A DNA stretch of 64,000 bases from Prorocentrum cordatum (Eukaryota > Sar > Dinophyceae > Prorocentrales > Prorocentraceae): assembly GCA_963575745.1 (NCBI GenBank), contig CAUYUJ010018042.1:130001-194000 (forward strand), given 5' to 3'. The translations under genes were made by a program, and so were the position numbers. Shown piece after piece: positions 1 to 64,000 of the stretch. How positions within the stretch are numbered: the stretch's first letter is position 1; every line of letters starts with the position of its first letter. Under the pieces are notes generated by a model, which ran no database searches, had not been told where the DNA came from, and saw only the letters and a program-made list of their open reading frames with translations.

Positions 1-475
1 CACGGGGGAGGTTTTCGGAGCCTGTTCGTGCAAGGCGCGTAGTACAAGATCGTTCCGTCTCAGGTTGCTGCTCATGTTCAGTCAGTCCACATCAACCCAG
101 TCAGTCCCCATCAGTCCCCATCACCCCAATCAGTCCCCATCTTCCCAATCAGTCCAATCAACGCCAATCAACCGAATCTGTCCCCATCAGTCCAATCCGA
201 CCCATCAGTCCAATCAGTCCCTCCCTGCCCGCTGGGCCTGGATTCGATTCCCGATATTGTTCGCCGTGCTGGGTATTGGTGGGTGGTTCTTTCTCTTGGA
301 AAACAACCCCGCGTGGGCGACCCTACACGGGGGAGGTTTTCGGAGCCTGTTCGTGCAAGGCACGTAGTACAAGGTTTTCCTTTGGTTTTCCTTCGGTTTT
401 CCTTAGGTTGTCTTTCGGTTTCCTGGGTTGTCCTCACGTTCTCCTTAGGCAGTCGCAAGTTTTCCTTAGGATGGA
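1..475. repeat. Direct repeat plus two minisatellites
   Basis: Bases 1-48 recur with one visible change at about 324-371 (both begin CACGGGGGAGGTTTTCGG), so a unit of about 324 bp is duplicated and cut by the window edge. Between them, 90-230 is a degenerate minisatellite built on CAGTCCCCATCA. After the second copy, 372-475 is another based on GGTTTTCCTT(C/A). No convincing gene is seen; open frames across it are by-products of the repeats. Confidence 0.7.
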
Positions 476-654
476 TAAATCGAGGATGGAGTTTCTCACG
501 GTCCTCGTGGGTTCCCTCCCTCCCCGTGGGGCCCGAGGTCCACACGGAAAATAATATTTTCCATGTTTGTTGGGGTCCCAGTCCGTCAATAAGCTCGGGA
601 CAACCATATATTTGCGCACTATTGTGGGGGGGGTTCAAAAGACCCTTTGGGGTT

Positions 655-926
655 ATCGGGCTCCGCGGCCTTCTCAGAGCGTTCCGGAACGCTCTGAGAG
701 CGCTTTGGAACTTTATGGAACGAAATTATTATCTGAAGCCCGGCGGCTCTGGAAGATGTATCGGACACCGCGGCCTTCTCAGAGCGTTCCTGAACGCTCT
801 GAGAGCGTTTTGGAACCCTTCAGAACGAAATTATTATCTGAAGCCCCGCGGTTCTGGAAGATGTATCGGGCACCGCGGCCTTCTCAGAGCGTTTCGGAAC
901 GCTCTGAGAGCGTTTTGGAACCTTTT
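655..926. repeat. 105-bp tandem repeat (family J, copy 1)
   Basis: About 2.6 units with a 105-bp period: the block CGCGGCCTTCTCAGAGCG starts at 664, 769 and 874. Each unit contains the palindrome AGCGTTCCGGAACGCT. Related single units occur at about 6966-7075, 17557-17650 and 62786-62885, so this is a dispersed family that expanded locally here. Confidence 0.8.
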
Positions 927-935
927 GGCGCGAAT

Positions 936-1099
936 CAGGAGGGGAAAAAACGCAGACACAATTAATCGTCGATTCCCCAGCCAATATGGGAAAATATGGG
1001 AGGTGGGGGGGAAGACAAAAACCTGGAAAATATATGAAAATATGGGAAATCCTGTTATATTTGTGTGTATTTATTTGTGTGTCCCAGGGCCCCTTCAGC
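936..1099 (+). repeat. Dispersed element family C, copy C1
   Basis: A unit of about 160 bp starting CAGGAGG, then CACAATTAATCGTCGATTCC, then short ATATGGGAA repeats and a G-run, then a TTTGTGTGTATTTATTTG stretch, ending CAGGGCCCCTTCA. Six copies lie in this window on both strands (7571-7879, 9845-9998, 32630-32794, 45793-45940, 63086-63252). No terminal inverted repeat is visible, so a SINE-like or other non-autonomous element is possible. Confidence 0.8.
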
Positions 1100-1276
1100 G
1101 AAGTTATCCTCGTCCTAGCCCCGTCCCAGGTTTCTGGAGGCCCAGAGACCCATCTCGACGGGTGCTCTTCCCGCGACGTCTGGGCGGGAGCCTCCGACGC
1201 CCCAGTCCGCACGCCCGATCGCCCCCCGCTTTCCTCACCGACGGGGTCCAGGCCTCCGTTCTTCAGTGTTTTCGCT

Positions 1277-1430
1277 GCTTGGTCTGTCCCTCTAGAGGAG
1301 GAAGGTTCAAAGATAGCCCAGACATAGTCTGGAGACGATTTTTTTAATTTTGGATCAATTTGGAGTACTTTGTGACTATTGTTTGTCTTTCGTCCAACAT
1401 CCGCCTGTAGGAGGACATGCCCGACCTAAG
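1277..1430. mobile_element. MITE-like element family A, copy A1
   Basis: A short non-coding element with inverted ends: left TCTGTCCCTCTAGAGGAGGA and right CCTGTAGGAGGACATGCCCG, ending CTAAG. The interior is AT-rich. Seven copies are seen; the best-preserved ends read GTCGGGCATGTCCC and GGACATGCCCGAC, which are exact inverses. The left end of this copy has drifted. No transposase is encoded. Confidence 0.75.
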
Positions 1431-1690
1431 GCTTTCGGCCTCGGCCCTGGCCGGGCCCAGGGGACAGTCCAGAAACGACTCGGGGTGAAAAGCCGTTCCG
1501 GAGGAGGAGTGGGTCGAGATTTGCGGGGGCCCCGCACGGAACGAGATCTCGGCGGGGAGATGCGGCGGGACTTCACAGAAGCCCCCCGCGCCTCCTTAGA
1601 AGTGTGTCGCGTCTTCGGGGAATGCCTAGAAAAAGCTTCTCAGAAGGCCGGGGGACTTTCGATCCTTTGAGAAGGCCCGCCCCTTCTCAC
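1431..1690. repeat. Family H copy and family F-like hairpin relics
   Basis: 1440-1545 holds GGGGACAGTCCAGAAACGAC and GGGTCGAGAT, shared with family H (19666-19865, 30436-30618, 53291-53478 and, inverted, 17996-18181). 1570-1690 holds repeated (C)TTCTCAGAAGG/CTTAGAAG motifs related to the family F hairpins. Confidence 0.5.
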
Positions 1691-1695
1691 TTCCC

Positions 1696-1890
1696 TCGGG
1701 CCGGGCGAAAGGGGGGGATTGGGAAAGGGGGGGTTACGAAATTTGCTGCATGCAGCTGGCTTCGGCCTCACCGAGGGGCCCATTCCTCGATACATAGCCG
1801 CCTCCGGCGCCGGGAGGCGCGGGAAAATCAGTTACGTGAGCTGATTCTCAAACCCCCCCTTTGCTATCCCCCCCTTTCGCCCGACCCGAT
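1696..1890. mobile_element. MITE-like element family D, copy D1
   Basis: About 195 bp with long inverted ends: left GGGCGAAAGGGGGGGAT, right ATCCCCCCCTTTCGCCC. The interior carries CTGCATGCAGCTGG and the hairpin GCCGCCTCCGGCGCCGGGAGGCGC. A well-preserved second copy is at 62542-62728 and a decayed one at 6661-6811. No coding capacity. Confidence 0.8.
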
Positions 1891-1929
1891 TCCCCCCGTG
1901 CTCGCCGCCGAAAATCAGCACATCGAAGA

Positions 1930-2150
1930 TCTGGGGAAGGGGGTCCGAGCAGGCAGGGTCGGAGGATCGCGCCGCATCGCCGGTGCGGCGAGATGGAGCC
2001 CGATGTTCGCCACGCCAGCGCCGCCGATACATCGCAAGCGTCGCCGATACATCGACGACGCATCGACGATGTATCGCTGATGCATCGGCGCTGTGGCGCG
2101 ATCTTTTGACCACATCTACTCAGACCCCATCTAGAAGGCCTCTAGAAGTG
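1930..2150. mobile_element. MITE-like element family E, copy E1
   Basis: The ends are inverted versions of GATGGGGTCNGAG...GGAGGATCGC, and the middle is an array of GCATCGCCGAT-type units. Copies at 11990-12197 and 26835-27053 share both. Here the right end has drifted, reading CAGACCCCATCTAGAAGGCC. Confidence 0.7.
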
Positions 2151-2389
2151 GGCCTGCCGCAGATGTCAGGCAGTGGCAAAGCGTCCTGGCTCGCCGATCG
2201 GCCCGCCAGAGAACTGTCTGAGACCTCTTTGTGGAGTGCACACAGTTGTCGTTGAACAGTTCTGGTTGAGAAAGTTTTGTGTGTATCAAGTGGCTTACGC
2301 AATGCCGCCGACCCCCGCAAGGAGTGAGTGTTCGAGATGATCGTGGAAGTGACATTTTGGGTCAGGTGCCTCCTGGATGAGTCTGAAGG
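2151..2389. other. Unassigned spacer
   Basis: No gene is recognised. CGGCTTACG-like text near 2290 (GGCTTACGCAATGCCGCCGA) resembles the duplicated block at 59139-59275. Confidence 0.4.
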
Positions 2390-3005
2390 TCTCTTGGAAT
2401 GCCTGTCTGGGGCCTCGTGGAATAGCTTGGGGACGTGGGATGCTTCGGGGGGCCTCTGGGGGGCTTCCTGGGGGCGTCTTTGAGGCCTCTTGGGGCCTCT
2501 TGGAGGGCCCTCGGGGGCCTCTGGGAGGCTCGAGGGGTCATCTCGGTGGGAAAGGCTCAACATGTCAGTTCGGATTCCCCTCTTGGGCTTTCTTAGAGCC
2601 CCCATTGGGGTCCTCCAGGGGCTGTCTTGGGCCGTCTGGGGGGACCCCTGGGGCTGACTTCGGGACCTCTTGGGCCGTCTTGGGTCCTTCGTGGAAGCAT
2701 CATGGGGACGATCTTGGGGGTCACTTGGACCGTCGTGATCGTTGTCAAAACGTAAAATGCGAATGTGCTGACAATGCACGCTTTTTCAAGGGAATGGGAT
2801 GATGTTGGCCTCTTGGGGCCCTCTCGGCGATGCAATGGAGGCGCTTTGGGGCTGTCGCGGGGGCCTCGTGGGCCATCTTGCAGCCATCGTGGGCCGTCGT
2901 GAAGCTACCCTGGGCCATCATGACGCTCTCTTCGACTGTCTTGGCGCTCTGTCTGGGCCCTCTTGGGCTGCCTCGGAGCGTTTTTGGGGGTCGAGACCTC
3001 TGCGA
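2390..3005. repeat. CTTGGGGCC minisatellite with AT-rich island
   Basis: A degenerate array of GCC(T/C)CTTGGGG units. An AT-richer island at about 2735-2805 (CAAAACGTAAAATGCGAATG) resembles islands at 60470-60535 and 61275-61340, and inverted ones at 43975-44060 and 44365-44450. This looks like one copy of a composite repeat rather than genes, although its bias keeps several frames open. Confidence 0.7.
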
Positions 3006-3124
3006 GTCGACGTTCTGCGAAAATCACGACGTCGGGGGTTCGGGGCCGGAGTTGGGGCGGAGGTGCCTTCATCGCATCCCCCTCTCTTGGCCCCCTGGCC
3101 GCCTCCAGGGGTGGTGGGTCGGCG

Positions 3125-3450
3125 GTGAGAGGGCGAGCGTGGCCAGACGTTTGGCCGCAGCCTGGCCAAGCAATCGGACCGCGCGCTCCCCCCGCCGCGG
3201 GGAAGCCCTCGGAGGAAACACTTGGAGATGAGCAGGAGGAGGAGGAGGAGGCCTCTTGGGAACCTTATTATTGGAGCCCCCCGCCGCGGGGAAGCCCTTG
3301 GAGGAAACACTTGGAGATGAGCAGGAGGAGGAGGAGGCCTCTTGGGAGCCTGCTTGGAGCCCCCTCGGGGCCATCTGGGCCCCTCTTGGAGCCATGCTGG
3401 GCCGACCGTCTCTTGGTCGTCTTGGAAGGCCCACTGGGCCCTCCAGGACT
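3125..3450. repeat. Family P repeat with internal duplication
   Basis: TGGCCAAGCAATCGGACCGC and the following GGGGAAGCCC...GGAAACACTTGGAGATGAG recur at 4832-4930, each followed by a short (GGA)n tract. Within this copy the GGGGAAGCCC...GAGATGAGCAGGAGGAGG block is itself duplicated (about 3189-3250 and 3281-3337). A CTTGGGGCC minisatellite follows to 3450. Confidence 0.7.
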
Positions 3451-3520
3451 TCATACAGAGACAGATTGGCCGACTCGGAGACTATCTTAGCCCTCGTGGA
3501 ACCAAGATTGTGCCGTCTTA

Positions 3521-3592
3521 GCGTGACAACGTTGGCTCGAGCAACGCAAGGCTCAATCGGCCTGCTTCTGTTCCGTAGTATTTCATGCTAAG
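3521..3592 (+). promoter_or_regulatory. Degraded spliced-leader relics or trans-splice acceptor
   Basis: 3572-3592 begins TCCGTAG and ends GCTAAG. It aligns with the 22-nt dinoflagellate leader with a few substitutions and small gaps. A weaker match (about 14 of 21 positions by eye, including TTGGCTC) lies at 3521-3541. Leader relics just upstream of an intronless ORF are the known sign of a retroposed trans-spliced mRNA. The pyrimidine-rich CCTGCTTCTGTTCCGTAG could instead be a live trans-splice acceptor with its AG at 3577-3578. Confidence 0.5.
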
Positions 3593-4211
3593 ATCAAAGT
3601 GGCATGGCATCCCTGCTTGCTCGCTCCGCGGAACAAAAGGCTCCAGGGATGGCGTTGAGTGGAGGCTTATGTCTGTCAAGGTTCACCATCCTGGTCCACG
3701 TTTGGGCAGGCTGCTCGAATCGACACACAAGCCCTTAGTGAACCCTTTGATGGCACAGAGACGCTCTTTTATTGTGCCAGCCGAGCGCCCACGGAAGCCT
3801 AGTATCGCAACCAGTGCGTTCATTCAGAGCAGGGCGAATCATTCGGCCAAAATTCCCTTGCTCGATACGTTTACATTCTACGAGCGTCTGGGTGAGACAA
3901 AGTATGCATTGATTTGCTTCACTGCGCCTGGATGCGGCAGCTGCGGTGCCTTCCAGAAAGTGCTCCCGAAGCTCCAAGACCGCGTTGACAACAAAAATGA
4001 AGCAGGCTATGCATTCCCGCTGAAGGTGTTTGAAGTCGATGCAGGTAATAGTATGGGCTTGGTGGAAGAGCTAGAGATCGTGGACTTACCAGCTCTTTTT
4101 GTGTATGTCAATGGTGAGTATCATGCGCCCATTCAGGCACCACCCGAGGTTGAGTCGTTGTACATGGCGGCTGCAAGAGCTGTGAAGCAACCAGCACATG
4201 AGGAACCCTAG
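3585..4211 (+). CDS. Thioredoxin-fold protein, probable retrogene
   Basis: An intronless ORF of 208 codons ending TAG. The C-terminal half (about residues 92-195) reads as a thioredoxin fold: a hydrophobic strand (YALICFTAPG), a C-x-x-C redox site as CGSC (C117, C120), and a conserved cis-proline in DLPALFVYVNG (P169) followed by the last strand. The site lacks the usual Trp and Pro of WCGPC, so it may be a specialised thioredoxin-like oxidoreductase. The first ~90 residues are basic and Ser-rich and could be an organelle transit peptide. ATG codons at 3585, 3669 and 3750 are all in frame; 3585 gives the longest product and 3669 is an equally good start. The base composition is balanced, unlike its repeat-rich surroundings. 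The upstream leader relics suggest retroposition. Expression is unproven. Confidence 0.75.
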   Translation: MLRSKWHGIPACSLRGTKGSRDGVEWRLMSVKVHHPGPRLGRLLESTHKPLVNPLMAQRRSFIVPAERPRKPSIATSAFIQSRANHSAKIPLLDTFTFYERLGETKYALICFTAPGCGSCGAFQKVLPKLQDRVDNKNEAGYAFPLKVFEVDAGNSMGLVEELEIVDLPALFVYVNGEYHAPIQAPPEVESLYMAAARAVKQPAHEEP

Positions 4212-4540
4212 GCCAGTGGTCGGCGCTTCCCGCACGCGTGCAATTAGGTGTCTCCAACACGTGCCATGAAATTCCAGGGTTCAGGACTTCGCAAGAGCAG
4301 CAGCGTCTATTGAACCTTGCCTTGGGTGTATACGGTTGAACCACGTTGGAGATCTGTCTTTTGGTCAAGCTGTGATGGACCTGGCCGGTGTTGAAATACA
4401 ACGCAAGACAAACAAGCATTGTAACCGACATGATTTTGCAGTAGTATCGTGTCTACATTACGAACGAGATGTAACATGTGAATGTGCGCGCGGCCATGAA
4501 AAATGTCAGTCCAGGAGATTGTCGTGGACACATGCTGGCC
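4212..4540. other. 3' flank of the thioredoxin-like gene
   Basis: Balanced-composition sequence without a repeat family or a convincing ORF. It is probably the 3' untranslated region or flank. Confidence 0.4.
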
Positions 4541-5730
4541 GCCTTCGCGCCCTGTCGGATCCCGTCCAGGAGGCCATATGAGGCCATCTTGGCCGACTCG
4601 ACGGCGTCTTGGGATTCCACTGGAGGCCATCCCGGGCCACCTTGCCGATCGTGGAGCCATCATTTACGGACACGCCAACGAAGTGTACCTTTTCTCCGCG
4701 GGACCAGCGGCCTGGACTGGAGGCTTCCTTAGAACCAGAGGGGTGCTCGGATGAACGCCAAACGCCCCTCAAGCAGTGGATGTAATCGAAGACGCCCGCG
4801 GCGAATCATTGCCGCCCCGTACCTTTCTAGAGGTGCCGATGTGGCCAAACGATGGGCCAAAACTTGGCCAAGCAATCGAACTATGTGTTTCCCCGGCTGT
4901 TGTGGAAACCCCTATGGGGGAACACTTGGAGAAGGAATAGAGAGAATGAAGAGGAGGAGGAGGAGCAGGAGTAGGATGAGCAGGAGTAGGATGAGGAGGA
5001 AGAGGAGGCCTCTTGGGGCCTCCTGGGGGCTTGCTTCCTGGAAGCCTCGCAGGGGCCGAGGGGCCTCCTGGGGGCCCCCTGGGGCTCATCGGTGGCCTCT
5101 TGGAGGCCTCTGGGGGCCTCTGAGAGGCCTCTTCGCCTTTCGAAACGCCGATGTGGAATCTCAAACCACTTCTGGTTGCCCTGCATCTGGGCGGTCAGAA
5201 AAGTGGCGCGCTCGCTCGCCGACCCATGGATCCTCGCCGTCGTCGCGTACTTTGAGGCGCGTCGGCGCCGTCACATCGTTCATTCATATCGATCCGCAGC
5301 GCCCGACGAGTGAGAGACGGGCGAGTGACACGTGCGCAGCGCAATGTGCAGGGCAGCCATCAGCGGCTGTCTAGGGGGCATCTCTGGGCCGCCGCGGGGC
5401 TCTGTTGCGAACGCTTCAGGGCCGTCTTGGAGGTCCGCGGGGCCGTCTTGGAGGCGTCTTCGCCCCGCGTGGGTCCTCCTTGGGAGCTTCCGAGGCCGTC
5501 GTGGGGCTATCATAGCCTGGAGGCCCCCAGGCGCGGCTTCGGCTGTTGGAAGCCCGAATATGCGAGAACGCCATGGTTATTGAAAAACACAGCGAACATG
5601 ACAGACATGAGCCTCGAGCAGGTCATCTTGGAGCCCTTGCGGCTTCCTGGATGGTAACTTGAGCCGCCTTGGACTCAGATCAGGCCGTTGTGTTGTTATC
5701 GTGGGGCCGTTTTGGCCGTCTTGGTGCTTC
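4541..5730. repeat. CTTGGGG composite repeats, family P copy 2
   Basis: Minisatellite segments of the CTTGGGGCC type (about 4555-4650, 5005-5140, 5365-5515, 5625-5725) alternate with family P (4832-4930), a (GGA)n tract (4950-5005) and an AT-richer island at 5545-5600 (TTGGAAGCCCGAATATGCGA). The island matches the GTCGGAAGCCCGAAAA block at 60470 and 61275. No gene is supported. Confidence 0.65.
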
Positions 5731-6218
5731 TGAGGTTTGCGTTGCGAGAGCGGCGCTTCGCCAGCGAGAGCCCGAGAAGTGCGGGAGTTCGGGTCAACGT
5801 GCGTATTCTGGCCACTTCGCAGACTGGCGCTCTGCTCGTGCTTGCCGAGGAGGGTCAAGAGTCTGGAACGTGGAGCTGCTGCAGATTAGCACGGCGCTGC
5901 TCTGAATAATGGAACGTGGGAACAGGGCCCAGTCGAATTTGCGTTTTGGCGACTCCGTGGACCGTTCTCGTTCCGATGCCGCTCTGCAGCACAGGCGGCG
6001 CGAACACGCAGCGAAGGACGCATACGTACAGCCAGAACGACAACAGCAAGCCTTGCACAGCTCGAGCCACGAGCGAGGCCAGAGGGCCGCCCACGCGAAC
6101 TCTCGCTGGGACGGGCCCTCCGCCGTGGCTGCTGCTACTGCAGGAGGGGATTTCACGCCGGGCCCCGTTCGTCGTCCGTCACCGTCGTCGCCGTCGCCGT
6201 CCAGTTTTGGGGCTCGAG
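5731..6218. repeat. Dispersed repeat family M, copy 1, and spacer
   Basis: About 5920-6000 shares a CCGTTCTCGTTCCGATGCCG...CAGCACAGGCGG block with 27085-27130. The remainder is GC-rich and unassigned. Confidence 0.4.
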
Positions 6219-6630
6219 GGGGAGGAGGAGGAGGAGGAGGAGGAGGAGGAGGAGGAGGAGGAGGAGGAGGAGGAGGAGGAGGAGGAGGAGGAGGGCGGCA
6301 AAGAAAGAGCTGTCCTTGCGCGCGTCTCTGGGCGCCCGCCGACCAGGATGTCGGGGCGGGCCCGGGCGTGGCGGCCAGGAGGCCCGGAGCTTCTGCAGAA
6401 GCGCCCGGGGCCCTCGAGCCCCAAACGGTTCGATCTTCGACCCTCGAAGTGGACGACGACGACGACGACGACCACGACGACGACCGCCACGGCGACGACG
6501 ACGGCGACAACGGCGATCGACGTCGACGACGGACGACGGACGACGACGACGACGACGATGACGAAGACGAGCGACGAGGGACGAACGACGAGGGACGAAC
6601 GACGAACGACGACGACGACGGCGGCGGCGG
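6219..6630. repeat. (GGA)n and (GAC)n microsatellites
   Basis: A nearly pure (GGA)n run at about 6219-6294 and an imperfect (GAC/GACGAC)n run at about 6447-6630 flank 150 bp of GC-rich sequence. Poly-Glu/Gly/Asp/Thr frames here come from the repeat. Confidence 0.9.
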
Positions 6631-6660
6631 CGATCGGGTCGGTCGACCGCGGGGCGTAGG

Positions 6661-6811
6661 GAACGGGGAGGCTCACGAAAATTGCTGCATGCAGTTGGTT
6701 TCCGCCCCAGCGCCGAATATGTTCCTCAGTGCAGTGGCGCTCAACGCGCCAGGAGGCACCAGGAGAGGTGACTGCGCGAGCTGACTCGCCAACAATCCGT
6801 TCGCCATGGCC
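6661..6811. mobile_element. Family D element, decayed copy
   Basis: Contains TTGCTGCATGCAGTTGGTTT and GTGACTGCGCGAGCTGA, which match the interior of D1 and D2, but the G-rich inverted ends are missing. Confidence 0.5.
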
Positions 6812-6864
6812 GCGGGTGTTTCTAGAGTGGTCCTGACCTGCAGTGTCCCCAGCTCTCTGCGCCA

Positions 6865-7378
6865 CCTTGGAGCCCCTGAGGCCCCCTTGGCCTCGTGAGG
6901 GGCGCTTCGGAGACCCTCTGGGCCCCCTCCGGAATCCTGATGGACGCCTTCGGACGGGGCCAGGAGGTTAAATCCGGAACGCTCTCAGAGCGATCCGGAA
7001 CGCTCTGGGAAGGCCGCGGCGCCCGCGACATCCTCCAGAGCCGCCGGATCTCAGATATTCTCAATGTATCCTCGCCCGATTTGATCTTCGATTTGGCTTT
7101 GTCTCACGCCGTGGGCCAGGGTCACTTCTGTCGGAAACTCGAACGTAAACATTACCAGTAGCGGGCGGCTCCTTCAATCCCAGGACTTTTTTCTGGGTCG
7201 GGGACGACGTCGGGGTGGTGTGGTACATACTTGTTCTTATCGATTCCCGAGGAATCAGCGCAAACGTATGCACCAGGATCCCCTAGACACCAGGATCTGT
7301 TCTCCTGTTTGCAAGTGTCAGTGCCGGGACCAGAAAAGCGTCGGTGCATAGAGCGGCACACGATCCCCCTTCTCGTCG
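6865..7378. repeat. CTTGGGG minisatellite, family J copy 2, spacer
   Basis: 6865-6960 is minisatellite. 6966-7075 carries the family J palindrome unit in altered order (GGAACGCTCTCAGAGCGATC). 7076-7378 shows no repeat and no credible gene. Confidence 0.5.
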
Positions 7379-7535
7379 TAAGTCGGGCATGTCCCTCTAC
7401 AGGAGGAATCTTCAAGAGTAGCCAAAAAGTACTCCGGGGACGATCTTTCTATTATGTTTTACCACTCTTGGGCATGGGTGGACCATTCTCAAGTCTCCGT
7501 CCAAAATCCGCCGGTAGGAGGACACGCCCGACCTG
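7379..7535. mobile_element. MITE-like element family A, copy A2
   Basis: Left end AGTCGGGCATGTCCCTCTAC, right end GGAGGACACGCCCGACCTGA. Internal GGGGACGATCTTTCTATTAT matches A1 and A4. About 157 bp, non-coding. Confidence 0.85.
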
Positions 7536-7570
7536 ATGTTCGTCCGACCCGAGACGGCGACGTTGAAGGG

Positions 7571-7879
7571 GCCCTGAGACACACAAATAAATACACACAA
7601 ATACAAGGCTTCCCCAGAGGTTCCCATATTTTTCTTGGGTTCTTGTCTTCCCCCCCACTTCCCATATTTTCCCATATTTTCTTCCTTGACCTTCCAGGAG
7701 AGCTAAAAAATAGCTCGCGACTTAAAAACCTATCCCAGAGCTATTCTGCGTCTTGGTTTTAGGCTGTTTCGTCTCGTTTTTTATGTTTTTACGTCTCCAG
7801 TGCTGAAAATTAGCTCTCTGGAAGGTCAGGGTTGGGCATCGACGATTACTTGTGTCTGTGTGTTTTTTGTTCCTCCGGC
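7571..7879 (-). repeat. Family C copy C2, split by an insertion
   Basis: A minus-strand family C unit. 7571-7687 carries the ...CACACAAATAAATACACAC and CTTCCCATATTTTCCCATAT parts; 7838-7879 carries CATCGACGATTACTTGTGTC. The two halves are separated by the inverted-repeat element at 7688-7827. Confidence 0.75.
7688..7827. mobile_element. 140-bp MITE nested in family C copy C2
   Basis: Ends GACCTTCCAGGAGAGCTA (7688-7705) and TAGCTCTCTGGAAGGTC (7811-7827) are inverted copies with one base of length difference. The interior is T-rich. It interrupts a family C unit that is continuous in other copies, so it inserted later. Confidence 0.75.
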
Positions 7880-8058
7880 GACGTCGGCGTCGGTGCCCGA
7901 GCCCCGCAGGCGCCTGCGCGCCCGCGCCCGCCGAGCGGCGCGGCGCCGGGGCCGGGAAGGCCGCGGAGGGCGAGGCGGGGCACGGCGAGCAGGCCTGGGG
8001 CGGGTGCGGGAGGGGGCGGGCCGGGAGCTCTGATCGGGGCGGTCGAGACGGGTACGGT
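7880..8058. other. GC-rich spacer
   Basis: Very GC-rich, with no gene or repeat family recognised. Confidence 0.4.
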
Positions 8059-8165
8059 ATTGTGTCGCGCCTGTCCCCCTACAGGGGGATGTTCGACGAA
8101 AAGTGAAAGATACCCCAAAAATACCCCCAAAAGGTCAAGAAGTACTCAAACCATAGTGCCCGGAC
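8059..8165. mobile_element. Family A element, left part only (A3)
   Basis: Has the family A left end GCCTGTCCCCCTACAGGGGG and about 100 bp of interior, but no right inverted end is seen before the F1 hairpin. It is truncated or rearranged. Confidence 0.6.
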
Positions 8166-8211
8166 TATGTATCGGGCTCTATACTATATACGGACTCCGG
8201 GAGTGTCTTAA

Positions 8212-8300
8212 AAGCACCCTTGCTTCTTAGAAGGCGCGGGCCTCATCTGTAGATGTAGGGCCAACGCCTTCTAAGAAGCAGGCTCCTTTTAATAAGCCTT
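8212..8300. repeat. Hairpin element family F, copy F1
   Basis: The arms TGCTTCTTAGAAGGCGC and GCCTTCTAAGAAGCA are inverted around a ~30-bp loop (GGGCC...TAGATGT...GGCC). Copies at 15459-15546 and 54490-54577 share arms, loop and flanks (AAGCACCC before, AAGCCCTCC after). Confidence 0.8.
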
Positions 8301-8635
8301 CCCCCCCAAACCCCTTATGTGCGCCGACAAGGTAGTTGGGGAGGGTGGGGGGGTGGGGGAAAACGCAGGAGCCTGGTCCAAAATCACGAAGGCACGTTAG
8401 CCTCGATGCGTCACTGGGTTCCGAACTGTTGCCTCGCAGGCAAAAAAACACCCCAACGCATACCGTGGGCTGGACACACACACATGAACACACGCCAGCC
8501 GCAGCAAGCGCGGTGGCGGATATCATAATATCGTCGCCGGAGGTCTGGGCCCCTTCTACTCCCGTCGTTTTCATCATTCCCCTGCACCCCCTCCCTCCCT
8601 CACTCCTTCCCCCCATCCTGCTACGGGGTCCCCCA

Positions 8636-8672
8636 CGTCATCCTCATCATCAGCATCGCCATCATCATCAGT

Positions 8673-8712
<40 letters not shown>

Positions 8713-9063
8713 GCATCAGCATCAGCATCATCATCATAATCATCATCATCATCATCATAAGCATCATCATCGTCATCATCGTCGGCATCATCATTAGCAG
8801 CGGCAGCACCAGCATCAGCATCTTCATCATCACCATCGTCATCACCAGCATCACCATCATCGTCACCATCATCACCATTATCATTCGTGTGGTCACCACC
8901 ATCATCACCACCATCATCACCAGTGCCATTGTTGCGATCATCACCATCAGCAGCAGCATCATCATCACCAGCAGCAGGAGCAGCAGCAGCAGCAGCAGCG
9001 TCAGCATCATCAGCATCAGCAGCAGCATCATCATCAGCAACAGCAGCATCATCACCATCACCG
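8636..9063. repeat. (ATC)n / (CAG) microsatellite
   Basis: About 430 bp of imperfect CAT/ATC triplets grading into CAGCAG. Long Met, His or Ser runs in every frame are artefacts of the repeat. Confidence 0.95.
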
Positions 9064-9485
9064 TCGCACCCCTACTGGTCACCCCACGCGACCCCATCCC
9101 CCCCCCCGGGCCATCCTGCCGCTTCTCCACCTCCCGCCTCCCGCCCCTCCTCCGCACGCCCCGCCGCCGCCCTCTTCCCCCGAGACCGCCGGCGCCGAGT
9201 CGGAGCCCCTGGCGGAGCCAGAGCCGCCGCCGCTGGAGCACAGGCGCCTCGGGCCTGGATCGGGTGTAGGCAGGACCCCGGGTAAGGGGACCCAGTTAGT
9301 GGTAGAGCCCTGGGGCCCCTCAATTGGCCAGATTCACTAAACCAGGTTTGCCGTAACTGGTGTTTTTCGGGTGACGGCAGTTCCGTTCTAGTGGAAATGG
9401 GACGGGGGGCCCCCCCCGTACGAATCACCAGGTTCCACTAAACCCAGTTCTGCCAACGCCCGACTGGATTTGAGTCGGAGATTGA
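9064..9485. other. Unassigned region
   Basis: GC-rich then mixed sequence. Two related motifs, CACTAAACCAGGTTTGCCGT (about 9336) and CCACTAAACCCAGTTCTGCC (about 9435), form a weak direct repeat. No gene seen. Confidence 0.4.
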
Positions 9486-9646
9486 TGGACCTCCTACCCT
9501 GACACGTCGATTAGCGAATTGGCCGTTTTCGGTTCGCGAGAGGGCATCGCGGCCGTCGTTTTTGCGGGTCCAGGTCTGTCGGTTTCGGTCCTGGGCCGTT
9601 TTCACTAAAGGGTGGTTTCTTAAAGGGAGGTTTGTCCACCGCCGAT
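9486..9646. repeat. Dispersed repeat family I, copy 1
   Basis: Shares CTCCTACCCTGACACGTCGA, GCGAGAGGGC(A/G)TCGCGGCCGT and AAAGGGAGGTTTGTCCACCG with 11427-11586 in the same order and spacing. Confidence 0.85.
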
Positions 9647-9648
9647 TT

Positions 9649-9813
9649 GAGTCGGGCATGTCCCTTTACAGGAGGAGCACTTTGAGGATAGTCAAAAAAT
9701 AGCCTCGGGACGATGTTTCGTCTATTTGCGGCTATTATTGAAGAATTGTTTGTTTGACAATTCTCGCATTTGTCGTCCAAAACCCGCCTGTAGGAGGACA
9801 TGCCCGACCTAAG
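9649..9813. mobile_element. MITE-like element family A, copy A4
   Basis: Clean ends GAGTCGGGCATGTCCCTTTA and TAGGAGGACATGCCCGACCT around an AT-rich interior; 165 bp. It lies directly after family I copy 1. Confidence 0.9.
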
Positions 9814-9844
9814 TCTAGATACGGTAGGGTCCTGTCGTTAAGGA

Positions 9845-9998
9845 TGCCCAGGGACACAAAATAAATAGGCGCCAATCCCAGGGCTCCGTATATTTTCCAG
9901 TATTTCCTGGGTTGTCGTTTTCCCCCCCGCTTCCCCTATTGTCCCATATTTCCCTTGGAGTCGACGATTCATTGTGTCTGTGTTGTTCCCCCTCCTGA
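9845..9998 (-). repeat. Family C copy C3
   Basis: A minus-strand family C unit with the reverse complements of GTGTCCCTGGGC, GGGAAATATGGGACAATAGG and GAATCGTCGACTCC, ending in CCTCCTGA (inverse of the family's CAGGAGG). Confidence 0.8.
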
Positions 9999-10583
9999 GT
10001 CGTGTCGACCGGCGACGACCCCGCCGCCGGCGTTCGACGTGGAACTCCGCCGGCGACCCAGAATCGATCGATGCTGAACGATCAGACGTCTCGGAAACGG
10101 CCGATCCTGCAAGGTTGTGGAGGATCCCCGCGGCGTCGGGAACAAGCGGCGGGGTCGACGCGACGAGGTCGCGCGGGTCGCGAGTTCCGTGGGCTGGCAA
10201 GCCTCGGACGTCGGTTGGCGCACGGGTGTCACGCCAGGGCCCCCCGCGGGCCGCGCACGGCCCGCAGCCCCCCGCCGCGCCCGAGGCCCCCACGCAGCGC
10301 GAGGGAGGTCTGGGCAGGGACGCCCGCGCAGAGGGGGGCTCGGCCACGGGGGGAGGCCCACCTGGCCACAGCGGGGCCCCTCCCGAGCGACGAAAGCCAA
10401 GCGGGGTCGACCGCGCCGACGTTGGCGCTCAAGCTCCCCGGAGGGAAGAAGGAGGAGGAGGAGGAGGAGGAGGAGGAGGGGGANNNNNNNNNNNNNNNNN
10501 NNNNNNNNNNNNNNNNNNNNNNNNNNNNNNNNNNNNNNNNNNNNNNNNNNNNNNNNNNNNNNNNNNNNNNNNNNNNNNNNNNN
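9999..10583. other. GC-rich spacer, (GGA)n tract and 100-N gap
   Basis: 9999-10448 is GC-rich with no recognised gene. 10449-10483 is (GGA)n. 10484-10583 is exactly 100 N, a conventional scaffold-gap size, so the real repeat length is unknown. An open frame runs through the gap only because N and GGA contain no stops. Confidence 0.7.
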
Positions 10584-11093
10584 GTGCGGGCAAATGGGCC
10601 CGTGTATGTTGGCCTCAGTGCGAGCACGATGGTTGCTGCCAAGTCTATGGAGATGACCGGCGAGATCCAGCCAGGTTGGATTGAGGCATTCGCGGCTGAT
10701 AAGAAGTACCTCAGCAAGGCGCAATTCAATGTAAACGATCTCGACGGAGACGGCATCAAGGCCAACGTGTTGGGGGCGTTGCCGTTGCTCGAGGCGCCCA
10801 TTGCGATGCGCCCTCACTACACCCCTGCTTGGGAGGAGCAGGTGTTGCAGAAGAACCTTCTAGCCGAGAAGGAGTTCGAGAAAGAGACGGGCATCGAACT
10901 CGATGACGATCTCGTGCGCAACTCTAACTCTGGTTGCGAGGTCGGCTGCAAGCTTCTCTCGATGATTTCGAAGAAGAACAAGGATCAAGACCGGCCAGTC
11001 TTTGTCCCCATTCGCAACGGCAAGGTCATCGAGGTCAACATCCACGTTCAGCGGGGGGAGGTCACGTTTGAACATTTCCACGTTATCAACTGA
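10584..11093 (+). CDS. 3' part of an unknown protein, 5' end in gap
   Basis: After the gap a frame stays open for 169 codons to TGA at 11091-11093. The composition is even (Lys, Glu, Asp, Asn and Ile all present), quite unlike the repeat-driven frames nearby. The protein is acidic and helical in the middle (EEQVLQKNLLAEKEFEKETG), has a C-x-x-x-C (CEVGC), and ends in short strands (GKVIEVNIHVQRGEV). An earlier DLDGDGIK resembles the DxDxDG loop of an EF-hand, but no second hand is evident, so calcium binding is only a suggestion. The true start must lie in or before the gap. No family is recognised; it could also be a retroposed fragment. Confidence 0.5.
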   Translation: MRANGPVYVGLSASTMVAAKSMEMTGEIQPGWIEAFAADKKYLSKAQFNVNDLDGDGIKANVLGALPLLEAPIAMRPHYTPAWEEQVLQKNLLAEKEFEKETGIELDDDLVRNSNSGCEVGCKLLSMISKKNKDQDRPVFVPIRNGKVIEVNIHVQRGEVTFEHFHVIN

Positions 11094-11426
11094 GACAGTG
11101 ATGTTGCACCTCCTTGTGATTGTGGGGGCTCCTGAGCATTGTTGTTGCGGTAGTTCCTCTTCCTTCCGCATCTTGTTGTCCATTTTCCTGTTCATTCGCC
11201 ACTTCCCTTCCACATCCAATGTGAGCATGCCCCCCTCTTGTTTGCGCATAACGCGGCTTGAGGCTACGACACCCGCGGGCAGATATAGAAACTTCACGCA
11301 AGGGAAAGGTATGGGCGAGGTCAGGTGTCAGACGTGGCACGAGCGTGCCCAGTTTATCCTCCCCGCCTCCTCTTCGTCTCCTTTGTCTGCTTCTGCTCCT
11401 CCCTGTGTTCTCTTCTCGGGGGTGGA
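11094..11426. other. 3' flank of the preceding ORF
   Basis: Pyrimidine-rich sequence with no repeat family or further coding signal. It is likely 3' untranslated region and spacer. Confidence 0.4.
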
Positions 11427-11586
11427 CAGACCTCCTACCCTGACACGTCGATTAAGGAATCGGCCGTTTTCGTTTCGCGAGAGGGCGTCGCGGCCGTCAT
11501 TTTTGCGGGTCCGGTTCCGCCGGTTTCGGTCCCAGGCGGTTTTCACTAAGGGTAGGTCTACTAAAGGGAGGTTTGTCCACCGCCAA
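11427..11586. repeat. Dispersed repeat family I, copy 2
   Basis: Second copy of the unit at 9486-9646, same orientation, with scattered substitutions and one short length difference. No family A element follows it here. Confidence 0.85.
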
Positions 11587-11989
11587 TCTTTGTTTTTCGC
11601 ATAAGCCTGTTTTTCCGTATGGTTCACAGAGTTATGTATTGTAGATCTTGGCAGGAGCCACCAGCGCGCCCTTGCCCGCGTTCCCACCAGGCGCCCCTCA
11701 AGAGGCATCGTGCCTCTGGAGGGACACCTGGTATATTTGCATAAGCCGACGTTAATAGTTTGTCTTGGATGTTCGCGTCTGTTCGCCGGCCCCCGGATAA
11801 TGAGGTCTGCGAGGATGCCCTGGGACATCTCGGGGAGGGCGTGGTGTGACGGGAGGACAAGCAGGAGGGCGCGGAGAAGGAAGGGCGATTAGGAGGAGGC
11901 GGAGGAGGAGGAGGAGGAGAAAGAGGTGAAAGACGAAGAAGCAGAGTGGGACGGTGAAAGGATGGTCAGAGGGGGGGAATAGGGTCATT
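11587..11989. other. Unassigned region with short (GGA)n tract
   Basis: 11587-11890 has no recognised gene; 11891-11930 is an imperfect (GGA)n tract. Confidence 0.4.
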
Positions 11990-12197
11990 CCTCCTAGATG
12001 GGGTCGGAGCAGGTGGGGTCGGAGGATCGCGCCGCATCGCCGATGCATCGCCGATGCGGCTCGATGTGGAGCCCGATTTTCTCCACGCCGACGGCGCCGA
12101 CGTATCGCCGACGTCGCTGATGCATCGCCGATGTACGGTCCATGCGATGCGATCCTGCGACCCCATCTATCCGGAGCCCATCTGGGAGGCTTCTACA
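11990..12197. mobile_element. MITE-like element family E, copy E2
   Basis: Left TCCTCCTAGATGGGGTCGGA and right ACCCCATCTATCCGGAGCCC are near-inverse ends. The interior is made of CATCGCCGATG units. It sits at the 3' edge of the minus-strand LINE piece. Confidence 0.75.
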
Positions 12198-13264
12198 TAG
12201 GGAAGGAGGGGGAGGGAGATAGAAAGGGGAGGAGATGTGTCAGAGTGTGTGAGCGTGGGGAAGGTGAGAGCTCTGAAAGATGAGCTGAGGCTTGCCACGT
12301 GTGGACACTTACTAAACAAATGGACGATACTAATAGTGAGCCGCTGCGGACCCCCGAACGAGAAACTAGCTCGAACGTCTGCAGACGACCATGGCCTTGA
12401 CCTTGGGCTGCTTCTTCTCGAGCTCGGTTTTGTCAAACTGTTCGATGCTCCATGTGGATGCCCCAACTGGCATCGTCTCGACCAGGTACTTGCGGGCCTC
12501 CTCGACCAGGTACTTGAGCTTGTCCATCTGAGCCTGCATATGATGTTCCACTCCCTGAGCTTCTTCACTGGCCTCACGGTGCGCTTCCAATGTTTACTCC
12601 AATGCACACTGTTTCGCCTCGAGCTCTGCAAGCTTGTGGCCGGGGCCCAGCCCCTTCGCCGTCGTGCCCAGCATTGCAGCCCTCTCGCGTGGCGTGTCTG
12701 GTGGGCTCTGGCTGGCACCGCCCCCCATCTTGGCTGGCCCCCCCCGCCCGTGGCCCCCATCGCTGGCAGCCCTCGCACACTCGGCGGAGCCGGCTGGGCC
12801 TTGAGCAAGAGTTGGGCGGAGTTGGCGAGCTTCGCAATCGACTGCTTAGCCCAGACACCCCCCCCCGGCTGCGGGTGCGCTCCAGGCTTGGGCCCTCGTT
12901 CACTCCGACACTGTTTTGGCATTCTGACGGGCACGATGGATGATGCCGCGCGGTGCACTCGCCCCACAGGCGCAACGAACCTTGCTCGCCCAATTGCTGC
13001 TCCTCCCACATGCACAGCCCCACGCGGGCGCCTTCGGCCCAGGCAAGACTGCTGGTTCCACTCCACCATTCTGTTTCATCTGCAGCCCTAGGATTGACTC
13101 TGAAAGCTTACCTCTGGGCGCCGAGGGGCGAGAAACTGTGCTCCGCCAGGAGCTCACCAAGCGCTAGGCTGAAGCAGCCAGGCCTGAGGGCTCAGCCTCG
13201 AGCCTCTGGAGTCGGGACCCACGGCAGGTTAGCTCCGTGAGACTTGAGCCAAAATGGCTACGGC
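12198..13264 (-). pseudogene. 5' part of a LINE, leader-tagged and decayed
   Basis: On the minus strand, directly after a perfect spliced leader, comes a stretch like the N-terminal region of the LINE at 33874. First a zinc-finger-like segment at 13022-12963 with W-x-C-x-C, then N, then C-x-C-G, as in RanBP2-type fingers. Then a Gly/Pro/Arg-rich linker and a coiled coil at about 12680-12480 (KLAELEAKQ..., HMQAQMDKLKYLVEEARKYL). A frameshift follows the finger near 12910 and an in-frame TAA interrupts the coiled coil near 12595, so it cannot be translated intact. The endonuclease, reverse transcriptase and RNase H parts are absent. It is truncated at the 3' side near the family E element. The open frames on the plus strand here look like shadows. 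Confidence 0.65.
13243..13264 (-). promoter_or_regulatory. Perfect genomic dinoflagellate spliced leader (DinoSL)
   Basis: All 22 nt of the canonical leader are present on the minus strand, with G at the variable first position. The next sense bases are TCTCACGG rather than a GT donor, so this is not an SL RNA gene. It is a leader copied back into DNA, at the 5' end of a LINE piece. Confidence 0.92.
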
Positions 13265-13520
13265 TCGTCTCCCTCCTCCTCCTCCTCCTCCTCGTCCTCC
13301 TCCTCCTCCTCCTCTTCCTCCCCCTCCTCCTCCTCTCATCCTTCTCCTCGTCCTCCTCCTCCCCCTACTCATCCTCATCCGCATCCTCATCCTCCTCTTC
13401 CCCTCCTTGTCCTCATCTTTCTCCTCTTCCTCCTCCTCCTCCTCGTCCCCATCCCCCTCCTCCTCCTTCTCCTCCTCCTTGTCCTCTTCCTCCTCCTCCT
13501 CCTCCTCCGCCTCCTTCTCC
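13265..13520. repeat. (TCC)n microsatellite abutting the spliced leader
   Basis: About 250 bp of imperfect TCC triplets, which read as (GGA)n on the strand of the adjacent minus-strand leader. Confidence 0.95.
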
Positions 13521-14720
13521 TGTGGCTCGGGGAGACCCCAGTGGCACCTCCTGGTCTGAGGCGAACCGCCGTTGACGATCACGGATGCTGGGCCCGCGGT
13601 TTCTCGTTTGCAACCTCTTGGTTGCAGTGGTTTTTGCCGCGGGCACATTGTTGCCGTGCTTGCGGGGGTGCGGGCGTTGCGCAACGCTCCGTGCATTGTC
13701 CCTTGGGCGCCGATCCCGCGCCATTTTGGCGCGGGGTGTAGGGCGGTCCTTGGTTTAATGTTTTTTCTTCTTGATTTCCTAAGGCACAGCGTTGCTGGCG
13801 CTATGTGCCCTTTTTGCGCGTGTGGCCTTGGTGTTGGCCGTTGGCCACTTTGGGCCGTTGGCCAGGGCACGTTGGCCCACGCTTTGTTGAGCGCCACGGT
13901 TTCGTTCTGCCTCCTCTTCCTCATCCTCCTCCTCCTCCTCCTCCTCCTCCTCCTCCCCCTCCCCCTCCCCCTCCCCCATCCCCTGCTCCTCGTCCGTACT
14001 CGCTGCTCCCTGCGCCTTTCAGCCATCCCTCTCCCCCATCCCTCCCTGCCTCCCTCCTCCCTGTTCCCTCCTCCGCCCTCCCTGTTCCCTCCTCCTCCCG
14101 CTCGCCCGCCGGGCCCCCGAGGCGACCGCGGAGTCACCGATGGCACAGCCGCCCCGCGTGATCGCGCCCAACGGGGCTGGCTGGGCTGCCACGCAGCAGC
14201 GAGGCCCCTCGTCGTCGGCGTCGTCGGCGTCGTGTTCTCTTGCTTCTCCTGTTCCTGAGAATCCCCCTGCCCCCTCTCTCCTTCTCCTCCTGCTCCTCTT
14301 CCCGTTTCTCCTTTCCCTCCTCGTCCTCCTGTTCCTTCTCTCTCCTCCTTCTCCTCCTCCTCCTCCTCCCATCTCTTCCGCCTCCATCGTCCAACGAAGA
14401 GGAAAGAGCTTCACAAACAGGAACGTTTGAACGTCCGCTCGGATCTCTTGAGCTGGCGCTGCGCCCCCGTGGTTGCGCCTTGGTTGGGGGGGAACCGGCC
14501 AGATTTGATCCTCAACGCAACTCGAGTTTTCGAGGACTGGCCCGCCTTCCAACAAGGAGGAGGAGGAGGAGGAGGAGGAGGAGGAGGAGGACGAGGAGGG
14601 GGGGACAGGGAGCAGGGAGGGCGGGGGAGCAGGGGGGAGGAATCCAGCCACCCAGGGCGCACGAACGAGTCCGCGGGCCCCGCCCGCGCTCACCCTTCCC
14701 CCCCGCCCTCGACATCAGAC
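13521..14720. other. Unassigned region with (TCC)n/(GGA)n tracts
   Basis: (TCC)n at about 13920-13980 and 14270-14395, C-rich CCTCCCT runs at 14030-14110, and (GGA)n at 14561-14600. 13561-13910 is T/G-rich single-copy sequence with repeated TTGGCC and GTTGGCC motifs. No ORF is persuasive as a gene. Confidence 0.5.
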
Positions 14721-15060
14721 ACGGCGTTTTGCGCAAGAAGATAATAAAGTGGGAACCCATGCCACGAAACGCCCTTCTCGCCTCCAGGGTGCTGTGGCTT
14801 TTGTATGGAAAGCGTGACGCTCCCACACACAAACACACACACAAAATCAAGGAACGCCTTCCCTCGACATCAGACACGGCGCTTGCGCAAAATAGCGCAG
14901 TGGGAACCCATGCCACGAAACGCCCATCTTGCCTCCAGGGTGCCTCGGCTTCCTTGGGCCTCGATAGTTTTTACTACGGAAAGCGCGACGCTCCCACACG
15001 CCAAAAATCCAGGAACGCCCTGGGGCCTCAGGGTCGGGTTTCCTGCCAAGGCTTTGTGTG
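14721..15060. repeat. Tandem duplication, family N
   Basis: Two units starting CCTCGACATCAGACACGGCG (about 14707 and 14863) and running through GTGGGAACCCATGCCACGAA, CCTCCAGGGTG and GCTCCCACAC. A diverged third copy is at 63262-63425. Confidence 0.8.
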
Positions 15061-15458
15061 GTCGAGCTCCTGCTGCATCGAAGCGGGCGCCCGTCCCCAC
15101 CCGACGGGCGGCGACGGCGCTCGCGCGGGGGGCCCCGCCGCCGACGGCCCCACCGGGGGGAGGGAAGGAAAAAGCAGCACAGGCCGCGCACGGGCGGACG
15201 AGAGAGAGAGAGCTCCCACACAAGACCAGCCACGCGCGGAGGGGGGCCCTTGTCGTGGTAGCTCGCGATCCTGTCTTCTCGCCGCGGCGTCGGGTCGTTC
15301 CAGGGAAGCTCGGCCTCCCCTCGCCGGGACAGGCAAGAAGACGGCGGGGGACCTCGGACGGTCTTCGGCCCTCTTGGGGTGTCTTCGTGGGGCGGCCCCG
15401 GCGCAGCGTCTCAGCCACGCGCAGGGGGTGGTGGGGGGAGGGGGGAGGGCTGCTCAGA
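15061..15458. other. GC-rich spacer
   Basis: No recognised gene or repeat family. Confidence 0.35.
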
Positions 15459-15546
15459 CGCACCCCTGCTTCTTAGAAAGCGCAGGCCTTCTCTACAGAT
15501 GTGAGGCTGGCGCCTTCTCAGAAGCCACTCCTTCTAAGAAGCCCTC
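15459..15546. repeat. Hairpin element family F, copy F2
   Basis: CCCTGCTTCTTAGAAAGCGC pairs with GCGCCTTCTCAGAAGC. The loop TACAGATGTGAGGC and the flanks match F1 and F3. Confidence 0.8.
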
Positions 15547-15960
15547 CCCCCTCCCTCCATCCCCCTTGTGCGCACCGGCAAAAAAAGATCACTGCGCGGA
15601 GAGTTGCGGCCCGATCTCGCGCGGCCAGGTTTCGAAAAGTTGGCGGCGACGACGCGGCCGTGTCCGCGCGAGATTCACCTGGCGCTCGGGGGGGAACAAT
15701 TCGCCCGCTCGCCCGCGACCCCGCCGTCGACGAGGCGGCGAGGAAACAGCAAAGAACTCCGCGCTCCTCCTCCTCCTCCTCCTCCTCCTCCTCCTCCTCC
15801 GATCGGGACCTCGGCCCCCCGGGACAGGGGAGCGCCGCGCAGGGGCGGGAGCGGCATCGCGTCGGCTCGCGCGCGGCGTGCGCCCCCGGCGCCACGGCCG
15901 CCGCGGATGGTGCGACGTCGACGGCAGCATTCGGACTCACGCAGGCGAAGCACAGTTAGG
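15547..15960. other. Spacer with (TCC)n tract
   Basis: GC-rich, with (TCC)n at 15763-15800. No credible gene. Confidence 0.4.
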
Positions 15961-16128
15961 CTTAAGTCGGGCCTGTCCCCCTACAGGGGGATGTCGACGA
16001 AGAAAAGGCCCAAAAATAGTATTTAAAAAATGGTCCCCAGACTATTTGTTGGTTATGTGTTGCTTATGTTTGGGGTATTTTTATTATTCGTCGAACATCC
16101 CCCTGTAGGGAGACAGGCCCGACTTAAA
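15961..16128. mobile_element. MITE-like element family A, copy A5
   Basis: The best-preserved member. It begins CTTAAGTCGGGCCTGTCCCC and ends GGAGACAGGCCCGACTTAAAG-type sequence, so the inverted ends extend into CTTAAG/CTTTAAG. The interior is AT-rich (TATTTGTTGGTTATGTGTTG). About 168 bp. Confidence 0.9.
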
Positions 16129-16495
16129 GTTGGGCTCACCGCTGCCCATCCACGCGTCGCGGCCGCGCGCGCACGCCGCCTGCCTGCTGCCGTTGCGCGG
16201 GGCAGAGTTGACGGGAAGCACGTAGGCTTCGCAGTGGTTTGGCGCGGGTAGGATGGAAGGGCTCGGATTGCGCGGCAATCGACGGGCTTGGTGGCAGAGT
16301 GCGAGTAGTACACACATATGTGTGTGAATGGGTACTAGAACCACACGCGCGGTCCGCGCGCTTAGGTTCTGGCAAGCTCCAGCCCTTGACATTATCACAG
16401 CTGCGGGCAAATGCGCACGCACACCTGCAGCGTCAGGAGTTACCAACAGATGGTTCGAACATGGGGTGAAGAAGTATCAAGAACGTTGGCCGAGC
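16129..16495. other. Unassigned region
   Basis: Single-copy sequence with short TACACACATATGTGTG and CGCGCGGTCCGCGCG palindromes. No gene recognised. Confidence 0.4.
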
Positions 16496-17017
16496 AGAGA
16501 CGATTCCCGACAAGGCGCTCTACGAAGATCTCAAGGGCACCCCAAGGGAGGCCCAGGAGAATTCTAAAGGACAGTCCAAGAGGATCCCAAGAGCACCCAG
16601 AGAGGGGCCCATGAAGAGGGCCCCAAGAAGCTCCAGGATGTGGCACAGGAGGGCCCCAACGGGCGCCCCAAGATGGCCCAGAAGTGGCATCAAGAGAGCC
16701 CCCGGAAGTGCCCACAGAAAGGCCGAACAGATTCTGAAAAGGGCCCCGAAGCGAAGGCCCGACAGTGCCGCAAGAATTGCGAATATTCCTCGTACTTTTT
16801 CTCGTCTTCCTCCTCCTCCTCCTCCTCCGCCTCCTCCTCCTCCTCCTCCTCCTCCTCCTCCTCCTTCTCGTACACCTACTCGACCTCTGGGGCCACGCAG
16901 GGTTCGAGAGTTCTGGGGCCGCGCGTTGAGAGCGTCATCTCTTTGGATGCCTGTGTCCTTGGTGTAGCGTTGCCGCCTCCCTGGCGTTCGGCCGCGGGCA
17001 GCCCAACACTGTCGGAA
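16496..17017. repeat. CCCAAG minisatellite and (TCC)n tract
   Basis: 16496-16725 is the inverse orientation of the CTTGGGG minisatellite (GGGCCCCAAGA units). 16806-16870 is (TCC)n. The remainder is unassigned. Confidence 0.6.
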
Positions 17018-17290
17018 AAGAAGCGTTGCATAAGCAGCTGTCGGAACTCCGCGCGGACCTGTCGGATCGTGGCTGTGGCCCCCCCCCCTGGTAGCTCTTC
17101 CGGCTCCCCCCTCGGTGTCTCGCCCGAGATTTCCGGAAGAGAAACGTTACATAAACAATGCTCGGAATTCCGCGCGGACCTGTCGCATCGTCGTCGTGGC
17201 CCCCCTGGCGGCGCCTCCCTCGCCGCCCCTGGCGAGCTCCCGTCTTCTCGGGCGCTGCGCGTTGGTGGGGCGATAGACAGCAAGGGGAGG
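17018..17290. repeat. Foldback family B, partial copies B1 and B2
   Basis: Two tandem left halves, each with GCATAAGC/ACATAAAC, then (A/T)TCCGCGCGGACCTGTCG and (GT)GGCCCCCC. The inverted right halves are absent or decayed. Full-length relatives are at 17741, 25155 and 25781. Confidence 0.7.
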
Positions 17291-17556
17291 ATGATCGATG
17301 TCGAGGAGGAGGAGGAGGAGAAGGAGGAGGAGGATCGAGGATCGAGGATCGAGGTCTAGGAGGAGGGAGCAGCGGAGGAGGCCCCTGCTACTGCGGGGAT
17401 GGGGGGGGGCGGGAGGAGGAGCCGAGCTGGAGCAGGAGGTAGGGAGGGAAGGCAAGAGGATCCGCCCGGTTACAGAGGCGAGGCGTCTGCAGGCGGGCGC
17501 ACGCGTTGCAGAGAGGGGTGACGGGGTGAATGTTGTGGATTTCTGACTTGACCTAC
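17291..17556. other. Short (GGA)n/(GGATCGA)n tract and spacer
   Basis: 17300-17330 (GGA)n and 17331-17360 a GGATCGA triplication, then unassigned GC-rich sequence. Confidence 0.5.
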
Positions 17557-17740
17557 GCTCTGGGCGTTGAAGCGCTGTCTGAGACTGTTTCGGCACGCTC
17601 TGAGAAGGCCGCGACGCCCGGAGCATCGGGCCCGACAGCCCCAACTTGCCAGGAACGCGCGGATTCATGATCGGATGCCCATCGGCGATGTAACGCCGAT
17701 TCCAGGTCGATGTTTGCATTCCAGCCCCCCCCAACATCTC
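17557..17740. repeat. Family J relic and family G copy
   Basis: 17557-17625 contains GCACGCTCTGAGAAGGCCGC (family J). 17626-17735 contains family G landmarks: GACAGCCCC, CCAGGAACGCGCGGATTC, CCCATCGGCGATG, CGCCGATTCCAGGTCGATGT. Confidence 0.6.
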
Positions 17741-17935
17741 GGGGAACAAACCAGGGCATAAACACCGAAACTCTGAGCTCCGCGCGGACTCCTCGGATCG
17801 GCGCTGGGCCCCCCTCCCTGGCGCGCGGAACGCGCCAGGAGCGGCGCCTGAGGCGCCGCCAGGGCGCGCTGGCGCCGACCCGAGGAATCCGCGCGGACCT
17901 TCGAGTTGTTATGCTTCTGTCATTGCTTGTCCCCC
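17741..17935. mobile_element. Foldback family B, copy B3
   Basis: A near-palindrome of about 195 bp: left GGGGAACAAACC...GCATAAACA...CTGAGCTCCGCGCGGA, right CCGCGCGGACCTTCGAG...TGCTTGTCCCC. The centre has GGCGCCTGAGGCGCC. Non-coding. Confidence 0.8.
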
Positions 17936-17995
17936 CCCCATTCGTTGCCCCTCGTCCTGGCTGCGGCTTGCCGACCCCGTTCCACCCAGAGCCCC

Positions 17996-18181
17996 GACGT
18001 CGTGGTTTGGTGTCTTCACTACGTCGACCCGCAGAGGTCTCCACCCCCTTCCTTGGGGCCGGTGTCCCATCCTGAGTCGTTCTTTGATTGTCGCGAGGCC
18101 CGTCAAGGGCCCCCGGGGGCCGAGATCTGCGAAAAGAGAATCCCGTCGCGATTCTTTCACAACGCGAGGGGGTCTGGGTCC
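17996..18181 (-). repeat. Family H copy, inverted
   Basis: The reverse complement contains GACCCAGACCCCCTCGCG, GAAAGAATCGCGACGG, GACGTAGTGAAGACACC and other family H landmarks in the order seen at 19666-19865. A (TCC)n tract follows at 18186-18235. Confidence 0.75.
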
Positions 18182-18281
18182 TTTTCCTCCTCTTCCTCCT
18201 CTTCCTCCTCGATCCTCCTCCTCCTCCTCCTCCCGAGGGCCCCCGTGTTCGGAGACAAGCGGTTCCAACATCAAGTTCAGC

Positions 18282-18610
18282 TAGCTATCCTGAGTCGTCG
18301 GAAATATTCTCCCCATAATTTCCGATTTGCCAGGCTCCAGCATTTTAGGCCCCCAACTATTAGAGCCGATGTTGATCAGGTGTTATTGTCTCTGCTGCGT
18401 ATTGCCCGCTCCGCTCCCCCCTTCCTTGCCTCCTCATGCCTTCGTACTGTTAGTAACTCGTGGTGTACCTCTGGGAGATTCCGTGGACCCACTAAACATT
18501 GTTTGTTCTGCGGTTTTCCAAATAGTGGCAAGCTTCTGCACATAGCCGGATGCAATGCCGTCGCTAGACCTCTCCGTGCCCATCTTCCTGCGTTGCCCCC
18601 GTGGAGTTAG
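18282..18610 (+). pseudogene. Retroelement remnant with C-terminal zinc finger
   Basis: A frame ending TAG at 18608-18610 encodes ...VLLSLLRIARSAPPFLAS, then LRTVSNSWCTSGRF, then CLFCG-x(n)-LLHIAGCNAV. The WCT-x-RF segment followed by C-x-x-C ... H-x3-C matches, from memory of the family, the C-terminal finger of a dinoflagellate reverse-transcriptase protein class different from the LINE at 33874. No reverse transcriptase core lies upstream; instead (TCC)n and a family H copy abut it. So this is a 5'-truncated remnant, or a chance match if the recognition is wrong. Confidence 0.5.
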
Positions 18611-18916
18611 GGATGGTCTTTCGGTCGCGTGTATCTGCCTTCTTGCTCCGTGTTCCACGGATGTTCATCTACATACATCTATGTACATACCAGATTTCGC
18701 CATACTGATACACGTGTGCTTATCTTATCTTCCGCCATCTATGCACAAACCATGCGCAGTAGTTACCACAGCGTCAGGGGCACAGGAGCAGGAGCCTCCT
18801 CGTCCGCCCGAGCGGCAGCCGCCCGCCTGCGGCAGACAGCCAGGCGCGCCCTCGCCCTCGCCCCCCTGCTCCGCGCGCGCCCGCACCCTCGAACCTCCTA
18901 GAGCCCGAGCGCTCCT
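18611..18916. other. Unassigned spacer
   Basis: Includes ACATACATCTATGTACATAC near 18671. No gene recognised. Confidence 0.35.
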
Positions 18917-19660
18917 CCTCCTCCTCCTCCTCCTCCTCCTCCTCCTCCTCCTTCCTCCTTTCCTCCTTCCTACCTTCCTCCTCCTTCCTCCTTCCTCCTT
19001 CCTCCTCCTCACCCCTCCTCATCCTACTCCTCCTCGCTCCCTCCTTCCTGCTCCTCCTCCTCCTCCTGCTTCTCCTCCTCCTCCTCTTCCTCCTCCTTCC
19101 TCCTCCTCCCCCTCCTCCTCCTCCTCCTCTTCCCTCCCTCCCTGCCTGCCTCCCTCCCTTGCCCCCCCCCCCTCCCTCCCTCCCTCCCTCCCTCCCGCCT
19201 CCCTCCTCTGATCTTTGTCGCAACGCGGAGGGGCTCTGGACTGGCCCCTCGCCCTGGCCGCGCGTTATTTTGGCCCCGCGCCATCCAGCCAGGCGGCGCG
19301 CCGCGCGCAGCGGCGGCAGCTGCCGCCAGCCGGGAGGCCACCCCGAGGAGAAGCGCGCCCGCGGAGGCCGGGCCCCGCCGCCTGGCCGCCTGCGCAGACA
19401 TTGCCAGATCGGATCGGGGAGGAGGAGGAGGATCGAGGAAGGAGGAGGGAGGAGGAGGAGGAGGAGGAGGAGGAGGAGGCGGAGGAGGAGGAGGAGGAGG
19501 AGGAGGTGGAGGAAGAGGTTGAAGGGAGGAAGAGGAGGAGGCGGGAGGAGGAGGAGGAGGGAGGGTCGAAGGGTTGAAGGAGATGGAGGAGGAGGAGGAG
19601 GAGGCGGAGGAGGAGGATGGAGGAGGAGGAGGAGGAGGAGGAGGAGGAGGATCAAGGAGG
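18917..19660. repeat. (TCC)n tract, GC-rich core, (GGA)n tract
   Basis: (TCC)n with CCTCCCTCCC runs at 18917-19200 and (GGA)n at 19418-19650 are opposite-strand versions of each other flanking 19201-19417. The whole is a large imperfect inverted repeat with a GC-rich centre. No gene. Confidence 0.9.
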
Positions 19661-19665
19661 AAAAG

Positions 19666-19865
19666 GACCCAGACCCCCTCGCGTTGTGAAAGAGTCGCGA
19701 CGGGGGGGGGGGTCGTTTTTTTCGGCACCCGGGGGCCCGTGGCCGGCCTCGGGACAGTCAAAAAACAATTCAAGACGAAAAACCAGCCCCAGGGAAGGGA
19801 TCGAGACCTCTGGGGGTCGACGTTGCGAACAGAATCACGACGCCGGGAGTCTGGGGAGGAGGAGG
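19666..19865 (+). repeat. Family H copy, best preserved
   Basis: Landmarks in order: GACCCAGACCCCCTCGCG, TTGTGAAAGAGTCGCGACGG, CCCGGGGGCCCGTGGCC, GGGACAGTCAAAAAAC, CCCAGGGAAGGGATCGAGAC, CACGACGCCGGGAGTCTGGG. About 200 bp. Confidence 0.8.
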
Positions 19866-20203
19866 AAAAGAAGAACGTGGAGGGTTGATGCCGCTGCCGC
19901 ACTCAGAGTCCCCTCTCTCTTCCCTCCCCTCCGTCCGTCTACTGAGCTACTTTTACATGTATCTGCCGTTGGCCCTTGGAGCGGTTCGTTTGATCAACCC
20001 CCACAGGGCCGACCGGACCTGAGGGGGGGGCGAGTTCTGACGAATCTTCGAGCCACCAGGTGTGAGGCTACAGGTGTCAGGTGAGGATCGAGGAGGATGA
20101 GGAGGAAGAGGAGGATCGAGGAGGATCGAGAGGGAGGTCGAGGACGAGGTTCGGCATTCAAAGGAGTAGTCCTGCAGGGGAAGCAAATAACAGCAAACCT
20201 GCA
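19866..20203. other. Unassigned spacer with GGATCGAGGA repeats
   Basis: 20081-20145 is a short GAGGATCGAGGA array. The rest shows nothing recognisable. Confidence 0.4.
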
Positions 20204-20345
20204 TACAGAGTCATTTCTTTGAGGTCCGCGCGGACTTCTTCGATCGCCGTTCGGCCCCTTGGCGGCGCCTCCGGTGCCACCCCCTGGCGCGCTCCGCGAG
20301 GGGGTCTCAATGCCGATCCAACAAATTCGCGCGGACCTCCGAGAT
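20204..20345. mobile_element. Foldback family B, copy B4
   Basis: TTTGAGGTCCGCGCGGACTT and ATTCGCGCGGACCTCCGAGA are the inverted arms around GGCGGCGCCTCCGGTGCC. The outer AGGGGAACAA ends are not recognisable. Confidence 0.7.
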
Positions 20346-20890
20346 ATGTTCCTCAGGGGTCTTGGGCGGCTTCACCGTATTCGGCTTCCTGGGGCCGTTT
20401 CTGGGCGCTGGGACATTCGGAAAATTATACAGGATTGAACACTGGGGCCCCCAGAGAGCCGTTCCAGTGTTGGTTTCGAGGAAGAGCCTGTCCGTGCCCG
20501 AAGATAGCTGGACGGACTGCTCAAGAGTCTGGCGTGCGGACCGAAGACAGAGAACCACTTTGACGTGTGTAGACAGAGAACCACTTTGACCACCACCGAA
20601 GACAGAGAACCACAGAATCCGGCCGATGCGATTGAAAGTGTGTAGTGCAGACAATCAAACGAAGCGTATGAAGCTTAACCGATTGGTGCAACGTATGGGG
20701 TGCAAACGTATGGCGTGTAACATTTGAGGGTTTAACCCATGATTGAGTCCGTCCTATGCGATTGAAAGTGTGGGGTGCAGACAAGCAGGCGCAACGTATG
20801 AAGCTTAACCGATTGGTGCAACGTGTGGGGTGCAAGCCTATGGGTTTCAACCCGTGGGATGCAATCCATGAAGTGCAATGCACGGGGCCG
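20346..20890. repeat. Short repeats and a 130-bp tandem duplication
   Basis: GAAGACAGAGAACCAC is repeated at about 20543-20620. The block ATGCGATTGAAAGTGTG starts at 20626 and 20756 (130-bp period) and runs through AAGCTTAACCGATTGGTGCA in both units. Confidence 0.75.
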
Positions 20891-22540
20891 TGTGGTCAGT
20901 ACCTGCTGAGCGCCCACCCTCAGAATAGAGCATATTCGGCGAGTGCACCATAGCATCCCTTCGTCCAAGCAGTGTTGGGAGAACTACCATCGCCAGGTTC
21001 TATCGGCGTGACCGCGGTGGGGTTTCCAACTGGTTGTCCAGAGCCCGTAGATTCCCAAGCTCGAGGAGGATCGGGCCAGATCGAGGATAAATATAGGTTG
21101 TTGCATTTGTTTTGTTTGGCTTGAGCTTCACGATGCCGCCAGAGGCGTCGTCGGAGGCCCCTGGAGACCTCCATAGACCTCAGGGGTAGACCTCAGGGGA
21201 CCTCCAGAAACCTTCAGATCTTTCAATGGCGGCGCCCGCGCCTGGGGCCCAAACAGCGGTTGAACGCTCACGTTCACCAGCGAGCAGAATCGGAGCGTGC
21301 AGGAGTTGGTCGGAGCGAGTGCCAGCTCGTGGACTGCCGGCGCGCAAGAGGGTGGGGCCAAAGGGGCTGCCCTCTGAGAAGGCAGCGGGCCTCTGAGGAA
21401 GGGGTCGGAGGCGTTCCAGGAGTCTGCTTCGGGCGACCCCGAATCCTCCAGGACGCGCCCCCCCTCGCGAAGAGGTGTGCTTCATCCTCCACTCCCTCCT
21501 CCCTCCTCCCCCCGAAGGTCAGGAGGCGGCCTCGCGTGCATTCGAGGCTGCGTCCAGCATCCGGCAGCACACTCCGGCAGGCGGAGCTGGCCGGGGCTGG
21601 CGGGGCCCCCCTCAGCATTGGGCTGGGGTCGAGCAGGGGGGCCTTGCCGGGCCTAGCAGCGACGCGTCGAGAACGATTCAGGGCCAGTGGCGCCGGTGGG
21701 AGAAGCGGGGCGAGGACGAACGGTTGGGAACCCCCAAACCGGGTGGTGAGATACCAGGAGGCGACCTGGAATCCCCAAAAAGGTCACCGCTGGGTTTGGG
21801 GACGCGGGGTCACCACCGGGTTTTGTGACTCCTGGACCCACCAGTGTCATGGACATCCTCGGAAAACCGCACGAGTCCCCAAACCGGGTGGTGACACCAA
21901 GTCGCCCGAGACTCACCGCCAGGTGTTGTCACCACCACGTTTGGGGACTACCAAGAACGGGGGGGAGGGCGGAGAATCGAGGAGCAGCAGGGTCGGGGAA
22001 TCGTGCAGTCGTCGTTGGGCTTCTCGGGGACCGGTGGGGGTCCAGAGACCTCTGGGGACCTCCAGGAGCGGAAGGTAGAGGAGGAGGGAGGAGGGAGAAA
22101 ATATGCCAGGGCACCTTGCTTGAGGTGCCACTAACTAGCCCCTCAACTCGCCAGGGATTCTGTTCAATGCATGTGAGAAAACCATAAGAACAGGCATGGC
22201 CTGGGGCAGAATGAGTGCTTCGGATTTGTGGGATCTTGGTGGTTTGCGGGGGGGCCTCTTGGGAGCATCGCGGGGGCCCTATCGGACCTTGATGGAGACA
22301 TTCGGTGGACGTGTTTTATGATTACGTGGGGAGCTGAAAACCTTTTGCGAGGGTATTGGAACCGCCTCAGGGTTGTCTCAGCGCCAGGACGTCCTGACTT
22401 GAGCGCGTCCTGCGTTGTCCTGAGGCGGTTTGGGCTTGCCCTTGGGCGGGTGGGGCCATGCAGCGGCAGCCCTGAACCATCATCCAGCGGGCCCCACCTT
22501 GGGCTGCCCTTATTCTCTTGCACAGCTGTGCTCTAGAGCT
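20891..22540. other. Unassigned region with a short minisatellite
   Basis: About 21730-21960 has several AAACCGGGTGGTGA/CCACCGGGTTTTG/CACCACGTTTGG variants in both orientations. The rest is mixed GC-rich single-copy sequence. No protein in any frame is recognised. Confidence 0.4.
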
Positions 22541-23990
22541 CGGACATCTTTATTTTCGTCGTGGTTCGTGGTTCGTCGTGGTTCGTCCCCCTCGGCCCCT
22601 CCCCTGAGCCTGAGCCCCAGCTCCCCTGGGCCACCCACATTCCGGAGGCTTGCTCCGCCCAGGCTTCCCAGGACAGTCCCCCTGGGCCGCGGATATCCTT
22701 ATTTTCGTCGTGGTTCGAGGTTCGTGGTGGTTCGTCCCCCTCGGCCCCTCCCCTGAGCCTGAGCCCCAGCTCCCCTGGGCCACCCCCCCTTGGACCCCCC
22801 CCTCCGTCCAGGGCTCCCAGGGCAGCCCCCCTGGGCCGCGGAACGCTTTATTTTCGTCGTGGTGCGTGGTTCGTGGTGGTTCGTCCCCCTCGGCCCCTCC
22901 CCTGCGCCTGAGCCCCAGCTCCCCTGGGCCACCCACCCTTCGGAGGCAGCTGTGCTCGAGCTCGGACATCTTTATGTTCGTCGTGGTTCGTGGTTCGTGG
23001 TGGTTCGTCCCCCTCGGCCCCTCCCCTGAGCCTGAGCCCCAGCTCCCCTGGGCCACCCCCCCTTGGGACCCCCCCCCCTCCGTCCAGGCTTCCCAGGGCA
23101 GCCCCACTGGGCTGCGGAACCCTTTATTTTCTTCGTGGCTCGTGGTGTTTCGTCCCTCTCGCCCCCCCCCCTCCGAGCGTAAGTCCCAGCTCCCCTGGGC
23201 CACCCACCCTTGGGAGCCTTCCTCCGTCCAGGGTTTCCCAGGACAGCCCCCCTGGGCCGCGGACATTCTTATTTTCAACGTGGTTCGTGGTTCGTCGTGG
23301 TTCGTCCCCCTCGGCCCCTCCCCTGAGCCTGAGCCCCAGCTCCCCTGGGCCACCCACCCTTCAGAGGCTTGCTCAGCGGTTCGTGGTGTTTCGTCCCTCT
23401 CGCCCCCCCCCCTCCGAGCGTAAGTCCCAGCTCCCCTGGGCCACCCACCCTTGGGAGCCTTCCTCCGTCCAGGGTTTCCCAGGACAGCCCCCCTGGGCCG
23501 CGGACATTCTTATTTTCAACGTGGTTCGTGGTTCGTCGTGGTTCGTCCCCCTCGGCCCCTCCCCTGAGCCTGAGCCCCAGCTCCCCTGGGCCACCCACCC
23601 TTCAGAGGCTTGCTCCGTCCAGGCTTCCCAGGAGAGCCCCCTCTGGGCCGCGGACATCCTTATTTTCGTCCTATCGTTCCCCCTTGACTTTCGGGTTTTT
23701 CTTCTTTGTATCGGTTTTCTTTTTCTTTACCCCCTTTATTTTTTGTTGTTTCCTTGCCTGAGTTTTTTATTTTGTTTTGCCTCTGTCTTTTTCTTTTTTT
23801 TTCTTTTTTCTTTTACTTGGTCCCCCCCCTGAGCCTGAGCCCCAAGCTCCCCGGGCCAACCCCCCCCTTGGGACCCCCCCCCCCTCCAGGCTTCCCAAGG
23901 CAGCCCCCTCTGGGCCGCGGAACCCTTTTCGTCGTGGTTCGTGGTGGTTCGTCCCCCTCGCCCCCCCCCTGAGCCTGAGCCTTTGATTGT
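22541..23990. repeat. GC-rich satellite, about 9-10 units near 148 bp
   Basis: The motif TTATTTTCGTCGTGGTTCGT (or TTATTTTCAACG) recurs at about 22550, 22698, 22847, 22969, 23124, 23268, 23516 and 23660. Each unit continues CCCTCGGCCCCTCCCCTGAG, AGCTCCCCTGGGCCACC and CCCCTGGGCCGCGGA. About 230 bp ending near 23370 is duplicated almost exactly to end near 23615. A T-rich insert (23690-23815) precedes the last units. Long frames on both strands are products of the repeat. Confidence 0.9.
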
Positions 23991-24220
23991 GCAACAGCCA
24001 GGGCACGCGTGCCACTTGTTTACGCACAATGTTCACTGCAGTCGAACCGCATCATGAGGACGAATGGCTTTTCAACGTTACCCGTGTCATTCTTGCTGCT
24101 CGCCCCCCTGGATTTCCGATTGCGGCCCCAATTTGGGCGTCCAAGGCCCGTGCATCCTTACCGCGCATCTGTAGGATCCGGTCGCACTGCACTCACAGGT
24201 ACAGGCACCTGAACCCTTGC
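23991..24220. other. Unassigned spacer
   Basis: Balanced-composition sequence with an 81-codon plus-strand frame from ATG at 24032 of unknown meaning. There is too little to call a gene. Confidence 0.3.
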
Positions 24221-24379
24221 CTTAAGTCCGGCCGTCCCGCCACAGGGGGAACACTCAACAACAGACAAAAATAGTTTGGGGAAGATTTGCTCTGCATTTT
24301 GTAATGATGTTTGAGTATTGTTTGAGTATGTCATATCTTGCATCCGAAATCCGCATGAAGGGGGACATGCCCGACCTAA
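24221..24379. mobile_element. MITE-like element family A, copy A6
   Basis: Starts CTTAAGTCCGGCCGTCCCGC and ends GGGGGACATGCCCGACCTAA, with an AT-rich centre (TTTGAGTATTGTTTGAGTAT). About 159 bp. Confidence 0.8.
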
Positions 24380-24818
24380 CCCTGGCCCCATTCGATCAAG
24401 AGCACCGACGGCCTGATGGCCTGGTCACGGCCGCACGCGCAGCTGCGCGCGCGAAGATGCTTACATGAGCACTGGACTCCTGCACCTGTGCGCACCTGCA
24501 CGTCGGACACCGAATGGCATCGGAAGAGGAACGAGGAGGAGGAGGAGGAGGAGAAGGAGGAGGCGGAGGAGGCGGAGGAGGCGGAGGAGGAGGAGGAGTA
24601 TGGGGAGAAGAGGAAGAGGACGACGACGCCGGGAAGGAGGACTTGGAGGAGGACGAGGCGGACGAAGAGGACGGGGAGGGGGAGCGGGAGGAGGCGGGAG
24701 GAGGCAGAGGAGGAGGGGGGGGAAGGCGAGGCCACATCGAGCTCCATCCTCGTCCTCGTCCTGCTCCTCTTCCTCCGCCCCCCGACGGCGGCGGCGACGG
24801 CGGCGGCTGCGGCGGCGA

Positions 24819-24850
<32 letters not shown>

Positions 24851-25154
24851 ACCTCCCCCTGGACAGCGCCAGGCGGCGGCGTCGCCCCGCCGGCACCCCG
24901 CCCCGGCGGACGCCGACGGCCCCGCCGCGGCGGAGGCGCTTCGACGGGGCCGCTGCTACCACCCGCCGCCGCCGCCGCCCCCGTTCGTTACCCGACCCCT
25001 GATCTCCATCCCCATCCCCTTCGAGAGCCCCACCAAAATACCCCCCCAGTTGGGGATGCACCCCTCGAAACCCGGAGAGAACGACCCATATCCCCATCTA
25101 GGGGGGTGAATCGGCCAGTGGGGCGCAGGCCACGCCGCTCTGGGGATGGGGATC
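24380..25154. repeat. (GGA)n and (CGG)n tracts with spacer
   Basis: 24524-24720 is imperfect (GGA)n and 24780-24990 is imperfect CGG/GGC triplets. The flanking sequence is unassigned. Confidence 0.7.
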
Positions 25155-25350
25155 GGTGAAACGATATCAAGAACGGCACACTTTTGGCGTTCCGCGCGGA
25201 TTTCTTGGATCTGCGCTGGAGCGCCCTGGCGGCGCCTCCGGCGCCGCCCCTGGCGCGCACCGCGCGCCAGGGTGGGAGGGTCCAGCGCAGATCCAAGAAA
25301 TGCGGCGGAGCGCCAAAGGTTTATGTTTCCGGTGTTGTTTCTTTGTTCTA
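25155..25350. mobile_element. Foldback family B, copy B5
   Basis: Arms TTGGCGTTCCGCGCGGATTT and ATGCGGCGGAGCGCCAAAGG with GATCTGCGCTGGA/TCCAGCGCAGATC inside. The core is CTGGCGGCGCCTCCGGCGCC. Confidence 0.8.
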
Positions 25351-25610
25351 CAGCCATCACTCGAGTAGGAGATCGATTACAGAATCGGTTTACCCCGAAA
25401 TTGATTCTCTCGTCGAGGACCTGCGAAAAGTGCGAAGACGGCTCGTGGATCCACGGAGCAATCTTCGCATGGTTCGTAGATCCGGCTGGAATCGGTTTTG
25501 TAGTCGATCCCCTACTCGAAGTCGCCGCCGCCGCTGCCATCACCGCCGCCGCTGCACAGCGTCAGGGCCGCCCGACCCCACCTGGGACGGGGCAGGCTGG
25601 CCCTGCCAGC
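25351..25610. other. Spacer between B5 and B6
   Basis: Single-copy sequence with ATCGATTACAGAATCGGTTT. No gene recognised. Confidence 0.35.
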
Positions 25611-25725
25611 GGGAGAAACGCCGAAAACATCATACATTTGTGCTGGCGCTCCGCGCGGATGTCCTGGATCCGCGCAGACCCCAGAAATCCGCGCGGAACG
25701 CCACAAGTTTATCTTCATGGCGCCA
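25611..25725. mobile_element. Foldback family B, compact copy B6 lacking the core
   Basis: Has both inverted arms (TGGCGCTCCGCGCGGAT and ATCCGCGCGGAACGCCA) joined by CCTGGATCCGCGCAGACC, without the ~80-bp GC-rich core of B5 and B7. Confidence 0.75.
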
Positions 25726-25780
25726 CGAAGTCCCAGGCGTCTGGTGGCGCAGAAACCGCCCCCCCCCCCCCCCAAGGCAT

Positions 25781-25979
25781 AGGGGAACAAGAAATGACAT
25801 AAACAGAAAAACTCGGAGGTCCGCGCGGATTTCTCGGATCGGCGCTGGGGCCCCCCGGCGGCGCCTCTGGCGCCGCCCCTGGCGCGCTCCGCGCGCCAGA
25901 GAGGGGGGTCCGGCGCCGATCCGAGAAATCCGCGCGGACCTCCGAGTTTTTATATGCTTATGCCACTTTTTGTTCCCCT
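25781..25979. mobile_element. Foldback family B, full-length copy B7
   Basis: The reference copy: 199 bp with perfect 10-bp ends AGGGGAACAA / TTGTTCCCCT. Arms extend inward through ACTCGGAGGTCCGCGCGGAT / ATCCGCGCGGACCTCCGAGT and TCTCGGATCGGCGC / GCGCCGATCCGAGA, around a GGCGGCGCCTCTGGCGCC core. Almost the whole element can fold into one hairpin. Confidence 0.9.
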
Positions 25980-26100
25980 GTTATCTTCATGGCGTTCCTT
26001 CTCCTATGCGTGCCCCCCGCTCGGGGCGGGGAATCGGCGGCTGCGGAGCCCAGGCGAGACGGCGCGGCAGTCCCCACACCCGGGAGCGGGGAGGGAGTCG

Positions 26101-26525
26101 CTTTTTTGTGTTTTTTTTTTTGTGTTGTGTTTTTTTGCTTTTTTTTGTGTTTTTTTTTGTGTGTTGTGTTGTTTGCTTTTTTTGGTTGTTTGTGCTTTTT
26201 TTTTGCTTTTTTGTTTGCTGTTTTGTGTTTTGTTTTGTGTTTTTTTGCTTTTGTTTGTTTTTGCTGTTGTGTTTTTTTTTTGTTTGTTGTTTTGGTTGTG
26301 TTTTTTTTTTTTTTTGTGCTGTTTTCTTGTGTTTGTTTTTTGTGGTTTTTGTTGTTGGTGTGTTTTTTGTTTTTGATTGTTTTGTTGTTTTTTTTTTTTT
26401 TTTTTTTTTTGCTTGTTTGTTGTGTTTTGTTTGGTTGTTTTTTGTGTGTTTGTGTTTTGTTGTTGTTGTTGTTTTTTTTTGTTTTTGTGTTTTGTTTTTG
26501 TGGTGTTTGCTGTGCTGTTTGTTGC
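26101..26525. repeat. T/G-only tract, about 425 bp
   Basis: Nearly only T and G on the plus strand (TTTTTTGTG..., TTGTTGTTGTTG), with C scattered and A almost absent. Hydrophobic Phe/Cys/Val frames here, and Lys/Thr/Gln frames on the other strand, are artefacts. Confidence 0.95.
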
Positions 26526-26834
26526 TTGTGCTTGACACGAGCAGTTGACCACGGCTGCGCGCGAGCGTCGTCCGGGACAGAGTGCCCGCACTGCACACGG
26601 CGAGCGATACGTTACGCAGGAATGCAGCGCCCCCAATCACGCTCGAGCACGAACAGCCGCGAAGCACGAGCAAGAGTGGACGAATGGAGAGGACGAGGAC
26701 AGCGTGCTCTGGAAAGGCTCCGCCGGAGAACGGGGGGGGTCGGCCACCAGACCGGGGCCAAGGTTCCCCCCGGTGGGGGTGGATGGCAGCTGTCGCCGTT
26801 GCCGTGGCGGCACCCACAAGGGTGCAGCGCGAGG
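26526..26834. other. Unassigned spacer
   Basis: No gene or repeat family recognised. Confidence 0.35.
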
Positions 26835-27053
26835 CTCTAGGCCTCCTATACGGGGTCGGGGTAGATGGGGTCGGAGGATCGCGCCACATCGCCGATGCAT
26901 CGGCGATGCGGCTCGATGTGGGACCCAGTTTTCTCCACGCCGACGTCGCCGATGCATCGTCGACGCCGCCAGCGCATCGCCGATGCATCGCCGGCGATGC
27001 GGCGAGATCCTCCGACCCCATCTACTCGGACCCCATCCAGGAGGCCTCTAGAG
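26835..27053. mobile_element. MITE-like element family E, copy E3
   Basis: The best copy: left CTCTAGGCCTCCTATACGGG then TAGATGGGGTCGGAGGATCG; right GATCCTCCGACCCCATCTAC then CCAGGAGGCCTCTAGAG. The inverted ends span about 45 bp. The centre holds CATCGCCGATG units in both orientations. Confidence 0.85.
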
Positions 27054-27079
27054 GCAAGGGTGGGCATAAGCGGTGCTTT

Positions 27080-27479
27080 GGCGATGTCGTGGGCCGTTTT
27101 CGTTTCGACTTCGTTTTGCAGCACAGGCGGATCGACGACAAAGCAGAAATCGAACACAAAACGGAAACGAGAAGCATTGCTTAGGTCGATCTTCGTGACC
27201 CGAGGGGTGTGGGAAAGGCGCCGGGGCTTCCAAGAAGGGAAGGCGCCTTCTCAGAAACCCTCCCGCCCTTCCAGAGGCCCTCTCAGGCGCCCCGGGGCCC
27301 TCCTGAGAGGCCCTCTGAGAAGCCCCCCGCCTCAGAAGGCCGCCCCTCTCACGTCACGCCCTGTCGCCGCCGCAGCCGCTGTTGCCGCCGGGGCGTCCGT
27401 CGGCCGCAGCAGAGGTGCGGGCGGCTAGACACGGTCGGGGCGCGCCCACCGAGAATCGATCAGGGGCTACGCTAGGCGA
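27080..27479. repeat. Family M copy 2 and CTTCTCAGAAG-type repeats
   Basis: 27085-27130 (CCGTTTTCGTTTCGACTTCG, GCAGCACAGGCGG) matches 5920-6000. 27225-27360 has CTTCTCAGAAACCC and AGGCCCTCTGAGAAGCC repeats related to family F. Confidence 0.5.
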
Positions 27480-27765
27480 GGATAGGCTCAGCGGTTTTCC
27501 AGCCTCGGGGTGTTCTCCGGCAGCTGGGCTTCGCCGAGGACATTCCGGGGCTGCCCAGATCGTCCCGAACGGCCGCCAGAGAGCCGAGTTATAACCTGAA
27601 AGCCAGGGGGCAACGTCAGGGGGGGGCGCATCGCCACCCAATCGGCAATGCATCACCGAGGGCCTCATAGCCCACCCGGCCCTCGAAGGTTCAGGCTCGC
27701 TGTCGGGGGGCATATCGCCGATCTATCGGCGATGTATCGCTGATTCCAGCACGAAGTCTCCCCCC
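27480..27765. repeat. Family G copy 2
   Basis: Shares with 30031-30390, in order: TTCCAGCCTCGGG, CTCCGGCAGCTG, GGCTGCCCAGATCGTCCCGA, GGCAACGTCAGGGGGG, TCATAGCCCACCC and TATCGGCGATGTATCG. Confidence 0.8.
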
Positions 27766-28180
27766 TATCCCCCCCTAAGTTTCCCCTCAATCGAGGAGGG
27801 TTTGGGGGGCGTCTCGGTGCGTTGGGGGGTGGGGGGGGGTCTCGGGGAAGTGCTTTCGTAGGGACTATGATGGCTGGTTGCCATGCTAGACAGATACATG
27901 TACATATGAGTGTGTGCATACATCGTTGCATGTGTATGTATACCTATATGTGTATAGAAAGTGAAGTAAGCGCGTGTGCATACACATGCAGATCTAAGCA
28001 TGTATGAGCATACTTACGGCACACGGCGGTTCGATAACGCACCCCCAGGGTCGACTCTCTCCCTCCACGGACGGGAGCTGACGGCGGAAAGCCACCGCCT
28101 CGAGCCGTTAGTGTCTCCACGGGGCTCGACGCGACTCGATCCCCTCGGGCCCGCGGCCCGGTCGATCCGCCATCGGGGGC
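27766..28180. other. Unassigned region
   Basis: Includes TATACCTATATGTGTATAGA-type AT-rich sequence at 27900-28010. No gene recognised. Confidence 0.4.
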
Positions 28181-28845
28181 GGCCTCCCAGACCACGGCGA
28201 GCCGCCGAGGGGGAGCCGAAGCCAGCGAGCCGAGCGGCAGCCGAGCGGCGCCGAGGGGCTACTCGGCGCCGCTCGGCGCCCTGCCGCCGCTCGGCGGCCG
28301 AGCGGCCGAGCGGCCGAGCCGAGCCGCCGAGCGGCGGCCGAGCGGCGGCCGCGCCGCGCGGCGGCGCCGCAGGCGGCCCTCAGCGCCGCCTCGGCGGGGC
28401 GGGCAGCGGCAGCCGGCGGCCGAGCCGCGGGGGGCCGACGCAGCCCCGGCGCGCGGCTTTTTTTTTTTTTTTCTCTTTTTTTGCTTTTTTGTTTGTTTGT
28501 TATTTGTTGGTTGTTTTTTTTTTTTTTTTTTTTGTTTTTTGTTTTTTTTTTCCCTTTTTTTTTTGTTTTTTTTTTTTGTTTTTTTGTTGTTTTTTTTTGT
28601 TTTTTTTTTTTTTTTTTTGAGGCTTTTTTTTTTTTTTGAGGGCCGCGGCGGCGCGGCCGCCCCGCGGGCGCGCGCTCCTCCCTCTCCTCCTTTTTAGTGA
28701 TCCTCTCCTCCTCCTCCTCCTTCCCCTCCCTCCTCCTCCTGCCTTCTCCTCCTCCCCCTCCTCCTCCCCTCCTCCGTCCTCCTCCTCCTCCTTGCCCTCC
28801 TCCTCCCCTCCTCTCCTCCTCCTCATCTCCTCCCCCTCAAGTACC
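28181..28845. repeat. GC repeats, poly-T block and (TCC)n tract
   Basis: 28195-28450 is an array of GCCGAGCGG/CGGCGCC units. 28459-28636 is mostly T with a few G. 28690-28845 is (TCC)n. Three extremes of composition are juxtaposed, and frames crossing them are artefacts. Confidence 0.9.
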
Positions 28846-28850
28846 CCGGC

Positions 28851-28972
28851 GTGTCGAGGGCAGTTTGGTTCAGGCCCAGGCTAAGCTCGCTCGCGCCGCG
28901 AATGCCCCAGGGCTGGACCACCAATGGGTGTGCTTACTTGAGCGCCGCCGAGGACAAGAGCTTCTCGGAGGT
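28851..28972 (+). other. Possible short exon followed by a T-rich intron-like stretch
   Basis: A frame encoding ...MPQGWTTNGCAYLSAAEDKSFSE ends just before GAG|GTGAGCG, which looks like a GT donor; the sequence then becomes T/G-rich. The peptide is not recognised, the acceptor exon cannot be identified, and the call is weak. Confidence 0.25.
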
Positions 28973-29850
28973 GAGCGCTGGGGATTTTTGCCACGCCTCG
29001 CTGTGTTTGGTGATGGTGGAGCTGCTCCGGAAATCCTGCTCCCGTTTTCCGGCATCTTCATGTTCAGCTTGTGCCAGTTGCCAGGTAGTGTATTTCTTCG
29101 TGGTCTCGTTATTCTGGCAACTGCAGTTGGCTTTTTCGCTACGTCGTGCTTTGCCTATCCGTGCAGTATGGTTGGTCCTTGGGTTTTCCGTTTCCTGCAC
29201 TTGCTGGGCAAGTTCCGTCCCAGGGCGGTGCCGACAGGTTCCTTCTCGTCAGGGGGGCCGCCCTGGGCGTACCGCGTCGTTTGGTTCGTCGCGCTTGTTT
29301 TTTGGGCAGCTCGGCTGGCCTGGGCATTGGTCTGGGACATCCTTCCTGCTCTTCTTGGACAAGTTCCGCCCCATGGCGATGCCGACAGGCTCCTTTTTGT
29401 TAGGGGGCTCGCCCTGGGCGTGCCACATCGTTGTGCAGTTCGTGTCTTTGTTATTCGGGGCGGTCTGTACTGCAATCCTCGTCGCTTTCGTGGCTATGGA
29501 GGGTGTCGGCATCACTTATCCCTGATGGACGCCATGCTATTTTGGGGGCCCCCCCATGGACGCCATGCTTCTCTGCGTGTCTGTATGCACTGGTTGTTCC
29601 AGAAGTGGGTATGGTAAGCGGTTTGCTGGCACACCGTCTTTGTCTTCATGTTTATGTTGGTCGCGCTGAGGGGCTTGTCACGCATGCTATGGGCCGATGG
29701 TTTTCTGGATGGGGTGCTCAAGATGGGCCTCGTCAGTTATCCGTTCGTATTTGGCGTTGACGTGGGCGTGATGTTGTTCCTTCTTCTCCTGGCGTTCGTG
29801 GTCTCCCTCATCATCTACGTGGAGCTGGCGCTGTTCACGCCCGTTCTTTC
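28973..29850. repeat. T/G-rich region with 151-bp tandem repeat
   Basis: CAAGTTCCG(T/C)CCC(A)..G starts at 29209 and 29360, then GCCGACAGG(T/C)TCCTT and CCCTGGGCGT(A/G)CC in both: about two units of 151 bp with much substitution. 151 is not a multiple of three, so the unit does not keep frame, which argues against the long membrane-protein-like frames drawn across it. Confidence 0.55.
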
Positions 29851-30016
29851 TCGTCCTCCTCCTCCTCCTCCTCCTCCTCCTCATCATCTCCTCCTCCTCC
29901 TCCTCCTCCTCCTCCTCCTCCTCCTGCTCCTCCTCCTCCTCCTCTTCCTCCTGCTCCTCCTGCTCCTCCTCCTCCTCCTCCCTCCTCCTCCCCCCTCCTC
30001 CCTCCTCCTCCTCCTC
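29851..30016. repeat. (TCC)n microsatellite
   Basis: Imperfect TCC triplets with a few CTG and CAT interruptions. Confidence 0.95.
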
Positions 30017-30030
30017 GGGGTCGGGCTCAG

Positions 30031-30390
30031 GCCCGGGTGTTCCAGGGGTTCGGGCTTCCCCGTCGGGTCTCCGCGGTGTTCCAGCCTCGGGCTGCTCTCC
30101 GGCAGCTGCGCCTCGCCGAGGGGCGCCCCATGGGCTGCCCAGATCGTCCCGAGCGGCCGCCGGAGAGCCGAGCTGTGGCCCGAAAACCAAGGGGCAACGT
30201 CAGGGGGGATCGGCGCAGAGGTGGACGCATCGACACCCCATCGGCAACCCATCGCCGATGGGGGCCTGATAGCCCACCCAGCCCAGGAACGTGCGGATTC
30301 GCTATCGAGAGCCCATCGCCGTTCTATCGGCGACGTATCGCCGATTTCAGCTCTATGTTCCGCCCCTGAGCCAGTCCCCCCCTAACTAAC
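30031..30390. repeat. Family G copy 3, longest
   Basis: About 330 bp parallel to 27480-27765, continuing through GATAGCCCACCCAGCCCAGG, ACGTGCGGATTCGCTATCG and ACGTATCGCCGATTTCAGCT. Shorter copies: 17626-17735, 31090-31240, 45293-45345, 46352-46480. Confidence 0.8.
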
Positions 30391-30435
30391 GCTCCCATCG
30401 GGCAGGGCCCCGGCAGAGGTTCCAGAGAAACCCAA

Positions 30436-30618
30436 GAGTGGCCAAGACCCAGACCCATTCGCGCCATTTAGAAGAGTCATGACGCAGGGTTTTGTGCAGT
30501 TTTCGGGCTTCCGGGGGCGGGCCCTCACCCGGCCCCGGGATCGTCTTGCGAAGGGCTCGCGATGATAAGCTGGTCCCAGGGAAGGAGTCCAGACCTCTGC
30601 TGCGGGTCCATGTCATAA
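30436..30618 (+). repeat. Family H copy
   Basis: GACCCAGACCCATTCGCG, CCGGGGGCGGGCCC, CCCAGGGAAGGAGTCCAGAC and related landmarks in family order, more diverged than at 19666. Confidence 0.65.
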
Positions 30619-31345
30619 AGAGAATACAACCGGTTCATGCGGCGATTGCGCGCCAGCGACGCCAGCGAAGGCATTCAAGGTTGAAGTTCCGCATTGTAGA
30701 ACGACGTGGAGGCACCGACGGACCTGGTAGCGCCGCACGACCCGACGGAATTCGATTTTGAAAGAACGGGCCGCGGTCGGTTCAAGGCTGAACGATCGAC
30801 GCGGGGTCAAAAGCCTTTGCGCGCGCCGACACCGCACGAACCCGCCGCAGTGGCGTCGGGGATGTCTGGGGAGGGCCACCCGGACGGCACCGGGCGAGCG
30901 AGGAGAGCGCCGAGGAGGCCGCAGGTCCCGATCCTGGGCGGTCGCACGGGGGGCTGCAGGGGCGGGGGGGAGAGGAAGGGGGGGAGGAGGGAGGGTCGCC
31001 AGGAAGAGGGAGAGGAGGGCAGCTGGGGAGAGCAGGGAGGCGGAGGCAGTGATAGGGGGGGGAGGATAGGCACAGGGAGGGCCACGTCGGGCCCCAATCG
31101 CCTATGGATCGCCGGCAGGGGTCTGACAGCCCCACCCCGTGCAGGAGCGTGCGGGTGTGCTATCGGGGGCCTATCGCCACGGTATAGCCGATTCTGGGTC
31201 TACGTTTCCCCCCCATGTGCCAGTCCCCGTCATCGCTGCCCCTCAGGGATGGGGGGGGGAGAGGGGAAACAGTGAAAGGAGGACAGGGGGGGGCAATGAG
31301 GGCGGGGGGAGGAGGAGAGGGGAGGGGATGGAAGGAGGGGCATGG
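30619..31345. other. Spacer, G-rich tracts and family G copy 4
   Basis: 30619-30950 is unassigned. 30955-31070 and 31250-31345 are G-rich, GGA-like. 31090-31240 is a family G copy (GACAGCCCCACCC, GAGCGTGCGGGTGTGCTATC). Confidence 0.5.
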
Positions 31346-31771
31346 TATGATGGGAGGGAATTTTCTGCCCGCAACAATCAGCTCATAAAAGGAAACTTGC
31401 TTACGTGAGCAGGCATTACAGCGGGGAGATGCGTATGGCACGGAATACTGTCAAAATCCATAGTAGAGACGCATGGCCTCATCGAGGCCACCCGTGCGTC
31501 CATGCTTATGCGGCCCATCCTGAGCCAATGTTGACGTCTAAGGAGCTCGAAACGGTAAATAGGACTCCGAAGGGTCTTGCATCATCATTGTGCATCCTTA
31601 CTATGGATTTTGATTGTACCTCTTTGAGGCGGCGGTGTGGACATGAATTGTGCTATTCAGAGTCGTGCACTTCACTGATCCTGTGTCGGACTCGCTGGCA
31701 GCAGCATGGATGCCGGCTGCCAGCTGTGAATTGGCTGTCAAGATCAGATATACGAATGCACGTCGAAATCG
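31346..31771. other. Single-copy, balanced-composition region
   Basis: No repeat family. If the minus-strand ORF that ends at 31772 is a gene, this would be its 3' flank. Plus-strand frames here are not recognised. Confidence 0.4.
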
Positions 31772-32323
31772 TCATGCAAAATCGTCGAAGACTGTCTGCA
31801 TGACCATCGTCATGTTTAAAAGCGGCTTGCCGAGCCAGCCGGGCTTGAGAGGGAATATAGCCAGGCCCGAAGGAAGGGCAAGAGTGAACAGCGACGCTGG
31901 GGAGACCGACGACGAGGGTGAGACCCCAGGAGAGGGGTGGGGGGGAGCCCCGACGGCGAGGCTCCAAGCAAGGAGCCCCGACTCATGCTGCAGTAGTGCC
32001 TGCTGGCGGCACGCCTGCTTCCATTCACTCAAGTACCGGGTTGCAGATGCCGTCGGCATCGGCATTGAGCTCGCGGTAAGAATGCGGCAGACATCCGTTG
32101 CGTCCACGCCGCCCATGGACTGCAGAGTCGCGAGCAGCTCCAATCCTTGCTCGTGGGCCGTCCGCAGATCAGCCGACAAACACCGCCACCAATGAGACAG
32201 CTGTCGGGCGACAAGCGGAGAGCCCACTCTGAGCAGCGCGTGGCGGACCGCCGGTTGGAACCCCTGGCGTAGTCCGCCGACGTGTTCGTGCCGTCGGCTA
32301 GAAAGTCGCCGCTTGCCTGGCAT
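31772..32323 (-). CDS. Possible gene fragment, unknown protein
   Basis: A minus-strand frame of 183 codons from ATG at 32323-32321 to a stop at 31772. It reads like protein rather than repeat: helical, mixed residues such as RQLSHWWRCLSADLRTAHEQ, then ELLATLQSMGGVDATDV, ATRYLSEWKQACRQQALLQ and a hydrophobic tail ending VMQTVFDDFA. No domain is recognised. The ATG lies in the terminal inverted repeat of the family K element (32321-32440), so the original N-terminus was probably cut off or replaced by that insertion. The frame continues upstream through the element, but that part has repeat-like composition. An overlapping plus-strand frame (31650-32195) is the main rival. It could be a gene remnant or a chance frame. 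Confidence 0.35.
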   Translation of the reverse strand: MPGKRRLSSRRHEHVGGLRQGFQPAVRHALLRVGSPLVARQLSHWWRCLSADLRTAHEQGLELLATLQSMGGVDATDVCRILTASSMPMPTASATRYLSEWKQACRQQALLQHESGLLAWSLAVGAPPHPSPGVSPSSSVSPASLFTLALPSGLAIFPLKPGWLGKPLLNMTMVMQTVFDDFA

Positions 32324-32440
32324 CGCTCGGACGTGTGCATTTCTTCTCGGCGAGGGCCATCGAGAAGCATCCTTGATCATTGGGCGAAACAACCACGCAC
32401 GGAACCTAAAAAAAAACGGTGAAAGGACGTCCGAGCGATG
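32321..32440. mobile_element. MITE-like element family K, copy K1
   Basis: 120 bp with perfect 14-bp inverted ends CATCGCTCGGACGT / ACGTCCGAGCGATG. The interior has GCATCCTTGATCATT and an A-run. The sister copy is at 56285-56406. No target-site duplication is obvious. Confidence 0.85.
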
Positions 32441-32629
32441 GCCCGCGTGAGGGGACGGCGCGTCGCGCCGCCCCCCCGATGAGGGCCACGCGACCCGCGG
32501 GCACCACCGGTGCCTCCTGGCCACCCCAATCGGAGGCGCAAGCCGCCGGGCCTTCACGGGCAGCCGGCGGCCGGCGGGGACGGGCAGCGCGTCTGGTCGG
32601 GGCTCAAGGCAGACGGGGGCCAAAGCAGA
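32441..32629. other. GC-rich spacer
   Basis: No gene or repeat family recognised. Confidence 0.35.
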
Positions 32630-32794
32630 TCAGGAGGGAAAAAGCACACAGGCACAATTAATCGTCGGTTACCCAGAAAATATGGGAAAACATGGGAAGT
32701 GGGGGGGGAGACAAAGAACCCTGAAAAGATGGAAAACAATTGGAAATCCTTGTATTTGTGTGTATTTTTTTGTGTGTCCTGGGGCCCCTTCAGC
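32630..32794 (+). repeat. Family C copy C4
   Basis: CAGGAGGGAAAAAGCACACA, CACAATTAATCGTCGGTTAC, ATATGGGAAAACATGGGAAG, TTTGTGTGTATTTTTTTGTG and GGGGCCCCTTCAGC in family order. Confidence 0.85.
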
Positions 32795-33205
32795 AAACGG
32801 GGGTCAGCCAGGGCACCGGATCCTGCAGGATCTTGCGGAGACCCCCTCTGGCTGAGCCGGGTTAGCGAGCCGCTCGTGGCCGCGAGGCGGCCGCGCATAT
32901 TGGCGGACCCGGGCGTGCGAAGACCTGCGTTGCAGCTTGTTCTTCCTGCATTGCAGTTGTTTGGTTTCCTGCTGGCCCGGGTCTGGATTGACCCAGGTCA
33001 GAAGATCCCCGAGTCTTTGCGCTCGCAGTGGGTTAGCCGAGCTGCCCGTTGTGCGCGGGTCGTCAGAAAGTCGGCGCGCGTGCGCCATCAAATCCGCCAG
33101 CGAATGGAAGTCCCAATCGTGCAGAAGTAGGATCATGGCAAAGACGACGACGGCGGCGACGATGATTATTCTTATGGTGGCGATGAGGGGGGGCGAGGGC
33201 GGGGA
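32795..33205. other. Spacer with a repeat shared with 53630-53790
   Basis: GGGTCAGCCAGGG...GATCCTGCAGGATCTTGC and CCCGGGTCTGGATTGACCCAGGTC have close counterparts at 53630-53790. Otherwise unassigned. Confidence 0.5.
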
Positions 33206-33873
33206 ATGTCAGGAGGAGGAGGGAGGAGAGCAGGAGGCGAAGGAGGAAGAGGAGGAGGAGGCGGAGAAGGAGGAGAAGGAAGAAGCCAGAGTATGGTCGG
33301 GAGGGGATTGGACTCTGGCATGCCCCCTTTTCGAAGATGGAGGATAAGCAGGGGGACTTCGAGGAAGAAAGGGACAAAAGGACAACGAAGAGGAGGAGGG
33401 GGGGAGCATAGGCCGGAGGAGGAAGACGAGTAGCAGGAGGAGGAGGAGGAGGCGCAAGAACGGAGGAGGAGGAGGAGGAGGAGGAAAGGAGGAGGAGGAG
33501 GGGAGGAGGAGGAGGAGGAGGGGGAGGAGGAGGAGGAGGGGGGAGGAGGGAAAAGGAGCAGGGAGGAGCAGGGAGGAGGGAGGAGGAGGAGGAGCAGGAG
33601 GGAGGCGGGAGGAGGAGGAGGAGGCAAGAGGAGGAGGGGAGAGGGAGGAGGGAGGGAAGGAGGAGGAGGAGGAGGGAGGAGGGAGGAGGAGGAGGAGGCG
33701 AGGAGAGGAGGGAAGGGAGGGGAGGCGAGGAGGGAGGAGGAGGAGGAGGAGGAGGAGGAGGAGGAGGAGGAGGAGGAGGAGGAGGAGGAGGAGGAGGAGG
33801 GAGGAGGAGGGAGGAGGGAGGAAAGTGGAGGGGGAGGAGGAGGGAGGAGGAGGAGGAGGGAGGAGGAAGGAGG
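33206..33873. repeat. 670-bp purine (GGA)n tract leading into the spliced leader
   Basis: Almost all plus-strand bases are G or A, in GGA, GGGA and GGAGGGA units, with a less pure patch at 33280-33425. The tract ends at the first base of the perfect leader. Confidence 0.95.
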
Positions 33874-33895
33874 TCCGTAGCCATTTTGGCTCAAG
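33874..33895 (+). promoter_or_regulatory. Perfect genomic dinoflagellate spliced leader (DinoSL)
   Basis: All 22 nt match the canonical leader with T at the variable first position. It is followed by AGGCCTTC, not a GT donor or Sm-site region, so it is not an SL RNA gene. It forms the exact 5' boundary between (GGA)n and the LINE. Confidence 0.95.
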
Positions 33896-34007
33896 AGGCC
33901 TTCTCCTTAACTTCCCAACCTCGGCTCAGGAGCGAAAAGGTCTGGCCGCCCTTGGCCGTTCGCGCCCCTGGGTGCCATACTGCTGGCGCTCAGGACCTGA
34001 GGTATAC

Positions 34008-34260
34008 ATGGGAAAGGGGAATGGCCGTGGGTCCCAGTGGGGCCCAACCCAGCACAAAACCGTCGGGCCCCCATGTGGCCGCTGCGGCTGCAAAAGAACT
34101 TGGAGCACAGCAAGTTTTTCTATCATTGTGGTGTTCCTTACGGTCGTCCTGGTCCGCCACCCCCGTCACCCAATGGAGGGGATTGGAGAGATCCGCCGCC
34201 CCCCTGGGCTCAGGGGCGCGGAAAGGGCAAAGGTAAGAAAGGATATCGTGGTGCGCTTGC
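34008..34260 (+). pseudogene. LINE N-terminal Gly/Lys-rich and Cys segment
   Basis: From ATG at 34008 the frame gives MGKGNGRGSQWG, then CGRCGC. After a frameshift near 34095 a second frame continues as FFYHCGVPYGRPG and a GRGKGKGKKG tail. Together these resemble a small nucleic-acid-binding finger plus basic stretch ahead of the endonuclease part. The two frames do not join in this copy. Confidence 0.5.
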
Positions 34261-36366
34261 ATGGGGCCAGTCGGCCCCAGAGGGCGGGCGTCCAAAAGAC
34301 GGCGGGACCAAAGGCGGGGGGCGTGGCGACCGCCCAGCCACACACCGCACGACTCCCTCCACCACCTCTTCCAGTTGGGGAGTGGGGGAAACAGTTTTGA
34401 CGAGGCTACTTCAGGGTTCCTCATCCAGGCTTGGAACGCCCACCAGGCCCACCAGGAGCCCCAGGCCTCGGCCTCGACCATCCTCCAGAAGCTTGAGAAG
34501 CAGGTCAAGAAATATGAGGGGGAGGTCGATACGATCCAGGACCAGATCATTGAAGCAGAGCAAGTTATCACAGAGCACTTGGAGTGGAGGCAGCAGTTGG
34601 GTAGGGATTTGCAGGCAGCTCAGGTCCAGCTCACTGAGGCTCGCACCAAGGTACATCTCAAGCTTCAAGAATCGATGGGTCCCGGGCCTTCTCCAGCAGC
34701 TCCGACTGGGGATACGTATGCGGGGATCCTTAAGCAGGCAGTTGGAAATGTGGTGCACGACCCGACTATTCGCGGGCAAATCGAGCACCAGTTCTTCTCC
34801 CTCCTCGGCGCGCTCACCCCGCCGATCCCAGCAGACCCAGGAGGACAACCAGGAGGGGGAGGTGCCACGCCAGCAGCCGCCGCAGCACCCATGTCAGCAG
34901 CAGAGCGCATCGCCGTTGATGGAGGGTATGTGGAGGACTCCGAGGAGGACTTGGAGATGGACGAGGAGTGCGATCAGCAGATCCAGGCGCTTTCGGGGCC
35001 CCAGGGACAAGGTCTTGGCAAAGATTCCCTGGGCAAGCCTCGCAAGATTTGTTTGGCCTCAAGCGCGCGAAAGGGAGTCCGGAAGCCCCACGTCAAGAAG
35101 GAGGCGTGCTCTAGGAAGGGGCTTCAGCAGCAGCAGCAGCTACAGAGGCCTCGGGAGCAGCAGCCTCGGGAGCAGCAGCTGCAGCAGCCCCAACAGCAGC
35201 CCCGGCTCCAGAGGCAGGACAGGGATCCGGCCATCGTGGAGCTGACCCAGGAGGCGCCGGGGGGCTTGCCGCCGCCTCGTCAGCCCCGCGGCCGCGGGGG
35301 TACCACTCAGCCTCTTCTCCTCACCACCCTCAACCTGAACTCTTGGCATACTGGGTCAGGGTTGGTTTCCGAGGTTGCAGGGGATATAGCGCACATCCAG
35401 GGGCACAAGCTACTAGAAGGAAGTAAGTATGATGCAGTGGTCTCTACACTTTTAGCCATAGGTTGGAAGCACTATGAGGCCCCTGCTACCAAGCTAGATA
35501 CTGGGTTTGCTTCAGGTGGGGTCTTCATACTGGCCAAGAAGCACCTTGATATCCGGAATATGCCGTCAGCGCCGTCGATCGCGGTTCCTGCCAGGCTGGT
35601 CAGATGCTTTCTCAGGACTTCTGCACTCGGCACGGTAGCTCTCTATTCTATCTACCTGCACGACGGCGTCAGATTGGGACTCAAGAACATCAGGATCTCG
35701 AAGGCTCTCGGGGGTGATATCCAGAGGCGCAAGTTCCCGAGCATTGTAGGCGGGGATGTCAACATGAACCCTGCGTTGCTCTCGGAGCACGTCCCACTCC
35801 GCGGCTTGGATTTGGTCATCCGAGCCCCTGAGGCCCATACCTACCGCTCCAAGGATACCAGGACTAAGATCGACTTCTTCCTGGTGTCGGCCCTTCTCGA
35901 CAGAGTGGCGCCGACGATTTCGGTTGACCTCAACGTGGCATCGCGCCCCCACTCGGCAGTCAACCTCACGCTGCAGAGAGCAATCAGCGACGTATCCCTC
36001 ACGGCACCCGCACCGTACCAGGCTGCCCCTTGTGACGCGGCAATTGGACCCCAACGTCAGCCTCCAGACTGCCAAGATATTGCCGGGCCAACCGAGGCCG
36101 TTCTGGCATCTTACACTGACGATTTGTGGGTCACCTGGACAGCAGATGGGGAGCGCAGGCTCCAGGGATCGCGCCTTCTGACTGAATCTTATGGTGTCTG
36201 GGCTACCATAGCATGGGGGGAAGAACTTAGAGGCCACTCAGACTACCCCCAAAGGTCGTCAACCAGGGACTTCGATGGAATTTCAGTCCAAGCCTCTGTC
36301 GCAGCGACTGACCACCAAGCACTACAGCAAGGCAGTCCCCCACAGAGCTACGACCTGGGTTATTAA
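34261..36366 (+). pseudogene. LINE coiled coil and AP endonuclease domain
   Basis: 701 open codons. Residues about 76-134 are a coiled coil (KLEKQVKKYEGEVD...), about 285-320 a poly-Gln/Arg linker, and about 350-570 an exonuclease-endonuclease-phosphatase fold. Recognisable motifs are LNLNSW (Asn of motif 1, near 354), GGVFILAKK, GGDVNMNP (the Asp/Asn metal-binding motif, near 497), KIDFFLVS and a terminal RPHSAV (His, near 562). The motif after the first strand reads IQGHK where the family normally has Gln-Glu-His, so the metal-binding Glu is Gly here. In a working element this enzyme nicks the target DNA. The frame is lost near 36215; coding-like sequence continues in another frame (GKNLEATQTTPKGRQ...). 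Confidence 0.8.
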
Positions 36367-36959
36367 TCGGCGTGGGGAGCTGCGCGGCCACGTCGCAAAG
36401 AGCGACGGTCGGCTGTCCGCAGAGGGTTTCAATGCAGCCCACCACTTGTCGGTGCTACCCAGTCGGGGGGAGGTGGGGGGCAAGATTTGTGGCATGACCC
36501 TAGGGAAAGAGGTGCAAGATTTGTGGCATGCGACCCGAGGGAAGATATGATCTTCCCTCAAGACGTCGTCCAGAGAGGCTTCCCTCGACACCCTGGGAAA
36601 GCTCGAGGCCATCTGCGCTATTATCCACAACGGGGGCCTTCCCAAGGAATCCACCTTCAGATACGAATATTGGCAGGCTTGGTGTTCCGAGGCTCTCGAA
36701 GGATCTCGAAGTCAATTTCTCGCGCATCTCAAAGGAGGCAAAAAAAAGGAGAAGCCAGCGTCTACCCAGTGGATCTGGGTTTTTCTTCTCCACTTACAGT
36801 TGGGATGGAGCATGAGTGGAGAAAGTGGAATGGGGCATGGAGCATGACGGAGAAGACAGTTGGTTTGTCAATCAGGCCCCCACCCCAGCACCTCCCCCCC
36901 CCCCCACGGTGGGCATGATTTAAGGGGCTTCGAAGGCGTTCAAGAAGAGGACGTGCACC
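36367..36959 (+). pseudogene. LINE linker between endonuclease and RT, disrupted
   Basis: Coding-like text resumes after a local duplication of CAAGATTTGTGGCATG (36481 and 36513): ASLDTLGKLEAICAIIHNGG, YWQAWCSEALEG and FLAHLKGG at about 36575-36740. An inserted stretch, 36790-36950, contains repeated GGAGCATGA/GGGCATGGAGCATGA and a C-run, and has no coding signal. Confidence 0.55.
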
Positions 36960-38276
36960 CCTGATGGCTTTCACCCTCGCCACTTCGCCATCATTTCTGA
37001 ACCTGGTCAGTACTTTCTCTGCTCGCTACTGCATCTCTCCCAAGTGGTCAGTGTCTTGCCTCGCCGAGTTCGTGAACTTATCGCGCTTTTGGCCAGGAAG
37101 GTCAAGGGGCCAGGCAGGCGGCCCATAGGCCACTAGTCGGCCTTCGCCGGGATGCAGGGCCAGCGCCTCTGCAAAGATGCGAGGGAGTGGGAGGATGCTT
37201 GGGGGACGGGTGCCCAGTACAGTATGAGCAAGGGAAGGAGTGCAGAAGATACGCATGGCGCGCTGCAGTCAGAGCTGAAGGGAGGGTAGCAGACAATATG
37301 CATGCGCTGACGATGCTTTGGGGCATTAAACAGTTCTACGAGAACCTAGATCACGATTTGCTCTATTATTCGTCTAGCGCTACACATGTACTCCATCCCG
37401 CGGAGGATCTTTCTAGAAGGAGCCGTGGGCCCACGGATCGATCCTTCCAAGGGAATTGTCGCCGGGTCCAAAACAGGCACGGCCGAAGTCAAGATGTATG
37501 TTATGCCCGTGCTAGAGGACGTCTCCGCCACAACGGAAGAGCAAGCATCGGCATCCATACACATTGACGGCATCACTTCTAGTTATTGGACTTTCGGTCT
37601 AGAAGGCTGTGTTCCGTATCCCTGGCGTTTTGGGTTGCAGCTCAAGGAGGGTCTGGCTGCCCTTCACCTTCCTCTTGCTGTCGACAAGCTTGCTATTACA
37701 GCTAGTTCAGGCCCCCTGCTCAAGAGGGCCAAGGAAGTCCTGGGAATGGTTGCAGGGGCGGCGTTGCCGTCAGCTTCTCACCTAGGCATCGACTTCGCAT
37801 CAGGCACGCATAAGCGGCGCCCTGGGGCCAACTCGACGCGGAGAGCAAGATGGGCTAAGACGCATTCGCGTTTCTGTCGTCTTCGGGGTGCCAAAAGTAA
37901 GAATCCGACGGATAGGGCTCGCTTCTTTGCCCCTGGAGTTCGGTCAGCTTTATCGCACGGTGGGAAGGTTCACCGTTACACGCCCGCTGAGATAGATAGG
38001 CTACGCTCTACGGCTAGGATTGTTTCAGGACACCAGCTTAGAGGAGCACGGACCGACATTTGGTGGCAAGTACACGAGGTTCCAGATCTTCGTAGTCTAG
38101 CACCCAGCACTTTGGAAAGATATTGCATGGAGCGGTGGAGGGCTACGTCTGGGAGAGCAGAGTTTGGCATGCATGCAGATGGGCTAGATGCTAAAGAACT
38201 CAGGACTCGCTTTGTGGCCGTGCAAACTATGTTCCAGGCCCCAGGGAACACTTCTTGGCTCGGGCGCCCTGCATGA
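36960..38276 (+). pseudogene. LINE reverse transcriptase, three frame blocks
   Basis: Block 1 (36960-37131) has PDGFHPRHFAI and RELIALLARKVKGPGRRPIG, the N-terminal fingers of the domain, ending at TAG. Block 2 (about 37187-37390) has WRAAVRAEGRVA and MLWGIKQFYENLDHDLL; the motif A Asp after Trp is Gly here. Block 3 (37386-38276) has KGIVAGSKTGTAEVK (motif B region) and IHIDGITSSY, where the second Asp of the motif C pair is Gly (GAC GGC at 37566-37571). The thumb follows (LQLKEGLAALHLPLAVDKL...). Loss of both the motif A and motif C residues would abolish polymerase activity. The order and spacing still match dinoflagellate LINE reverse transcriptases. Confidence 0.75.
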
Positions 38277-38288
38277 CCCATTTCAGAC

Positions 38289-39644
38289 ATGCTGCTTTGG
38301 CTCCAGAGAGCGGGCTGGCACTTCGACAACCCGACTACCCTCCAGCCTAGAGTTGGAGGCGGCATCCATATCCTGGAGACTCCGCCAGTCTCGATTGCCA
38401 AGCAGCTCACGGAGGGCCTCAAAGGGCAACAGTCTCGCCAGGCTGTAGGCATCGAACTGGGTGCTCCTCCCTCTCCCCCTCCTCCGCCAGTCGGACAGGA
38501 AGGGGGTGTGGACTGGGTCCAGGTCCGTAGGGGGCTTAGGCACTTTCGAAAGCGGCTCACCCCCGACGAGTACACCAGCCTCAGGCACTACATTTGCGGC
38601 TCCCTCATCACAGGTAAGGTTCTGTCAGGCTGGGGTTATGATCTCCAGCCATCTTGCCCTTATTGTCTGGAGGTAGATACACAATACCGCAGGCTATGGA
38701 CGTGCTCCTTCGGGAAGGAGTTCAGGGAAGAAGTTATGGGCTCGGACGCCATCGAAGGGGCCCCGGACGTGTCGACTTTCTATTCGCACCTCTGGCCTCC
38801 CAGACTTCAGCTCGAACCACTGCTGGAAACATGTAATACTCGCTATGTAGATGCCAACAGGCCCTGCGACCCCTTCGAGTTCGAACCCAACAGCGAAATC
38901 TTCACGGATGGTTCGTGCTTTGACCCCGAAACCCGCCACCTTGCCCGCGCAGGATCCTCCGCAGTAGAATTAAACGAGGACAACTCGCTCAAGGGGGCAA
39001 TCTTCGGGGGCCTGCCGTCTTTCGGGGAGCAGACCGCAGTCGACGGGGAGCATGGGGGGCTACTTGCGGCAGCACTGCGTTCCAAAGCAGCCTCCACGAA
39101 CACATTCGTTGTAGATTGTGCGGCCCTCGTCCGCAGATCTATCAAATCCTGCATCGACGGTAGATCCCCATTCTCTCAGGTTTGGAGGCACATCACCCGT
39201 GCGCTCCCCGCGGGCGAATGGCTGCACTTAGTCAAGACTAGGGGCCACAGGAAGGAGTCGGAGGCAGTCAATGAGTTAAATCTGAGGTACATCTTAGGTA
39301 ACATGGCAGCAGATCACTATGCAGGGCAAGGGGCGCGTAGCCATCGCCCAGCACCCGCCGTAGTTGATGAGCATGTTGCAGCCTATGATCTCTACCTGTC
39401 TGTCTTGGTCGGGGCCGGCAAGATCCTGGGGTCCTGGCCGAAGTCCGAGGAGCTTTGGGGTGAGCTGCAGAAGCTGCCCAAGGAGCCTAGACCTTCACCG
39501 CCAAGACCGTTTGCCGAATTACATCAGCCAGCTCGGGATGGGCAGAGATATCGGCGCCTTAGTTGCTTAAGGATTGTCTCCCCCAAGTCGAAGTTTGACT
39601 GCCAGGCCACGTCGCCAGCTATGGGGGGTGATCAAGCAGCATAA
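38289..39644 (+). pseudogene. LINE RNase H domain, catalytic residues intact
   Basis: 451 codons in the same frame as RT block 3, separated only by a TGA at 38274. Residues about 195-360 form an RNase HI fold: TDGS (Asp, 38907-38909), DGEHGGLLAAAL (Glu), VVDCAALV (Asp) and GNMAADHYAG (Asp), giving the complete D-E-D-D set. RNase H removes the RNA strand after reverse transcription. It is the least damaged part of the element, with 451 uninterrupted codons. Confidence 0.8.
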
Positions 39645-39679
39645 GAGACTTCATCACTCGCTGCATGTAGGCTGGCTCG

Positions 39680-39847
39680 ACTCAGGGCCCCCTCTGCAAC
39701 CATTGTGGAGGTTTCAGCACGCATCGCGGTTCGAAGAAGCTCACTGACCCCAGGGGTTGCACCAGGAAGACAAGCAGTGAGCTCAGGAAGCGTAGGAAAG
39801 GCATGCCCCAGATCAGTAGGATCTTGCCGACAGCAGTGGGAAGGTGA
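39680..39847 (+). pseudogene. LINE C-terminal zinc finger after a frameshift
   Basis: In a frame shifted from RNase H, PLCNHCGGFS...RGSKKLTDPRGC gives C-x-x-C-G-G ... KKL ... C, then a basic tail ending TGA at 39845-39847. The pattern matches the extreme C-terminus of LINE ORFs of this type as I recall them. It places the frameshift near 39630. Confidence 0.5.
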
Positions 39848-40114
39848 GGGAGTGCAGCAGTTCAGGGAGCTGTGGGAGGGACTGTCTTCTGTCCTTCTCG
39901 CCACCCTGGGGGGAGGGGGGCCTTAGGTGGAAGGGCCCCTGCACCAGAGTGCTGGCTGGGGTCACGGCACAGGGTTGCCGTGGCATAGGATGCTCATTCG
40001 GCTTGGGTGCCTCCCCTAGTCTGCCCCTTCCGCCGCTTCTGCCGCTTTCCATCCCTCCTTGGCCTCGGGCCCAGCCTCCCGCCAGCTCTCGCGCGCGCGC
40101 CGTGCTTGCCCGCT
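39848..40114. other. Spacer or LINE 3' sequence, pyrimidine-rich toward its end
   Basis: 40010-40110 is C/T-rich (CTTCCGCCGCTTCTGCCGCT), a possible trans-splice or splice acceptor tract for the next ORF. No gene seen. Confidence 0.35.
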
Positions 40115-40684
40115 ATGATGAAGAGCAAGCAGGGACCGTATCAGGCGTGCGCGACTCAGGGCTGCCGTGGCTGGATCTTTTCCTCGATGTTCAAGGAGGA
40201 GGACGAGGGCATGTTGGCGTGCAAGCACTGCGGGAACACGTTCGACCCGCCGCAGGAGGCACTGGGGGCCATCAGGGAGGCCCGTGCCGCCCGCGCTGCC
40301 GCCGCCCGTCAGCCTGCCCCCGCTGGTCCAGCTCTCATTGGCCCAGTTGTTCCTGGACTCGTGAGGCCCCCTGCCGTTCCCAAGCCCTTAGCCAAGCGTG
40401 AGCTGCCGCTGTCGGTCAAAGGATCGGCACCGCCTCCTCTCCCTGACCCCAAGCTCTCGGGCCCTCCTGTTCCTTTTCCTCCTGCTTGGCCCCACGGGCA
40501 GGAGCTGCCCATCCAGGCCGTGGAACATCAGGGGCTGGAGGCGCCCCCCAAGGCCCGCCCCTCTGTCAAGGCGCCGCAGCAGGGCAAGGGGGCGGCTAAG
40601 TCGTCCTCTTGGAGGCCGCCGCAGCCCAAGGCGCCGCCTGCTCGCAGCCAAGGGGAAGGGCCGCGGGAAGGGCCGCAGGGCTAA
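40115..40684 (+). CDS. Zinc-finger, Pro/Ala-rich ORF, probably retroelement-derived
   Basis: 189 codons from the first ATG of an ATGATG pair (40115) to TAA at 40682-40684. The frame extends upstream to 40007, but the ATGATG is better placed after the pyrimidine tract. Residues 10-40 contain C-x4-C (ACATQGC), GWIFSSMFKEE and C-x2-C (CKHCG), a plausible four-Cys zinc ribbon. The rest is low-complexity Pro/Ala/Lys-rich and basic at the C-terminus (QGKGAAKSSSWRPPQPK), as in nucleic-acid-binding ORF1-like proteins. It follows the LINE on the same strand. It may be the LINE's own 3' ORF, the start of another retroelement, or a host gene. The frame is undamaged. Confidence 0.5.
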   Translation: MMKSKQGPYQACATQGCRGWIFSSMFKEEDEGMLACKHCGNTFDPPQEALGAIREARAARAAAARQPAPAGPALIGPVVPGLVRPPAVPKPLAKRELPLSVKGSAPPPLPDPKLSGPPVPFPPAWPHGQELPIQAVEHQGLEAPPKARPSVKAPQQGKGAAKSSSWRPPQPKAPPARSQGEGPREGPQG

Positions 40685-41215
40685 GCGCCCGCGGCACACC
40701 CAGAGCACGGTTGTGCCGCGGCTGCGCATTCGAGCGGCTATCTCGAAGGCGGCGAATCGCACCTTGAAGGGGCGGGGGCGCCACTTCAGGGAGAGAGCCG
40801 CTCACGCGTGGAAGGAAGTCCGTTGGGCCCACGGCCATGTTCAGAGGGGGGGGGGAGAGGCGGGCCAAGGGGGCCCCCTCATCTTCCGACCCTGACATGG
40901 AGTAGGCAGCTGCAGGGGGAGCGGTCAGAGAAGGCCAGCATCGGATAACGGCAGGATAACAGTACCGGATAAGAGCAGATCCAACGGCTTCCTCTCCCTG
41001 TTGCCACATCCCACCCTGTCCTGGGGCCAGCCTAGGCAGGGTTTGGGCGTGGGGCTTCGGCGCCGCTTACTCCCCTCGCCCCCTCTATCCCCCCTCCGTC
41101 GCAGCCTTCCTTCTTCTCCGCAAGCGTCGCCTTAGCCTCCCGTCTATAAAAGTTGTTCTCGCTCTCTGCTCCTAGAGTGGACCCGCGACACAGCAGTGCG
41201 TCAGCGCATCAGAGG
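40685..41215. other. 3' flank up to the (GGA)n tract
   Basis: Mixed sequence including GCGGATAACGGCAGGATAAC repeats near 40945 and a TATAAAAG near 41141. No gene recognised. It may still belong to the LINE insertion. Confidence 0.35.
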
Positions 41216-41520
41216 AGGAAGGGGGGGGGGGGGGGGGACGAGGGGGGGGGGGGGGGTGAGGAGGACGAGGACCAGGGCGAGGACGAGAAGGAGGAGGAAG
41301 ACGAAGAAGAAGAAGAAGAAGAAGAGGAGGAGGAGGAAGAGGAGGANNNNNNNNNNNNNNNNNNNNNNNNNNNNNNNNNNNNNNNNNNNNNNNNNNNNNN
41401 NNNNNNNNNNNNNNNNNNNNNNNNNNNNNNNNNNNNNNNNNNNNNNCCTCCTCCTCCTCCTCCTCCTCCTCCTCCTCCTCCTCTTCCTCCTCCTCCTCCT
41501 CCTCTTTCTCCTCCTCCTCA
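41216..41520. repeat. (GGA)n, 100-N gap, (CTC)n
   Basis: Purine G/GGA runs to 41346, exactly 100 N (41347-41446), then the complementary CTC repeat to 41520. The strand switch across the gap suggests either an inverted-repeat arrangement or an assembly join of two separate tracts. Confidence 0.9.
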
Positions 41521-41521
41521 A

Positions 41522-41909
41522 CCTTTTTGGCTCAAGATGCCGAGTTTCGTTTGGAGCGAAGTGGGTACCGCCAGTCCGCAGCTTGCATCCTGTGTGTTTC
41601 GGGCCCCCTTGTGGGCCTTCTCCCGTGCCTGTCCGCCCAGGCGCGGGACGCGCGCTCCGGCCAGTCTGCCCTGGTCGGTTCTACTCCCCGCACTATGTGA
41701 GCTCCTGGAGGAGAGGCATCTCTCTGAGCGATGGCGTGGAGGTGGCAAGCGCCGTGGCGTGCTGCTCGGGCTGGTGGTTTCGTGTCGACGCTCGTGGTGG
41801 TGGCCAACTGCAGCGCGGAGGCGGACCCTACTCGGTCTGCTCGGCATACGGCCACTGGGAGTACGACAGTCACGGCCACGTGGTGTGCTCCAAGTGTGGC
41901 GGAGCCTGA
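41522..41909 (+). pseudogene. LINE-like ORF start behind a truncated leader
   Basis: 41522-41536 is the last 15 nt of the spliced leader with one mismatch (ending TTTTTGGCTCAAG), followed at once by ATG at 41537. The frame ending at 41907-41909 carries PYSVCSAYGHWEYDSHGHVVCSKCGG, a C-terminal finger in which one expected Cys (CSAC) is Tyr. The ATG frame is a different one, so a frameshift separates start and finger. Interpreted as a decayed 5' piece of another leader-tagged retroelement. Confidence 0.5.
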
Positions 41910-42229
41910 CCCCAGGAGGCTTCCAGAAGGCCCCAACAAGCCCTGAAAAACTGCGTGAGACTTCCAAGAGGTTCTTCTAAGATGAGACTCTACAAAAAGA
42001 GCTGAGGATGGTGGCTAATTCGCAGGGTGGGGCGAGAATGAGGGATAGGAAGAGGAAGCATGAGGGAAGGGTAAAACATTATTACAAAGACGATGCCAGA
42101 AAAGGCAACAAAGAGTTGTCGCTAAATGCTCTGGTTGATCGTATTGCCTTCCTGCCTGCATGCCAAGCCTGAAGAACCAAAAAGCATGGCGCGAAGCGCC
42201 AATGCAGTCTTGTACGTGTATATATATAT
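41910..42229. other. Unassigned spacer
   Basis: No gene or repeat family recognised. Confidence 0.4.
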
Positions 42230-42639
42230 ATATATACGCATACATATACATATATACACGCATGTGTGTGCATTGTACATTAATGCATACATACATACAT
42301 ACATACATACATACATACATACACACATACATGCACGCATACATACATACATACATGCATGCATGCATGCATGCATGCATGCATACATACATACATACAT
42401 ACATATATACATACATACGTACGTACGTGCATACATACATACATACACACATCCATAGCTACATACATACACACATACAAACATGCATACATACATACAT
42501 ACATACATGCATGCATGCATGCATGCATACATACATACATGAATACATACATACATACATACATACATACATGCATGCATGCATGTATGCATGCATGCAT
42601 GCATGCATGCATGCATGCATGCATGCATGCATGCATACA

Positions 42640-42671
<32 letters not shown>

Positions 42672-42685
42672 CATATACATATATG
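42230..42685. repeat. (CATA)n/(CATG)n microsatellite
   Basis: About 450 bp alternating blocks of ACAT and GCAT tetranucleotides, with ATATAC at the ends. It could adopt Z-DNA or cruciform structure. Tyr/His/Met frames are artefacts. Confidence 0.95.
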
Positions 42686-43367
42686 TGTGTGCGCGTGTCT
42701 GCGTGTGTGTAAACGTCTCTGTGTGCCTGCAAACTGCCAGTGAGGAATGCATGGAAGATTCTGCAACGTGTATAGGGGAACATTTTTGCGTGCGCTCCAG
42801 GCTGTGTCACGAGAGCGCTTTTCCATCAAATTAATGTGACGCACTTGTTGAAACAGCAGCAAACATGTACGCGTTTTAGTGCGCAACTATAGGCAGACAG
42901 GCCCGGGTGCGTACCGCACCCAGGCAGGCCTGTCAGGAACGGCCCTACTGATTCGCCATTTCGGCGCTCGCCACGCAAAAAGACGAGAAAGAGTAGCAGC
43001 AGCAGCCTGGAGGATTGGAGGCTTCTTCAACGCTTCTTGCGCTTCTCTTGATCCGCCCGAGGACCCTTGGAGGAGCTGAACAAAGAAGATTGGTGCCCGA
43101 GTCTGTCTCAGTAGTGCACGCCACCATAGCCAAACCACGGTGGATCGAAGGCCGCCCCCCCTCCATTTCTGGCCACGCCTCTGGGGCCAAACCACGGTGC
43201 AACGAAGGCCAGAAAACCCCACCTGGACGCACCGGTTGGGCGACTTTGCCTTCTAGGGGGCCTTTATTGAAGAGCTTTCGAGCCACCTCCAGCCGTCTTT
43301 CGGCATTCTGTCAGCCTCTTAGACGGACGCATGCTGGAGATGCGGGTGTTTTGGGGCGCTGTTTTGG
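42686..43367. other. Unassigned region
   Basis: CCGGGTGCGTACCGCACCCA-type palindrome near 42903, and AAACCACGGTG(G/C)A repeated at about 43132 and 43191. No gene recognised. Confidence 0.4.
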
Positions 43368-44782
43368 AAACCTCTTGGAGGCCTGCATGGTCATCTTGCC
43401 TTCTCTTGTGGGGGCCTCTTGGGTTGTCTTCGGGCCCTCTTGGGGCCGTGCCGAGGCCGTAAACGGTCTATTTTTTGCCGTCTTGGAGAACTCTTGGGCC
43501 GTCTGCCAGCCCGCTTGGGACTTGGGACGGCTTGATCCCTCTGGGGGCCCTCGTGGGGCCCGCTTGAGCCGTCTTGGGCCCTGGGCCCTTCCTGGGGTCC
43601 AATAAGGGCTCTTTTGGACTGTCTACGCGTGTGAGTTTGGAAACCTCGTAACCCGTCGCGGGCGCCTTGAAGAACAGAAGAGCACACACTATGTGTGTAT
43701 ATATATATACATATAACGGCGCACCGGGTCCGGGGGCCCGGGGCCGGGACCACGACCGCAAATGTGGGGACCGGGGTGCCCGGAGGCTCGTCGGGGCTTG
43801 CCAGAGGCCTCCCCGGTCAGACAAGACGGCCCCAGGAGCGCCCAAGACGGCCCAAGAAACTTCCAAGAGGCCTCCAAGCGGGCTCCGAGATGCTGAAGAT
43901 GGCCTCCAGACGTCCAAGGACGCCCCCAAGAGGCCCCAAGAAGCCTCCAACATGCGTCCCAAGAGGGCCCCTAGACGCAAAAATTTGCCCATTCCTTTCG
44001 TAAAACGTACATTTTCAACAAAGTTGTCTTTTGGGCTTTCCGACGTTACAGGACGGCCAAAGAGGCGCCCAAGACCGCCCCAAGACGGCCCAAGAAGCTT
44101 CCCAGAGGGCCCCAGGACAGCCCAAGAGGGCCCCAAGACGGCCCAAGAGGCGCCCAAGATGGCCCAAGAGGGCCCCAAGACGGGCCCAAGAGGGGCCCAG
44201 AGGGGGACCACGAACCGCAAGCTCGAGCCTTCCGCCCCAAGAGGCCGCCAGGAGGCCCCAAGGAGGCCCCTCAAGAGGCCCCAGGAGACCCCAGACGTCC
44301 AAGGACGCCCCCAAGAGGCCCCAAGAAGCCTCCAACATGCGTCCCAAGAGGGCCCCTAGACGCAAAAAATTGCCCATTCCCTTCGTAAATCGTACATTTT
44401 CAACAAAGTTGACTTTTGGGCTTTCCGACGTTACAGGACGGCCCAAGAGGCGCCAAAGACCGCCCCAAGACGGCCCAAGAAGCTTCCAAGAGGGCCCCAG
44501 GACAGCCCAAGAGGGCCCCAAGACGGCCCAAGAGGCGCCCAAGATGGCCCAAGAGGGCCCCAAGACGGGCCCAAGAGGGGGCCCAGAGGGGGACCACGAA
44601 CCGCAAGCTCGAGCCTTCCGCCCCAAGAGGCCGCCAGGAGGCCCCAAGGAGGCCCCTCAAGAGGCCCCAGGAGACCACAGACGTCCAAGGACGCCCCCAA
44701 GACGCTTCGCGTCACCAATTTCTTCTCGCAACGATTCCTGGGTCTGTGACTCGACAGAACCTAAGCGCGCGCGAAGCGCGCG
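43368..44782. repeat. CTTGGGG composite repeat with ~385-bp tandem duplication
   Basis: 43368-43612 is minisatellite in plus orientation; 43788-44700 is in inverse orientation (CCCAAGAGG). A unit starting CCAGACGTCCAAGGACGCCC begins at 43906 and 44291 and partly again at about 44677 (period about 385). Each unit holds an AT-rich island (CGTACATTTTCAACAAAGTT, GGGCTTTCCGACGTTACAGG) that is the inverse of the island at 60470. Confidence 0.8.
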
Positions 44783-44793
44783 CGTGGTTCTAG

Positions 44794-44831
<38 letters not shown>

Positions 44832-45074
44832 AAAAAAGAAAGAGAAGGAGAAAAAACACAAAAAAACAGGGGACGATTCTTTGGCTGTTTTGGAGCATGT
44901 TTGGAGCATTTTGGGAGTATGTTTCATTTGTCGTCCAAAGCCCGCCTGTAGGGGGACATGCCCGACCTGAGGATAGGCTCAGGGGGGGGGACGCGTCGAC
45001 ACCCACTCGCCCACTCATCTCCGAGCGGGGCCCCACAGCCCACTCCCCAATCGCCCACTGATCGGCGACAGTGG
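44783..45074. mobile_element. (TA)n/(GA)n tract and right half of a family A element (A7)
   Basis: 44795-44835 is (TA)n then (GA)n. 44866-44971 is a family A right half (GGGGACGATTC..., GTAGGGGGACATGCCCGACC). The left half is missing, possibly replaced by the microsatellite. 44985-45070 is family G-like. Confidence 0.65.
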
Positions 45075-45345
45075 AGGGAGGGAAAGCACATGAGCATCAA
45101 CTTTCGACGCTCCGCGCGGATTTCTCGGATCTGCGCTGGGGCCCCCTGGCGGCGCCTCTGGCGCCGCCTCTGGCGCGCTCCGCGCGCCAGGGAGGGGGGC
45201 CCAGAGCAAATCCCAGAAATTCGCGCGGACCGTCGAAAGTTGATGGTCATGTGTTGTGTGTTTCTTCCTTGGGATAGGGGCCCGATTGCCCGAAGCTGCC
45301 CAGGAAGGTTCAGATTCGCTGTCGGGGGCCCACCGGTGAGCTGTG
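45075..45345. mobile_element. Foldback family B copy B8 and family G fragment
   Basis: CAACTTTCGACGCTCCGCGC and GCGCGGACCGTCGAAAGTTG are clean inverted arms (to about 45272) around a GGCGGCGCCTCTGGCGCC core. 45293-45345 is a family G fragment (AGGTTCAGATTCGCTGTCGG). Confidence 0.8.
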
Positions 45346-45792
45346 GGCGGTGCATGGCCGGTTTTGTCACCCCCTCCCATGCTGCTGCTCATCCTGGAGA
45401 GTCCTCGCCACCGCGGCTGGCTTCTCCTCGACAGCCTGGCCAGGACGCCCCTTGGGAGCAACGGTATCGGTACCTTTCTGGTCCCCCACCAGGGGTGGAA
45501 GGGGAGGGGGGGGGCCGGGGGAGTAGAAGGGGGCGGCTGGGGGAGGGAGGAGAGCGGCGAGGGATGCACGAGCCTCTGTCTCGTGCTCCGCCCTCTCGTG
45601 GAGAGCGCTGGTCGGGAGAGATTGGCAAGTCCGGATGGACTCTCGTCGCCCGCATTGGCCCGGGGAGGGAGCTGCCAGGGCGCCGGAGACGGGGGCACAG
45701 CAACCGGGGGCACGGGGAGCGCCGACTTCCACATTCGGCCGTGCCCCCGTTTAGGGGGCCCTGGCCGCCGCAGAGGGGGGTACAGCAAACGT
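45346..45792. other. GC-rich spacer
   Basis: No gene or repeat family recognised. Confidence 0.35.
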
Positions 45793-45940
45793 CAGGAGGA
45801 AAAGAAACACAGACACAATTAATCGTCGATTCCCCAGAAAGTATAGGAAAATATGGGAAGTGTGGGTGAAGACAAAAACTTAGAAAATATGGAAAATATA
45901 GGGAATCCGGCCATTTGCGTGTGTGTTTATTCATGGAAAA
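45793..45940 (+). repeat. Family C copy C5
   Basis: CAGGAGGAAAAGAAACACAG, CAATTAATCGTCGATTCCCC and AATATGGGAAGTG in family order. The 3' end lacks the CAGGGCCCCTTCA terminus. Confidence 0.8.
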
Positions 45941-46480
45941 GCCCAAGCCCCCGTTTGGCTGAACCCCCGTCTGCGAAGCCCCAGGGCTGGGGACGGCACC
46001 CGTGCAGGGCCGCGCGCGGCGCTCCGCAGGAGTGGCCCGCAGCCGGCGGAGGGTGAGGGCCTCTGCGCGGGGGGCCGGCCGGGGTCATCTCCCGAGGGCC
46101 GGGCGGCCCCCGATCGACCCCTCTCAGAGCCCCGAATCATCAGGGGTAACTCGGGTCAGGGCCAACTCGGGTTCGCTTTTCGGGATTCCGAACCCGAGTT
46201 AGCCCGAGCCCGAGTTACCCCGGATAACTCGGGCGTCCAGAGCCCCGAATCATCAGGGGTAATTCGGGTCAGGGTTAACTCGGGTTCGTTTTTCGGGAAT
46301 CCTAACCCGCGTTACCCCGGACCCGAGTCACCCCGGATAACTCGGGCGCCCAACACTCATCGCCGGGAGGGGCCCACTGGTAGCCCACCATGCCCAGGAG
46401 CCTGCGGTTTCGCGCCACCGGTTGCCCATCGGGGGCGACGGGGTCGATGTTTCCCCCCTCGGCCGGTCCCCGCTTCACCG
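45941..46480. repeat. Spacer, 113-bp tandem repeat and family G copy
   Basis: AGAGCCCCGAATCATCAGGG starts at 46126 and 46239; each unit contains inverted AACTCGGGTT/AACCCGAGTT motifs. 46352-46480 is a family G copy (GGTAGCCCACCATGCCCAGG). Confidence 0.75.
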
Positions 46481-47799
46481 CTGGCTTTCACAAGACGGGT
46501 GAAGGTGGTACGTTTAGCCACCGCTTGATATGTAAAGATCTACGCAGGTGGACCAAGTCGTTGAAGTCCAAGGAGGGGGAGGACGGGGACGGGCAGAGTT
46601 CACATGGCGGAAGCGACCATGATGGCGCCGCTACCTATCTGTGCATTCCGTCGCTGCGTGCCGAACGGCAGCAGTTCAAGTCGAGCTCGCTTACTAGGTA
46701 TGTAGAGTGTGCCTGCTTGTTCGGCACAGACCTACGTGTTTAGTGGCAGCGCAGTCCTCGCAAAACATGCGCACTTCGAAAGGCAAGTTTATTCACCACA
46801 GGGCTGTGCACTGCAGCAGGCCCCCCACAGATTCCCAGGACGTCTCCCTGGCTGGGCCATGCGGCCAAGATTGGACGTCCAGATGGTCACCACCCACCAA
46901 ACCACCCCAACCCAACCCGAAGGCCTCAATTTGCCATCCATTTCCAGTGGGGGGGGATCGGGGAACGTCGAAAAAACACATGGTCCCCGTACCCCCCCCC
47001 AACCCGAAATTCGGGTCAAATTCGTGCCTTCGGGTTGGGTTGGGGTGGTCTGGTAGGTAGTCAGATGGAGAGAGAGATGGACATCATCGTGCGCATGCTG
47101 CGCCGTTGTGCCAGCTCTCCGAGTGGGCCGACCGCCGATGTGCCTGCCAGGCCGCCCGGCGGGAGCCCGCCAGTGCCGCGGAGGTCATCGCCCGGGGCCG
47201 CTCTCGCCCGCTGGCCGCCGCGGCGCTGCAAGCGCCAGGTTCGGCAGCAACGCAGGTACACCTCAGGCGATCCTTAAGAAAACTTAAGTTTTCGGCCAGA
47301 GTCTCGATTGTTCTTGATGTTTCGATGTAAATCCTAAGATCTGAATAGAACTGTTGGGTTGTTGTTCAAGTTCTGAGACTATGAATTTCTTAACCCATGA
47401 TTTCTTAAGCATTTCGCAGGGTGTGTGCACCGAGCGTTCCGAGTTCCGCGCGCCCCCGTCAGCACGGGACCGCGCCCGAGCCTCCGCGCAGGAAAAGGTC
47501 CCGATCCCGGTACCCTTCCTTTTTGTTTTTCTGTGTTGGGCCTCGTGGGAGGCCCCCGTTGCCACGGCGGTTGCATTCGCTTGGGAATGTTGGTCCGAAT
47601 GCACCCCGCGAGAGGTCCGAGGAATAGCGGTAATTATCGGTGCCATTCGGCTTCCCCCGAGACGAGGCAGACTTGCTCCCCCTCCCCCGCTCAGTCGGGA
47701 CGATGTCGCCCTCTTCCGCCGCGCGCCCTTTCCTCTTCGCAGGTGATGAGCGCCGCCGCTGCCGCTGGCGACGCCTGTCGTACTCCCAAGCCGTCGACG
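46481..47799. other. Unassigned region
   Basis: About 1.3 kb of mostly single-copy sequence. CAACCCAACCCGAAGG (46910) and its inverse CCTTCGGGTTGGG (47028) form a small inverted repeat. No protein is recognised in any frame. Confidence 0.4.
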
Positions 47800-48010
47800 C
47801 CATGATTGTGTTTCCATATCGACCCGCCAGACAAGGCGAATTTCGATTCCTCCGGTTCGATTCGATTCCGATGGTTGTCGATTCCCGATTCGACTCGACT
47901 TGAGATTCCGATTTGGGCTCCGATGTCTCAACGGAGGCCTACCAGCCTGCCAATTTCCGCCGATTCGACTTCTCCCGACTCGGCTGCCGATTTCCGTTGA
48001 TCAGAATCAT
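47800..48010. repeat. Dispersed repeat family L, copy 1
   Basis: GGTTCGATTCGATTCCGATG, GGCTCCGATGT(C/T)TCAA(C/T)GGAGG and TCGATCGCCGATC are shared with 56040-56225. Confidence 0.75.
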
Positions 48011-48067
48011 GTCGATCGCCGATCTGACTTGCCGGCGCTGGCGCCAACGCCGACGCCAACGACAACA

Positions 48068-48098
<31 letters not shown>

Positions 48099-48540
48099 TG
48101 GCGATGCCGCCGCCGCCGCCGACGACGATGACGCCGACGACGACGGCAACGACGCCGACGCCGACGCCGACGCCGCCGCTGACGGACGACGACGCCGACG
48201 CCTCAGCCGGGGCCGTCCCCCGCACGCCCAGGACAAGCCCGACGGGCCCGCCGCAGCGCGGCAGCCCGGCGCCGACGCCGCCGCGAGCGAACCCGCCGCG
48301 GGGCCCTGGGCGACCCGGCGACGACGACGATGAAACGCTGCCGCCCGCGGCAGCGACGGCGACGACGCCGCCGAGCGCCCGCCGCCCGCGGCGACGTCGC
48401 CGTCGTCGGCGGCGTCGACGGCGTTGTCGACGGCGTCGGCATCGACGGCGTCGTCGGCGGCGTCCGGGGGGCGGAGGTGGAGGCGGCGGCGGAGGGGAGG
48501 GGGGAGGGGGGGGAGGAAGAGGAGGACAAGAGGGCCCGGA
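48011..48540. repeat. (GAC)n/(CGC)n triplet tract
   Basis: Imperfect GAC/GCC triplets at about 48040-48190 and GACGGCGTC-type repeats at 48340-48480. Frames through it are biased and not called. Confidence 0.8.
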
Positions 48541-48927
48541 TTAGTAGGTCGACCCTCTTAAATCAAGGGTATTTTTGTGTCCTGTGCATCGCTCGTCGTG
48601 TTCTCTGCAGGCCAGGGGCAAGGTATACCCTTGCGTCCTGGGCCTGGGCCATGTTGCTGTCGGAAGAGTCTTGTGTCCTGTCGCGCGTCCTGTGCGCAGT
48701 GCCCTGCCTGTAATCCAGCATGTATACACACTTCGAAGACAACCAAATTTCACACAGCCTAAGCATAAACTTCTTGGAGCTCCGCACGGCTTTCATGGAT
48801 CGGAGCTGGACCGGCCTCCCTGGCGTGCGCGCGGAGCGCGCCAGGACTGGTGCTGGATGCGCCGCCAGGGGGGCCCGGCGCCGATCCAAGAAACCCGCGC
48901 AGTGTTGTGCCGTGTTTCGTTATTCTA
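48541..48927. mobile_element. Spacer and foldback family B, copy B9
   Basis: 48758-48927 has GCATAAACTTCTTGGAGCTC, CGCACGG, CCTGGCGTGCGCGCGGAGCG and GGCGCCGATCCAAGAAACCC. The arms have diverged, but the core layout is kept. 48541-48757 is unassigned. Confidence 0.65.
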
Positions 48928-49535
48928 ACGTTGCCACGAATGCACCCTTCGTTCAAAGTCTCCGCTTCGAAAGACCCTATACGCCTTCCTGTTCTTTGCT
49001 GGAATCGCCCCCTCTAAAATTCGAACACGTCGTGTGCTTGCCATCATGGCGGGAGCCCTGCTTTGAAAAAGAATCGCCGTACATCTTTTCAGACAACGCT
49101 AACGAAAACGAGAAGGCACGATCACAAACAAAGTCCCAGTATAAACCCAGTTTGAAAACGGATCGCCTTCGTTGCAAGCGTTGCAAATGTGAAGAAAAGC
49201 GAAGGTGCACGGCGACAAGGCGAGAGCCACATTTTCAAAAAGTTCCAGCCAATGCGAGTTGTTTCAAACGTACGCGCGTGGTGCCAGGGCGACAGCCACA
49301 TGTTGATGTCATGTCGGCTGCAAGTTTGCAAGACGAGCGTCCGCGGCGCTCTCCATGTCTATAGCTTCTGCAAGTGGTTGAGACGCTTGTGCACGGCGTT
49401 AAAGCGACAGCCCCATGTGGAAGAAGTCGAACCATCCATCCTTGTAGTTGTTGTAGGAGGGAGGAGGAGGGCGAGGAGCAAGAGGAGCAAGAGGAGAAAG
49501 GAGGAGGGAAGCACACTACGCCGTCACCTAGCCTC
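48928..49535. repeat. Decayed ~65-bp tandem repeat
   Basis: Four loose units at about 49161, 49251, 49318 and 49366 share TTGCAAG(C/T)...GTGCACGGCG...GCGACAGCCACATG. A similar block is at about 57040-57165. The long plus-strand frame over it (48720-49364) is not recognised. Confidence 0.45.
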
Positions 49536-49977
49536 GCAGAAAGATGATAGTTCGACAGGAATCGCAATCCCAAGCGGCACCTGAGCAGCTCGCCACCGAG
49601 TACAGATACATCGCGGTTTATCCGGGCCATACCTAGTTGGCATCGAAAGAAACCGACCGTTACAGCAAAACGCGACACGACCTCCACGCGACATTGGCGC
49701 ATCATCCAGCAACCGACCCAGGATGACAAGCAACGAACGCATAATAGTGGCAACGAGGCAGTACCTCTACCATTCTGGAGACCTGCATGCCCTTGCACCA
49801 GCATTAACTCAGGCGCCCACAGATCCTCCCCCACGACCAAAACGTCACTAAATGCAATCACGACTACGACGCGAACAGGGGACAAGGTACACGGTCAGAC
49901 CCAGCCCCTTGATAACATTACCATGAGAGAGGACAGCAAGCACGTCTAACACGGTGGGGGATGTTGCGTTAATTTCG

Positions 49978-51371
49978 TTTAGTTGGGCACAGTACCAGCT
50001 TACAACTTGCACATGCCTTCGGAAGCGTGGACGAGATGCATGTACTTGAGGGACGTCATTGTGACCATGGGCGCCAAAGCAACGCGTCCAACCACCGACG
50101 TTTGCATCATCCCCGCGGATATTCACAACATCACGCCGCCGACCAGCGGAGGCCTACACACGCCCCCACGGGGATGCAACGGGGGACCAGCCCCCCCCCG
50201 CCCATTTCAGGTCACAACGAGATTAACAATCTGGACGTCTACAGTGCATCTTACAGGCTAGCGCTGGGACCAGGGCAGCAATTTGAAATGACGCTTGGAT
50301 AGGAAGCAGGCAGCCCAGCCACATGGCCAGCAGAGCTCGAGGAACTCCGGCACACAGGACCCGTTCCAGCATACAAAGCGCAGTAATTTAAACAACAAAA
50401 GACGTCAGTACCACCATCACGATCTGGACGACCGACGGCTCAGACAAGATTGGCATGGAGCCCATACCTCCCAGAGGAGTCACGGCCAGTGCGAGACCGA
50501 TGAAGAAAGCCGCACCGTGGCAGCCGCCCGCCAATGTCAAGATCATGGGAGACCTCATGGACGTCGAGATGACAGACTACAGCGCCAGCAGCGAGAAGTA
50601 CAGGACCGAAGTGGACAACAAGTTGCAGGAGCTCCGTGAGTCGTACGAGTTCAATCAGGACCTCGCGTATGGCGAGCAGCTCAACCTGCCGGGCGGAGAG
50701 TAGGTTCTTGGATTGCATCGCCCGCGTCCAGCCTGGAAGACCGACCCGACCGAGCGCAAGCCTCCCACCTTCAGTCAGCACGAGGACATGAGGGCGCAGG
50801 CTTGTCTTCATTGCCAACAAACCGGGATGCTGCCACTGCCCCTACAAAGAAGTTTGCGACCACGATTGCACCAGGAGGGGCAACGCACCCAATGGCAGCC
50901 CGAGAGGCGATGACCTCGAACCTACGCATAACCCGCGCGCCCGAAGCGCGCCGCTGATTTACGAGCCAGCCGCAGCGGAGAAGGAACCGCGTGACCTGGA
51001 CGGCGGGGCGCCAGCATTGCCAGAGCATGCCATGACACGACCGCGCCCATGGATGGCCCACCCTGACAACGACACCGCGCAGGCTTACTACCACGCCCCA
51101 CAGAGGCGAGACAATGCGGGAATACCCAGAGGACTGGAAGCTACGATCGCCTCGGCAGTGGCACGTGAGCAACGACAACAAGGGGGCCTCCCCACATGCG
51201 AACGAGGCCACAGGTGACCTGGTCATCAACAGACCGCCTCCCTTCAACGCCGAAGGCGACGAACCCGAGCCACCACTGCCGCCAGGACCACCACCTGCGA
51301 AAGCCGACGAGGTGATGGTTGCGCCGCCAGTTCACAAGCTGCGATACATCAACAGGCACGACACCGATTGA
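49978..51371 (+). pseudogene. Decayed coding region of unknown family
   Basis: A low-repeat stretch in which protein-like text jumps between frames: LHMPSEAWTRCMYLRDVIVT (49983 on), LDVYSASYRLALGPGQQFEM (about 50215-50290), VNKIMGDLMDVEMTDYSASS-like text with NKLQELRESYEFNQDLAYGE (50455-50700, ending TAG), a Cys-rich GCCHCPYKEVCDHDC (about 50830-50875), and EYPEDWKLRSPRQWHVSNDN (51120-51371). At least three frameshifts and one stop separate these. The Cys/His cluster could bind zinc. The family is unknown; a retroelement capsid-like protein or a lost host gene are both possible. Minus-strand frames overlap parts of it and cannot be excluded. Confidence 0.35.
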
Positions 51372-52240
51372 TCTTCGCAAGAAGCCATCTTCGCCATCTA
51401 CCAGCTCCTCCTTCGCCAGCATGACGCCTGCACTCGAGCTGCTGAGGGCTGCCCAAGTCGCCGAGGGCATCGCGAAGCAAGTGATCAATGCGCAACCACG
51501 CGCACCACGCCTCCGCCTCTCCGCCGTCCCTAGAAGGATAGGCGGGAGCCAGGCGCCGAGAACAGCCGCGCACGCGACCTCAGCCTTGTGCCCAGCAACC
51601 AACGATCCCTTGCCCAGCCGCGGGGGCAGGACCCGTGGCACGGGCCACGCTCGCCGCGAGGGGCACATGCACCAATTCCATGTTCTCCGAGCGTCAAACT
51701 CTAAGGCTGCAGCCGCTAACCTAGGGGTGCAGCAGGCTTCCACCTGACTCACCACCTCACCCAGCCAACCACGCACCCAACCTACGCACCCAGTGCCCAG
51801 GGTACTGTCCATGGCAGAAGCGTCACCAGCACCATTCCTACTCCAAGACCGCAGGCACTTCTACGCCCCCCACTGGTGTCGTCACCAGCGGCTCTCGATT
51901 GCAGCCGCCGAGCCCCCCTTGTTTATTACCTACCATGTACGGCTTGGGCACGTGCGGGCAGGCCCGGGCATGAACGCCACCATGCGGGCGGTGTTCTTTT
52001 GATTTCCTGAACCTACAGCCCCTGAGCGCGCACGTCAGAGGGGCGGGCCGCCCTCACCCTCACCTCCCCCTCGCCTCGGCGGCCCCCCCCATCGCGTCGT
52101 CTCCTTCTCGCCTCGCTCCACGGCCCCCACCAGCGGCCGCGAGCAGCCCACGTTTATACTTCTCCAGCCCGCTAACGCTTGCGGGGTTGGGGGTGTCAAA
52201 GGCATCGGCGCTTCGCCACGAATACTCCCGCATCACCGAG
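51372..52240. other. Unassigned region
   Basis: No repeat family. Frames on both strands are open but not recognised. Confidence 0.35.
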
Positions 52241-52544
52241 TCACCGAGAAAGGAGGAGGAGGAGGAGGAAGAGGACACCACGAGAGGGAGAATGAGTAGA
52301 GATCTTCCATGGCGGGGATTTTGAGCAGGAGGAGGCGGGGAGCAGAAGGAAGAGCTGGATGATGAAAGAGAACGGTGCTCGGTGTCGGCTGTTGAACGGC
52401 TCAGTCTTCGAAGATTGATCCATCTGGTTGTGAGCAGCCTGTCTTGCTGCCTGAGGGAAGTTTTCCTCTGGATCGATTTTCAGAGGCCTACGACTCGTCT
52501 TGGCTCACCTCGTTCCAATACTCCTCCTACTCCTTCTCCTCCTC

Positions 52545-52602
<58 letters not shown>

Positions 52603-52918
52603 GCATCGTGCTTCTCCTCCTCATCCCCCCCCTTCCTCCTCCTCCTCCTCCTCTCCTCCTCCTCCTCCTCCTCCTCCTCCTCCTCGTCCTCCTCCTCCTT
52701 CTCCTCCTCGTCCACCCTCTCCTCCTCCTCCTCCTCCTCCTCCTCCATTTCCTTCTCCTCCTCCTCCTCCTCCTCCTTCTCCTCTTCCTCCTCCTCTTCC
52801 TCCCCTACACCTGATGTCATTAGCTTGTCTCCGCATCCTCCTTGTATCTTCCGGTCCTCAGCATCTGTCTCTTTCACATGATTCGCCATCTCCAACCGCT
52901 CATCTCCATCACCGTCGC

Positions 52919-52965
<47 letters not shown>

Positions 52966-53152
52966 GCAGCATCAGCATCATCAGCATCATCATGATCGTC
53001 ATCATCATCATCATCATCATCAGCATCAGCATCAGCATCAGCATCAGCATCATCGTTATCATCAGCATCAGCATAAGCATCATCGTCATCATCAGCTGCT
53101 GCAGCATCATCATCGTCATTAGTATCACAATCGTCGTCATCTGCATCATCAG

Positions 53153-53193
<41 letters not shown>

Positions 53194-53290
53194 CCATCAA
53201 CATCATCACCATCATCATCACCATCATCATCACCATCATCACCATCATCAGCAGCATCATCTATTCGTCATTGCACTTCTCGCGGGCCTA
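52241..53290. repeat. (ATC)n and (TCC)n microsatellites
   Basis: (ATC)n at 52547-52605, (TCC)n at 52611-52802 and (ATC)n at 52918-53260, with short unique spacers. Homopolymeric frames are artefacts. Confidence 0.95.
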
Positions 53291-53478
53291 GACCCCGTCG
53301 AGTCGTGAAAAAGCATGGCGGAATTGATTTGCTATTCTAGGCCATGTGGGGCCACCCCATTGGCCCCAGGACCGTCAACAAACGACTCCGGACGAAAGCC
53401 GGTTCCCAGAAAGGGGTCCAGGCTTCTCAGAGCCCACGTCGCGAAAATAATGCTTTCGGGGGTCTGATGGTGGCGGGC
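53291..53478 (+). repeat. Family H copy
   Basis: GTCGTGAAAAAGCATGGCGG, CCCAGGACCGTCAACAAACG, GAAAGGGGTCCAGGCTTCTC and CACGTCGCGAAAATAATGC in family order. Confidence 0.7.
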
Positions 53479-54204
53479 GATTATCTCCGCTCAAGCCGGC
53501 CCCCGGGCTCCTCCCCGGGGGCCCCATCCATCTCGGTGATCGGACATTGCGCAATGGGGGAGCGATGAATTGACGGGGGGGGGGGGGGACGGCGCGTCGG
53601 CAGCAGTCCAGGCACGGGGGTCCACGCAAGCAGGGGTCAGCCAGGGTTTGCAGGACCTTGCAGGGATCCTGCAGAGCCTGGGCCGCACTGCCCCGGGCTG
53701 CGGCGCGGGCTCCTGCAGGACTCTGCAGCGCTTGACTGACCCGGGTCTGGATTGACCTGGGTCGTCGGATCCCCGACTCCTCTGAGGCAGGTTTTCATGT
53801 CAGATTCTGCCAGAGTTGACTTGCATGGAGGTGCGTGAGACCCGAAAGAAAATCTGGGCCTCACGCAAGTCGGGACTGACTTGCACGCCTTTTCGGCCCA
53901 GCGCTGCTGGAAGAGACGGCTGACGGGAGGGGATGCCAGGCAGGTAAACATGCCTGAGTCTGAGGAAGAACAGCCTCCTCCTTGAAGGTGTTTTCGCCCC
54001 GTGGGCTTCTGGAGAAGAGCGAGGAGGAGAAGGAGGAGGAAGGCCCTGACAGTCTAGGTTCCTGGGGCAAGAGGGTGCTAAGGCCCTTGCCGCCGCGCCG
54101 CTGGGAGGCCTCCACCTGGTTTCGAGGCCTGGCCCGAGCCAGACGTCTGGGTTTTGCTTTCGGCGCACCCGCTTGAGGGATCTTCCGCTGGAGTCCAGGA
54201 CGCA
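53479..54204. other. Spacer with the repeat shared with 32806-33015
   Basis: 53630-53790 contains GCAGGGATCCTGCAGAGCCT and GGGTCTGGATTGACCTGGGT, counterparts of 32806-33015. The rest is unassigned. Confidence 0.45.
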
Positions 54205-54489
54205 GCCGAGGAGGGGGAGGAGGAAGATGAGGAGGAGGTGGAGGAGGAGGAGGAGGAGGAGGAGGAGGAGGAGCGGGAGGAGGAAGAGGAGGGGGCGGAG
54301 GAGGAGGAGGGTCGGAAATGCCATGCTAATGGCCCAGCAGTTATGGGCGCACGCGCCCATTCCAGGGCTGGTTCGCGCCGCAGCCCCGGGCGGCGGAGGC
54401 GGCCTCCGAGGCCGCGCCGGAGAAGGCCAGGGCCCTCCCGTGCTCGGCCACGCGCAGAGGAGCAGGGGGACGGGGGGAAGCTTCCAGGA
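54205..54489. repeat. (GGA)n tract and spacer
   Basis: 54205-54315 is imperfect (GGA)n; the remainder is GC-rich. Confidence 0.8.
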
Positions 54490-54577
54490 AGCACCCCTGC
54501 TTCTCAGAAGGCGCGGGCCCTCTCTATAGACGTGAGGCCAGGGCCTTCTGAGGAGCAGGGTGCCTCTAAGAAGCCCT
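54490..54577. repeat. Hairpin element family F, copy F3
   Basis: CCCCTGCTTCTCAGAAGGCG and GGCCTTCTGAGGAGCAGGG are inverted arms. The loop TATAGACGTGAGGCC matches F1 and F2. Confidence 0.8.
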
Positions 54578-55022
54578 CCTCCCTCCCCCTGCCCCCCATC
54601 TTCGCGCCGCCAGCATGCCCTGGCCCTTGTTCCGTTCGGTGCGATCGACTGATCGTTCAAGGACCGGGCTCGAGGATCGAGATGTCGAGGTTTCGAGGGT
54701 CGGGTGGCTCGAGTGCCCGAGTTCGAGGGCCGAGGGTCGCGGGCCGATCGAAATATAGTTCGAGGATCGAGATGTCGAGGATTCGAGGGTCGGGTGCCTC
54801 GAGGGCCCGAGTTCGAGGGCCGAGGGGGTCGCGGGCGCCGAGGCTCGAGGCGGCGGGCTCGGTGTCTCCCTGGCCACGCGGCCCGCGGCCTCGAAGACGG
54901 CCAGGGTCTGCTCCTCCGAGGGAAGGGCGTCTGTGGGGACATCGGCCGGTCCCAGCTCCTCCTCCTCCTCCTCCTCCTCCTCCTCCTCCTCCTCCTCCTC
55001 CTCCTCCTCCTCCTCCTCCTCA
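54578..55022. repeat. 90-bp tandem duplication and (TCC)n tract
   Basis: CGAGGATCGAGATGTCGAGG starts at 54671 and 54761, with CGAGTTCGAGGGCCGAGGG in both units. (TCC)n at 54956-55022. Confidence 0.8.
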
Positions 55023-56039
55023 GGCGGTGTGGCCTTTTTTCCGATGTTCTCCGCCCTTCTGCATGAGAAGGCCCCTTTCCCAAAGTCCAGGGCGGGCCCC
55101 ATCTGCGAGTTTGAGCGACAAGGCCTTGGCCGAAAGCTTCTGAGTCGCACCTTGTGCCTCGAGGTGCCCTTGCATGGTGCCCGCGGGGGTGCTCTCTGGT
55201 GGGCGCCACTGGCACCACGGCCGTACATTTGCGGTGGACGCGGTGTGCAAGAGCTACCTACGCTTGCACGACCCACGCCTTGAACGTTGCTGACTCGCTT
55301 TCGCCTGTGTATGGCTTTTCGCCAGGTTTCACAACCGTGCCAATGAAGTCTTTCATGCACGACTCTCCAAAGTCGAGTGGCGAAAGGGAAGACATGTTCT
55401 CCGCCAACAGCCTCCCCACAGAGAGAAACCAAAACAAGTCCTGGTGTGCTGTCGGTGCCTCGTCGACAGACAAGAGGAACTCACTCCCTTGCATCGCATT
55501 GCCCCTTGTTGGCTTGCATCCCAGGTGTTCTCTCTGGCCAACTGCACCCGTCTACGGCTGGGTTCAGAGAATCGCCTTTTAGCAAGAAGTGGCCTGACGC
55601 AACCTTGGGGGAGAACGGCCAAAATAGGAGAAGAAGGAGGAGGAGGAGAAGAAGAAGAGAAGGAAAGAGAAGAGAAGAAGAGCAAGAAGAAGTCGTCATC
55701 GTCGAACAAGCAGTGGCCTGGCCTTTCTCGGGTCGTCGAGGGAGCCCGCGCGTGACTGCCGATCATCCTGGGCCCTCTCGAGTCGAAGCGCGGGAGCGGG
55801 GGAGCCAGGCTGCTGAAGGCGCTTGCACTCGCGGTGGCAGAGATCTTGTGTCCGCGAGTCGACGGCGGGGGGTAGCGGCAGGCAGGGAGGCGGAAGAGAG
55901 GAAGGGAGGGGGCAGCTGCGAAGACGAGGGAGGGAGAGACGAGGAGGCCGCCAGGAGGGAGGAGGGGCGAGGAGGAACGAAAGGCAGGAGGGCACGGAAG
56001 GCCAGAGGGACGAGGAGGCGGCAGGGAAGGAAAGGAGGG
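55023..56039. other. Mostly unassigned; possible minus-strand coding fragment at 55258-55494
   Basis: On the minus strand 55494-55258 encodes 78 codons that read like protein (LLSVDEAPTAHQDLFWFLSV, LSPLDFGESCMKDFIGTVV), ending in TAG, but no family is recognised. An overlapping plus-strand frame (55154-55582) competes. 55620-55690 is an (AGA/GGA)n tract. Nothing else is recognised. Confidence 0.3.
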
Positions 56040-56225
56040 GTGAGCAGGGCTCAGTTCGGCTCCTCCGATTCGGTTCGATTCGGTGTCGATGGATTCCAGT
56101 TCGAGTCGACTTCGGGTTCCGATTCGGCTCCGATGTTTCAATGGAGGCCTACTGACTCGACTGCCGATGTTTGCCGATCCGATTCATTTCGATCGCCGAT
56201 CCGACTTGGCGATTCGATTGCGGAC
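56040..56225. repeat. Dispersed repeat family L, copy 2
   Basis: Counterpart of 47800-48010: GGTTCGATTCGGTGTCGATG, GGCTCCGATGTTTCAATGGA, TTTCGATCGCCGATCCGACT. Confidence 0.75.
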
Positions 56226-56284
56226 TCTCCTGAGAGCAGGGGGGGAGGACGGAGGAGGGGTGAGGAGTGAGGATGGAGACTTGG

Positions 56285-56406
56285 CATCGCTTGGACGTGT
56301 GCATTTTTCTGTCGGCGAGGACCATCGAGGAGCATCCTTGATCATTTCGCGAAAAAACCACGCACGAAACCGGAAAAAAACATTGGAAATGGACGTCCGA
56401 GCGATG
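56285..56406. mobile_element. MITE-like element family K, copy K2
   Basis: 122 bp, ends CATCGCTTGGACGT / ACGTCCGAGCGATG (one mismatch). The interior GAGCATCCTTGATCATTTCG matches K1. Confidence 0.85.
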
Positions 56407-57723
56407 GCCAGGAGAAGGGCTGGCCGTTGCCACTTCCCCCGCGCCAGAGCAGCGTTTCACTCCTGGGCCTGCGAAGTTGCTGCCCGCAGCACGAGGGCGC
56501 GGTGCGTGCGCTCTGCCGCCCGAAGCACACATGCGAGGGTGCGTGAGCGTGGGGCGTTCAGAAGATCGAGGTGGGATAGCCTCGTCGTGGCCGAGGCTCG
56601 CCGCGGCCAGAATAGCCTGTCCGTTCCTTGCTCTTCGTCCCTTTTGGTGGCGCGACGGTTGCAGACCTGCGCGCGGGTGGTGGTCTCCAACATGCGACGT
56701 GTCCTTGGGAGCAGACGAGGCCACACCGCAGGCACGGGTTCCGGAGGAGCCCCGCAAAGTTGCCGCCGACTTGTGGGACCAGTCCCCCGTGGACAGGGCA
56801 CGAGGCAACTGTTCCCGTGCCGGATGGGGATACGCGTCTCCGCCCACCTCTGCGTGCATCGGCCCGAATGTCGTACCTGTGGAGATGCTTCAACACACGA
56901 GCACGGAGCTGAGGCCAGAGCCCAACCTTGAAGACGACCCCCGTTACATCTTCCAATTGGCGCGGCGCTAAGGCGATGGGTCCGTCTCGGAAACCGCTCC
57001 GCTCCGTGGTTAGACCTCTCGGAACAGCGACTGGAAGTTGTTAAGACGAGCGCACGCGGCGCGGAGGCGATGCACCCATGGTGAAGACCACCCCGATCCG
57101 TGCTTGCAATTCTTACAGGCTTTCAAGGCGAACGTGCGCGGCGCGATTGCGAGAGCCCCATGCCGAAATCGGATCCTCTCCGACCCGCCTGGCTGTTGCA
57201 GGTGGCATGCTTCGGGAACAAGGGCTGTCGGGGGGTTTTCAGCCGAGACGCCCGGCCCGTCCCGCCCACACGCTGGGGGGTGCGACAGGGAGAAGAGATC
57301 CATGCGCAACGTGGTGTAGCAAGGGGGAAGGCGCGGGGAAGCGGACAGCGGAGAAGGAGGAGGGAGGAATCCAGTGTTCGAGCTCGGGCGAGCAGTTCCT
57401 CGGGGCTCGGGCTCGAGGTACGGGGGCACTGGCAGGTGCACCAGCTCGATCTCAACATGGGCGGTCCAGGGCAGCGACTGGTTCACGGAAGAGAAGGGGG
57501 AGAGACGAGGGGGAGGCCCAAGAGAGTGTGAGGGGGAGGACGAGGTGGAAAAGAAGGAGGGGGGGCGGCAGGATCTGGAGGACGAGGAGGACGACGAGCA
57601 GCGGCAGTTGCAGTTGGAGTCCCCAGGCGCCCTCTCCGCTTCGCCATCTTACAATTACACCTAATTCCCCAAACCGTGTTCGACCTTAAGGGGTGTTTAT
57701 ATGTTCTTGCGGAATTGGGCATG
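56407..57723. other. Unassigned region
   Basis: GC-rich, mostly single-copy. A plus-strand frame 56477-56971 ends with EPNLEDDPRYIFQLARR but is not recognised. 57040-57165 resembles the decayed repeat at 49161-49433. 57540-57600 is a short (GGA/GAC) tract. Confidence 0.35.
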
Positions 57724-57910
57724 TTTGTCAGTCTGGCGGCTATGTTGCCGCCGTCGCGGCCTCGTCGCCAACCGTCCTTTTTGACCCTGTCTGTCGGTTT
57801 GGCGGCTATGTTGCCACGGTCGTTGCCTCGTCGCCAGCCGTCGTCTGGCCTTGCCTGTCGGTCTGGCGGCGATGTTGCTGCCGTCACCGCCTCGTCGCCG
57901 CCCGTCTGAC
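57724..57910. repeat. ~65-bp tandem repeat, three units
   Basis: (C/T)TGGCGGC(T/G)ATGTTGC starts at about 57733, 57799 and 57863, each followed by CGTC...GCCTCGTCGCC. Confidence 0.85.
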
Positions 57911-59138
57911 GGTCGCCGCGGTTGTTGCCACCACCGCCCCGTCGCCGCGCCACATAGATCGCATAACAGGTGTTGCATAACATGGTTTGCACCACATACA
58001 TCCACATAAGTTGCGAACAACATGGTTCGCACAACCTAGATTGCACCACAATGAGTGCACCACATAGATTGTGCAGCATAGATGGCACAGCATAGCTTGC
58101 ACGTCGTGTGTAGGTGTGTAAAGATCATATAAGCGCGACTCAATCTTTGTACTGAACAACGTGAATTACGTCACATTGACTGCACCACCTAGATTGCTCC
58201 GTGGATATTGTAAAGCATATAGTGTACCTTCTAGATCGTTCCACATACATTCCGCAACATGGATTGCACAGCCTGTATTGCACCACAGGTTGCCCCACAT
58301 GGTGTGTATATAATGCATTGCACAACATGTACGTTCCTATTTTACAATTACCCCAGTGCGACCCTACCTAGAAATTGGAGCTTCTAGGAAAGCAACATTA
58401 GTAGAAGCGGCAGCAATAGTGGACGCTATGCTATGCTATGCTATGTTATGCTGCGCAATGCTATGCTGAGCTAGGCTAGACTAGGCTAGGCTAGGCTATG
58501 CTATGCTATGCTGCGCTATGCTATGCTGCGCTATGCTATGCTATGCTATGCTTTTGCTTTGCCTTCACTTCTGCCTTTGCTTTTGTGTTTGCTTGGCACC
58601 CAGGGAACGCAACTGGGGGAACCGCGCGTTTGCTTTTACCTTTGCTGTTGCTTTTGCTTGGCCCCCAGGGGACCGGGGGAACCGCCCGGGGCGCTGTCCA
58701 TTGCCCGGCCCTTTTAAGCAAAGACAGTAAGAACCCTTCTAGGCAGAGCCTAGGTAGAGAAAAACAGGTATGTTGAACAACGCCGATTTCAAAACATATA
58801 GATTGCACCTAATAGATCGCACAAAATTTGTTGCACCACATAGATAGCCTCACGTGAGTGTTCACATAAACTGCACCACATAGAGTGCACTACAGAGATT
58901 GCGCACCATCTATTGCACAACATACTGAACCACATAGCTTGCTCCACCTAGATTGCATAACATATATTGCACCTCCTAGATCGCACCACTTCTACTGCAC
59001 AACATGGGTTGCACTACACTTGTAGCACATCATAGGGTGCACAACATACACTGCAACGCACATTGTGCTCCACATATATATTGCACAAAATAAACTGTTT
59101 CGGGCTGACGCTGGCTAACATGAACACTAGTCTCCTCT
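57911..59138. repeat. TTGCACCACATAGA degenerate array and (CTATG)n tract
   Basis: 57950-58350 and 58790-59095 are arrays of 10-16-bp units around ATAGATTGCACCACA/AACATG. Between them 58420-58560 is (CTATG)n and 58560-58700 a loose duplication of TTTTGCTTGG(C/C)ACCCAGGG...GGGGGAACCGC. No gene. Confidence 0.85.
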
Positions 59139-59275
59139 CCCCCTGATTCTTAGGCTTACGCCACACCGCCGACCCCTTGTTTATGCCAATCTGGGGGTAG
59201 TAGAAGCTGCGAAGGGGTGAAAAGGCGAGTGATTCTTGGGCTTACGCCACACCGCCGACCCCTTGGGGGGGCTCG
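59139..59275. repeat. 92-bp direct repeat
   Basis: GATTCTT(A/G)GGCTTACGCCAC followed by ACCGCCGACCCCTTG occurs at about 59139 and 59231. Confidence 0.8.
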
Positions 59276-59295
59276 CAGCGCGTCGCCTTCGCTCA

Positions 59296-59327
59296 GAATC
59301 TGACCGCTGGGGACGGGATGGATAAGG
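59296..59327. repeat. 32-bp direct repeat, left copy
   Basis: Begins GAATCTGACCGCTGGGGACG and is identical to 59833-59864. The two copies bracket the zinc-finger repeat gene, 537 bp apart. Confidence 0.9.
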
Positions 59328-59342
59328 CCCGCGTTTACAGAC

Positions 59343-59840
59343 GTGAGCCATGTATCGGACAGTCAGAAAGAACATTACAGGAGAACGGGCCAAACGCATC
59401 GCCCGGTCATGTGCCGCGCGTGCCACGAAAAATCGGAGGCCCAGATTTTCCGTTGTGGAGCATGCCCGACGGGGGCGGATGGGAAGGCGCCCGCGTTCAC
59501 AGACTTGAGCCATTTGTCCGATAACCAGAAAGTACATTATAGGAAGACGGGCCAGGCGCATCGCCCAGTCGTGTGCCGCGCGTGTCACGATGCGCGCACG
59601 GGGGCGAAAAAGTTTGAATGCTCCGCGTGCCCACCGAACGGGGACGGGAAGAAACCAGCGTTTTCAGACGGGGGCCATTTGTCGAAAGACCAGAAGAAGA
59701 ATTATTTCAAGCGAAACAACCCAGTTGTGTGCGCGAAGTGTTTTAAAGCGGGACGAGCGCCGCGGAGAGACCCTCCGAAACGCCCGGCGGAACCAAGTGA
59801 CGAGCATTGCGACAAGGCACGGAAGTTGCGAGGAATCTGA
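59343..59840 (+). CDS. Tandem zinc-finger protein, Stc1-like repeats
   Basis: 165 codons ending TGA at 59838-59840. The sequence is two and a half copies of a ~55-residue unit: H-(L/V)-S-D-x-Q-K-x-H-Y-R-x-T-G-Q, HRPV(V)CRACH, F-x-C-x-A-C-P, DGKxPAF(T/S)D. Cys pairs are at 24/27, 38/41, 78/81, 93/96 and 130/133; 38/41 with 78/81, and 93/96 with 130/133, would each make a four-Cys zinc site separated by the HLS-x-Q helix. That layout recalls the Stc1 domain (in fission yeast Stc1 links RNAi to a histone methyltransferase), but the match is from memory. The tail is basic. The start is unclear: the open frame begins at a GTG (59343), the first in-frame ATG is Met23 at 59409, and pair 24/27 lacks its partner. 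So the 5' end is either in an upstream exon (TTTACAG|AC at 59334-59342 looks like an acceptor) or lost. Bases 59305-59342 read as a degraded upstream repeat, one base out of frame. Confidence 0.7.
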   Translation: MSHVSDSQKEHYRRTGQTHRPVMCRACHEKSEAQIFRCGACPTGADGKAPAFTDLSHLSDNQKVHYRKTGQAHRPVVCRACHDARTGAKKFECSACPPNGDGKKPAFSDGGHLSKDQKKNYFKRNNPVVCAKCFKAGRAPRRDPPKRPAEPSDEHCDKARKLRGI

Positions 59841-59864
59841 CCGCTGGGGACGGGATGGATAAGG
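59833..59864. repeat. 32-bp direct repeat, right copy
   Basis: Identical to 59296-59327; it supplies the stop codon of the zinc-finger gene. Confidence 0.9.
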
Positions 59865-60390
59865 GGGACGTGGAGGAGGGAGGATGGGGGAGCAGCCAAA
59901 GGCGGAGAAGGTGAAAAGTGAGCCAGTGGAGGGAATACGAGACAGAAAGCTGAGAGGGGAGACGGGAGGAGGGGGCGGAAGAGGAGGATGAGAAGGAGCA
60001 GGAGAACACGACGAGGACGACAATGGCGGCGACAGACTCGACGGCGTAGGCTGGGCACCTTTTTGGGGCCATCTTGGGGGCTTCGTTGACCGTTGTGGGA
60101 GCCTCTGGCGCCGTCGTCGTGAGAATCCTCTCGGGGGCCTGCGGGAGGCAGTTTGGAGGCTTCTGGGGAGCTGTTTTGGGGCAGCTTGGGGCTTTTTTTG
60201 GGCTTGTTGGGGGCCTCTTGGGGGCTTCTTGGAGCCTCTTGGAGGCCTCTTGGGGCCTCCTTGGCGCCTTTTGGGGCGGAAGGCTAGAATTTTAGGTTCG
60301 TGGTCCCCGTCTGGAGCCTTTCTTGGGCCCCTCTGTGGGCCCTCTTGGACTGTCTGAAGGCCCTCTTGAGCCGTTTTGAGGCGCTCTTGG
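59865..60390. repeat. Purine-rich spacer and CTTGGGG minisatellite
   Basis: 59865-60000 is GGA/GAGG-rich. 60060-60390 is the minisatellite, including GGCTAGAATTTTAGGTTCGT, a landmark of the composite repeat. Confidence 0.6.
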
Positions 60391-61684
60391 GCCGTGTTGG
60401 GGCCCACTTGGGAGCCTCTCGGGTCGTCTTGATGCCGTCTTGGGGGCTTCTTTCGCCGTCTTGGAGCGTCGGAAGCCCGAAAAAACGCGAAGGCCAAAAA
60501 CGTTGAAAAAACCAATGGAAATCGACGATTTTGGCCTCTTGGGGCCATCTTGGGAGGCGTCTTGGAAGCTTCTTGGGGCGTCTTGGAGGCATCTGGGGCC
60601 ATCTGGAGGCCATCTTGACCGTCTTCGAGTGTTTTTTCGGCGACTCGGGGCCCTCTTGGACCGTCTGCAGAGCTTCTTGGGAGCCTCTTCGCTCGTTTGC
60701 GGCCCCCCCAGCAGACTCTCTGGAGCGGATGACCCCCCCCGGACCGCGCCGGCGGATCCCGGGGAATCCGGCCGGACCCCCCCCCCCCCCCCTCCAAAAC
60801 GACCGGACCAGGCTCCGGGGGGAGGGGTTTGGGGAGGGGGGAAGCATCTCACACGCCGATGACCCCAAGGGGTCGGCGGATATTTGTTTGGTGTCTGTTC
60901 GCCGCCACCGCCAGAGGGTCTCGGGCAGTTCCGCGGGGAGGTCCGAGCGGACAGCGACACTGCGAGTTTGGGAGCCACTCGGGGGCCGTTTCGGAGCCTC
61001 TGGGGTGCTTCTTGGGGGTTCCTTGGGGCGTCTGGGCGGCCTCGTGAGGGCCTCTGGGGGCCTCTTGGGGCACTCTTGGGGCCCCCTGGGGCTCCTGGGG
61101 GCAGAAAGCTAGAGTTTCAACATGTTTGGTCGCCCTCTTGGGCCCCTCGTGGTGCCGTCTTGGAGCCCTCTTGGGCCGTCTTGGGGACCTCTTGGGCCGT
61201 GTTGGGGCCCACTTGGGAGCCTCTCGGGTCGTCTTGATGCCGTCTTGGGGGCTTCTTTCGCCGTCTTGGAGCGTCGGAAGCCCGAAAAAACGCGAAGGCC
61301 AAAAACGTTGAAAAAACCAATGGAAATCGACGATTTTGGCCTCTTGGGGCCATCTTGGGAGGCGTCTTGGAAGCTTCTTGGGGCGTCTTGGAGGCATCTG
61401 GGGCCATCTGGAGGCCATCTTGACCGTCTTCGAGTGTTTTTTCGGCGACTCGGGGCCCTCTTGGACCGTCTGCAGAGCTTCTTGGGAGCCTCTTCGCTCG
61501 TTTGCGGCCCCCCCAGCAGACTCTCTGGAGCGGATGACCCCCCCCGGACCGCGCCGGCGGATCCCGGGGAATCCGGCCGGACCCCCCCCCCCCCCCTCCA
61601 AAACGACCGGACCAGGCTCCGGGGGGAGGGGTTTGGGGAGGGGGGAAGCATCTCACACGCCGATGACCCCAAGGGGTCGGCGGA
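60391..61684. repeat. Tandem duplication, ~488-bp near-identical copies
   Basis: 60391-60880 and 61196-61684 are almost identical (offset 805, dropping to 804 after a C-run of different length). Each contains minisatellite, the AT-rich island GTCGGAAGCCCGAAAAAACG, a 15-16-base C-run and CATCTCACACGCCGATGACC. The ~315 bp between them is more diverged minisatellite, so the duplication is recent. Confidence 0.9.
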
Positions 61685-62541
61685 CTCTTTCACGAAGATG
61701 CCCCGCCCTCTCCCCGTAACAATTTCTTTCCGCACAGGATTGGGCAGATGTGATTTGCTCCACGTTGGTTTACCATCCAAAACCCCGTCGTTCAGAACTG
61801 CGGTCTTGCCCCAGCGCGGGCCACGTTCCCCGATCCGAGTCCTTCATCATCGTTGTCGCCCCCCTCCTTCCCCCTCCTCTGCCATCCCCTGGTCCCCCTG
61901 CTTCTATGACACGCACGCACGACAGCGACGACGACGGCGACGGCGACGACGACGACCGCGACGGCGCTGGCAACGACGACAACGACGACGACGACGACGA
62001 CCACCACGACGGCGGCGGCGGCGGCGACGGCGGCGACCGACGCCCCGCCCAGGCGGGCTGGGGCTGGCCCTGGCCGCCCGGCGACTCCGCGCCGGCGGCG
62101 GCGGCGGGCGGCGCTGAGGCCGCGGCGGGGCGCCGCGGCCGCGGGCCGCTGCCGCCCCGTCGCCGTCGCGCCCCGTCGTCGTCCTCGCCGTCGTCGTCGC
62201 CGTCGCCGCCGTCGACGTCGTCGTCGGCGCCGTCGTCGCCGTCGTCGCCGTCGCCGTCGTCGTCATCGCTGCCGTCGCCGTGGTCGCCGTCGCCGTCGTC
62301 GCTGGTGGTGCCGCTGCTCCCGAGCCGTGGCTCCCCCTCGCTCCGCCCGGGGAGTGCGCGGCGGCGCAGAGAGGGAACCCCTCGCTGCTCCTCCTCGCTG
62401 CTCCACGCTGCTCCTCCTCCTCCTCCTCCTCCCCCCCCCTCGAGAAAAAAACGCGGTATAATCACCAGGCCTCCGGCGATGTGTGTCCTCTCCAGTGCGG
62501 GCGGCTTCCCCGGGTGTCCGCTTGTGGGGCCGGTTCTCCAG
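61685..62541. repeat. (GAC)n/(GTC)n triplet tracts with spacer
   Basis: 61920-62040 is (GAC)n and 62160-62300 is (GTC)n, opposite-strand versions flanking a GC-rich centre. 61685-61919 and 62300-62541 are unassigned. Confidence 0.8.
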
Positions 62542-62728
62542 GTCGGGTCGGGCGAAAGGAGGGGATTGGGAAAGGGGGGGTTACGAAATCTGCTGCATGC
62601 AGCTGGTTTCGGCCCCGCCGCTGGGCCCGTTCCTCGATACCGGCGCCGGGAGGCGCCGGTAAAATCAGCTACGTGAGCTGATTCTCAAACCCCCCCTTGG
62701 CTATCCCCCCCTTCCGCCCGGCCCGATC
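62542..62728. mobile_element. MITE-like element family D, copy D2
   Basis: GTCGGGCGAAAGGAGGGGAT and ATCCCCCCCTTCCGCCCGGC ends. The interior CTGCTGCATGCAGCTGGTTT and CTACGTGAGCTGATTCTCAA are nearly identical to D1. Confidence 0.85.
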
Positions 62729-62785
62729 CAGGGCGCGAAGATCGGGACAAAATCGGATCGGGATAACTCGAAATCTCGGAGAATC

Positions 62786-63085
62786 GGCGGGTTTGGAGGA
62801 TGTATTGGGCGCCGCGGCCGCTCCAGAGCGTTCCGGAACGCTCTGAGAGCGCTCCGGAACGCTATGGAGCGATTTATCCCGATCCTAGCCCTGTTTTAGG
62901 CCCCCAAGGGGGCGCGAAGGCCACGGCGCTCGGCGCCTCGCGGCCTTTTGGTCGGAGGGGCGCCCGTCTCCGGGGCGGCGGTGCGAGGGCGCACGACGAG
63001 AGCCGCGCGCCTCGCGCCTGTCGCGGGGCGCGGGGCGCGCGCGGGGCGGGGGGAACGACGCGACGTCGGAGCTCTGGGTGCAGTT
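62786..63085. repeat. Family J unit and GC-rich spacer
   Basis: 62786-62885 carries GCCGCGGCCGCTCCAGAGCG and GAGCGTTCCGGAACGCTCTG. The rest to 63085 is unassigned. The order family J, spacer, family C matches 655-1099. Confidence 0.7.
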
Positions 63086-63252
63086 CAGGAGGAGAAAAAG
63101 CACACAGACACCATGAATCGTCGATTCCCCAGAAAAGATGGGAAAATATGGGTAGTGGGGGGGAAGACAAAAGCCCAGAAATTATTAGAAAATATGCGGG
63201 AATCCTTTGATTTGCGTGTGTTTATGTGTGTGTGTCCCAGGGCCCCTTCAAC
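63086..63252 (+). repeat. Family C copy C6
   Basis: CAGGAGGAGAAAAAGCACAC, ATGAATCGTCGATTCCCCAG, ATGGGAAAATATGGGTAGTG, CAGGGCCCCTTCAACA. Confidence 0.85.
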
Positions 63253-63763
63253 AGTGGAGACCAATGCCAAGGAACACCCCGCCTGCCTGCAGGGTGCCCC
63301 CCCCGGGTTTCTTGGGTTTCGAGGGTTCTGCGGTGGAGAGCGCGACGTTCCCACACCAAAAGAATCGATGGACGTCGCAGGGTTCCAGGGTTTGGCTTCT
63401 TGTGGAAGGTTTCTTGTGGTCGGGCCCCTACTGTAATTTCTCCTCGGTGCTCCTCCTCACTCCTCTTCCTCCCCTCCTGCAGGGAACGCATTGTCAGTTC
63501 TCCGACGGCGTGACTTGTTCAATCCGGGCGTTTTGCCCTGATGTCTGCCTCCTTTGTCCGTTCGGGCCACCGGGACTGTCAAACATGGATCCACGGCGAG
63601 AGAAAGGTTGCTCCCGGGGAAAGGGGTCGGAAGTTCTGGGGAAGGTCCTCCAGACACCTCCGTCCCCCTCCCATCCAGATCCCTGAAATGCGGCTAGGGG
63701 GAGGGATAAACCCGTTCCCGACGGGGAAAAGGGGGTCGTCAGACGACGTGTTGTAGTGGTCTA
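63253..63763. repeat. Family N copy and family H-like fragment
   Basis: 63262-63425 parallels the unit at 14880-15060 (CCTGCAGGGTGCC, GAGAGCGCGACGTTCCCACA). 63550-63640 has GGGACTGTCAAAC and GGGGAAAGGGGTCGGA, like family H. No gene. Confidence 0.5.
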
Positions 63764-63960
63764 TTTGACTTGCAGCAGTTGCAGCAGTTGCAAGGTGGTT
63801 ACAACCCACTTGCAAGGCTCCCGCAAGTGGGTTGCAAGCCCGCCTGAGTGCTCCACGTCTGAGTAAGTCGCGGACCCAACTTGGAGCAGCTAATTAGGCG
63901 GACCTGCAAATGTCGCAAGGGGGTCGCAACCACCTTGCAGCTACTGCGAGTCACAGCGAT
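63764..63960. repeat. Nested inverted repeats (TTGCAAG-rich)
   Basis: Inner arms AACCCACTTGC / GCAAGTGGGTT (about 63804-63835). Outer arms GACTTGCAGCAGTTGC...GCAAGGTGGTTACAACC and GGTCGCAACCACCTTGCAGC...GCGAGTC. The whole could fold as a long hairpin; a MITE-like origin is possible. Confidence 0.65.
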
Positions 63961-64000
63961 CACTGCAGTCCGCCCAGAGGGTTGGTGGGACTCGCGGGGA

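Follow-up and report, generated by a model that had tools for sequence, protein, structure and literature searches.

Relict spliced leaders at the 5' ends of LINE copies within GGA and CCT repeats of a dinoflagellate genome

How does a complete dinoflagellate spliced leader come to stand in genomic DNA, directly at the edge of a LINE? In the window analysed here (the whole stretch of 64,000 nucleotides from Prorocentrum cordatum), the full 22-nt leader TCCGTAGCCATTTTGGCTCAAG (D = T) occupies positions 33874–33895 of the forward strand and is followed by AGGCC.... An earlier note on this DNA had claimed a perfect leader without a GT donor, and the sequence bears this out, as the next two bases are AG. 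The note had also described the upstream tract as pure (GGA)n; it is GGA-rich, but with 77% GGA matches across 33415–33873 it is not pure. The 21-nt leader core occurs twice within the window without a mismatch, compared with a mean of 0.01 matches in 100 shuffles (up to three mismatches allowed), and zero 3' leader parts of at least 11 nt were found in 20 base-shuffled windows. In the 4.13-Gb assembly, 33,832 leader-like places (21-mer, up to two mismatches) were counted, against nine for the reversed pattern; a chance match was therefore rejected as the source of the leader. An SL RNA gene was likewise rejected as the identity of the locus, given its flanks and the lack of a donor. Among 90 leader places fetched in contig order, only four have GT directly after the leader.

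Two further leaders in the window, unmentioned in the earlier note, are listed in Table 1. The third matches at 18 of 22 positions when read across the full length; it is preceded by CCT repeats (41447–41519) and followed by an ATG and, by eye, a zinc-finger-like frame.

Table 1. Features of the window, with the evidence for each or a remark.
Feature	Position	Strand	Basis or remark
Second full leader (D = G; G + 21 nt)	13264–13243	-	After GGA repeats 13272–13521; starts another family, members including L130 and L145
GGA-rich tract, 5' flank, likely insertion target	33415–33873	+	Tandem-repeat search
LINE body of a broken copy (about 7.3 kb)	33896–41212	+	Sequence matches to other copies
Conserved 5' block	33896–33935	+	Genome search matches 2–41 and 2–38
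709-codon open frame	34237–36366	+	ORF1 C-terminal part and endonuclease-like stretch, by eye
308-codon frame	37350–38276	+	RT to RNase H region of broken copy, by eye
455-codon frame	38277–39644	+	Weakly similar to L040 RT-bearing frame
231-codon frame	39989–40684	+	Zinc-ribbon-like Cys pattern, by eye
3' tail, short repeats CAGTGCGTCAGCGCATCAG	41194–41212	+	AGTGCATC units in other copies
GGA-rich tract, 3' flank	41213–41346	+	Then N run 41347–41446
Third leader	41525–41536	+	12-nt 3' part or diverged full leader

The element that begins with the leader spans positions 33874 to about 41212 and has GGA on both sides, a tract that looks like its insertion target; the earlier note had seen the upstream tract, not its presence at both ends. 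A Pfam search of this copy returned no match above a cut-off. The 455-codon frame contains an RNase H-like stretch (by eye), and one frame of the element weakly matches the RT-bearing frame of another leader locus, L040 (E 4.3e-6). Since the copy is broken and without a Pfam match, its LINE nature rests on the structure of its copies together with this weak protein match. The 231-codon frame, which shows a weak IBR match below the cut-off (E 0.09), lies inside the element and is co-linear in other copies. An Rfam search of the window gave nothing at gathering thresholds, and on 33860–34300 it gave a single chance-level match; an HDV-like ribozyme was not found there. The conserved block directly after the leader is 93–95% alike in sister copies whose matches end after about 40 nt; about 40 nt are likewise common to L080–L084, which differ afterwards. 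This block is possibly a promoter or an RNA-binding element. At 41213–41540, the GGA tract 3' of one element and the CCT tract before the following one are bridged by a run of 100 N. A duplicate locus (C6225) is 96.7% alike over 1,137 bp of the upstream flank of the window element, and in the stretch fetched downstream of that duplicate no match to the window was found; for this reason the scaffold join across the N run (41347–41446) may be wrong.

Whether the leader marks a real element boundary was decided by other copies. A genome search with positions 33896–34250, from which the leader had been left out, returned at least 34 other matches, so that an accident at one locus was rejected, and 34 copies were fetched with their upstream flanks. 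Among these listed matches, 27 of 34 carry the leader. All 20 copies whose match begins at query bases 1–5 have it at the same junction, free of mismatches in 11 and with an indel in L070; the remaining 14 include seven more (L074, L080–L084, and L086), with small deletions directly 3' of the leader in L074 and L086. Five copies (L073 and L075–L078) are 5'-truncated, leaderless, and joined straight to (GGA)n; in L079 the 5' flank is masked by N, and L085 has neither leader nor repeat tract. In 32 of the 33 other copies with a readable 5' flank, GGA-rich sequence adjoins the junction or lies no more than about 25 nt away (by eye), and CCT is found in none. The copies on C21133 and C16735 look alike at both ends and, like C6225, are not independent. 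The exact LINE 5' end claimed earlier is thus a real boundary, at 33896. The earlier note had looked to further copies starting with the leader for support, and to a single chance leader with unrelated starts elsewhere for its refutation; with the leader present in most of the listed copies, at one junction wherever this can be read, its reading has come through that test. As in relict DinoSLs, a cDNA-like unit opens with the leader, and no GT donor comes after the leader.

The 3' ends were approached with positions 39000–41220 as query (40 of 66 candidates scored), yielding at least 48 other matching pieces, many of which extend to the last query bases. Twenty of the 48 listed pieces were fetched, two of them N; GGA-rich sequence follows 15 of the 18 readable 3' ends by eye, or 13 of 16 without two duplicates. 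At most of these ends GGA comes directly after the short-repeat tail (...CAGTGCATCAGTGCATCAG), at a few after a short stretch; L100, L101, and L103 do not pass into GGA. Two copies with irregular flanks permit a target-site duplication to be read by eye: AGGGGATGCAACC / AGGGGATACAACC in C14022 (12 of 13 nt) and GAAGAGGAGGCGGA in C12623 (13–14 nt, the first G possibly belonging to the tail). The automatic search for duplications had picked matches within repeat tracts, and elsewhere any duplication is hidden by the repeat. Independent copies flanked by the same simple repeat on both sides were found in the window family and in the family F1 described below.

These copies display the leader at the element boundary, 5' truncation, tandem relics, two-sided repeat flanks, and, in some families, a fixed strand. 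We consider it highly probable that the LINE mRNA receives a leader by trans-splicing, that reverse transcription at a nick in (GGA)n copies this mRNA as far as its 5' end, giving a copy that starts with the leader, and that trans-splicing is then renewed. In detail, trans-splicing would join the host spliced leader to the LINE transcript, and complete reverse transcription at a nick in the (GGA)n microsatellite would let the new copy begin with the leader; full-length copies would retain it, and an early stop of reverse transcription would lose it. In a renewed transcript of a full-length copy, the AG within that copy's leader (TCCGTAG) would act as acceptor, a fresh leader being added in each cycle and the old one shortened to a 15-nt relic. 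The host would thereby provide the 5' end every cycle, and the leader carried in DNA the splice acceptor; family-specific target recognition would direct several families, with a fixed orientation, into (GGA)n or (CCT)n. From sequence we infer the trans-splicing of LINE transcripts, the order of these events, and that the enzyme would act on its own RNA and its endonuclease choose the repeat. The claim that a trans-spliced LINE mRNA was copied back into DNA is well supported by the leader-bearing copies, by the truncated leaderless ones, and by the tandem relics.

The relics are 15 nt long (CCATTTTGGCTCAAG) and lie behind the outer leader, once each in L054, L056, and L064 and twice in L072 (all among the 20 copies whose match starts at query bases 1–5), as well as in L084; some of them carry one mismatch, and in the window copy the leader is single. 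They are truncated after nucleotide 7 of the leader—that is, they start just past the TAG inside the older leader—which indicates that the older leader served as acceptor. Such use of an older leader has been described for host mRNAs (PMC3229502; PMC7245778). Doublets of leader and relic occur at 2,030 places genome-wide (up to one mismatch in 36; control 0), and at the 90 contig-order places an exact relic is present in 10, a relic with up to four mismatches in 17 (the 10 included), and a doubled relic in one. Tandem relics would be the mark of repeated cycles. The earlier note had supposed that every new copy brings a cap-ready 5' end and may not need a fresh trans-splice. This part is not supported: truncated copies come without the leader, the cap belongs to the SL RNA and cannot be carried by DNA, and the relics point to renewed trans-splicing at the AG of the old leader. 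What the leader in DNA brings would be a splice acceptor, not a cap.

The same relics weigh against the idea that the leader in DNA is an encoded functional part, a promoter or 5' UTR, copied without renewed trans-splicing. A promoter role for a retroposed leader was proposed by Song et al. (2018; PMC6050394), an ATG right after the leader at several loci would leave the leader alone as 5' UTR, and the next 40 nt are also conserved; but tandem relics, in several copies and at all the doublet places, need renewed trans-splicing, and we regard this explanation as very unlikely. The leaders differ from the canonical sequence by a mean of 4.8%, compared with 15.7% between the bodies and the window copy (computed on 18 of the 20, with L053 and L072 omitted and the count for L070 inflated by its indel). 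Lower divergence of the leader is expected if leaders are renewed, although functional constraint could produce the same, so that the comparison is only suggestive.

Template jumping, which is known for non-LTR enzymes, could likewise yield a complete leader: the enzyme would pass from the LINE RNA to SL RNA or to the 5' end of another mRNA, and the LINE mRNA would never have been trans-spliced. Yet in the 27 copies with a leader, the exon end passes straight into the body, with small deletions at two of the junctions and no SL intron, and the tandem relics start precisely behind the internal TAG, as splicing predicts; there is little chance that this explanation is correct. A LINE of the SLACS, CRE1, or NeSL-1 type inserted beside an SL RNA gene has next to no chance, for although LINEs that target spliced-leader exons exist (PMC4640811) and the leader immediately adjoins the element's 5' end, the far side of the leader is (GGA)n and not an SL gene, most 3' ends also pass into (GGA)n, and leaderless truncated copies sit in the same repeat, so that insertion in an SL RNA gene was rejected. 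On flanks, junctions, and relics together, both of these explanations fit worse than a trans-spliced mRNA copied back into DNA.

A second family, F1, repeats this arrangement in CCT repeats. Two of its copies (L005 with L051; L017 with L052) share 91% of their bases across 5,805 bp, a likeness that stops at the repeat tracts, with CCT on both sides; each copy reads CCT repeats, leader, ATG, and so on to an end in ...AAGGTTACGTTCG, followed by CCT repeats. In one of them (L005 1501–3021 with L051), an open frame of 1,869 codons is entered through the leader, and the frame is interrupted in the other. The first ATG of the long frame directly follows the leader, which would then be the whole 5' UTR. 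An ATG in this position is seen at other loci too (e.g., L007 and L029). The F1 product matches RVT_1 (E 7.7e-16) and, weakly and below the cut-off, Exo_endo_phos, the APE-type endonuclease (E 0.0044); its best PDB matches are the R2 and L1 reverse transcriptases, and its one database relative, at 28% identity, bears the name Prorocentrum cordatum. At L005/L051, the outer flanks beyond both CCT tracts resemble one another for some 100 nt (GCGGTCC.AAGAGCGCC..., by eye), as if this copy lay between two units of another repeat.

The generality of this pattern was gauged on the first 90 listed exact leader places, taken in contig order with flanks disregarded. Directly upstream of the leader is a CCT tract in 38 and a GGA tract in 17 (55 of 90), compared with 2.1% of random positions directly after such tracts, a background obtained from the window together with 20 fetched loci. 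Nine leaders follow other simple repeats, and 26 follow none by the threshold used, of which L123, L128, and L135 have shorter CCT tracts by eye. Across the genome, 14 pyrimidines directly precede a leader at 10,160 places (up to two mismatches in 35; reversed control 0), where by our own estimate about 220 of the 33,832 leader-like places would be expected by chance. A preference for CCT as a polypyrimidine tract for trans-splicing was also considered; it is weakened by the tandem relics of the GGA-oriented window family.

Downstream sequence of up to 5.6 kb reveals LINE frames at 13 of 20 loci, 12 of these called by frame similarity, with four of the 12 themselves queries. The call for L034 comes from weak Pfam matches below the cut-off, and L039 overlaps L040, to whose element the match in L039 belongs. 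L031 and L032 have no LINE frame, and their 5' ends group with LINE-bearing loci; L035, L044, L045, and L047 show no LINE frames in up to 5.6 kb downstream, with L044 and L047 lying behind CCT/GGA tracts.

When the 90 loci were grouped into families by their first 110 nt, a family of 18 was found to comprise 14 CCT, 0 GGA, and 4 other loci (by eye, two of the four have short CCT tracts; one follows CA repeats), a family of five was GGA in 5/5, and F1 was CCT in 3/3. Orientation is mixed in the L003 group and in the group of the second window leader (L145 GGA, L130 CCT), and the L011 group has neither repeat. Fisher tests on the clear families, which were grouped and compared after the data had been seen, gave p = 8.6e-5 for 14:0 versus 0:5 and p = 6.6e-12 for 17:0 versus 0:24 (19 window-family copies counted). 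Some LINE families thus keep to a fixed strand in their use of (GGA)n or (CCT)n. ACA, CAT, AT, or CA repeats precede several leaders, some of them in the L011-type family that avoids GGA and CCT (loci of this kind are L011, L031, L040, and L119, and also L024, L035, L039, L049, L134, and L142), which suggests further microsatellite targets. On contig C39, three near-identical leader loci (L114, L115, and L116) lie 3–5 kb apart with no preceding simple repeat and may be tandem copies of a leader-tagged gene.

The only IMG/VR contig found with an exact leader (L149, IMGVR_UViG_3300045993_001077; 2746–2766 and 2893–2913, reverse strand) is AT-rich and giant-virus-like by eye, with a glycosyltransferase frame; one of its leaders lies ahead of a stretch richer in GC that contains a 254-codon frame (1936–2700). 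This looks like a host cDNA that entered a giant-virus genome together with its leader tag.

The leader-bearing LINE copies suggest that, in this genome, trans-spliced RNA is reverse transcribed as far as its 5' end by machinery of the LINE type, and microsatellite flanks are a possible fingerprint by which retrogenes could be assigned to their maker. For the element, the leader would answer a long-standing difficulty of LINEs, the recovery of a complete 5' end when no upstream promoter is present, by way of host trans-splicing. Homing to (GGA)n or (CCT)n that is specific to family and strand would also greatly extend the range of natural site-specific LINEs. The combination of leader and microsatellite target suggests that dinoflagellate retrogenes could be products of LINE enzymes. 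The broadest form of the proposal, in which many LINE families have host-supplied 5' ends, cycle-counting relics, and one-strand homing, and in which LINE rather than LTR elements made most of the tens of thousands of leader-tagged cDNA insertions, host retrogenes included, is offered tentatively, with the balance of our judgement falling just short of it.

Relict DinoSL sequences on recycled mRNAs were reportedly described by Slamovits and Keeling in 2008. Further cases on recycled mRNAs and retrogenes (PMC3229502; PMC6050394; PMC7245778; PMC12014239) share with the present copies a genomic leader without a donor, 15-nt relics cut at an internal AG, and tandem relics that count cycles; in its available parts this literature describes host genes, and not a LINE family with a regular leader 5' end or insertion into microsatellites. 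The enzyme behind dinoflagellate retrogenes has been stated to be unknown, with Ty1/copia favoured as the source (PMC6050394), and Ty1/copia transcripts have been found (PMC3942190); leaders have also been noted near endogenous viral sequences, with LINEs suggested as mediators (PMC10235124). Among the matches listed from the open-licence literature, in the parts available, no report was found of LINE families with the leader as a regular 5' end, or of strand-specific GGA/CCT homing of such LINEs; each of the two, leader relics and LINEs that home to microsatellites, is known by itself, and it is their combination for which no report was found.

SLACS and CRE1 are LINEs that target spliced-leader exons. 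A leader sequence beside a LINE is common to such elements, NeSL-1 included (PMC4640811), and to the present ones, but there the leader is target DNA, whereas here it would have arrived with the RNA. In Hydra, about 30% of transposable-element Iso-Seq reads carry spliced leaders (PMC12220107); the available part of that report covers RNA, with no return of the leader to DNA, whereas the leaders described here are in DNA. Finally, microsatellite-specific non-LTR retrotransposons, such as Togen in (TG)n and some HERO families (Kojima and Fujiwara, 2004, cited in PMC4640811), share with the present families the insertion into one simple repeat. Compared with Togen and HERO, the families of P. cordatum, one of which has a weak APE-type endonuclease match below the cut-off, are distinguished by their (GGA)n/(CCT)n targets, by a strand that is fixed in several families, and by full-length copies that start with the leader.
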